Below are positions 1 through 39,188 of a DNA stretch of 39,188 nucleotides, piece by piece; position 1 is the stretch's first letter, and the number at the start of each line of letters is the position of its first letter. The translations under genes and the position numbers were made by a program. The notes under the pieces were generated by a model, which was not told where the DNA came from, searched no databases, and saw nothing but the letters and a program-made list of their open reading frames with translations. Source of the stretch: an uncultured Acinetobacter sp. (lineage in GTDB: Bacteria > Cyanobacteriota > Vampirovibrionia > Gastranaerophilales > Gastranaerophilaceae); contig CAMORE010000002.1 of the NCBI GenBank assembly GCA_946623365.1, forward strand, positions 1-39,188, written 5' to 3'.

Positions 1-51
1 AACGTCGGTCTCCAAAACCGGATGTCGAGGGTTCGAGTCCTTCAGGGCGCG
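1..51 (+). tRNA. tRNA-Trp (CCA anticodon), 3' part only; 5' end lies outside the window
   Basis: Anticodon loop context tctCCAaaa; T arm gaggg-ttcgagt-ccttc; 3' acceptor strand agggcgc with discriminator g; sits directly upstream of secE, a common location for tRNA-Trp. Confidence 0.88.
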
Positions 52-79
52 AATTTATATCAGAAACAAGGTAATTAAA

Positions 80-280
80 ATGAACGATACAGCAGATAAA
101 ATTAAACAGTCAGTTATTTCATATTTTAGAGGCGTAAGAACTGAATGGGGAAAAATTACTTGGCCGGAAAAAAATCAAGTAGTAGTGGAAACTTGTTTTG
201 TTGTTGCTATCGTATTTATATTTACTGTTTTTATATATGTTGTGGATATAATTTTTAATGCAATGCTTGCAAAATTTTAA
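80..280 (+). CDS. secE: Preprotein translocase subunit SecE
   Basis: 66 aa with SYFRGVRTEWGKITWPEKNQVVVETCFVV and one TM helix; upstream of nusG. Confidence 0.93.
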   Translation: MNDTADKIKQSVISYFRGVRTEWGKITWPEKNQVVVETCFVVAIVFIFTVFIYVVDIIFNAMLAKF

Positions 281-312
281 TAAATCATAAACCAAATATA
301 AGGGTAAGAATA

Positions 313-924
313 ATGAGTGAAAAAGAAGAAAACTTAACAACGAATGAAGAGATGACAAGTGAATCATTATCGGCAGAAGAAAATAAGTCTTCGGTCAAGA
401 GCCAAAAACGCTGGTACATTGTTCATACATATTCAGGATATGAAAACAAGGTAAAAAGCAATTTGGAAAAAAGAATTGAATACATGAATATGGCAGATAA
501 AATATTCAGAGTTGAAGTTCCTCAAAAAACCGTTACCCAAATAAAAGGCGGAAGAAAATTAGAAAAAGAAGAAAAAATCTTCCCCGGTTATGTATTGGTT
601 GAAATGATTATGGATGAAGACAGTTGGTATGTAGTAAGACATACTGCAGGTGTTACAAAATTTGTTGGTTCAGCTAAAAAACCAATACCTGCAAAAGAAT
701 CTGAGATTAAAAAGATTATTCATCGTTCAACAACGACTACTCAAAAAATTGAAATGGATGTCAAAGTTGGCGAAAAAGTCAGAATTGTCTCCGGACCATT
801 CGCAGAATTTGTCGGAGATATTACGGAAGTTTATCCTGATAAAGCAAAACTCAGAGCAATGGTTTCTATATTCGGTCGTGAAACTCCGGTTGAATTAGAA
901 TACAAACAAATACAAAAATTATAA
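313..924 (+). CDS. nusG: Transcription termination/antitermination protein NusG
   Basis: KRWYIVHTYSGYENKVKSNLEKRI...FPGYVLVEM...VRIVSGPFAEFVGDITEV (NGN + KOW); acidic N-terminal extension of about 30 aa. Confidence 0.96.
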   Translation: MSEKEENLTTNEEMTSESLSAEENKSSVKSQKRWYIVHTYSGYENKVKSNLEKRIEYMNMADKIFRVEVPQKTVTQIKGGRKLEKEEKIFPGYVLVEMIMDEDSWYVVRHTAGVTKFVGSAKKPIPAKESEIKKIIHRSTTTTQKIEMDVKVGEKVRIVSGPFAEFVGDITEVYPDKAKLRAMVSIFGRETPVELEYKQIQKL

Positions 925-991
925 AGGTAAAAGTATTTCGTATTTATGCGAAATACCGAAATACCCCTTTAGTAGAATAAACTAGCAATAA

Positions 992-1030
992 CGTGGAAGG
1001 GGATGCCCCCCGTTGGTACCACGAAAGGAG
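992..1030 (+). promoter_or_regulatory. Putative ribosomal protein L1-binding mRNA leader element upstream of rplK
   Basis: cgtgg(992-996)-aa-gggg-atg-cccc-ccgttggta-ccacg(1019-1023) followed by aaaggag SD and ATG at 1038; position fits L1 autoregulation of rplK-rplA. Confidence 0.65.
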
Positions 1031-1037
1031 AACAAAA

Positions 1038-1463
1038 ATGGCAAAGAAAGTAGTAGGAAAAATTAAGCTTCAAATTGAAGCAGGAAAAGCAAATCCATCA
1101 CCTCCGGTTGGTCCTGCATTAGGTCAGCATGGTGTAAATATTATGGATTTCTGTAAGCAATTCAATGCTAAAACCGAATCACAAGCAGGTTATATTATTC
1201 CTGTTATTATTGATGTTTACGAAGACAGAAGTTTTACTTTTGTTATAAAATCACCACCGGCACCGGTTCTTATTAAGAAGGCTTTAAATATACCAAAAGG
1301 TTCAGCTGTTCCTAATAAGACAAAAGTTGCTGAAATTACAAGAGCTCAATTGGAAGAAATCGCTAAAATTAAAATGAACGATTTAAACGCAACAACAATG
1401 GATGCTGCCGTTAAAATGATAGCAGGTTCTTGCAGAGCAATGGGTGTAACAGTAAAAGATTAG
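1038..1463 (+). CDS. rplK: 50S ribosomal protein L11
   Basis: [44 protein letters not shown]; start placed at the ATG after aaaggag, not at 993 as in the ORF track. Confidence 0.97.
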
Positions 1464-1469
1464 TAAAAA

Positions 1470-1592
1470 ATGGAAGGATGTATGGTAAAGTGATTAAGTG
1501 ATTGAGTGATGAAGTGATTAAGTGATTTAAAATTCACCTGTCCGCTTGTTCACCGGTTCACCTGCTCACTATAAAGAGTCCGCTAATACCAT
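1470..1592 (+). promoter_or_regulatory. Second putative L1-binding element between rplK and rplA, with a large insertion in its apical part
   Basis: atggaagga(1470-1478)...tccgctaataccat(1579-1592)gaaagg parallels cgtggaagg...cccgttggtaccacgaaagg upstream of rplK; about 100 nt lie between the two halves. Confidence 0.5.
1489..1570 (+). repeat. Period-8 tandem repeats in two facing arms (agtgatta-like x5, ttcacctg-like x4-5)
   Basis: agtgatta agtgattg agtgatga agtgatta agtgattt then ttcacctg tccgcttg ttcaccgg ttcacctg ctcact; gtga cores of arm 1 face tcac cores of arm 2. Confidence 0.85.
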
Positions 1593-1606
1593 GAAAGGAA
1601 AATAAA

Positions 1607-2332
1607 ATGTCAAAAATAACTAAGAAACAAAAAAAGCTTCAGGAAATGCTTGAAGGATTTGAACAACCAACAGGCGGAAAAGAAGCATTAACAAAATTAC
1701 AAGAAATATCTAAGGAAGTAGCTAAGTTTAATGAAACTGTTGAATGCCACATGAGATTAGGTATTGATGTAAAACACGCAGAACAACAAATCAGATCAAC
1801 CGTAGTTCTTCCTGCAGGTTTAGGAAAGGAAGTAAGAGTTTGCGTTATTGCAAAAGGGCCAAAAGTTAATGAAGCAAAAGATGCAGGCGCAGATTTTTAT
1901 GGAACAGAAGACATTATAGATAAAATCTCAGGTGGTTGGTTTGAATTTGATACATTAATCGCAACTCCTGACTGTATGGGTATGTTAGGTAAGTTAGGTC
2001 GTGTTTTGGGTCCTAAAGGTTTAATGCCAAACCCTAAAACAGGAACTGTAACTCTGGATATTGCAAAAGCAGTTAAGGATGCAAAAGCAGGTAAAGTTGA
2101 ATTCAGAGCTGATAAACAGGGTATGATTCACTGTCCTATAGGAAAAGTTCAATTTACTAATGATGACTTGGTTAAGAACTATGCAACATTAGTGGATGCC
2201 GTTTTGAAGGCTAAACCGTCAGCAGCAAAGGGAACATATGTTAAGTCAATTTATTTGACAACAACAATGGGACCCAGCATTAAGATTGACTCTAAAAACC
2301 TTCAAGCAGAAGTTAAAGAAATTGTTGGTTGA
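1607..2332 (+). CDS. rplA: 50S ribosomal protein L1
   Basis: [51 protein letters not shown]. Confidence 0.97.
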
Positions 2333-2339
2333 TATTTAC

Positions 2340-2370
2340 GGCTGGTCTTCGGACCGGCCTTTTTTTTTAA
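2340..2370 (+). terminator. Rho-independent terminator after rplA
   Basis: ggctggtc-ttcg-gaccggcc stem with UUCG tetraloop followed by a T-tract. Confidence 0.92.
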
Positions 2371-2409
2371 TAAAACAGGTACTTACTTTATGAGAGTGCC
2401 TGTTTTATT
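2369..2409. repeat. Perfect 11-bp inverted repeat directly downstream of the rplA terminator
   Basis: aataaaacagg (2369-2379) ... cctgttttatt (2399-2409). Confidence 0.8.
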
Positions 2410-2491
2410 AATATATGTAAATATTTATGATTAATAGCAAAAAATTTTTTTAAGCGTTTTATAATATAGTGTATACAATAAGGAGTAAATC

Positions 2492-3067
2492 ATGATTAAA
2501 CATATTGACGGTACATGTTCTTTTAAAGGTGACTTAATAACTACTACTCTGAAAATTGCTAATAAAACCAGACTAAAAAATATTCGAAATATATATGCCA
2601 ATATTACAAAGAATCACTCAGAGCCTTTATACGTAACTCCTACAGAGAATGGCGGAATGTCTTTTCACGTTTCAAATGTAAAAAATGGTGAATTTTATGA
2701 AGGCAGTGAAATTTTTACAAGTTCATCATTCAAAGATTATATGAAAAAAATGTCTGATGATGATATAGCAGAAAAATGTGCAGCTTTTTTTAATGTTATA
2801 AGGTTATCAGATAAAGCCAGAGAGATATTATACTTAATTAAAGAAAAAGAATCAAAATACAGACATTTTAAAGGGTTGGCAGATAGCTGCAAATTATCAG
2901 GTAATGTAGGATTTGCAAACAGGTATAATTTTATTGCAAAGTTAAATAAAGATAAATTAAACTCTCTGAAAGAAAATTATAATACAGTAAAAGAACAATT
3001 TAATTATCATAAATCAAAGAGTATTGATAATAATTTAGAACTCAATCAAATAAAGTTAGAAGCCTAG
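2492..3067 (+). CDS. Hypothetical protein, 191 aa, N-terminal SFKG motif
   Basis: ORF with aaggag SD; MIKHIDGTCSFKGDLITTT; no family recognised. Confidence 0.75.
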   Translation: MIKHIDGTCSFKGDLITTTLKIANKTRLKNIRNIYANITKNHSEPLYVTPTENGGMSFHVSNVKNGEFYEGSEIFTSSSFKDYMKKMSDDDIAEKCAAFFNVIRLSDKAREILYLIKEKESKYRHFKGLADSCKLSGNVGFANRYNFIAKLNKDKLNSLKENYNTVKEQFNYHKSKSIDNNLELNQIKLEA

Positions 3068-3161
3068 CCATAAAATTTGTCATATAAATGGAGTATTTAA
3101 TATTGATTGACTCAAAGATTTAAAAAATTTTTCCGATATGTATATCATTAAGGAAATATAA

Positions 3162-3467
3162 ATGTCACGTCAATATAAATTACCCCAAACGAATTATAGA
3201 CCTTCTGAAATTTTAGTCCCTAATACTAAAAATCCGGATTTGGCTATTGAATATATAAATTCCTATATAGAACATGTCTCCTGCGAACATTTTTCTGTAG
3301 ATATTTCATTTATGAATATAATTGATGCTTGCTACGTTTCTACAATGTGTTCAACAAAACATTATATAAAATATCCGTCAGGAAATATCAATTGGCATGT
3401 GTCATCAAAAATAATAAGCGAGATATCAAAGGATTTGTCATTGGGCAACAGTAACTATTTTTGCTAA
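3162..3467 (+). CDS. Hypothetical protein, 101 aa
   Basis: ORF with aagga upstream; no family recognised. Confidence 0.6.
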   Translation: MSRQYKLPQTNYRPSEILVPNTKNPDLAIEYINSYIEHVSCEHFSVDISFMNIIDACYVSTMCSTKHYIKYPSGNINWHVSSKIISEISKDLSLGNSNYFC

Positions 3468-3518
3468 GACTGTTTTATGCTATAATTTCATATTATTAAG
3501 CATGGAAAGGAGTCTTGT

Positions 3519-5285
3519 ATGCAAGAAACAGTCGTAAGAATTTTAGACAGAGTTAATTGCCCTGATGATTTAAAATCTTTGAGTATTAGTGAATTATATG
3601 AACTTTCTGAAGAAATGAGAAAACTCATTATTAAAAAAGTAAATACAACAGGCGGACATTTCGGGCCAAATCTTGGTATGGTAGAAGCAACTGTCGCACT
3701 ACATTACGTATTTAATTCTCCAATTGATAAATTTGTATTTGATGTTTCACATCAGTGTTATCCTCATAAAATTTTAACAGGAAGAAAAGAAGGTTTTACA
3801 AATCCTGATTCATATTTAAAATACACAGGATATACTGCCCCTGAAGAAAGCGAACATGATTTATTTAAGGTAGGTCATACATCTACTTCTATAAGTCTGG
3901 CAACAGGACTTGCAAAAGGCAGGGACATACTTGGAGGTGACGAAAATATTATTGCAATTATTGGAGATGGCTCTCTAACAGGAGGTGAAGCTCTTGAAGG
4001 TCTGAACAATGCAGCTGTTTTAAACAGCAATATTATAATTATAGTTAATGACAACGACATGTCTATTGCAGAAAACCAAGGCGGAATCTGCAGCCTTTTA
4101 ACCGAGCTAAGAAACAATGACGGTAATGTAAAAGACAACTTCTTTAAATCTTTAGGCTTTGAATATCACTATATAGCAGATGGTCATAACCTTGAAAGTC
4201 TGATAGAAACTTTCTCAAAGGTTAAAGATTCAAAACATCCTGTTTTAATCCATATGCACACGACTAAAGGAAAAGGTTTTGAACCGGCAGAAATAAATAA
4301 AGAGCCTTTCCACTGGATTCTACCGGGGACCCTTGATCATTTAAACGAAGAACCTGTTCCTGAAGAGGAAAGCTATGAATCAATAACCAAAAATTATATT
4401 TTGAAAAAGAAAAATGAAGGTATGCCGATTGTTGCAATGAATGCTGCAACTCCGGGTGTCTTTGGGTGGAACAAAGAATTTAGAGATAAATTAGGCAAAA
4501 ATTATATAGATGTAGGTATAGCTGAACAACAAGCTGTAGCAATGGCTTCCGGAATAGCAAAAAGGGGCGGTAAGCCGATTCTTGGAATAATGAGCTCATT
4601 TGTACAAAGAACATATGACCAATTATCGCAAGACTTAGCATTAAATAATAACCCCGCAACATTATTGATATTTTGGGGCGGCATATCGGGAGCTGATGCA
4701 ACACATCTCTGCACATTTGATATTCCGCTGATTTCTAATATTCCTAATATTGTATATTTAGCACCTACTTGCAAAGAAGAATATGAAAGAATGCTAGATT
4801 GGTCTGTAAATCAGGATAAATATTCAGTCGCTATAAGAGTTCCTATGGCAATTTCATACTCCGGAAAACAAGATTTTACAGATTATTCAGTTTTAAATAA
4901 ATTTAAGCTAATTGAACAAGGAAATAAGATTGCAATAATAGCTTTAGGCTCATTCTTTGAAAAGGGTAAATCTGTAAAAGATTTATTATCTAAAGAATAT
5001 GGTATTAATGCAACATTGATAAATCCATGTTTCATATCCGGTATTGATGAAGAGATGTTAGAAAATCTTAAAAAAGATCATTCAATTGTTATAACACTTG
5101 AGGATGGGGAATTGAACGGCGGTTTTGGAGAAAAAATTACAAGATTCTACGGCAATTCCAATATGAAAGTCTTAAATTACGGATCGTTAAAAGAATTTAC
5201 AGACCGAACACCTTTAAGTGAATTAAATGAAAGATATCATTTGAATCCGGATTTGATATTAAAAGATATAAAAACAATATTATAA
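3519..5285 (+). CDS. Transketolase-like TPP enzyme of the 1-deoxy-D-xylulose-5-phosphate synthase family (divergent)
   Basis: DVSHQCYPHKILTGRKEGF, SEHDLFKVGHTSTSIS, GDGSLTGGEALEGLNNAA...VNDNDMSI, DVGIAEQQAVAMASG, FWGGISGADATHLCTFDIPLIS. Confidence 0.85.
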   Translation: MQETVVRILDRVNCPDDLKSLSISELYELSEEMRKLIIKKVNTTGGHFGPNLGMVEATVALHYVFNSPIDKFVFDVSHQCYPHKILTGRKEGFTNPDSYLKYTGYTAPEESEHDLFKVGHTSTSISLATGLAKGRDILGGDENIIAIIGDGSLTGGEALEGLNNAAVLNSNIIIIVNDNDMSIAENQGGICSLLTELRNNDGNVKDNFFKSLGFEYHYIADGHNLESLIETFSKVKDSKHPVLIHMHTTKGKGFEPAEINKEPFHWILPGTLDHLNEEPVPEEESYESITKNYILKKKNEGMPIVAMNAATPGVFGWNKEFRDKLGKNYIDVGIAEQQAVAMASGIAKRGGKPILGIMSSFVQRTYDQLSQDLALNNNPATLLIFWGGISGADATHLCTFDIPLISNIPNIVYLAPTCKEEYERMLDWSVNQDKYSVAIRVPMAISYSGKQDFTDYSVLNKFKLIEQGNKIAIIALGSFFEKGKSVKDLLSKEYGINATLINPCFISGIDEEMLENLKKDHSIVITLEDGELNGGFGEKITRFYGNSNMKVLNYGSLKEFTDRTPLSELNERYHLNPDLILKDIKTIL

Positions 5286-5293
5286 ACGAACAC

Positions 5294-5330
5294 AAAAAGC
5301 ACCTTGCCAAATAGGCAAGGTGCTTTTTTA
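5294..5330. terminator. Bidirectional terminator between convergent genes
   Basis: aaaaagcaccttgcc-aaata-ggcaaggtgcttttt, perfect stem, A-tract and T-tract flanks. Confidence 0.93.
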
Positions 5331-5361
5331 ATAATTCTGCAATTATACTAAATCACTCTTA

Positions 5362-5685
5362 TTATAAATCTCTAAAGTTTGGTGACATATGTATATCATG
5401 GTGAATTGTTTCATCAGTTGATTGAGCAGGATCTAAATACCCCATAACGTTTCTGCAAAATCTTACAAATTTATTATGTCCTCTTTCATAGATAGGTTCA
5501 GCAGGTTGGCCTTTTGTTCTGCTTTTAACCAACATAACAGCTTCAGCTGTTGCTTCTGAATATCCATTATTGATAACATAATCAGGCTCTGTTAACTGAT
5601 CAACAGTAACAGTTGCATTAGCTTGCATACAAAATGCAAAAGATAGCAATAAAACTAAAAATAAACTTTTTTTCATAGCACCCAT
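5362..5685 (-). CDS. Small secreted hypothetical protein
   Basis: MKKSLFLVLLLSFAFCMQANA signal peptide; 9 bp from the ispG-proximal end, same strand as ispG. Confidence 0.7.
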   Translation of the reverse strand: MGAMKKSLFLVLLLSFAFCMQANATVTVDQLTEPDYVINNGYSEATAEAVMLVKSRTKGQPAEPIYERGHNKFVRFCRNVMGYLDPAQSTDETIHHDIHMSPNFRDL

Positions 5686-5687
5686 TC

Positions 5688-6752
5688 TTATTTAACTAAA
5701 CTATACGATTCTATTATAATCTTTTCTAACGAATTAATCAAGTCTGCTTCAGGTACCCTTGCAATAATTTCTCCCTTTTTAAAAATATATCCTTCATTTA
5801 TTGCTCCTGCAATTCCAAAATCAGCATGCCTTGCTTCCCCCGGTCCGTTAACAGGACAACCCATGACTGCAATTGTAATCGGCAAATCCAGATTTTTAAA
5901 TTTATTTTCCACTTGCTTTGCTAAACTTATTAAATCTATTTGTGTTCTACCGCAAGTAGGACATGAAATAAAATTAACCCCCTTTTCTCTTAAGCCAAGT
6001 GATTTTAAGATTCCGAACCCTGCATCAACTTCTTCTATTGGATTTTCTGTCAAAGAAACTCTTATTGTGTCACCGATTCCTAAAGTCAATAAAGAACCGA
6101 TTCCGACAGAAGATTTAATTAATCCGGCTTTCAAAGTTCCTGCTTCCGTAACACCTATGTGAAGAGGATAATCTACCTTTTGTGCTATTAATTTATAAGC
6201 CTCTATTGTTGTTAAAACATCAGAAGACTTTAGTGAAATTTTTGTATCATAAAAATTTAAATCTTCTAAAATCTCTATATGTCTTAATGCACTTTGTACC
6301 ATTTTTTCGTGCAAAGGCAAATCCATCTTTTCAAATTCTTTTTCTAAAGAACCGCCGTTTATACCTATTCTGATTGGAATATTTCTATCTTTAGCTGCTT
6401 CTACAACTTTTTTGGTATGTTCGCGTTTGCCAATATTTCCGGGATTAATTCTAAGTGCATTTATGCCGTTTTCTATACACGTAATAGCCAACCTGTAGTC
6501 AAAATGAATATCTGCAACTAGTGGTATCGGAGACTTTGCTGTTATGTCTTTAATTGCAGCTGCAGCTTCTTTGTTTAGAACAGCTAATCTTACAATCTCG
6601 CATCCTGCTGATGCAAGAGCACTTATTTGATTCAGCGTTGCGCCGACATCTCTTGTATCAGTATTGCACATAGATTGAACACTGATTGGAGCACCTCCTC
6701 CAATTTTAATATTTCCTATTGCAATTTGTTTTGATTTTCGTCTTTTTATCAT
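5688..6752 (-). CDS. ispG: 4-hydroxy-3-methylbut-2-en-1-yl diphosphate synthase
   Basis: GGGAPISVQSMCNTDTRDV...ADIHFDYRLA...LRINPGNIG...SCPTCGRTQIDL...VMGCPVNGPGEA. Confidence 0.97.
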   Translation of the reverse strand: MIKRRKSKQIAIGNIKIGGGAPISVQSMCNTDTRDVGATLNQISALASAGCEIVRLAVLNKEAAAAIKDITAKSPIPLVADIHFDYRLAITCIENGINALRINPGNIGKREHTKKVVEAAKDRNIPIRIGINGGSLEKEFEKMDLPLHEKMVQSALRHIEILEDLNFYDTKISLKSSDVLTTIEAYKLIAQKVDYPLHIGVTEAGTLKAGLIKSSVGIGSLLTLGIGDTIRVSLTENPIEEVDAGFGILKSLGLREKGVNFISCPTCGRTQIDLISLAKQVENKFKNLDLPITIAVMGCPVNGPGEARHADFGIAGAINEGYIFKKGEIIARVPEADLINSLEKIIIESYSLVK

Positions 6753-6790
6753 ATAATACTTATATCACAAAGATATTAAAGGAGCAAAAA

Positions 6791-7534
6791 ATGAAAATAG
6801 CTGTAATTTCTGATATACATGGAAATATGGACGCTGTAAATGCAGTCATGGAAGATATAAACTCTCAGGAATGCAAAAAATTATTTGTATTGGGGGACTA
6901 TGCAATGGCAGGTCCTAACCCGAAAGATACTGTTGAGTACTTTATAGAAAAATCTCATTCTGCTGATAATTTTATGATACAAGGCAACACAGACTTGATG
7001 ATTGCTGACTATAATTTTGATATATATGATGAACTTAAAGAAAAAGCTCCTATTATGGCAGAAGCTTTAAAGGATGATGTAAAACAGCTTGATATGATGG
7101 AAAAAGCATTTCTAAAATCATTACCGATACAAAAAGAAGTTTCATTTGAGGGTGTAACATTTCTTCTGGTTCATGGTTCTCCCAGAAAAAACAATGAAGA
7201 TATCTTACCAAATACTCCAATGAAGGACATTGAAAAAATGATGGAAAATGTCGATGCAAATGTTGTTCTTTGCGGGCACACACATATTCCTTGCGGATTC
7301 CAAACTTTTGAAAAAAAGACTGTTGTAAATGTTGGTAGCATAGGACGCCCGTTCACACCGGAACCTAAAGCATGTTATTTAATTATCAATGTTGAAAACG
7401 GAAAGTATGAATTTCAACATAGATTTATAGAATACAACAACCAATCAGCTTATGAAAAGCTAAAAAGACGAAATTTTTGGGGTGCTGACGTTCTTGCAAA
7501 GACCTTAATTGAACCTCAAAAAAGACATTTTTAA
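6791..7534 (+). CDS. Calcineurin-like metallophosphoesterase family protein
   Basis: MKIAVISDIHGNMDAVNAV, LGDYAMAGPNP, IQGNTD, LVHGSPR, CGHTHIP, VNVGSIGRP; start at the ATG after aaaggag. Confidence 0.93.
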   Translation: MKIAVISDIHGNMDAVNAVMEDINSQECKKLFVLGDYAMAGPNPKDTVEYFIEKSHSADNFMIQGNTDLMIADYNFDIYDELKEKAPIMAEALKDDVKQLDMMEKAFLKSLPIQKEVSFEGVTFLLVHGSPRKNNEDILPNTPMKDIEKMMENVDANVVLCGHTHIPCGFQTFEKKTVVNVGSIGRPFTPEPKACYLIINVENGKYEFQHRFIEYNNQSAYEKLKRRNFWGADVLAKTLIEPQKRHF

Positions 7535-7545
7535 AAGAGGTTAAC

Positions 7546-7884
7546 ATGTTTAGACAGATAGCTCCTATAATTTTATTATTGATTTCTAATATATTTATGA
7601 CATTTGCTTGGTATGGACATTTAAAACACAGGAGTCTGCCTCTTTTGATAGTTATACTTGCAAGTTGGGGAATTGCATTCTTTGAATATTGTTTTCAGGT
7701 TCCTGCAAATAGAATCGGTTATTCGGTATATAATGCAGCACAGTTAAAAACAATACAAGAAATCATAACGCTCTCTGTATTTGCTTTTTTTTCAGTATTG
7801 TATTTAAAAGAAGAATTCCGCTGGAATTATTTGATAGGCTTTATTTTTATAGTGCTCGCTGCTTTCTTTATATTTAAAAAATAA
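7546..7884 (+). CDS. DUF486-type small integral membrane protein (DMT-related)
   Basis: MFRQIAPIILLLISNIFMTFAWYGHLK...EYCFQVPANRIGY...FSVLYLKEEFRWNYLIGF. Confidence 0.9.
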   Translation: MFRQIAPIILLLISNIFMTFAWYGHLKHRSLPLLIVILASWGIAFFEYCFQVPANRIGYSVYNAAQLKTIQEIITLSVFAFFSVLYLKEEFRWNYLIGFIFIVLAAFFIFKK

Positions 7885-7891
7885 TCAATAT

Positions 7892-8791
7892 TTATGTATT
7901 CTGAAATAACATTTTTTTCCTAATAGAAATTGGAAGCGGTGCATTTTGCTTTATCCTATCACTTATACATGTTTTTGCTATATCAGTACAATTACTTCTT
8001 TTTGTTGTCACTTTTAACTTTTTAATCATATTTGCAATAGCAAAATCTAAATCTTCTTCTTTTGTATATGGCTTTTTAAGCATTACATTATCTGTATAGG
8101 ATTTATCAGTTATAGTTGTTTTGTGACCGTTTAATTCCATTTCTGTACCAATATACTTGGAACAGAGATATTTATTGTTAATATTTATGATATTTCCTGC
8201 TTTATCTTGAATTGTGTAACTTATCAATTCGTTATCTTTATTAATTTTAGTTACTTTTATCGTTTGGGTATTATCGGAATATTCAACAATTCTGTCTAAA
8301 ATATCATATCGATATTCCTGCTTTGTAATTTCTTTAGAGTTTACGATGATTGTTCTGCTGTTGACTCTTTCCAGCTCATCATACCCGTATTGTACTTCAT
8401 AACGATTATTATCTACGCTTTTTTGTATTGATATTATTTTATCACTTTTGTTATAAAAGAATTTTGAAGTTGATGTAATACTACCGGAATTATCATATTT
8501 AATCTTTTTTAATAATAGTCCTTTTTCATAATATTCATCTGAGTATAAAATATTATTACGATAATGCTTTATACATGAAACAGACGAACCTTCATAGTAT
8601 ATTTTTTTCAGCAATTCTCCCGTATCTGAAAAGTATGCGGCATATTCAAGTTCTCCATCCGCATTCTTAATTAACTTAACACCGAAATCGGGCAGAATTA
8701 ATTTATTAGCATCCTGATTATTTACAAGTTCCGAATACTTTTTATATTGCAATAATTCTATTGGTATTGATATGTATCCAATCTCTTCCAT
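7892..8791 (-). CDS. Hypothetical protein with RHS/YD-like repeats
   Basis: YGYDELERVNSRTI...YRYDILDRIVEYSD; start chosen at MEEIGYISIP with gagg upstream rather than the longer ORF start at 8809. Confidence 0.7.
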   Translation of the reverse strand: MEEIGYISIPIELLQYKKYSELVNNQDANKLILPDFGVKLIKNADGELEYAAYFSDTGELLKKIYYEGSSVSCIKHYRNNILYSDEYYEKGLLLKKIKYDNSGSITSTSKFFYNKSDKIISIQKSVDNNRYEVQYGYDELERVNSRTIIVNSKEITKQEYRYDILDRIVEYSDNTQTIKVTKINKDNELISYTIQDKAGNIININNKYLCSKYIGTEMELNGHKTTITDKSYTDNVMLKKPYTKEEDLDFAIANMIKKLKVTTKRSNCTDIAKTCISDRIKQNAPLPISIRKKMLFQNT

Positions 8792-8821
8792 TAAAATTGC
8801 TATCCTCAACTATTTTAATAA

Positions 8822-8862
8822 TTTTCCTTATATATATAAAGTAAAATTCTGTTGAAGAATTG
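8822..8862 (-). promoter_or_regulatory. Shared-type promoter, copy 5 (RHS-like gene)
   Basis: GCAATTCTTCAACAGAATTTTACTTTATATATATAAGGAAAATTA; offset 24. Confidence 0.65.
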
Positions 8863-8888
8863 CGTTATTTTAAAATTTTGTTACAAAA

Positions 8889-9584
8889 CTACACATTTAA
8901 TTTGTAACCGCCACCGTATACCGTTTCGATATATTGTTTTCCGTCAGATATTTTGTTGATTTTTGAACGAAGATGACGGATATGGACTCTTATCGTTTCA
9001 ACATTGTCATCAGGCTCGTATCCCCAAATTTCCTTGAGTAGTTTAGCACCTGAAACCATATTCCCATGATTTTGAAACAGCAAATTGAATATATCAAACT
9101 CTATTGGGGTTAACTTTTGTACTTTATCTTGTATCTTAACACTATATGTTTCCGGTATTAAGGTAATTTCTTTATATGTTAATAACTCTCTTACGGCTGA
9201 AGATTTTGGTATTTGTTTCGTCCTTTTTAACAGTGCTCTCACTCTGACAATAAGTTCATCAATCTCAAAAGGTTTAGTTAAATAATCATCCACACCGATA
9301 TTAAAACCGTTTATTTTATCATTTAATTGTGATAACGCTGTCAGCATAAGTATCGGAGTTTCGGCAATATCTGCACATTGACGAATTCTTTGCGCTACAG
9401 TAAATCCGTCAACCTCCGGCATCATTACATCCAACACTATCAATGCCGGTTCTTCCTGTTTAGCTTTTGCAAATCCTTCTATTCCGTTGAATGCCTGCAT
9501 TACTTCGTACCCTTGAAGTTCAAGATTAATTTTGATTAATTCATTTATTGCCTGATCATCGTCGATTATAAGTATTTTTGCCAT
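8889..9584 (-). CDS. OmpR/PhoB-family response regulator
   Basis: MAKILIIDDDQAINELI...LIVLDVMMPEVDGF...LTKPFEIDELIVRV... winged-helix VRVHIRHLRSKI...VYGGGYKL. Confidence 0.95.
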   Translation of the reverse strand: MAKILIIDDDQAINELIKINLELQGYEVMQAFNGIEGFAKAKQEEPALIVLDVMMPEVDGFTVAQRIRQCADIAETPILMLTALSQLNDKINGFNIGVDDYLTKPFEIDELIVRVRALLKRTKQIPKSSAVRELLTYKEITLIPETYSVKIQDKVQKLTPIEFDIFNLLFQNHGNMVSGAKLLKEIWGYEPDDNVETIRVHIRHLRSKINKISDGKQYIETVYGGGYKLNV

Positions 9585-10721
9585 TTATACAACCCCTCCT
9601 GCAATCTCGTCTTCGACTGTGCTGTATTCTTCCAGTAATTCTTGCGGAATATTTTTTGTGGAATTTATTCCATATTTTTTCAATTCATTTATCTGTGAAA
9701 AAATGCTTGGTTTATTTTTATTTGTTCTTCTAAACCTATTAATTACTGTTGTAAATTCTTGAGAAAGCTTTTCAAAATCTTTTTGCATAGTTAATAATTC
9801 ATTACAAAAGTGAACAAATGTATCATATAGATTCGTTCCTGCTTCAACAATTTGTTGAACATTTTCATTTTGTTTCTGTTGAATAAATAATTGATTTACT
9901 AATCTTATAATTACAAGAAGAGAAGAAGTACCTGCTATTATTATATTTGATTTATATGCCAAATTTACAATATCGGAATCCTCGTATAGCAAGCTTACAC
10001 TTGACTCAATCGGCATATACATAATTATAAAATCAGGTTGGTTGATGTCAGGAATATTATTATAATTTTTATTTGCCAGCTCTGATATTCTTTTTTTGAC
10101 TTCCGTTTTATAATCTTTAAGTCTCGATTTATCTTTAATATATTCAATATAACTTGATAAAGTAACTTTGGAATCAATTATTAAATGCCTGTTATCAGGT
10201 AAGTTTATTACAATATCAGGTCTGATATTATGAATCTCGTTATCTTTTATATTCTCGGAACTTGTTGAGTACTGCTTGATATAATGGATTCCCTCTACCA
10301 TGCCGGAATACTGCAAAACTGATTCGAGTATATTTTCACCATATGAACCTTTTATGTTTTGGTTCTTCGTTAGAGCTTCCGTTAAATTTCTTGCTTCTTC
10401 TTCTATTTTTTTATTATTTTTTTCTAAAATATTAAGTTGATCTATAATCTTTACAGTATTTTCAACTCCGTTAATATTAAACTTATCAACCTTTTCTTTA
10501 AAAGTTCCAAGCTCTTTTGTCAAAGGCAATAGTTTTTCTTCCAATGCTTCTCTGTTTTGTTTTCTTAAATCTTCTTGCTCTGTTTTTATAGTATCATTTG
10601 CTATTTTAACAAAATCCTGTTTTATAACTTTTTTTAAATAAAAAAATATTACAAACAACATTGGTAACGAGCAACACAATCCCATTACAAAAAAAAGCAT
10701 ATTTATAAATATTAACTTCAC
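9585..10721 (-). CDS. rmuC: RmuC family DNA recombination protein
   Basis: N-terminal TM, coiled coil, GSYGENILESVLQYSGM, RPDIVINLPDNRHLIIDSKVTLSSYIEY, DFIIMYMPIESSVSLL. Confidence 0.92.
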   Translation of the reverse strand: MKLIFINMLFFVMGLCCSLPMLFVIFFYLKKVIKQDFVKIANDTIKTEQEDLRKQNREALEEKLLPLTKELGTFKEKVDKFNINGVENTVKIIDQLNILEKNNKKIEEEARNLTEALTKNQNIKGSYGENILESVLQYSGMVEGIHYIKQYSTSSENIKDNEIHNIRPDIVINLPDNRHLIIDSKVTLSSYIEYIKDKSRLKDYKTEVKKRISELANKNYNNIPDINQPDFIIMYMPIESSVSLLYEDSDIVNLAYKSNIIIAGTSSLLVIIRLVNQLFIQQKQNENVQQIVEAGTNLYDTFVHFCNELLTMQKDFEKLSQEFTTVINRFRRTNKNKPSIFSQINELKKYGINSTKNIPQELLEEYSTVEDEIAGGVV

Positions 10722-10738
10722 TTTTACACCGCCAAATC

Positions 10739-10776
10739 AAATAACAAGTTGAAAAAATTTTTCCAACTTGTTATTT
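10739..10776 (-). terminator. Hairpin terminator after the BI-1 family gene
   Basis: aaataacaagttg...caacttgttattt, 13-bp perfect stem, A/T-rich flanks. Confidence 0.75.
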
Positions 10777-10782
10777 GCATTA

Positions 10783-11514
10783 TTATTTTCTTTCATTCAA
10801 CTTTGCAAGTAATCGCAAGATTTCTAAATACAACCATACTAATGTTACCATTAAGCCAAATGCTCCATACCATTCAAAATCTTTAGGAAGCATCATTTGT
10901 TCACCCTTTTCAATAAAATCGAAATCAAGGATAAGATTTAAAGCTGCAACAACAACTATTACAAGACTTACCAAAATTCCTGCAGGTGAAGCTGAGTTTA
11001 TAATAGGAACCTGCATATGCAAAAATAATCTGCCAATCAAATCAACCAGATAGATTCCTGCTATTGATAAAGTTGATATAAATATTACACTTCTGAATTT
11101 ATCTGTTGCTCTGATTAAATTCATTTTATACAAAATAAGCATAGAAAATAATGCTGCAAACGTTCCGGCAACAGCTTGTACAACAATGCCGGGGAATTGT
11201 GTTTCAAATATTGCCGAGATTCCGCCTATTGCACATCCTTCACAAACCGCATAAACCGGAATTAAATATTTATTTCTTGTAAAAGAAATAATTATAGCCA
11301 ATATAAATCCTACAATTGTACCGCCGCCTGTCAGCATCATTGCTAAATCAGTATACCCAGCAGTCATTCTTGACCATACAAATGTTGCCGCACATACAAG
11401 CAGCAAGCCGAGAAAAGCTGTTACTTGAATAGTTCCGTTAATTGTCATCGGCATGCCGTCAAGAACTCTTTCCTGTTCATTGAATTTATTTTCATTTAAA
11501 ATAGGATTCGCCAT
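10783..11514 (-). CDS. Bax inhibitor-1/YccA family membrane protein
   Basis: Multi-TM; AVCEGCAIGGISAIFE...ALNLILDFDFIEKGEQMMLPKDFEWYGAFGLMVTLVWLYLEILRLL. Confidence 0.93.
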   Translation of the reverse strand: MANPILNENKFNEQERVLDGMPMTINGTIQVTAFLGLLLVCAATFVWSRMTAGYTDLAMMLTGGGTIVGFILAIIISFTRNKYLIPVYAVCEGCAIGGISAIFETQFPGIVVQAVAGTFAALFSMLILYKMNLIRATDKFRSVIFISTLSIAGIYLVDLIGRLFLHMQVPIINSASPAGILVSLVIVVVAALNLILDFDFIEKGEQMMLPKDFEWYGAFGLMVTLVWLYLEILRLLAKLNERK

Positions 11515-11590
11515 ATATCCCCTCCTTATAATCTATCCTAAAAGTATTATATCATATGTATAAAGAGAATAAAATGAATTTAATCTTTTT

Positions 11591-12493
11591 TTAATGTAAA
11601 AGAAAAATATAATAAACAGCTGCAATTGCCAAAGCAGGAACATACGGAAGGTAATTTTTTCTTTTTGCAGTCCTTATACCTCTCATTGTTCCATATATTA
11701 AAAATAATCCGGATATACCTACACAAACAAGCATCCACACATTTTGGAATAAGGTATAAAAAGTAACTAAAGACAGCGTAAACAGAATAAAAGAAATACA
11801 TGTAAGTTTATCATTTTCTTTATACTTATTATACAAAAATATCGGAAGGATAAACAACATAGATGCAAACAAGCTCAAACAAAGCACAAAAACGATACTC
11901 TTAACTCCAAAAATTGCACCTAACGCTCCGGCTACATATGTATCCGCTTCACCCATAGCTCTATTTCCGGCAATCAAAAACCCCAGTCGTGCAAAAAGTT
12001 CCATTATAACAGCACCCGCTATCAAGCCTAAAACAGAATATAAAACTCCGGATAAACCTAGAGACAACCAAGAATAAATAATTCCGCTTATTGCTAATAT
12101 TATTGCAATATTACAATCCACCAATTTTTCTTTTATATCAGTCATTGTCATTATTAATAAGCAAGAAAGCCAAAAAATTACAAAACAAGTTTTATAGCTG
12201 CTTCCGAACACAAAAAAAGAATATCCGAACATAAACATTGTTAATAGTTCTATTATCGGATATTGTATACTTATTTTTTCTTTACAAAAATAACATCTGC
12301 CTCTTAAAAAAATATAAGATAAAACCGGAATATTATGCCAAGGATACAACTTATGATTACATTTTGGGCATTTTGACGGCGGAAAAACGATGCTTTCTCC
12401 CGAAAGCGAGCGTAAAATTACAACATTATAAAAACTTCCCATACATAGACCAAAAATACAAACCCAAATTAATAAATAAGTGTTAAAATCCAT
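11591..12493 (-). CDS. pilD: Prepilin peptidase (type 4 prepilin leader peptidase, A24 family)
   Basis: GSFYNVVILR, CPKCNHKLYPWHNIPVLSYIFLRGRCYFCKEKIS, MTMTDIKEKLVD, GEADTYVAGALGA. Confidence 0.94.
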   Translation of the reverse strand: MDFNTYLLIWVCIFGLCMGSFYNVVILRSLSGESIVFPPSKCPKCNHKLYPWHNIPVLSYIFLRGRCYFCKEKISIQYPIIELLTMFMFGYSFFVFGSSYKTCFVIFWLSCLLIMTMTDIKEKLVDCNIAIILAISGIIYSWLSLGLSGVLYSVLGLIAGAVIMELFARLGFLIAGNRAMGEADTYVAGALGAIFGVKSIVFVLCLSLFASMLFILPIFLYNKYKENDKLTCISFILFTLSLVTFYTLFQNVWMLVCVGISGLFLIYGTMRGIRTAKRKNYLPYVPALAIAAVYYIFLLH

Positions 12494-12496
12494 TTA

Positions 12497-13306
12497 CTAT
12501 AACTCCATAAGGGACGAACCGAGCTGAGAGTCTGCTATCATCTGATGAAGCATTTCGAAAGCTTTTTTCAACTTTCTGGAAACCTGCATTTGTGAAAGTT
12601 TTGTTTTTATGGCAATCTCTTTTTGACTCAAATCATCATAATAATATAGTTCAATAAGCTGTCTGTACTCTTTTGGTAAACGAACTATAACAAGTTCCAA
12701 TATAAGACGGATATCCTCCATGTTTGACATTTCTTTGTAATTTTCTTGAGCAATGACTTCTTCGTATCCTAAGTTGTTCGAATCTGTCTTGTAAACATCA
12801 TCAAGTGATAATGTATTTTTTCTCCTATCTGATTGCAGTGCAAAATCAACATCTTTTTTAGAAACATTTAAAGCTTCTGCAACATATTCATTTGTTAATT
12901 CATTTAACTCATCAGGCGTCAATGTCGAGATAAAATTATTAATACGGAAAGATAATTCTTGTATGTGTCTTGGAACTTTTATCGTGTTCATTTTGTCCCT
13001 GATATAATGCTTTATCTCTCCGATAATTAAGCTGCCGGCATAGTATTTAAAGTTATTATTTATTTCAGGTGAAAAACTTTCAATAGCCTTTAACAATCCT
13101 ATAGAACCTGCTTGAATTAAATCTTCAATCGGGTCATAAGAACGTCTTGCAATTGTTCTTGCAATTCTTTTAACAATCGGAAGCATACGTGTAACAATCA
13201 ACGCTTTTGATTTTGCTTTATCCGCATTATTTTTTGCGCAGCGATAGTCTTGCAGCCATTCAGCTACTAATTCATACATCATTTGTTCTGATTGTTTGTC
13301 CTGCAA
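12497..13306 (-). CDS. RNA polymerase sigma-70 family factor, group 3/4-like (SigB/SigF type)
   Basis: MLPIVKRIARTIARRSYDPIEDLIQAGSIGLLKAIESF...YAGSLIIGEIKHYIRDK...VPRHIQEL...LPKEYRQLIELYYYDDLSQKEIAIKTKLSQMQVSRKLKKA. Start set at a TTG with gaggag upstream; ORF is open to 13360. Confidence 0.9.
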   Translation of the reverse strand: MQDKQSEQMMYELVAEWLQDYRCAKNNADKAKSKALIVTRMLPIVKRIARTIARRSYDPIEDLIQAGSIGLLKAIESFSPEINNNFKYYAGSLIIGEIKHYIRDKMNTIKVPRHIQELSFRINNFISTLTPDELNELTNEYVAEALNVSKKDVDFALQSDRRKNTLSLDDVYKTDSNNLGYEEVIAQENYKEMSNMEDIRLILELVIVRLPKEYRQLIELYYYDDLSQKEIAIKTKLSQMQVSRKLKKAFEMLHQMIADSQLGSSLMEL

Positions 13307-13377
13307 AATCACTCTCCTCGTTAATATTACAATGATATCACGAGATTTATATATAAGCAATTTAATTTATTAAGCAA

Positions 13378-13860
13378 TTAAAAAATTTTGCCTTTAGCCT
13401 GATTTAATTCTAACATTAATTGTTTTGAATATCTTTCTTTTAGCCTGTCTAATTTTTCTTCAGCTTCTGTTATTCGAGCTTTTAAAACATCCAGATACGA
13501 TTCTTCGATATTTTCCAGCTTCGAAGCATAACGGTTAGTTCCCTCTATTACAAGATATGCATCCTGAAGATTCTGTTGGCATTCATTATGACCGCCGCTT
13601 ACTCTTCTGCCGTTAATTTTTGTATATGTATGATCTTCTCGGCGCTTATCTATTTCAATTTTAAATTCAGGCTGTTTTTTAGATTCACTTATTCTAAAAA
13701 GACTGTCTAAAAAATCTTTTGCATAATTCATGTTTTTCATTGAGCCTGAATTTATATTACTTTCTGCCATTTCAAATCCTTTTTTTAAATCATTTGTCGG
13801 CTTAATTTTTGATTTAAAATTTGTGGTCGGATTTACGTTGTTGATTGGGCTAATTAACAT
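13378..13860 (-). CDS. Hypothetical coiled-coil protein with N-terminal NFKS motif
   Basis: MLISPINNVNPTTNFKSKIKPTNDL...; aaagga SD; 15 bp downstream of mlaE. Confidence 0.75.
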   Translation of the reverse strand: MLISPINNVNPTTNFKSKIKPTNDLKKGFEMAESNINSGSMKNMNYAKDFLDSLFRISESKKQPEFKIEIDKRREDHTYTKINGRRVSGGHNECQQNLQDAYLVIEGTNRYASKLENIEESYLDVLKARITEAEEKLDRLKERYSKQLMLELNQAKGKIF

Positions 13861-13875
13861 AATTTGTTCCTTTCA

Positions 13876-14607
13876 TTATAAATAAAATATTAAATTCAAT
13901 ATAAAGTCAGCGGCAAGCATGTATACTGTCGATAATACAGCCGCTTTTGTGGTGGATACTCCAACATCCTTAGCTCCGCCTTTGGTTTCATAACCTTGTG
14001 TCGCACAAACAAGAGCTATTAGTATTCCAAAAACTATCCCTTTTAATAAACTAATATATATATCCCTCGCATTTAGCCAAAGCCAAACAGAATTTATATA
14101 TCTTGCAGGGTGAAGCCCGATTGTTGCATGCGAAACAAGAAGTCCGCCTGCAATACCGACTACTTCTGCTATCATTACTACCATTGGAACTGTTATTGCT
14201 GAAGCAATAATTCTTGGTGAAAAATAATATCCTACAGGATCTACTTTAAGTGTTTTTATTGCATCAACCTGAGACGTAACTTGCATATTTGCAATCTCTG
14301 CGGATATTGCAGTTCCTGCTCTTGCTCCGATTGCAAGGGCAACAAATCCGGGGGCAATTTCCCTTATCATGACAATTGCAATAGATCCGCCAATATACGC
14401 CTCTGCTCCTGACATAAGAAATTGCTTTGACACTTGTATTGCAATTACGGCAGCAGAAACAAAAGTTATTACCAATGATATTAAAAGCGAATCAAAACTT
14501 ATTAAAGCAGCTTGAGATAGAGCATGAGAAAACCTTGATTTTCCGCTAAATAAATAGCAGATACTTATCCATAGATTTATCATACATTTACCAAAGAATC
14601 TAATCAT
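13876..14607 (-). CDS. mlaE: MlaE family lipid ABC transporter permease
   Basis: MIREIAPGFVALAIGARAGTAISAEIANMQVTSQVDAIKTLKVDPVGYYFSPRIIA. Confidence 0.95.
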   Translation of the reverse strand: MIRFFGKCMINLWISICYLFSGKSRFSHALSQAALISFDSLLISLVITFVSAAVIAIQVSKQFLMSGAEAYIGGSIAIVMIREIAPGFVALAIGARAGTAISAEIANMQVTSQVDAIKTLKVDPVGYYFSPRIIASAITVPMVVMIAEVVGIAGGLLVSHATIGLHPARYINSVWLWLNARDIYISLLKGIVFGILIALVCATQGYETKGGAKDVGVSTTKAAVLSTVYMLAADFILNLIFYL

Positions 14608-15514
14608 AAATCGGAGTACACCATCCTTTAAATTTTTCTGACTTTCCTCTTACTACATCATAATATAAATTTTGTATTTTCCCTGTTATAGTTCCGGTTT
14701 TGCCGTCCCCGATAATGCGATGGTCTATACTCTCTACGGGAACAATTTGCGCTCCTGTTCCACAGCAGAAGCATTCATCCGCATTATATATTTCGGTTCT
14801 GTCAATAGTTCTTTCGGAAACAGGGATTCCGAGTTCTTGTGCTAATTCTAATACAGTATTTCTAGTTACACCTATTAATATATCATCAGTTATATTTGTT
14901 GTTGTAAGAACTCCGTTAAATACGAAAAATATGTTCATAGCGGAGCCTTCTGTAACATGTCCGGATTCAGATAACACAACTGCATCATCAAAACCCATTT
15001 CATGTGCATCGGTTTTTATGAGCGCAGAATTGGCATAAGCACCGCTAACCTTTGCTCTGGGAGGAATTGCATTATCAGAAGTTCTTCGCCAGCTTGATAC
15101 ACACAACTTTAATCCCTTGTCCGCATCAAAATAATTCCCGAACGGCGTTGTAAATATTAAAAAAGAATCTTCATTATCCGTTAAAGTCGGTCCGACTTTA
15201 ATAGCTGATTTATACAACGTAGGGCGAATGTATGCATCCGTTTTGTAGTTATTTTTCTTTAACAAATCTTTTGTAATTTGTTCGTATTCATCCAATGTAT
15301 ATGGAGAATTCATCCACATCACCTTGGCGCTTGCCAATAATCTTTTATAATGATCACGAACCCTGAAAGCGTACATCTGATTTTCTTCCGCATTATAATA
15401 TGCTCTAATTCCTTCAAAAACAGATGTCCCATATAAGAACGCGTGAGTTCTGACAGGTAAAACCGCTTTATCGGCTTCTACATAATTCCCGTTCATATAA
15501 ACGTATTCACTCAT
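14600..15514 (-). CDS. ilvE: Branched-chain amino acid aminotransferase
   Basis: VRTHAFLYGTSVFEGIRAYYNAE...RPTLYKSAIKVG...KVSGAYANSALIKTDAHEMGFDDAVVL...EGSAMNIFFV...CCGTGAQIVPV. Confidence 0.96.
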   Translation of the reverse strand: MSEYVYMNGNYVEADKAVLPVRTHAFLYGTSVFEGIRAYYNAEENQMYAFRVRDHYKRLLASAKVMWMNSPYTLDEYEQITKDLLKKNNYKTDAYIRPTLYKSAIKVGPTLTDNEDSFLIFTTPFGNYFDADKGLKLCVSSWRRTSDNAIPPRAKVSGAYANSALIKTDAHEMGFDDAVVLSESGHVTEGSAMNIFFVFNGVLTTTNITDDILIGVTRNTVLELAQELGIPVSERTIDRTEIYNADECFCCGTGAQIVPVESIDHRIIGDGKTGTITGKIQNLYYDVVRGKSEKFKGWCTPIYD

Positions 15515-15594
15515 TCCCTAATCTCCTATCCAAACAATTATACTACAAGTTTTGGTCAGAGTTTTATCTTTGTAAAAATTTGTTACAACAAAGT

Positions 15595-15636
15595 CAATTT
15601 TTTGAAAGATAAAGTTTTTATATATGTATAAGATTA
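15595..15636 (+). promoter_or_regulatory. Shared-type promoter, copy 1 (EF-hand gene)
   Basis: CAATTTTTTGAAAGATAAAGTTTTTATATATGTATAAGATTA; CAATT to TATATAT offset 24. Confidence 0.6.
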
Positions 15637-15652
15637 TGTGTGGAGGCAAATT

Positions 15653-16321
15653 ATGTTTGAACTAAATAACGGTGTAGCAAAAATTGACGGAACTATGGGC
15701 AAATATAGAGAGGACACAGTTAAAAATTCGTCAGTAAGATATGGCAGGAATTCTGTTCAAAATTTTTATGAATATATGGAACAGCCAATTATAAAAGACA
15801 ATAATGCAACTCCTCCTATTTTGGATTTTGGTTTAAGTCCTGATGCTGCGGAAAAAAATATTCAGCAAATGGAAAAATATACAAAAGAAAATGATGAATA
15901 CTTAAAGGCTCTTCCTCCTTTAGAATATGAATACAGATACATGCCTAATATTAATAAAGCAGACGGTATTGATAAAAATGCATTGTTTGGAGCTGCATAT
16001 GAAGAAATGGGCGAGCGAAAAGAAATATCGGTAAAAGAATTGGATAAAGCAGTAGGTTTAGACGGCAATTCTTCTGCTGAACTGATGGATATTGATAAAA
16101 ACGGTAAAATAGATATCGGTGAATACAGCACCTCAATTTTAGCAGCTGACATGTTCAGTAATGATGCCGGTAAAATTGACGGAGTAATAACTAATAAAGG
16201 ACATAATGCAGTTCAAGAGTTGATGAAAAAATCAAACTCAGAAGCTGCCGCAATGCTCTATAAAGGTTTATATGACGGCTTTAAGCTTGAATCATCCAAG
16301 GAATTTAAGCCGGAAGGCTAA
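15653..16321 (+). CDS. EF-hand domain hypothetical protein
   Basis: LMDIDKNGKIDIGEYSTSI is a canonical EF-hand loop, with DAGKIDGVIT as a second degenerate loop; ATG after tggagg. Confidence 0.82.
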   Translation: MFELNNGVAKIDGTMGKYREDTVKNSSVRYGRNSVQNFYEYMEQPIIKDNNATPPILDFGLSPDAAEKNIQQMEKYTKENDEYLKALPPLEYEYRYMPNINKADGIDKNALFGAAYEEMGERKEISVKELDKAVGLDGNSSAELMDIDKNGKIDIGEYSTSILAADMFSNDAGKIDGVITNKGHNAVQELMKKSNSEAAAMLYKGLYDGFKLESSKEFKPEG

Positions 16322-16331
16322 AAACATGAGT

Positions 16332-17027
16332 TTAATATAATTCAATAATCTTATTAATACCCTCTTTTGCTGTATTAAACAGCTCTATCATCCTTTCAAA
16401 TTCATATGGTTCACCTTCTGAAGTAGTTTGAAAGTCTACTATTTTTCCGCTTTTTGTAAGAATGACATTAGAATCGACTTGAGCATGTGAGTCCTCTGAA
16501 TAATTTAAATCTAATTTTATTTCGCCATCCACTATACCTATTGATATAGCTGCTATAGGCTCGATTATCGGATTTTCTTTTATATCACCTGTTTCAATAA
16601 GTTTATTAACAGCATCTCTCAGAGCCAAAAAACCACCGCAAATACTTGCTGTTCTTGTTCCTCCGTCTGCTTGAATAACATCCGCATCAATTGTAATTGT
16701 CATGCCGGACATCTTTTCTAAATCAACGCACGCTCTCAAACTTCTTCCAATTAATCTTTGTATTTCATGGGTTCTGCCTGAAACTTTTTCACGCTCTCTT
16801 TTGCACCTTGTATTTGTAGAAGCCGGGAGTAAAGAATATTCTGCGGTTACCCAACCTCTATTATCATCTTCCTCCATCCATTTTGGTTTTTTTAAGTCTA
16901 CAGAAGCAGTAGTTATAACTTTTGTATCACCAAATTCAACAAGTACAGAGCCTAATGCATTTTTTGTAAAATTATGCGTAAATTTTATTTGTCTTAGTTC
17001 GTTATTTTGTCGTCCGTCTACTCTCAT
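16332..17027 (-). CDS. rph: Ribonuclease PH
   Basis: MRVDGRQNNELRQIKF...GWVTAEYSLLPASTNTRCKRE...GRTHEIQRLIGRSLRACVDL...DADVIQADGGTRTASICGG. Confidence 0.97.
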   Translation of the reverse strand: MRVDGRQNNELRQIKFTHNFTKNALGSVLVEFGDTKVITTASVDLKKPKWMEEDDNRGWVTAEYSLLPASTNTRCKREREKVSGRTHEIQRLIGRSLRACVDLEKMSGMTITIDADVIQADGGTRTASICGGFLALRDAVNKLIETGDIKENPIIEPIAAISIGIVDGEIKLDLNYSEDSHAQVDSNVILTKSGKIVDFQTTSEGEPYEFERMIELFNTAKEGINKIIELY

Positions 17028-17056
17028 ATAAATCTCCTTAATTTACTATTTGAATC

Positions 17057-17923
17057 CTACCAAACTGATAAATATCTTTCTCCGCTGTCAGGAACTATTG
17101 AAACTATCAGCTTTTTAGGATATTTTTCAGCAAGTTCTTTTGCCGCACAAAGATTTGCACCGGCGCTTATTCCACAAAAAATTCCATGTTTTTGAGCAAG
17201 TTCTTTGGCTGCTGCAATTGCGTCATCACCGCTTACTGCAATAATACCGTCCAAATTATTACCCTTGCATATGTCGGGTTTAAAGTTTGCTCCGATACCT
17301 TGAATTTTATGAGGTCCTGCATAACCCTGCGTAAATAGCGGGCTTTCTTTTGGTTCAACTCCGTATACAATTGCATCGGGCATGTATTTTTTTATCCCGC
17401 ATGCCGTTCCGCCGGTTCCAATTCCTGCTGTTACAAGAACCCCTCTGTCCCCGACTGCGTCTTTAATCTCTTCAGCAGTTTTTTGGTGAGCTTTAGGATT
17501 ATCCTGATTTGCAAATTGCATTGGAATATAGCTGTTATATAACTCTTTATGCAGTTCATTAGCTTTATCAACAGCTCCTTGCATGCCTGATTCTTTTGGA
17601 GTTAATACAAGTTCTGCTCCATATGCGGAAATAGATTTTCTTCGCTCGATTGACATGCTTTCCGGCATGCAAATAATAATTCTTAGTCCTAACACAGCAC
17701 AACACATTGCCAGTCCGATACCGGTATTCCCGCTTGTAGGTTCGATTATAACAGTATCTTTATTAATCTCACCACGTTCCATTGCACCTTTTAACATAGA
17801 ATAAGAAGCTCTGTCCTTTATTGAACCTGAGGGATTATAAAATTCTAATTTTAAACATATATTATCAGAATACTTGACTAACGGCGTATTTCCAATCAGT
17901 TCAAGCACATTATCATAAATCAT
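17057..17923 (-). CDS. cysK: Cysteine synthase
   Basis: IGNTPLVKY...EFYNPSGSIKDRASYSML...EPTSGNTGIGLAMCCA...TAGIGTGGTACGIKKYM...GISAGANLCAA. Confidence 0.96.
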   Translation of the reverse strand: MIYDNVLELIGNTPLVKYSDNICLKLEFYNPSGSIKDRASYSMLKGAMERGEINKDTVIIEPTSGNTGIGLAMCCAVLGLRIIICMPESMSIERRKSISAYGAELVLTPKESGMQGAVDKANELHKELYNSYIPMQFANQDNPKAHQKTAEEIKDAVGDRGVLVTAGIGTGGTACGIKKYMPDAIVYGVEPKESPLFTQGYAGPHKIQGIGANFKPDICKGNNLDGIIAVSGDDAIAAAKELAQKHGIFCGISAGANLCAAKELAEKYPKKLIVSIVPDSGERYLSVW

Positions 17924-17948
17924 TTATGCCCCTTTCTACAAACTGATA

Positions 17949-18557
17949 TTACTGAATTTTTTCAAAATCTTCCGCGCCATGTTTACATAGAGGACAAATA
18001 TAATCGGCAGGAAGATTTTCTCCTTCGTATACATATCCGCATATTTTGCACCTCCAACCTGTTTTTTTATCTTCATTTTGAGGTTTCGGTTTAATATTTT
18101 TTTGATAAAAATCGTATGTAACAGTCGGAACATCAGATAATATTTCAGCGGCTACAAGCTGCGCAATAAACATTGTATGAGTTCCGAGATCAATTTCTTG
18201 TTTTACATATGCTGACATATAAGCATTTGTGTCTTTTGTAATGTACAAAAGTCCGTTTGGAGAACGTTTTGTATCATAGTAGTTATCAAATTTATTCGTA
18301 TTTGCTCCTGATTGAAACCCGAAATGTTTGAAAACATCAAACCTTGAGGTTTCAGAAAGAACGGATAAATTAAACTTTTTAGTATTTTGAATTAATTTAT
18401 TTGTATAATTCATCTTATTAACGGCAATTGCTATTTGACAAGGATTCGATGTAACCTGCATCGCTGTATTAATGATACATCCGTTGTCTTTTCCATTCTC
18501 ATTTGCCGTTAAAACATAAAGACCGTAACCGATTTTAAAAAGAGCATTTGTATCCAT
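17949..18557 (-). CDS. Flavin reductase-rubredoxin fusion (high-molecular-weight rubredoxin type)
   Basis: N-terminal flavin reductase-like domain; C-terminal WRCKICGYVYEGENLPADYICPLCKHGAEDFEKI (CxxC...CxxC rubredoxin). Confidence 0.93.
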   Translation of the reverse strand: MDTNALFKIGYGLYVLTANENGKDNGCIINTAMQVTSNPCQIAIAVNKMNYTNKLIQNTKKFNLSVLSETSRFDVFKHFGFQSGANTNKFDNYYDTKRSPNGLLYITKDTNAYMSAYVKQEIDLGTHTMFIAQLVAAEILSDVPTVTYDFYQKNIKPKPQNEDKKTGWRCKICGYVYEGENLPADYICPLCKHGAEDFEKIQ

Positions 18558-18688
18558 ATTAATATCTCCCTAGAATAACAACTACTGTATTATACTATAA
18601 AAAGCAATAAATTGAATTAAAAGTGCATAACCGATTATTTTATGTATTTACTTTTATATACCATTAACTAATATAATGTTCAGAATTC

Positions 18689-18717
18689 TTGCGAATAAGA
18701 AAAAATTAATGTATAAT
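18689..18717 (+). promoter_or_regulatory. Predicted sigma70-type promoter for the GH57 gene
   Basis: TTGCGA (18689-18694), 17-bp spacer, TATAAT (18712-18717), 10 bp before ATG at 18728. Confidence 0.7.
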
Positions 18718-18727
18718 TATTGTCAAC

Positions 18728-20965
18728 ATGGATAAACACAAAAAACTGTCACTTGGTATCTATTGGCACATGCATCAGCCTGTTTATGAGCTGGAAGGTA
18801 CGTATTTAATGCCTTGGGTAAGGCTGCATGCCGTAAAAGATTATTTGGATATGATTTTGGTATTGGAAAAATTTCCAAAGCTGAAGTTAAATTTTAATAT
18901 TGTACCGGCTCTTCTTGATTCAATTATTGATTATGCTGAAAATAATGTTCAGGATATTCATTCAGAATTAACGGTAATGGATACGGATAATCTTTCCGAT
19001 GATGAAAAGTCTTTTATTATAAACAATTTTTTCAATACTAAATTTGAAACAATGGTTTATAAAAATGAAACTTATAGAAATTTATATCAAAAACGATTTG
19101 CAAAAGAGAACTTCAGCATATATGATTTTAATGCTCAAGAGTACGCAGATTTAATGGCAGTATTTAATCTCGTTTGGATAGACCCTACGCATTTTGAAAG
19201 ATATCCGAGGTTGAAAGAACTATGGGACAAGCAGTATTGTTATACCAAAGATGACCGAATAGAAATATTAGATATTCAAAAACAAATAATAAGAGAAATC
19301 ATTCCTGCTTTTAGGAAATATATAAAAGAAGGACGTATAGAATTAACAACAAGCCCTTATTATCACACTATATTACCTATATTAATAGATGCAAAATCGT
19401 CCGCCAAAACAGGTTTGACATTAATGGGCCTGCCTGAACGGTTGGGTATGGGGGATGATGCTAAAATACAAATTAAAACAGCTCTGGATAGAATTGAAGA
19501 AATTTTTGGAGTTCGCCCTAAAGGAATGTGGCCTCCGGAACTTTGTATAGGACCTAAAACATTAGAAGTATTTACACACGAGGGAATTGAATGGACAATA
19601 TCCGATGAAGGGATTCTGTCAAGCTCTATAAATTTTGATTTTGTTCGTGATTTTAAAGGTAATGTAAACGACCCGTATCATTTACTCAAAGTATATAATT
19701 ACCAAACTAAAAGTTCAAATATTGATGTAATATTTAGAGAGCGGTCTATTCCGCACTTGATTAACTTTGAATATGCAGGTATAAATGCTCAAATGGCTGC
19801 AGGTGATTTGTACGAGAAAATAAAAACAATTCAAAACAAACTGCTTGTATCTCCTGATGAAACACACCTCTTGACTATAGCTGCTGATTGTGAAAATTGT
19901 TGGGAAAATTACCAAAATGACGGATATGAATTTCTTAACAACGTCTATTCACTCATTGAGAATGATGAAACAATAGAAACTGTCCTCATAAGTGATTACA
20001 TAAAGCAGGATAAGCACAAAAAGAATTTAAAAAAAATATATTCAGGCTCTTGGATTGATAAAACTTTCCAATATTGGATAGGAGAGCCTGAGAAGAATAA
20101 AGCTTGGGCTGCGTTAAAAAACACTAAAGATGATTATAATTCTTTTAAAAAGGCGAATAAAAACCATCCGAACTTAAATGCAGCAAAGAAAGAAATATTA
20201 ATTGCAGAAGGAAGTGACTGGTTCTGGTGGTACGGAGAACCTAACAATTCCGGACAAGATTTTCTATTTGATTATATGTTCAGAGAAAGACTTAAAAATG
20301 TCTATATTCTTTTGGATATGACACCGCCCGAGTATCTTAATAATTCCATTATAACTAAGATAGAAGTGCCGTTTAAACTTCCCAAACGCCCTGTAACGCC
20401 TAAAATGGACGGTTCTATATCAAGTTCTGATGACTGGTATAATGCAGGTATTATAAGTATGCTTGACGGGCCTGTGTACAGGGAAAATAAAAATGTCGAT
20501 AAAATCGAATTCGGATGTGATAATACTAATATTTATTTCAGGCTGCATGTTAGTAAAAATGCAAGTGAAATCAGTTTTATAGACAGAATTAATCAATTTT
20601 ACATTTATACAAGAAATGCGACCCACGTAGGGAATAGAGCGCATATCCGTTTAATTTGCAGAACGGATAATCCTTATCCTATCTTAACGGAAAGATTTGA
20701 ACACGAGTTGACTTTGACTCTTATAAAAGACACACTGTATCCTCTACGATTGACATCTGTTATACACCCCGACATATGGACACTTGATAATCCGGATGGA
20801 ATAAAATTAGCATATGAAGATGTAATAGATGTAGCAATCCCTTTTGATAAACTCGGTATCGGAGATGGTGAAACCGTAGAATTCTTTATGGCAAACACTG
20901 ATTCTGCAGTAAAAAATACATACATACCGCAAGAAGTTTTGCTGTCTATGAAACGTGAAAGCTGA
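18728..20965 (+). CDS. Glycoside hydrolase family 57 (alpha-amylase/glucanotransferase-like)
   Basis: LGIYWHMHQPVYEL...LNFNIVPALL...ELTTSPYYHTILPIL...RPKGMWPPELCIGPKTLEVFTHEGIEWTISDE; extra C-terminal beta-rich domain. Confidence 0.93.
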   Translation: MDKHKKLSLGIYWHMHQPVYELEGTYLMPWVRLHAVKDYLDMILVLEKFPKLKLNFNIVPALLDSIIDYAENNVQDIHSELTVMDTDNLSDDEKSFIINNFFNTKFETMVYKNETYRNLYQKRFAKENFSIYDFNAQEYADLMAVFNLVWIDPTHFERYPRLKELWDKQYCYTKDDRIEILDIQKQIIREIIPAFRKYIKEGRIELTTSPYYHTILPILIDAKSSAKTGLTLMGLPERLGMGDDAKIQIKTALDRIEEIFGVRPKGMWPPELCIGPKTLEVFTHEGIEWTISDEGILSSSINFDFVRDFKGNVNDPYHLLKVYNYQTKSSNIDVIFRERSIPHLINFEYAGINAQMAAGDLYEKIKTIQNKLLVSPDETHLLTIAADCENCWENYQNDGYEFLNNVYSLIENDETIETVLISDYIKQDKHKKNLKKIYSGSWIDKTFQYWIGEPEKNKAWAALKNTKDDYNSFKKANKNHPNLNAAKKEILIAEGSDWFWWYGEPNNSGQDFLFDYMFRERLKNVYILLDMTPPEYLNNSIITKIEVPFKLPKRPVTPKMDGSISSSDDWYNAGIISMLDGPVYRENKNVDKIEFGCDNTNIYFRLHVSKNASEISFIDRINQFYIYTRNATHVGNRAHIRLICRTDNPYPILTERFEHELTLTLIKDTLYPLRLTSVIHPDIWTLDNPDGIKLAYEDVIDVAIPFDKLGIGDGETVEFFMANTDSAVKNTYIPQEVLLSMKRES

Positions 20966-21736
20966 TTATAATCTTATTGTTCTAAATAGAGTTGAATATT
21001 TATGTCCGCCGTAGTATACGATTATTGATAAAAAGTAATTATCTAAATCGTTTACTTCCAGATAACTTTTTACAGGTTCTTTTCTCTTAGAACTTGCTTT
21101 TTTACCTACAACTTTTAAAATTCCCATATGTATTTTTTGAGATTTTGTAAGTTTAGGCTTCGGAATGTGCTCATCATAGAATTTTTCAGGAGTATAATCT
21201 CTGTCATAAACTGGAATTATATGCGCAACTTTACCGTTTTGTTTAAATAATATATACCATTTTCCTTTGTGTTCTCTCGGAGTAAGTAAATAATATCCGG
21301 GTTCGATTGCCTGATTTTTGAAGTAAATAGTTGCATTAAGCCTGAACAGAGGATAAATAGACCACGCAGCATCTTTTACATCATAAAATTCCTCGGGATC
21401 AATGCCATGTAAGTATGAATGTTCAGCAGGTTCTAAATTGTTGTATATTTCCGAATAATTTTTTGTAGCCTTTGGAGAATCCTGATAAGCAGGATAGCTT
21501 CCGTTTTCGGAAAAAGTTTTATAAGGGGAATCCTCATCATTGTTATTATTTGTTGCCGGATATGAGTTATTGTATCTTGTATTTTCTTCATCCTCATTAT
21601 CCAAAGTATTTGGATCTATATCGTCATAAAATCCGGGAGGCGTCCCTGCATAACCTCCCTGACGAACTGCTTCAGCACAAAAACTCTGTCCTGCGGTAAA
21701 ACATAATATTATAAGCAATAACAAACTCTTCTTCAT
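20966..21736 (-). CDS. Secreted hypothetical protein
   Basis: MKKSLLLLIILCFTAGQSFCAEA signal peptide, N/D/P-rich linker, C-terminal folded domain; stop codon abuts the GH57 stop codon. Confidence 0.75.
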   Translation of the reverse strand: MKKSLLLLIILCFTAGQSFCAEAVRQGGYAGTPPGFYDDIDPNTLDNEDEENTRYNNSYPATNNNNDEDSPYKTFSENGSYPAYQDSPKATKNYSEIYNNLEPAEHSYLHGIDPEEFYDVKDAAWSIYPLFRLNATIYFKNQAIEPGYYLLTPREHKGKWYILFKQNGKVAHIIPVYDRDYTPEKFYDEHIPKPKLTKSQKIHMGILKVVGKKASSKRKEPVKSYLEVNDLDNYFLSIIVYYGGHKYSTLFRTIRL

Positions 21737-21896
21737 ACTACTATTGTAATAAAATTTCGTTTAAAATCAATATTGTTAAAATAGTACCTCTGTATTTATA
21801 CCTTCTTTTTACATTTTACTATTATCTATTTACATTCCCCCCTGTTTGAGTTAAATATAAATATATAATAAAAAATACAGATAGGGAGATAATAAA

Positions 21897-23672
21897 TTGA
21901 AAACTAGTATGAAATCGGTTAATTGCGGAGAGTTAAATCTTGCAAACCTTAATGAAGAAGTTACATTGTGCGGCTGGGTTTCTACAGTACGTGACTTAGG
22001 AGGTATTTTATTTATAGAACTTCGTGACAGAAGCGGTTTTTTCCAACTTGTAGCTAACCCTCAAGTTAATCCGCAAGTGCACGATATATTTTCAAAAGTA
22101 AGAAGTGAATATGTAATTCAAGTTACCGGTAAAATATCAAAAAGACCGGAAGAAACATATAACGAAAAATATCCTACAGGACAGGTTGAAATGTATCCTG
22201 AAGGGGTAAATATATTGTCGGAATCTAAAGTACTTCCATTTGTATTAGGTGATGAAAATGTTTCTGAAGATGTAAGGCTTAAATATCGTTATTTGGATAT
22301 AAGAAACGAAAAAATGCTTAACAATCTAAAAGTCAGACATAATATTGTTCAAGCGGTAAGGAATTATTTAAATAATAAAGAATTTTTAGAAGTTGAAACT
22401 CCGATTTTGATTAAGACAACTCCTGAAGGAGCAAGAGATTATTTGGTTCCGTCTCGTGTTCAACCGGGGAAATTCTTTGCACTACCGCAATCACCGCAAA
22501 TATTTAAGCAACTACTAATGGTTGGCGGTATTGAAAGATATTATCAAATTGCAAAATGCTTTAGAGATGAAGACTTACGAGCTGACAGACAGCCTGAATT
22601 TACACAGATTGATATGGAACTTTCTTTTGTAAAACAACAAGATGTAATTGAAGTTGTAGAAGGTTTGTTGGTTGATGCATTTAAAGCTGCAGGGGTTGAT
22701 ATTAAGCCTCCGTTTATTCAAATGCCTTGGCAGGAAGCTATGGACAGATACGGTTCCGATAAACCTGATACAAGATTTGGCTTAGAATTATTTGATATCG
22801 GTGATATCATATTGGAATCTAATTTTGATATAGTTAAGAATACCCTTCTGAACGGCGGAATTGTTCGTGGTATAAAAATTGAAGGCGGGGCAAAATATTC
22901 AAGAAAAGATATTGATGATATTACTAAACTTGCTGTTTCATTTGGTGCCAAAGCTCTTGCTAATATAATTTATCAGGAAGACGGAACTGCAAAATCACCT
23001 GTTCTTAAATTTGTGACGGAAGAACAAGCTAAAGCAATTCAAGACAGAGCAGGTGCTAAAGCCGGCGATATAATTTTCTTTGTAGCAGATAAACCGAAAC
23101 TTGTTTATGACGTTATGGGCAGATTAAGACTTCATTTCGGTAAATCTTTAAATCTGATTGATGAAAGCAAACATAATTTACTTTGGGTTGTTGACTTCCC
23201 GATGTTTGAATATTCGGAAGAAGAAGGAAGATATATGGCAATGCATCACCCATTCACATCTCCAAACTTAGATGATTTGGATAAACTGGATAGCGGTGAT
23301 TTAGGTAATGTTAAGTCAATCGCTTATGATATCGTATATAACGGAACAGAATTAGGCGGGGGTTCAGTCAGAATCCACTCAAGTGAAGTTCAAAAGAAAA
23401 TATTTAAAGCATTAGGATTAACTGAAGAAGAAGCAACCGAAAAATTCGGATTTATGGTTAACGCTCTTCAATACGGCACTCCTCCGCATGCAGGCTTGGC
23501 AATAGGATTAGACAGATTAGTTGCACTATTGTGCAGAACAGAATCTATTCGAGATGTTATTGCATTCCCGAAAAATGCAAGCGCAAAATGCTTGATGTCG
23601 GATGCTCCGGGAGAAGCTTCTTTACAACAACTGAGAGAACTCCATATAAAGAGTACTGTTAACAAACAGTAA
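21897..23672 (+). CDS. aspS: Aspartyl-tRNA synthetase
   Basis: VTLCGWVSTVRDLGGILFIELRDRSG...PEGARDYLVPSRVQPGKFFALPQSPQIFKQLLMVGG...FRDEDLRADRQPEFTQID. TTG start at 21897 or ATG at 21909. Confidence 0.97.
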   Translation: MKTSMKSVNCGELNLANLNEEVTLCGWVSTVRDLGGILFIELRDRSGFFQLVANPQVNPQVHDIFSKVRSEYVIQVTGKISKRPEETYNEKYPTGQVEMYPEGVNILSESKVLPFVLGDENVSEDVRLKYRYLDIRNEKMLNNLKVRHNIVQAVRNYLNNKEFLEVETPILIKTTPEGARDYLVPSRVQPGKFFALPQSPQIFKQLLMVGGIERYYQIAKCFRDEDLRADRQPEFTQIDMELSFVKQQDVIEVVEGLLVDAFKAAGVDIKPPFIQMPWQEAMDRYGSDKPDTRFGLELFDIGDIILESNFDIVKNTLLNGGIVRGIKIEGGAKYSRKDIDDITKLAVSFGAKALANIIYQEDGTAKSPVLKFVTEEQAKAIQDRAGAKAGDIIFFVADKPKLVYDVMGRLRLHFGKSLNLIDESKHNLLWVVDFPMFEYSEEEGRYMAMHHPFTSPNLDDLDKLDSGDLGNVKSIAYDIVYNGTELGGGSVRIHSSEVQKKIFKALGLTEEEATEKFGFMVNALQYGTPPHAGLAIGLDRLVALLCRTESIRDVIAFPKNASAKCLMSDAPGEASLQQLRELHIKSTVNKQ

Positions 23673-23680
23673 AATAAAAA

Positions 23681-23712
23681 AAGGCCTGCTACGGAGCAGG
23701 CTTTAATTTTAT
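23681..23712 (+). terminator. Terminator after aspS
   Basis: gcctgct-acgg-agcaggc followed by a T-rich stretch. Confidence 0.85.
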
Positions 23713-23730
23713 TTTACCATCTTACATCTT

Positions 23731-24726
23731 TTATGCATTACCGAAATCAAAGACATTCATAGAGTCATCAATTAGGGTTTGTACTGCTTGTATTTCTGTA
23801 TTAATAGCTTCAAGTTCGGTTGACAAATCTTGCATTTCAATGTCTATCCAACTTTCTTTTTCGCTTATAGCTTCTTTTTCAGCATTATACCATGCTGTGA
23901 TTTCTTCTCTTACGGAAGAATCCGATCTATCCAAAACAAGACCGCTTGTAACAAAATATGTTAATGACGTTTCAGGGTCATAACTGCCATCGCTGTTAAC
24001 TTCAGCTAATTGGAAAGAACCTGTGACAAGTGCATCATTTATATAGTTATCATTTTGTTCCATTTCTTTATTATATTCCGTTGTCCATCCGTTTGCTGCA
24101 CAAGCTTGGAATATCGGATAGAAAAAGCTTACTAAACTTTGAATTAATGCAGTTTTGTGTTCAGACGCATCAACTGTTGTTGTTTTTCCTGTATCTGTTT
24201 GAGATTTTGTTTTTAAAAGTTTTGCAGAATATTCGTAATCAAGATCGCCATTATTTATAACTTTTTGAATCTCTTCTAAAGAAACAGATTGTCCTGCAAC
24301 AGCTGCAATTAATTCAGGAATCTTATCTGTTGAAAAAGTTCCGCCTCTTCCGTTCACATCGATACAATCAGAGCCCAAAACTTTTTTCATTTCATTAACG
24401 TACTTGCTTCCCATAACAACAAGGCCGTTTGCATCCGTTAAAATCATGGATGCATCAGATTTTAAACTGTCGGGATTATTCCAAAGAGTATAATAAGTAC
24501 TGCTTCCTGAACCCATTAAATAGGTATAATCCATCTTATTATATTGACCATTAGCGTAGTATGATATATTTTTGCTGTGTAATTTGGCATAGTATTCCTT
24601 AGAAAGCTCAGACTGCTCACGAGTCAAAGCCATTTTTTTCATTGCGTCAATAGAAATATTGTATTCGCAATCGGCTTTTCTTTCTGTTAAAGACAATAGT
24701 CTTATTTGTGATACTGCCAGACCCAT
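23731..24726 (-). CDS. Hypothetical protein with N- and C-terminal helical segments (MGLAVSQIRLLSLTERK family)
   Basis: MGLAVSQIRLLSLTERKADCEYNISIDAMKKMAL... and C-terminal ESWIDIEMQDLSTELEAINTEIQAVQTLIDDSMNVFDF; gaaag SD upstream. Confidence 0.8.
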   Translation of the reverse strand: MGLAVSQIRLLSLTERKADCEYNISIDAMKKMALTREQSELSKEYYAKLHSKNISYYANGQYNKMDYTYLMGSGSSTYYTLWNNPDSLKSDASMILTDANGLVVMGSKYVNEMKKVLGSDCIDVNGRGGTFSTDKIPELIAAVAGQSVSLEEIQKVINNGDLDYEYSAKLLKTKSQTDTGKTTTVDASEHKTALIQSLVSFFYPIFQACAANGWTTEYNKEMEQNDNYINDALVTGSFQLAEVNSDGSYDPETSLTYFVTSGLVLDRSDSSVREEITAWYNAEKEAISEKESWIDIEMQDLSTELEAINTEIQAVQTLIDDSMNVFDFGNA

Positions 24727-24848
24727 TTTTCTTTCCTTTATTTGTCCCTTTTATATTATTGTTAACGGCATTTTTTTTGAAAACTTTAATTTTTAAAGCT
24801 AATTTTAGAAAAATTGTTACAAATCTTAACAGATATTTTAAAATAAAG

Positions 24849-24890
24849 CAATTTTTCAGCTTGACTTGTTTTATATATTATAGAAGATTA
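24849..24890 (+). promoter_or_regulatory. Shared-type promoter, copy 2 (AAA+ pair)
   Basis: GCAATTTTTCAGCTTGACTTGTTTTATATATTATAGAAGATTA; offset 23. Confidence 0.6.
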
Positions 24891-24914
24891 AATGTGTGTA
24901 AAGGAATATTGTGT

Positions 24915-26084
24915 ATGAATGAAGTTACATTAACCCCTATTTCAAATGTATCAACAGGAAAAAATACTCGAAATAAAGTTGTTAATTTTCGTGCAAGCAC
25001 AGCGGTAATAAATCCAAACGATGCAGATTCTTTTGAAAAAGAGTACCAAAAACAAAAGAAAAAAGCAGAACGGGATAAAAATATTTCTATGGCAATTCAG
25101 ATAGGTACATTTGCTATATTTGCCGGTATGTTAGGTTTTGTAGCACATCAAAGCGGAGTTTTTGGGAAAAAGGTTCAAAAAGCAGTTGCAAAAGACGTAT
25201 CAAAAGCAAAACCTTTTGACAAATTATGTTTAAATGATGAGATGAAAAAAGAGTTTGAAGAAGTTAAGCTATATATAGAATACCACGATTTATTTAAAGA
25301 GCTTGGAGAAGAACAAATTCCCGGAATATTATTTTACGGAGAACCCGGTGGCGGTAAAAATGCTTATATTTACGCACTAACAAAATATTTACAGGAAAAA
25401 TATCCGGGCTCAATGTTATTTGAAGCTAATGTTTTAAAATTCAATGATAAATACTTTGGTGAATCAGAAAATAACATTCTTAAATTTTTAGAAAATGTTG
25501 TAAAAGTTGCGAATAAAAATCCGGATAAGAAAATTGTTTTATTCTTAGATGAATTTGATGCAATTGCAAGAAAGGATACCGGCTCTAATGCTGCTATGAG
25601 TGAAAAACTTCAGGATGCATTCAAAACAGGATTTAATGATGTTTTAAACACACCGAACATAATTATCACAGCCGCAACAAACAAAGCAAGTAAAGAGGAA
25701 GCTGTTACGGCATTACTTGATGAAGCAATTGTAAACAGATTAGAAAAGAAAATTTTTGTAGCACTTCCTAATGCAGAACAGCATAGTCAAAACTTTACGG
25801 AATTGTTCAAATCCATGCCTGAAAAATATGTAAGTAAGGAACTAACTGATCCGAATAATCCTACAATGAAAAAATTATGTGAGTATATAGCTCAAGACGG
25901 TCATCATATGTCATTTAGAGATGACGCCGCTATAATGAAAAAAGTAAAAAGTTTGTGGGTAAAAGACAAAGATAAACATCCGCAAATAACGATGGAACAT
26001 TTTAAAGAAGCTGTATTAGATAAGGCAAATCAATTAAATTGGCCGCCATCAGAAATAGAAGTTTTTAAGGCATCATTATTATAA
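24915..26084 (+). CDS. Membrane-anchored AAA+ ATPase, paralog 1
   Basis: MNEVTLTPISNVSTGKNTRNKVVNFRAS; TM ISMAIQIGTFAIFAGMLGFVA; Walker A GEPGGGKNA; Walker B VLFLDEFDAIA; sensor ITAATNKAS. Start placed at 24915, not 24708. Confidence 0.9.
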   Translation: MNEVTLTPISNVSTGKNTRNKVVNFRASTAVINPNDADSFEKEYQKQKKKAERDKNISMAIQIGTFAIFAGMLGFVAHQSGVFGKKVQKAVAKDVSKAKPFDKLCLNDEMKKEFEEVKLYIEYHDLFKELGEEQIPGILFYGEPGGGKNAYIYALTKYLQEKYPGSMLFEANVLKFNDKYFGESENNILKFLENVVKVANKNPDKKIVLFLDEFDAIARKDTGSNAAMSEKLQDAFKTGFNDVLNTPNIIITAATNKASKEEAVTALLDEAIVNRLEKKIFVALPNAEQHSQNFTELFKSMPEKYVSKELTDPNNPTMKKLCEYIAQDGHHMSFRDDAAIMKKVKSLWVKDKDKHPQITMEHFKEAVLDKANQLNWPPSEIEVFKASLL

Positions 26085-26105
26085 AATAATAGAAGGATTC
26101 ATTAT

Positions 26106-27365
26106 ATGTTAACAATAACTCAACCAAGTTTTAGAGCAGAAACCACACCGGCTCATTCAATATTTAATAATTCTAAGCGTAACGCAAACGAACAGATTCC
26201 GTTAAGCTATGACGATTCTTATAACGATTTTGTAAAAATAGAATCAAACGCACAGAAAAAAGCAAATCAGCAGGAAAGATTAAATAAAATAATAGCATAC
26301 AGCGGTGTTGGTATTGCGGTAGGCTTGGTAGGTTCTCTGTTGTTCAATTTGTATGCGTATTTTAAAGGTAACAAAGCATCCGCTCTTGAAGCACTTGGTA
26401 AAACAGCGCAGAATCTTAACTTTAAAGATGTAACAAATGAAAAAACTTTTGAAGAATTATTCCTAAGTAATGAAATGAAAAAAGTCATAGACGATTTAAA
26501 AACAACTATAGAACGCGCAGACTGGTTAAAGAAAAAAGGAAGCAAAGGCGGAAGCGGAATCATGTTATATGGTGAACCCGGAGGCGGTAAAAACGCTTAC
26601 GTTTACGCATTAACCAAGTACTTGCAAAAATTATTCCCGGATTCAAAACTCGTAATGATGGATGTTCTTAAATTTAAAGGAATGTTTAACGGACAAACAG
26701 AAAACAACATTATCGGTTTTGTGGAAAATGTCATTAAAGAAGCCAAAAATAACCCTAATAAACGTTACGTTGTATTCTTAGATGAATTTGATTCAATTGC
26801 AAGAAAAGATACAAGCTCAAATGCAAGCATGACAGAAAGTTTCCAGAATGCTTTTAAAACAAAGCTCTTAGACTTAACCGAAGTAGCAAATATTCAGGTT
26901 ATAGCAGCAACAAACAAAGCATCAAAAGATTTACCGTTAAATCAACTTTTAGACGATGCTATTTTAAACAGATTCCCGAAAAAAATACATGTACCGCTCC
27001 CGACAAAAGAACAAATGAAACAAGCTATTGTCGGACATTACAAAACTTTACCGGCTGAATTAGTCGATAAAAAACTATTAGATGTAAATAATTCAGAACT
27101 TGATAGAATTTGCGATTATATTACAAAAGAAAATCACCACGCATCATTTAGAGATTACAACTACATTTTAGATGAAGCAAGAATTATATCCGAAGCTAAA
27201 GAAAGAACTCCGGGTTCTCCAATAACAATCGACGACTTAAAGCAAGCTGTCAGACAGCATGCCGAAAATGAAAACTGGGAAAAAAGTTTAAAAACAAGTG
27301 CCGCAACAAACGAGCCTAAAAAGACATCGAAATTCAAAAAGTGGCTTTCCGGCAGCATTTTTTAA
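26106..27365 (+). CDS. Membrane-anchored AAA+ ATPase, paralog 2
   Basis: MLTITQPSFRAETTP; TM IIAYSGVGIAVGLVGSLLFNLYAYF; GEPGGGKNA; VVFLDEFDSIARKD; AATNKASKD; 21 bp after paralog 1. Confidence 0.9.
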   Translation: MLTITQPSFRAETTPAHSIFNNSKRNANEQIPLSYDDSYNDFVKIESNAQKKANQQERLNKIIAYSGVGIAVGLVGSLLFNLYAYFKGNKASALEALGKTAQNLNFKDVTNEKTFEELFLSNEMKKVIDDLKTTIERADWLKKKGSKGGSGIMLYGEPGGGKNAYVYALTKYLQKLFPDSKLVMMDVLKFKGMFNGQTENNIIGFVENVIKEAKNNPNKRYVVFLDEFDSIARKDTSSNASMTESFQNAFKTKLLDLTEVANIQVIAATNKASKDLPLNQLLDDAILNRFPKKIHVPLPTKEQMKQAIVGHYKTLPAELVDKKLLDVNNSELDRICDYITKENHHASFRDYNYILDEARIISEAKERTPGSPITIDDLKQAVRQHAENENWEKSLKTSAATNEPKKTSKFKKWLSGSIF

Positions 27366-27374
27366 ACAGGTAAA

Positions 27375-28244
27375 TTAACCTCTTAAGAAATTTGTAAAAA
27401 ATCTTTTGGTTTTACACCAAATGCAAGAATCTTTTTGAATAACATCTTTAATTTCGGATATTTTGTACGGTTCCGGTTGAATGGTTCTTTGATACTTAAC
27501 GGCCGGTTTACCTATAAGCATTGCATATATTGGAGAATATCCTTTAGGTATTTCAAGAATATCACATATTTCAGGAAATAGTTTTATACAAATTGTTGCA
27601 TACCCGCACCAACACGTGCCATAACCTAAACTTTGCGCATAAAGTTCAAGGTAACTTAATGCTATAACAGGATCTTGAGGAGCACAAGGAGCTGTTATAG
27701 GTGAAGATACAACAACCATATGCGGTGCTCCTCTAAATATTATATCTTCTCCTTTTTCAAAAGCCTTCTTATACACTTCAAAGTGCTTAACCAAGGGAGA
27801 AAGAACTTTATTATTAAGTAATTTTATTAATCTGTTATTAACTTTATCTTTCAAATGCTGCATAACAGCTCTTTTCTCCACAATAGAAAAGTGTAATTGA
27901 TGCGAATTACATCCGGTAGGAATATATGGCAGCATATTTTTTAATGTTTTCCATTCATCTTCAGTCAATTCTTCATCCTTATATTGCCTAACGCTTCTTC
28001 TTGATTTTATTAGAGATAGAATATTTTTATTAGATATTTTGTCAGAATCATCAGGATTTTTACCGTTGAAAGATAATGCTCCTTGAGGACAAATGCTCAT
28101 ACAATGCTGACAACCAAGACAATGTTCTGTATATTTCATTTTTGGATAATTTTCTGTATCAAAATCCAAACATTTTGATATACAATCATTTATACAGAGT
28201 CCGCATTGTATGCATTTTTCTTTGTCAACAGTAATATTGTTCAT
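27375..28244 (-). CDS. Ferredoxin-nitroreductase fusion
   Basis: CIQCGLCINDCISKCL and CLGCQHCMSICPQGAL (2x[4Fe-4S]) followed by nitroreductase SRRSVRQYKDEELTEDEW...GYGTCWCGYA. Start at MNNITVDKEKC rather than the longer ORF. Confidence 0.92.
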   Translation of the reverse strand: MNNITVDKEKCIQCGLCINDCISKCLDFDTENYPKMKYTEHCLGCQHCMSICPQGALSFNGKNPDDSDKISNKNILSLIKSRRSVRQYKDEELTEDEWKTLKNMLPYIPTGCNSHQLHFSIVEKRAVMQHLKDKVNNRLIKLLNNKVLSPLVKHFEVYKKAFEKGEDIIFRGAPHMVVVSSPITAPCAPQDPVIALSYLELYAQSLGYGTCWCGYATICIKLFPEICDILEIPKGYSPIYAMLIGKPAVKYQRTIQPEPYKISEIKDVIQKDSCIWCKTKRFFTNFLRG

Positions 28245-28334
28245 AAAAGCTCCTTTTAAAACAGAATAACATAAATATAAAAAACCTTCCTGAAAATTAT
28301 TATTAACAAAACTTAACAAAAAAATTTTTTTAGG

Positions 28335-28382
28335 CAATTTTCCTCAAAAAAAATACTTTATATATATATGTTTTAGGGATTA
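28335..28382 (+). promoter_or_regulatory. Shared-type promoter, copy 3 (28396 gene)
   Basis: GCAATTTTCCTCAAAAAAAATACTTTATATATATATGTTTTAGGGATTA; offset 24. Confidence 0.65.
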
Positions 28383-28395
28383 TCGAGGATATTAT

Positions 28396-29073
28396 ATGGT
28401 ACATAATGCAATAAAAGCATTTAATCAATCTTTTAAAATAACACCGTCCTTCAAGCAAGCGGAAGAAACTGAATATAATATAAAAGCTGCACTATGGCAA
28501 CTACCATATAATAAAGACTATTTAAAATATGATGAAGACGGAACAAGATGGTTTGAATATATAAACAAAAACGGAAATAATGAGATTAAATCCGTTGAAA
28601 AAGGTTTAAACATTGATACATCAAATTACAGAGTATATTTTAAAACTACAAATTATGATGATTTTACATACGATGTAGAATCTAAGTATCCAAATCGTAA
28701 CACTATTATTGAAAATCATGGGAAAAATTATGTTTATGTAAGAATAAAAAATAAGTTTAATCAATTGGTTGCAGATAAAATCTTTAATTATACAACTAAC
28801 GAAGGACGAAAAAATATATATAAAACAGTAAAAAATGGTGATAATGAGTTTACTATAGTAAAAGTTTATTCTTACGATACATCTAAAAATAAAGCTGTTG
28901 ATGTTGTAAATTACGGATATACTTCTTCTGAAAGCTCTCTAACAAAAGGATGTAATTTTGAAAAAGAATATTATATGTTAAACGGAAAAGAAGTTTCAAA
29001 TGTAAAAATTGACGGAAATAAATATATAATTAAAACAGATGAAGGAAGGATGCTTACATTTACGGTGGAATAA
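28396..29073 (+). CDS. Hypothetical protein, 225 aa, N-terminal SFKQ motif
   Basis: MVHNAIKAFNQSFKITPSFKQAEETEYN; gagg SD; lies between a shared-type promoter and a terminator. Confidence 0.75.
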   Translation: MVHNAIKAFNQSFKITPSFKQAEETEYNIKAALWQLPYNKDYLKYDEDGTRWFEYINKNGNNEIKSVEKGLNIDTSNYRVYFKTTNYDDFTYDVESKYPNRNTIIENHGKNYVYVRIKNKFNQLVADKIFNYTTNEGRKNIYKTVKNGDNEFTIVKVYSYDTSKNKAVDVVNYGYTSSESSLTKGCNFEKEYYMLNGKEVSNVKIDGNKYIIKTDEGRMLTFTVE

Positions 29074-29092
29074 ATTAAATGTAAGATTGGGG

Positions 29093-29123
29093 GACCTTCG
29101 GCATACTTTGCCGGAGGTCTTTT
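29093..29123 (+). terminator. Terminator after the 28396 gene
   Basis: gaccttcggca-tactt-tgccggaggtc followed by tttt. Confidence 0.85.
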
Positions 29124-29155
29124 GTATTTATTTTTGTTTATGATAAATTATACAT

Positions 29156-30088
29156 ATGTTAGTTTCTCTTATAAACAAAATTAATGAATTTAATGAATTT
29201 ATTTTTTCTCCGTTAGATAATTTAATAGAGAAATTACCTTTTGCAGATTGGGTTATTGATGCTGTTTGTGACAGTATTCACTTACTGCCGTTCTTATTTT
29301 TTGTCTTCGTTATTATAGAATTATTGGAATTCTTTTATGCTGATAGGATTAATTCTCTGCTCAAAAAAACAGGGAAAAGCGGAGTTCTTGTAGGAAGCTT
29401 GGCGGCAATAATTCCTCAATGCGGTTTTTCAGTTATTGCCGGCAGCTTATATTCCAGAAGAATTATAACAAGAGGGTGTTTGATTGCCGTTTATTTGGCA
29501 ACATCAGACGAAACAATTCCGATTCTTCTTGCGACACCAAATAAAGCCTATCTGATTATTCCGATTGTTATAATTAAGTTATTAATAGGACTTACAGCAG
29601 GTTATTTGATAGATTTTATTCGTCCTCAGGCAGTTGTAAAAAATGAAGATTTTGATATTGAGTTAGCGGAAGAAGAAGGCTGCTGTAAGCATGATATTGA
29701 ACACGGACATAAAAGAGAATTGATAATCCACCCGATTATGCATACCGTAAATGTATTTGGCTTTATTCTGGTTATAACATTGATTTTAAATTACTGTCTG
29801 GAAAGTGTTTCCATAAATAATTTGTTAACAACGGGCAAGTACATACAACCGATTGTTGCGGCTTTTATAGGTTTAATTCCTAACTGCGCAATCTCAATCG
29901 GAGTAACGATGATGCTTATAAAAGGTTCTATTACTTTCGGAGCAGCTATGAGCGCTCTTTTATCAAATGCAGGTCTGGGTCTTTTAGTTTTATTAAAAAA
30001 CAATGACTTTAAAGACACAATAAAAATAATTGCATTTCTTCTTGTAATAAGTATTACATCAGGTTTAATAATTACATTTTTAGTATAA
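29156..30088 (+). CDS. Putative manganese/heavy-metal exporter (ArsP_2 / 10TM type)
   Basis: IPQCGFSVIAGSLYSRRIITRGCLIAVYLATSDETIPILLATP and IPNCAISIGVTMMLIKGSITFGAAMSALLSNAGLGLLVLLK; multi-TM. Confidence 0.85.
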   Translation: MLVSLINKINEFNEFIFSPLDNLIEKLPFADWVIDAVCDSIHLLPFLFFVFVIIELLEFFYADRINSLLKKTGKSGVLVGSLAAIIPQCGFSVIAGSLYSRRIITRGCLIAVYLATSDETIPILLATPNKAYLIIPIVIIKLLIGLTAGYLIDFIRPQAVVKNEDFDIELAEEEGCCKHDIEHGHKRELIIHPIMHTVNVFGFILVITLILNYCLESVSINNLLTTGKYIQPIVAAFIGLIPNCAISIGVTMMLIKGSITFGAAMSALLSNAGLGLLVLLKNNDFKDTIKIIAFLLVISITSGLIITFLV

Positions 30089-30102
30089 CAGAAAGAGAAA
30101 TT

Positions 30103-31071
30103 ATGGAAGACAAACCAAGATATTCCAGAAATTCAGATATACTGGAGTTGGCTTTTGCTATGGCAGCAAGACCACAGGGTATCACAATAAAAGAAATTGA
30201 AGAAGAATATGGCGTTTCAAGACGAACAGCAGAAAGAATGCGAGATAGTTTAATTAATATTTTTCCTCAGATTGAAGAGTTAGAAATTGAAGATAAGTAT
30301 AATGTTAAACACTGGGGGTTTACAAATCATTCATTGCTGCCTCTTATATCATTTTCACCGAAAGAAATTGCTAATATTGAACAATACGAACGAAGGACAA
30401 CGAATAAAGAGGTTAAAAGCGAATTAAAACAAACTGTTGATAAAATAAAGCTTTTGGCACAAAAAAGAGCAAATTCCATAGAAAATAATATTGAACTTTA
30501 TATGCAGACAGAAGGATATGCGATTCGTCAAATGCCTCAGTATAAAATGAATATTGAACACTTAAACATAGTCCGGGAAGCTTTAAAGGATTCAAAAAAA
30601 ATAAAAGCAGTGTACCATAATAAACAAAGAAAAATTGAACCTTTAGGGCTTATCTACGGAGAAAAAGTATATCTTGTTGCAAGAGAACCTGAAAAAGGGG
30701 ATGGAATATACAATTATCTTTTGCATAAATTTGAAAACTTTGAACTTACGGAAGAAGTATTTGATAAAGGAGATTTCAATTTACAAGAATATTCTTCACG
30801 TTCGTTTGGAGTTTATCAAGGAGAAATCTTAAATGTAAAACTTTCATTTACGCCGGATTTAGCGGATGATGCTTCCAAATACAATTTTCACCCCACTCAA
30901 AAAGGGAAATGGGAAGAAGACGGAAGTTATACAGTTAGTTTTAAAGCAAGCGGAAGCCGTGAAATAATATGGCACGTATTTAAATGGGGCAAAGGATGTA
31001 AAATCCTTACCCCAAAGTCATTGAGAGATGAATATAAGAAATATTTGGTTGAAAATTTAGAAAACTATTAA
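30103..31071 (+). CDS. WYL-domain transcriptional regulator
   Basis: HTH ITIKEIEEEYGVSRRTAERMRDSL; IKAVYHNKQRKIEPLGLIYGEKVYLVARE. Confidence 0.92.
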   Translation: MEDKPRYSRNSDILELAFAMAARPQGITIKEIEEEYGVSRRTAERMRDSLINIFPQIEELEIEDKYNVKHWGFTNHSLLPLISFSPKEIANIEQYERRTTNKEVKSELKQTVDKIKLLAQKRANSIENNIELYMQTEGYAIRQMPQYKMNIEHLNIVREALKDSKKIKAVYHNKQRKIEPLGLIYGEKVYLVAREPEKGDGIYNYLLHKFENFELTEEVFDKGDFNLQEYSSRSFGVYQGEILNVKLSFTPDLADDASKYNFHPTQKGKWEEDGSYTVSFKASGSREIIWHVFKWGKGCKILTPKSLRDEYKKYLVENLENY

Positions 31072-31227
31072 GTTCTCTATCACATGTAAGGTTGAAAGAG
31101 TTTGGACAAGATGTTCATCTCTCTTCTGAATTTATATTATAACTAGGCTATGTCAGATAAGGACGCAGAGTTTATAACAAAATATATATTTTAATGTTAT
31201 AATATTTTTTACAAGGAGGGAACAGGT

Positions 31228-31815
31228 ATGAAAAAGGCTTATATTATTACTGTTATCGCAGCACTTTGCTGTAATTTATTAAACGTAAACGCAGAGGAAA
31301 TCACCTTAACTCCAAAAGAAAAAATTATTAAACAAATTATACAAAAAAATTATAATTACGATTCAACAGGATTATTGAAAGCATTAAAAAAAGGTGATAA
31401 AGACTGTATAAGTTTATTTCTTGCATCCGGCGTGGATCCTAATACTACAATATTAAAAATGCCTGCCATATATTGGGCAATAAAATTAAATAAACCTGAT
31501 ATTGTAGAAAAACTCTTAGCGGCAGGCGTAGATCCAAATCAGGTAATAAACGGTAAATCGTTAATGGCTCATGCTATATCTGCTCAAAATGTGGAAATGG
31601 TAAAATCTTTGATTGTGCATGGCGCAAAGGTAGATGATGTCTCAGCCGGTAAAAGTTTGTTAACATTAGCTATTTCTAAAAAAAGTGAAGAAATCTCAAA
31701 TTTGTTAATTAAAGCAGGTGCTGATGTTGATGAAACATCATTACAAAAAGCATTAAAACTTAAAGACAGCACTTTTAAAGATTTAATTTTAACAAATTAC
31801 AAAAGCGACAAATAG
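31228..31815 (+). CDS. Secreted ankyrin-repeat protein
   Basis: MKKAYIITVIAALCCNLLNVNA signal; repeats such as AIKLNKPDIVEKLLAAGVDPNQVINGKSLMAHAISAQNVEMVKSLIVHGAKVDD. Confidence 0.9.
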   Translation: MKKAYIITVIAALCCNLLNVNAEEITLTPKEKIIKQIIQKNYNYDSTGLLKALKKGDKDCISLFLASGVDPNTTILKMPAIYWAIKLNKPDIVEKLLAAGVDPNQVINGKSLMAHAISAQNVEMVKSLIVHGAKVDDVSAGKSLLTLAISKKSEEISNLLIKAGADVDETSLQKALKLKDSTFKDLILTNYKSDK

Positions 31816-31846
31816 GTAAATGAAATAAAAATAAGAGGTAACATAT

Positions 31847-32164
31847 ATGAATGATTGCATATTTTGTAAAATAATAGCCGGTGATTTTAATACGGATTTC
31901 GTTTATGAAAACGACTATGCTGTTGTGTTTAAAGACATTAATCCTAAGGCTGATATTCATCTTCTTGTAGTTCCGAAACTACACGTAGAATCATTGAATG
32001 AGCTTGAAGATGAAGTGTTATTAGGGAAATTGATGATGACCGTAAAAGAAGTTACTAAAAAAGAAGGCTTAAAATCATACAGAACTGTAATTAACACAGG
32101 AAAAGAAGCAGGGCAAGAAGTTTTTCACCTGCATATACATATACTTTCAGGAGGAATAATTTAA
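31847..32164 (+). CDS. HIT family protein (HINT-like)
   Basis: CIFCKIIAGDF...DINPKADIHLLVVPK...EVFHLHIHILSG. Confidence 0.95.
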   Translation: MNDCIFCKIIAGDFNTDFVYENDYAVVFKDINPKADIHLLVVPKLHVESLNELEDEVLLGKLMMTVKEVTKKEGLKSYRTVINTGKEAGQEVFHLHIHILSGGII

Positions 32165-33037
32165 ATGACAAAATCAATAGTTTTACAAGGTGTAGATAAG
32201 GAACAAAATATATATAAAGAAATTACTCCGGGCGGATACGGAATTGCCATAAAGACAAAAGATATTTTATTTTCGGAACAATCAAAATTTCAAAAAGTTG
32301 AAATTTTTGATACAGATTCAAAATTAGGAAAAGTTCTTACATTAGATGATTTAATGATGACAACGGAAGGCGATGAATTTCATTATCACGAAATGATTGC
32401 TCATATTCCCATGATGCAGCATCCTTGTCCAAAAACAGTGCTTGTAATTGGCGGAGGTGACGGAGGTACCGTTAGAGAAGTTTTAAAACACGATACGGTT
32501 GAAAAGGTTATATTATGTGAAATTGACGGAATGGTAATTGATGCTTGTAAAAAATATCTTCCGACTATCTCTTGTGAACTTGATAATCCAAAATGTGAAA
32601 TATTAGTAGAAGATGCAATTGAATACATTAAAGACAAAGAAAACATGTTTGACATTGTACTCATTGATTCAACAGACCCTATGGGACCGGGAGAAGGACT
32701 TTTTACAGATGAGTTTTATACAAATGTAAAACGTTCTATGAAAAAAGGCGGGATTATGGTTGCTCAGTCAGAATCCCCATTTACAAATAAAGAAGAGATA
32801 AAAAAAATGTACACACAATTAAAACGTGTATTTCCGATTGTTTCAACATATACTTCAAACATACCGACTTATCCGGGTGGTTATTGGGCTTGGGCATTTT
32901 GTTCAGAATCTGTTGAACCGCTCTCATATTACGATGATAGAAGAGGGGATCTAATAACAAAAACTTGCAAAATTTATAACAAAGAGTATCATAATGCAAG
33001 ATTTGCTCTTCCAAATTATTTAAAAGAATTGTTGTAA
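32165..33037 (+). CDS. speE: Spermidine synthase
   Basis: LTLDDLMMTTEGDEFHYHEMIAHIP...VIGGGDGGTVREVLKH...DSTDPMGPGEGLFTDEFY. Confidence 0.96.
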   Translation: MTKSIVLQGVDKEQNIYKEITPGGYGIAIKTKDILFSEQSKFQKVEIFDTDSKLGKVLTLDDLMMTTEGDEFHYHEMIAHIPMMQHPCPKTVLVIGGGDGGTVREVLKHDTVEKVILCEIDGMVIDACKKYLPTISCELDNPKCEILVEDAIEYIKDKENMFDIVLIDSTDPMGPGEGLFTDEFYTNVKRSMKKGGIMVAQSESPFTNKEEIKKMYTQLKRVFPIVSTYTSNIPTYPGGYWAWAFCSESVEPLSYYDDRRGDLITKTCKIYNKEYHNARFALPNYLKELL

Positions 33038-33066
33038 CAAAATTTGACTTTTTAAAACCAATCATT

Positions 33067-33101
33067 AAAAAAATATCATCTAAACGGATGATATTTTTTT
33101 T
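33067..33101 (+). terminator. Terminator after speE
   Basis: aaaaatatcatc-taaacg-gatgatattttttttt. Confidence 0.9.
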
Positions 33102-33158
33102 TAATAGTCAAGAACGTTAATAATATACCGATATTATTAAAGGAAGGACGGTATCAGA

Positions 33159-34853
33159 TTGTTTAATACGATGAACAATATTCGCCCACGTTATCCACAG
33201 CAGACACAGGGCTATCAAACACAACAGAGCGGAACCGATAAAGACGGTCACAATCAGCACGCTCAAGACCAGCAGCAGCAACGACAAGAAGTTATTGCAA
33301 GAGGCAGAGCAGAAGACCACCAAAATCAAGGCCAGCAAACATCGCCGCTTCGTCAGCCCGTATATTCACCTGCCGCAAATGCTTATCCTCAGGCATTTCC
33401 GAACCAACGTCAAACATATACCGTCAGTAACCCGCAAATAACTCATTTGAACGGACCATCTCCAATTCAATATCAGACTTTGCAAAGCAGTTATCAACCG
33501 ATAAATCAACCTGCTCATTCCACAGCCGGTATGACAAGAAGCGGAAGAAGCAATAAAGTTAATATTGCACAAATTCTAAAAGATTTTAGAAATACTATTA
33601 AAGCTATTGCTACCCCGCAAGATGTTGAAGAACAAGTTAACAGATATTTGCAGATAGTTAATGAGCAAGTACATGCTGAACATCCGCAAGTCAATCTGAT
33701 CCAAAGCAATTTAAAGATTGCTGCATCACTTTTAGACAGATATATTTCAGAAACATTAAATAAAGAGTCAAAAGTGGTACAGAACTGGTTAGATGCGTTG
33801 TTCTTGCAAAGAATAGACTACGGATATAATGAAGATGACATTAATCCCAGCTTCTTGGTAAAATTCCCCGATAACGACAAAAAGGAAAATTCTGAAGCTC
33901 CGCAGCAAGATATTGAAGATTCTCAGCAAAATATTCAAACGGAACAGCAACAGCAATTGCCGGTTGAAACCGAATACAGTGCTGCTGAGGCCGAGCAGGA
34001 ACAAGGTATAAACATTGAACCTGAAGAACTGACTCTGGAAGAAGAATTTACTCAGGCTCAAAAGACAATATCTCAAAAGCCTAACATAACGATAATTCCG
34101 CAAGATACCAGATTAAAATCCCTTTTTGTGGAAGCAAAAAAACATGCTTTTAATAACAATCCGCAAAAAGCAATGGCAATGTTTAAAGAAGCATTTTCAA
34201 GAGCAGGAGAACTTAATGATAATGAAACTCAATCCAGAATTTGCTTAGAGATTGGTAAAATTTATGATGATAATGACCATTTTGTTCAGGCACTAAACAG
34301 TTACAATAAGTCATTACAATATACAACAGATGTAAATGTCAAATCCAGAGCTCATTATTCAATGGCTCAAATTTACGATGATGTTAATCAAATCGAGCCT
34401 GCTATGAAACATTATTTCACGTCAATATCATATGCAGGAAAGTCTGATGACTTAATCGGACAATCAGATTCGCTTACAAGAATGGCAAATATTTTAACCG
34501 ATAAATATAATGAAGAAGCTTTTGAATATTATGAAACAGCAAGAAAACTTATTGACCAAACAAGTGATTTAACAATGAAAGGGTATGTATTATCCAATAC
34601 AGCCGATGCATGTGTTCAATTCAGAAAAAAAGACAAAGCTCTTAAATATTATGCAGAAGCTGTAAAGAATTATGAAAAAACAAATTCTAATGAAGACATT
34701 GCAATAAATTATAAAGCAGCAGCAGAATTAATGATAAATTTTAACAGCCTTAATAAAGCAAAATCTCTTTTAAAGAAAGCTTTAATACATGCTGTTAAAA
34801 CAACAAATGAAGACTTAATCTCTGAAATTAACATGCTTTTATCGTCATTATAA
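33159..34853 (+). CDS. TPR protein with Q-rich low-complexity N-terminus
   Basis: QDQQQQRQE..., IEDSQQNIQTEQQQQLP; C-terminal TPR repeats (IYDDNDHFVQALNSYNKSLQYTTDVNVKSRAHYSMAQIYDDVNQIEPAMKHY). TTG start at 33159 or ATG at 33171. Confidence 0.85.
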   Translation: MFNTMNNIRPRYPQQTQGYQTQQSGTDKDGHNQHAQDQQQQRQEVIARGRAEDHQNQGQQTSPLRQPVYSPAANAYPQAFPNQRQTYTVSNPQITHLNGPSPIQYQTLQSSYQPINQPAHSTAGMTRSGRSNKVNIAQILKDFRNTIKAIATPQDVEEQVNRYLQIVNEQVHAEHPQVNLIQSNLKIAASLLDRYISETLNKESKVVQNWLDALFLQRIDYGYNEDDINPSFLVKFPDNDKKENSEAPQQDIEDSQQNIQTEQQQQLPVETEYSAAEAEQEQGINIEPEELTLEEEFTQAQKTISQKPNITIIPQDTRLKSLFVEAKKHAFNNNPQKAMAMFKEAFSRAGELNDNETQSRICLEIGKIYDDNDHFVQALNSYNKSLQYTTDVNVKSRAHYSMAQIYDDVNQIEPAMKHYFTSISYAGKSDDLIGQSDSLTRMANILTDKYNEEAFEYYETARKLIDQTSDLTMKGYVLSNTADACVQFRKKDKALKYYAEAVKNYEKTNSNEDIAINYKAAAELMINFNSLNKAKSLLKKALIHAVKTTNEDLISEINMLLSSL

Positions 34854-34895
34854 GAATAACGGAATTTTCTTGCATTTTGTCTGCAATAAGCTGAA

Positions 34896-34974
34896 GTCTG
34901 CCACAGACGTATGAGCTGTTTACTAAAACGGTTCATACTGCTTACTAAAAGCTATATACGCTGTAGTTTTTTTT
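34896..34974 (+). ncRNA. Structured RNA or 3' UTR: hairpins plus terminator-like stem downstream of the TPR gene
   Basis: gtctg-cca-cagac; gtatgagctgtt-tactaa-aacggttcatac (12 bp, two G-U); aaagctata-tacgc-tgtagttttttt. Confidence 0.5.
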
Positions 34975-35093
34975 GAAGTGTATATGGAAATAAAAAAGCT
35001 TTTTCAAAATTATCTTTTATGAAGAATCGGAAATAACAATATTTACAGGAATTTACTATTTATTGCATAATACCATTAATTGTATTCCTCTAT

Positions 35094-35122
35094 TTGTATG
35101 ATATTTATATTCTAATTATAAA
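35094..35122 (+). promoter_or_regulatory. Predicted promoter of the candidate sRNA
   Basis: TTGTAT (35094-35099), 17-bp spacer, TATAAA (35117-35122). Confidence 0.5.
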
Positions 35123-35128
35123 GATTTT

Positions 35129-35227
35129 TAATAAAGTGTCGATATTATTGGTATGGAAAGCCGAAAAGGTTTTTCATACCTCCTCCCCAAGTCTGGTAGC
35201 CGTTCTCAAATGAAACGGCTTTTTTTT
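35129..35227 (+). ncRNA. Candidate trans-acting sRNA (about 100 nt)
   Basis: Hairpin ggtatggaaagcc-gaaaa-ggtttttcatacc (35150-35180), unpaired tcctccccaagtctggt, then terminator agccgtt-ctcaaatga-aacggctttttttt (35198-35227). Confidence 0.65.
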
Positions 35228-36323
35228 ATGCAACACTAGACTGTATCGTGTTATAAAACTCTTCTACTTTCATAGCCCAGCCTGAATTTTTGGAAGTCTC
35301 AGCCGCAGGACAGTATTTTGCATTTACTTGATATAATTTGGTTAAATGAGTATTTTCTTTTCCCGGATTATTTACGTAATTTTCTTTCAGTAATCGTGCT
35401 AATTCCATAATGCACTCATCAGGAGAGTTAAATCTTCTCCAACGTCCTGAATATGAAGCCTTTTTAGGCTTTTCTATATTTACTACATTATAATAGGGTC
35501 GTGAATTACCTGTAGTACCATATGATGTTTCAATGCCGGATATTGCAAGAAGTATCGCCGCATTAATTCCATATTTTTCTTGAGCTCTTATAAAGACATC
35601 GCCTTTACCTTTTAATACACTATTGGGATATCTGCTGATAAACTTATTCAAATCCGCAGCAGTTCCGTTGAATTTTGTCGTAATGTCTCTTGAGTAATTC
35701 CCATATATTTCCCGCATTTCATTATCGCTCATCTGAGTCCAAAGTTTTACTGTTGAACTTTTTTTGCCGATTTTTTCATTATTATTAGAAGCAGACTCGC
35801 TTAGTTTGACCTTTTTTAACTCTGAAGAATCGTTTTTCTTTTCCTCTTTAACAGCTTCAGCATCTGTTACTGACGGTTCGTATGAATATGGCATTGTTTG
35901 AATAGGATTATAAAAACCTGAAAACGGCATATCAAACATTTGATATGTCATTGGAAATACTGAAGTATTCGGTGATCTATATTGAGAATTCTTCATATTT
36001 GATAAATATTGTTTTGTTCTTTTATTTAGTTCTGATTCCGGATTAAAAACATTATCCCAAATACTTTTTGTGACATTTGAAAAATCTATAGCAGGATAAT
36101 CAGGATTCCCAAAATCTGTAAAAATCGGAGGCACCGTCATAGAATTATTCATTTGTACGTTAGAAAAAATCGTTGGAAACGGATTGGCAAAAGTTCCAAA
36201 ATCTACCCTGCCCGAATTTGAATAGGCGCCAAAGCATCCAAATCCTCCAAAGTAAGGATTATTTGCCATCATCCCGAAAGCCAAACCGCCTATAAAATTA
36301 TCTATAAAATTATTTATTCCCAT
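35226..36323 (-). CDS. Glucosaminidase-domain (FlgJ/Bax-like) peptidoglycan hydrolase candidate with low-complexity N-terminus
   Basis: FISRYPNSVLKGKGDVFIRAQEKYGINAAILLAISGIETSYGTTGNSRPYYNVVNIEK; G/N/F-rich N-terminus; ATG at 36323. Confidence 0.85.
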   Translation of the reverse strand: MGINNFIDNFIGGLAFGMMANNPYFGGFGCFGAYSNSGRVDFGTFANPFPTIFSNVQMNNSMTVPPIFTDFGNPDYPAIDFSNVTKSIWDNVFNPESELNKRTKQYLSNMKNSQYRSPNTSVFPMTYQMFDMPFSGFYNPIQTMPYSYEPSVTDAEAVKEEKKNDSSELKKVKLSESASNNNEKIGKKSSTVKLWTQMSDNEMREIYGNYSRDITTKFNGTAADLNKFISRYPNSVLKGKGDVFIRAQEKYGINAAILLAISGIETSYGTTGNSRPYYNVVNIEKPKKASYSGRWRRFNSPDECIMELARLLKENYVNNPGKENTHLTKLYQVNAKYCPAAETSKNSGWAMKVEEFYNTIQSSVA

Positions 36324-36330
36324 CAATTCT

Positions 36331-36374
36331 TAATCCCATCTATATATATAAAGTTACTTTTTTATACATAATTG
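36331..36374 (-). promoter_or_regulatory. Shared-type promoter, copy 4 (glucosaminidase gene)
   Basis: GCAATTATGTATAAAAAAGTAACTTTATATATATAGATGGGATTA; offset 24. Confidence 0.65.
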
Positions 36375-36519
36375 CCATAATTATTAAGAATTGTAAAAAT
36401 ACTTTTTTCAAAATTATGCAACACTTGAACAATTAACTCAAATAAAGTACATTGGCACTACGAGATTTTATAATGGTATGCCTAATTAGTTAATTCTTAA
36501 ATATGCGATATAAAAAGTT

Positions 36520-37797
36520 TTAGATTAATTGATACATAAGCTGTTCAAACTCAGGGAAAGAAATATTTGTCCACTCAAATCCGTTTATTCCAATTTCATT
36601 TTCGGCAACAAGTCCTGCAATATAAAAACTCATAGCGAGTCTGTGGTCGTGATAGCTTTCAAGTTCAGCACCACCATTAATTTTGTTTTTCCCTCTTACT
36701 ATAAATCCGTCAGTAGTTTCAGTTATATTAATTCCTATTTTAGTTAGCTCTGACACAAGACATTTTATTCTGTCAGACTCTTTATTCCTCAAATCTTCCG
36801 CATTTTTAACAACTGTTTCGCCTTCAGCTTGAGAAGCAAGAACTGCGATAACCGGCAGTTCATCGATAAGTCTTGGAATGTCGTCATTTTGAATAACACA
36901 CCCTTTTAGATTTTCGCTGTATTGAACTCTGATATCACCAATAAGTTCACCGGATTCTGTTTTTTTATTTAAAACTTCAATATTTCCGCTCATTCTTTGT
37001 ACTATGTCAATAATACCTGAGCGTGTCGGATTTAAACCAACTCCCTTTATTATAAAATCAGAATTCGGAACTATTAACCCTGCCGCTATAAAAAATGCCG
37101 CTGATGAAATATCGCCGACAACAGTAATATCTTTTGCTGTAAGTTCAGAAGGTTTTACTATGACCGAATTATCTTTTACAGTTATATTTGCTCCTAAATA
37201 TTCAAAAAGAAGTTCTGTATGGTTTCGTGATACATACGGTTCCGTAACTGTAGTAACACCGTCCGCATACAACCCCGCAAGAAGAATACATGATTTCACT
37301 TGTGCGCTTGCAAGAGGTGAATTATATTCTATACCATGCAATTTTTGTCCGAAAATTCTTAATGGTGCGTGACCTTCTGTGGATTCAATTTTAGCTCCCA
37401 TTTGCGTTAATGGCTCTATTATTCTTTTCATCGGACGCTTTGAAAGGCTTTCATCTCCTATTATTACCGAATCAAAGTTTTGTCCTGCAAGAATTCCCGA
37501 AATAAGTCTTGTTGTAGTACCTGAATTCCCTGCGTTTAAAGGTGATAATGACTTTTTCAAAATACCGCCGGATTTTATACTCAAAGTTTTTTCTTCCTTA
37601 AACTCAATATTTGCACCTAACTGCTTAAATATATTCAATGTAGAATGACAGTCTGCTCCGCTTGAAAAATTTTTAATTATACAACTTCCTTTAGCGATAG
37701 AAGAAAACATTACCGCTCTGTGAGAAACCGATTTATCCGCTGGAATTGTAATTTCTCCGCTTAACCCTTTATTTAGTTTTTGGACTATTTTCAACAT
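36520..37797 (-). CDS. aroA: 3-phosphoshikimate 1-carboxyvinyltransferase
   Basis: GEITIPADKSVSHRAVMFSSIAKG...LNAGNSGTTTRLISGILAGQ...GDESLSKRPMKRIIEPLTQMGA...RVKESDR-like NKESDRIKCL. Confidence 0.97.
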   Translation of the reverse strand: MLKIVQKLNKGLSGEITIPADKSVSHRAVMFSSIAKGSCIIKNFSSGADCHSTLNIFKQLGANIEFKEEKTLSIKSGGILKKSLSPLNAGNSGTTTRLISGILAGQNFDSVIIGDESLSKRPMKRIIEPLTQMGAKIESTEGHAPLRIFGQKLHGIEYNSPLASAQVKSCILLAGLYADGVTTVTEPYVSRNHTELLFEYLGANITVKDNSVIVKPSELTAKDITVVGDISSAAFFIAAGLIVPNSDFIIKGVGLNPTRSGIIDIVQRMSGNIEVLNKKTESGELIGDIRVQYSENLKGCVIQNDDIPRLIDELPVIAVLASQAEGETVVKNAEDLRNKESDRIKCLVSELTKIGINITETTDGFIVRGKNKINGGAELESYHDHRLAMSFYIAGLVAENEIGINGFEWTNISFPEFEQLMYQLI

Positions 37798-37856
37798 TAT
37801 GAATTCATTCTATCATGACAATGCTCAAAAATCTAAAGACCTTTGTTGTAAATACC

Positions 37857-39188
37857 CTATTTACCCCTGCTATTTACCTCTTTCTTGAGTAATATCAGGC
37901 AAATACCAAGAGATATCAACGCTGACAATATCCAGAAGTTAATAGCGCTATTCCAGGAAAATTTGTCAATGATATAACCGGTTCCGATTCCTGAAAGAAT
38001 AGAGCCTATATATCCGAACATTCCGCAGAATCCTGTTACTGCGGATGCAACTTTTTTAGAGCTTGATTCAACAGCTGATAATCCGCCGATTAGGACTTGA
38101 GGCCCGCAGGTAAAGACTCCTATAGCGGAAACGTACACATAGTCCAAAAACGGAACTTGATTAATTTTGAATAAGTAAATACATATAGCTAATAGTGTTA
38201 AACATATAATATTAACAGGAGATCTTTTTCCCTTGAATAACTTATCAGAAACAAAACCTGCTCCGATTGTTCCCAAGACACCGACAAGAGGAAGAAAACT
38301 TATGATTTTTGCGGCTTCTGAGATTGTATAATGTTTCATATCAACTTGATACATAACAAGCCAGTCAATAGTTCCGTATCTTACAACGTATACAAATATA
38401 TAAGCTATAGCAAGCAGCCAAACTGTCGGATTTTTGATAATATATTTCTTGAAAATCTCTGAGTATGTATTACTTTCTTCTTCATCAGAAGCTTTTTCCG
38501 GTTCAACATAATCAGGATCTTTATATTTTTCAATATCAGGCAGACCGATACTTACAGGCTTGTCCTGAAGATTCTTGTAGAAGAAAAAGCAGAAAATAAT
38601 AGCAAAAAACGCAGGAACATAAAATACGGATTCCCAACCATAGTGAGTTATTAAGAATCCTGAAAGAATCATACTTATGTATGTACCGACTTCGTGAGAA
38701 GAAGACCACAAAGACCATTTTACTCCGCGTTCTTTATTTGCAAACCAGTATGATAGGTTTTTCGCAATAGGAGGAAATCCCATTGATTGAAACCATCCGT
38801 TTACGCCCCAGAAGAAAGCTAAAAGCCATAATAGAATTGATATTGGCGGCAAGCCAAAAAATGTAATTTCTTTTGGAACAAAGTGTGCACAAACAACAAA
38901 TAAAATATTAACTAAAGCAGAAATAAAAAGTGCTGTCGGAAGAATTCTCTTTGCGTTTGTGTTATCTGCGATTATACCGTTAATAAATTTTCCTGCCGCA
39001 TATGAAAAATATAATGAGCTTCCGAGTAAACCAAGTTCAAGCTTGCTGTACCCTAATGCTTCCTGTATTGCAGGGAGTGCAACAGATATGTTTTTGCGGC
39101 AAGTGTAGAATATGATGTATCCGAAAAACATTGATAAAAATATTCTCATTCTCCACATAGCATATGTTTTGTCAATTAATGCCTGATC
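37857..39188 (-). CDS. MFS transporter, GlpT/UhpC organophosphate:phosphate antiporter type; 5' end runs off the window
   Basis: IIFYTCRKNISVALPAIQEALGYSKLELGLLGSSLYFSYAAGKFINGIIADNTNAKRILP...QSMGFPPIAKNLSYWF; frame stays open to 39188 as DQALIDKTYAMWRMRIF. Confidence 0.88.
   Translation of the reverse strand, partial: DQALIDKTYAMWRMRIFLSMFFGYIIFYTCRKNISVALPAIQEALGYSKLELGLLGSSLYFSYAAGKFINGIIADNTNAKRILPTALFISALVNILFVVCAHFVPKEITFFGLPPISILLWLLAFFWGVNGWFQSMGFPPIAKNLSYWFANKERGVKWSLWSSSHEVGTYISMILSGFLITHYGWESVFYVPAFFAIIFCFFFYKNLQDKPVSIGLPDIEKYKDPDYVEPEKASDEEESNTYSEIFKKYIIKNPTVWLLAIAYIFVYVVRYGTIDWLVMYQVDMKHYTISEAAKIISFLPLVGVLGTIGAGFVSDKLFKGKRSPVNIICLTLLAICIYLFKINQVPFLDYVYVSAIGVFTCGPQVLIGGLSAVESSSKKVASAVTGFCGMFGYIGSILSGIGTGYIIDKFSWNSAINFWILSALISLGICLILLKKEVNSRGK

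Follow-up and report, generated by a model that had tools for sequence, protein, structure and literature searches.

The window, by which we mean the whole stretch of 39,188 nucleotides that was analysed, carries a compact unit on its + strand between the gene for a TPR-repeat protein and the convergent gene for a glucosaminidase-domain protein (Table 1). The preliminary description of this DNA had read a 13-bp stem with two G-U pairs and a GAAAA loop, a 17-nt unpaired stretch and a 7-bp terminator stem with a T tract. Sequence reading and folding both bear out the first hairpin, and the T tract is indeed confined to the + side. The 17-nt stretch is exposed, although a weak CCA/UGG pairing of 3 bp forms within it in the minimum-energy fold, and the terminator hairpin is present but has a 9-bp stem interrupted by one bulged C. 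The 103-nt stretch at 35128-35230 has a folding energy of -29.8 kcal/mol; its 200 shuffles average -17.1 (z -4.56), and none of them folded as well. The anatomy of the RNA, a 13-bp hairpin followed by exposed UCCUCCCC and a terminator, is real and lies far beyond chance.

Table 1. Features of the RNA gene and its surroundings, in window coordinates.
Feature	Position	Strand	Basis or remark
TPR-repeat protein gene, upstream neighbour (context)	33159-34853	+	Pfam TPR_12
Palindrome of the AATMTCMTMC-N4-GKAKGAKATT type	35082-35109	.	Just upstream of promoter; putative regulator site
RNA gene (whole unit)	35119-35227	+	Sequence reading: promoter, hairpin, exposed stretch, terminator
Sigma-28 -35 element TAAAGATT	35119-35126	+	Matches TAAAG-N15-YCGATA
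Sigma-28 -10 element GTCGATAT (consensus GCCGATAA)	35138-35145	+	Exact 11-nt spacer after -35
Predicted transcript, about 78 nt	35150-35227	+	Inferred from positions of -10 element and terminator
Stem-loop 1, 13 bp with two G-U pairs	35150-35180	+	Sequence reading and fold
Stem 1 5' arm GGTATGGAAAGCC	35150-35162	+	Sequence
Stem 1 loop GAAAA	35163-35167	+	Sequence
Stem 1 3' arm GGTTTTTCATACC	35168-35180	+	Sequence
Nearly invariant core ACCUCCUCCCCAAGUCUGGUAGCC	35178-35201	+	Alignment of 69 diverse copies
CCUCCUCCC motif	35179-35187	+	Motif of the alpha-r14 / NfeR1 RNAs; first two bases close stem 1 here
Exposed anti-Shine-Dalgarno stretch UCCUCCCCAAGUCUGGU	35181-35197	+	Sequence and fold
Terminator hairpin	35198-35220	+	Fold; paired arm combinations across distinct terminators
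Terminator T tract, 8 T	35220-35227	+	Sequence
Glucosaminidase-domain protein gene, convergent downstream neighbour (context)	35226-36326	-	Pfam PF01832

Distribution and selection on structure

The window comes from a genome of the Gastranaerophilales, an almost uncultured order of gut bacteria. A blastn-type search covered 34 genomes of the same genus, all of which have the element, and also found it in most other families of the order. When species genomes were searched for the core, at least 120 stretches were returned, and almost all of the informatively titled matches were to Candidatus Gastranaerophilales or Melainabacteria, non-photosynthetic relatives of the cyanobacteria from guts and groundwater. 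One locus titled 'uncultured Clostridia bacterium' (L093) carries a typical RNA and is probably a mislabelled bin. In Melainabacteria GWF2_37_15, three copies of the RNA lie in tandem with a 362-bp spacing (L049:1350-2330; also L098), of which the last two are nearly identical.

We built a covariance model (R1) from the core and terminator only of 69 diverse copies. This model identified the RNA in 233 of 241 Gastranaerophilales genomes and in 47 of 48 genera, usually once per genome in the window's family and one to six times in other families; at the window locus it matched positions 35135-35228 (E 3.5e-21). The eight genomes of the order that gave no convincing score in this search may represent assembly gaps or true losses. 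Among 294 genomes of the phylum searched with the model, the RNA was absent outside the order, where the best score (E 0.009) is noise, and the sister families f8 and f9 were likewise without it.

As the preliminary description had proposed for a genuine small RNA, the stems vary across the order yet stay paired, while the UCCUCCCC stretch is invariant. Stem 1 occurs as 64 distinct arm pairs among 114 sequences with its pairing kept. For comparison we used chimaeras, in which the 5' half from one species is joined to a dissimilar 3' half from another. Over these 114 relatives the mean stem-1 energy was -10.9 kcal/mol for the own arms, against -4.4 for chimaeras and -3.6 for shuffles, and the own pairing was better than the chimaeric one in 109 cases. 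Among 88 distinct terminators, the stem occurs in 23 different paired combinations of its arms, and its fifth pair alternates between UA and CG, so that the variation is compensating. MAFFT and RNAalifold run on all types misaligned stem 1 and recovered only four terminator pairs; automatic alignment is blind to the covariation in stem 1 because the lengths of this stem and of the linker vary.

Between the stems, the core ACCUCCUCCCC(A/G)AGUCU(A/G)GU(A/U)GCC is nearly invariant across the order, and most columns at 35178-35201 are invariant or at least 90% identical in the alignment of the 69 diverse copies. By these comparative criteria, the RNA structure is under selection and its core is held invariant. 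The comparative evidence supports the central reading of the preliminary description, a gene for a small RNA whose two stem-loops flank an exposed stretch resembling an anti-Shine-Dalgarno sequence, and we regard it as almost certain that this is a genuine RNA gene. Judged on its sequences, it is a real, order-wide small-RNA family that is previously undescribed as far as could be checked: in the open literature searched, no regulatory RNA is described for the Gastranaerophilales, and searching for the motif brought up no account of this RNA. As it is near-universal in the order, the RNA can be sought in existing gut metatranscriptomes.

Promoter type and the link to FliA

The promoter first proposed for the RNA, TTGTAT-17-TATAAA, was not borne out. 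Its letters are present, but sigma-70-like sites are not enriched over shuffles, either at the locus or across copies. Six such sites were found in the region against 6.0 expected, in a consensus scan that omits TTGTAT-17-TATAAA, and sites with at least 9 of 12 matches numbered 41 across the 148 copies against 58 in shuffles. Moreover, the 'TATAAA' overlaps a conserved sigma-28 -35 element, TAAAGATT.

A sigma-28 promoter of the correct sequence and spacing lies at the 5' end of the RNA. The textbook consensus for this sigma factor is TAAAGTTT-N11-GCCGATAA. Within 90 nt upstream of the copies, the pattern TAAAG-N14..16-NCG(A/T) occurs in 108 of 148 cases, against 1.24 in shuffles (maximum 5), and on the opposite strand it occurs upstream of a single copy. 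The RNA's own genome contains 38 sites of the form TAAAG-N15-YCGATA and six for the reversed control. These exact-pattern counts constitute the test; the position-specific promoter frequencies, whose alignment was anchored on the motif, serve for description only. Among 30 sites inspected in the own genome, one precedes FliD and one precedes flagellin, both confirmed by Pfam. The sigma-28 motif can be used to predict the flagellar regulon of these genomes. Sites also precede EF-hand proteins (L215, L218), and many family-unassigned proteins lie behind others, forming a large set that is possibly exported with the flagellar programme (L193-L222).

FliA itself is encoded in the own genome (G000:C21:13945-14607; score 234.5 bits, cut-off 189.6) and exceeds the curated cut-off in 51 of 57 relatives; FlhA is over its cut-off in 52 of the 57. 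As FliA also occurs in the RNA-less sister family f9 and in the eight genomes of the order that gave no convincing hit to the RNA, the link between RNA and FliA runs one way. The RNA shares its promoter type with fliD and flagellin, as read from the sequences, and is very likely to depend on sigma-28. It would thereby mark FliA activity, and hence motility. As a separate observation, most genomes, including the own genome (C13, C60) and most relatives, encode two proteins of the FlhA type, of which one exceeds the flagellar cut-off and the other falls below it. This suggests that there is a second export apparatus, flagellum-like or type III-like.

The position of the sigma-28 -10 element places the transcription start at the base of stem 1. 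Four bases separate GTCGATAT from the start of the 13-bp hairpin, and the predicted 5' end lies at the base of stem 1 to within about 3 nt. The predicted transcript therefore starts about 20 nt later than previously proposed and measures about 78 nt instead of roughly 100 nt.

The palindrome upstream of the promoter recurs as well. Its conserved half GKAKGAKATT is found upstream of 52 of the 148 copies, against 0.9 in shuffles. Further palindrome sites lie at 33068-33099 in the window, at about 15003-15030 in L229 and at L242:2139-2166. About 440 kb of the own genome contain four distinct strong sites, three of which adjoin sigma-28-type promoters. The palindrome may be an operator for a regulator of the sigma-28 regulon. 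Beside the second palindrome of the window, a sigma-28-like promoter, TCAAGAAC-N11-ACCGATAT, occupies 33108-33134 just upstream of the TPR gene (33159), which may thus be part of the flagellar regulon.

Proposed action and alternative readings

The exposed CCUCCUCCCC is complementary to ribosome-binding sites of the GGAGG/GGGGAGG type. We propose that the RNA would be switched on under FliA together with the late flagellar genes. Stem-loop 1 would cap its 5' end and the terminator its 3' end, holding ACCUCCUCCCC(A/G)AGUCU exposed between them, and the exposed segment would pair with GGAGG or GGGGAGG type Shine-Dalgarno regions of trans-encoded mRNAs. Such pairing would block translation initiation and repress a set of mRNAs without Hfq. 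As a whole, the best explanation, and a likely one, is an RNA of about 78 nt that depends on FliA, probably acts independently of Hfq and blocks Shine-Dalgarno sequences; anti-Shine-Dalgarno repression as such we consider reasonably probable. From this we infer Hfq-independent repression of an mRNA set, coupled to the late flagellar programme, by which the RNA would probably tune protein synthesis as cells become motile. Hfq was not found in 23 genomes of the order, with a model that also misses the cyanobacterial-type Hfq in a Synechococcus control, so that a diverged Hfq may be present.

We looked for targets in sampled stretches of 20 genomes by searching for AGACTTGGGGAGGAGG with up to three mismatches, and found no conserved mRNA with extended complementarity. 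The near-matches were the RNA itself, diverged paralogues, sites within coding sequences and a few scattered sites, and no gene recurred. Ranking translation-start regions by duplex energy revealed no flagellar gene group with outstanding predicted pairing in the sampled regions. The best conserved group by this measure has nine members with GGGGAG-type sites and looks DNA-methyltransferase-like by eye; it also scores somewhat with the reversed seed and is a weak lead.

Simple blocking of Shine-Dalgarno sequences gives no explanation for the conservation of AGUCU(A/G)GU beyond the anti-Shine-Dalgarno part. The exposed core could instead bind a protein or the 30S subunit, or mimic the 16S rRNA 3' tail (ACCUCCU), so that the RNA would act by titration. 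This would suit a core that is far more constant than a usual multi-target seed, as well as the failure to find a conserved extended mRNA complement in the sampled regions or Hfq in the 23 genomes. Against it, no candidate binding protein was identified, and diverged paralogues in deeper families behave as expected of RNAs with different pairing partners. In these paralogues (L266, L268, L269 and L271) the sigma-28-like promoter is retained, and so is the core CCUCCUCCCC (CUCCUCCCC in one), while changed bases follow it (AAAUCU, AAACCU, AAGCCU, AUAUCU), which suggests related RNAs with different preferences. We consider titration unlikely. Equally unlikely, in our view, is an order-wide flagellar checkpoint, in which the RNA, on FliA release, would broadly affect translation through mimicry of the 16S tail or by covering many Shine-Dalgarno sequences. 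If true, such a checkpoint RNA would link motility, or export of the flagellar type, to a general shift in protein synthesis in hosts without detected Hfq.

Another reading is that the RNA is a highly diverged orthologue of Yfr1, a small RNA of photosynthetic cyanobacteria, retained in their non-photosynthetic relatives. Yfr1 has two stem-loops with 16-20 unpaired nt between them, and its core ACUCCUCACAC is ultraconserved and lies in the unpaired section (PMC2190773). The RNA described here comes from the same phylum and has a comparable layout, with a 5' stem, an exposed C/U-rich stretch of about 18 nt and a 3' terminator, and ACUCCUCACAC resembles ACCUCCUCCCC (PMC2190773). The resemblance to Yfr1 (RF01116) noted in the preliminary description therefore stands for the layout, but does not extend to recognition by the Yfr1 model. 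At its gathering score of 38 bits, the Rfam model found nothing over the cut-off in five Gastranaerophilales genomes or in the sister families tested, whereas it matched three oxygenic cyanobacteria strongly (E 1e-10 to 1e-13). Furthermore, ACUCCUCACAC is absent here, the core being ACCUCCUCCCC(A/G)AGUCU in nearly all aligned copies; no intermediate was found in the class, and a likeness in layout is common among unrelated small RNAs. We rejected membership of the Yfr1 family on the model result and the different core, and regard diverged orthology as very unlikely.

The gene neighbourhoods bear on a cis-acting role. The 490 proteins encoded next to the 148 copies form 254 clusters, and no neighbour accompanies more than 28 copies; of the window's two neighbours, the glucosaminidase gene is shared by 28 copies and the TPR gene by two. 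Downstream, the nearest gene faces the RNA convergently in 90 cases and has the same orientation in 47. A role in cis, either as terminator or attenuator for the TPR gene upstream or as leader for the gene downstream, would fit the RNA's strong terminator and its position between two genes, but its neighbours differ between genomes, the downstream gene is mostly convergent, and the RNA has its own promoter and an invariant core, which makes this reading highly improbable. Many copies have an ATG in stem 1, but we give practically no credence to a small protein encoded from it, as the ATG falls in all three frames with respect to the core (58, 33 and 23 copies; it is missing from 34) and the stop positions vary. 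As neighbours change, the downstream gene is mostly convergent and no frame is constant, we rejected both a cis leader and a small protein and read the RNA as a free-standing gene of the trans-acting type.

Relation to known small RNAs

No Rfam 15 family matched at its gathering score, and the window yields only a partial tRNA, cut by its left end (positions 1-51). Hits to RprA, suhB and others below the Rfam thresholds were judged to be chance. The suhB/mmgR family (RF00519) is alike in that its alignment has a hairpin, an unpaired stretch containing CCUCCC and a terminator; membership was rejected at a score of 14.0 bits (E 2), where gathering requires 41.

Closest in motif are NfeR1 and the alpha-r14 ('cuckoo') RNAs of rhizobia, which carry CCUCCUCCC in unpaired regions while their stem sequences are highly variable; NfeR1 represses ntrB at its translation start (PMC10746234). 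NfeR1 differs in having three hairpins, each with the motif, in being controlled by LsrB and NtrC, and in belonging to a different phylum, whereas in the RNA described here a single motif lies between two stems and the promoter is of the sigma-28 type. It would represent an independent case of the CCUCCUCCC anti-Shine-Dalgarno design.

Parallels for the proposed control and action come from Campylobacter and E. coli. In Campylobacter, sigma-28-dependent RNAs act on flagellar genes (PMC4626219, PMC11187230), and in an E. coli reporter assay CjNC1/CjNC4 (CJnc10/CJnc170, FlmR), which depend on sigma-28, repressed the leaders of predicted targets without Hfq (PMC4626219). Like the RNA described here, CJnc230 (FlmE) has two hairpins and an exposed anti-Shine-Dalgarno (PMC11187230), but it depends on RpoN, is located downstream of flgE and makes use of CCUU. 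Compared by description, these RNAs have been reported from Campylobacter species only, whereas the one described here is order-wide. The E. coli RNAs UhpU, MotR, FliX and FlgO act on flagellar genes and are expressed under FliA control (PMC10578931), a control that we propose for this RNA as well. They are derived from UTRs and have been studied with Hfq, whereas the Gastranaerophilales RNA is free-standing and its hosts have no Hfq that we could find. The family would thus extend sigma-28-dependent RNAs to the cyanobacterial phylum, in hosts without detected Hfq.
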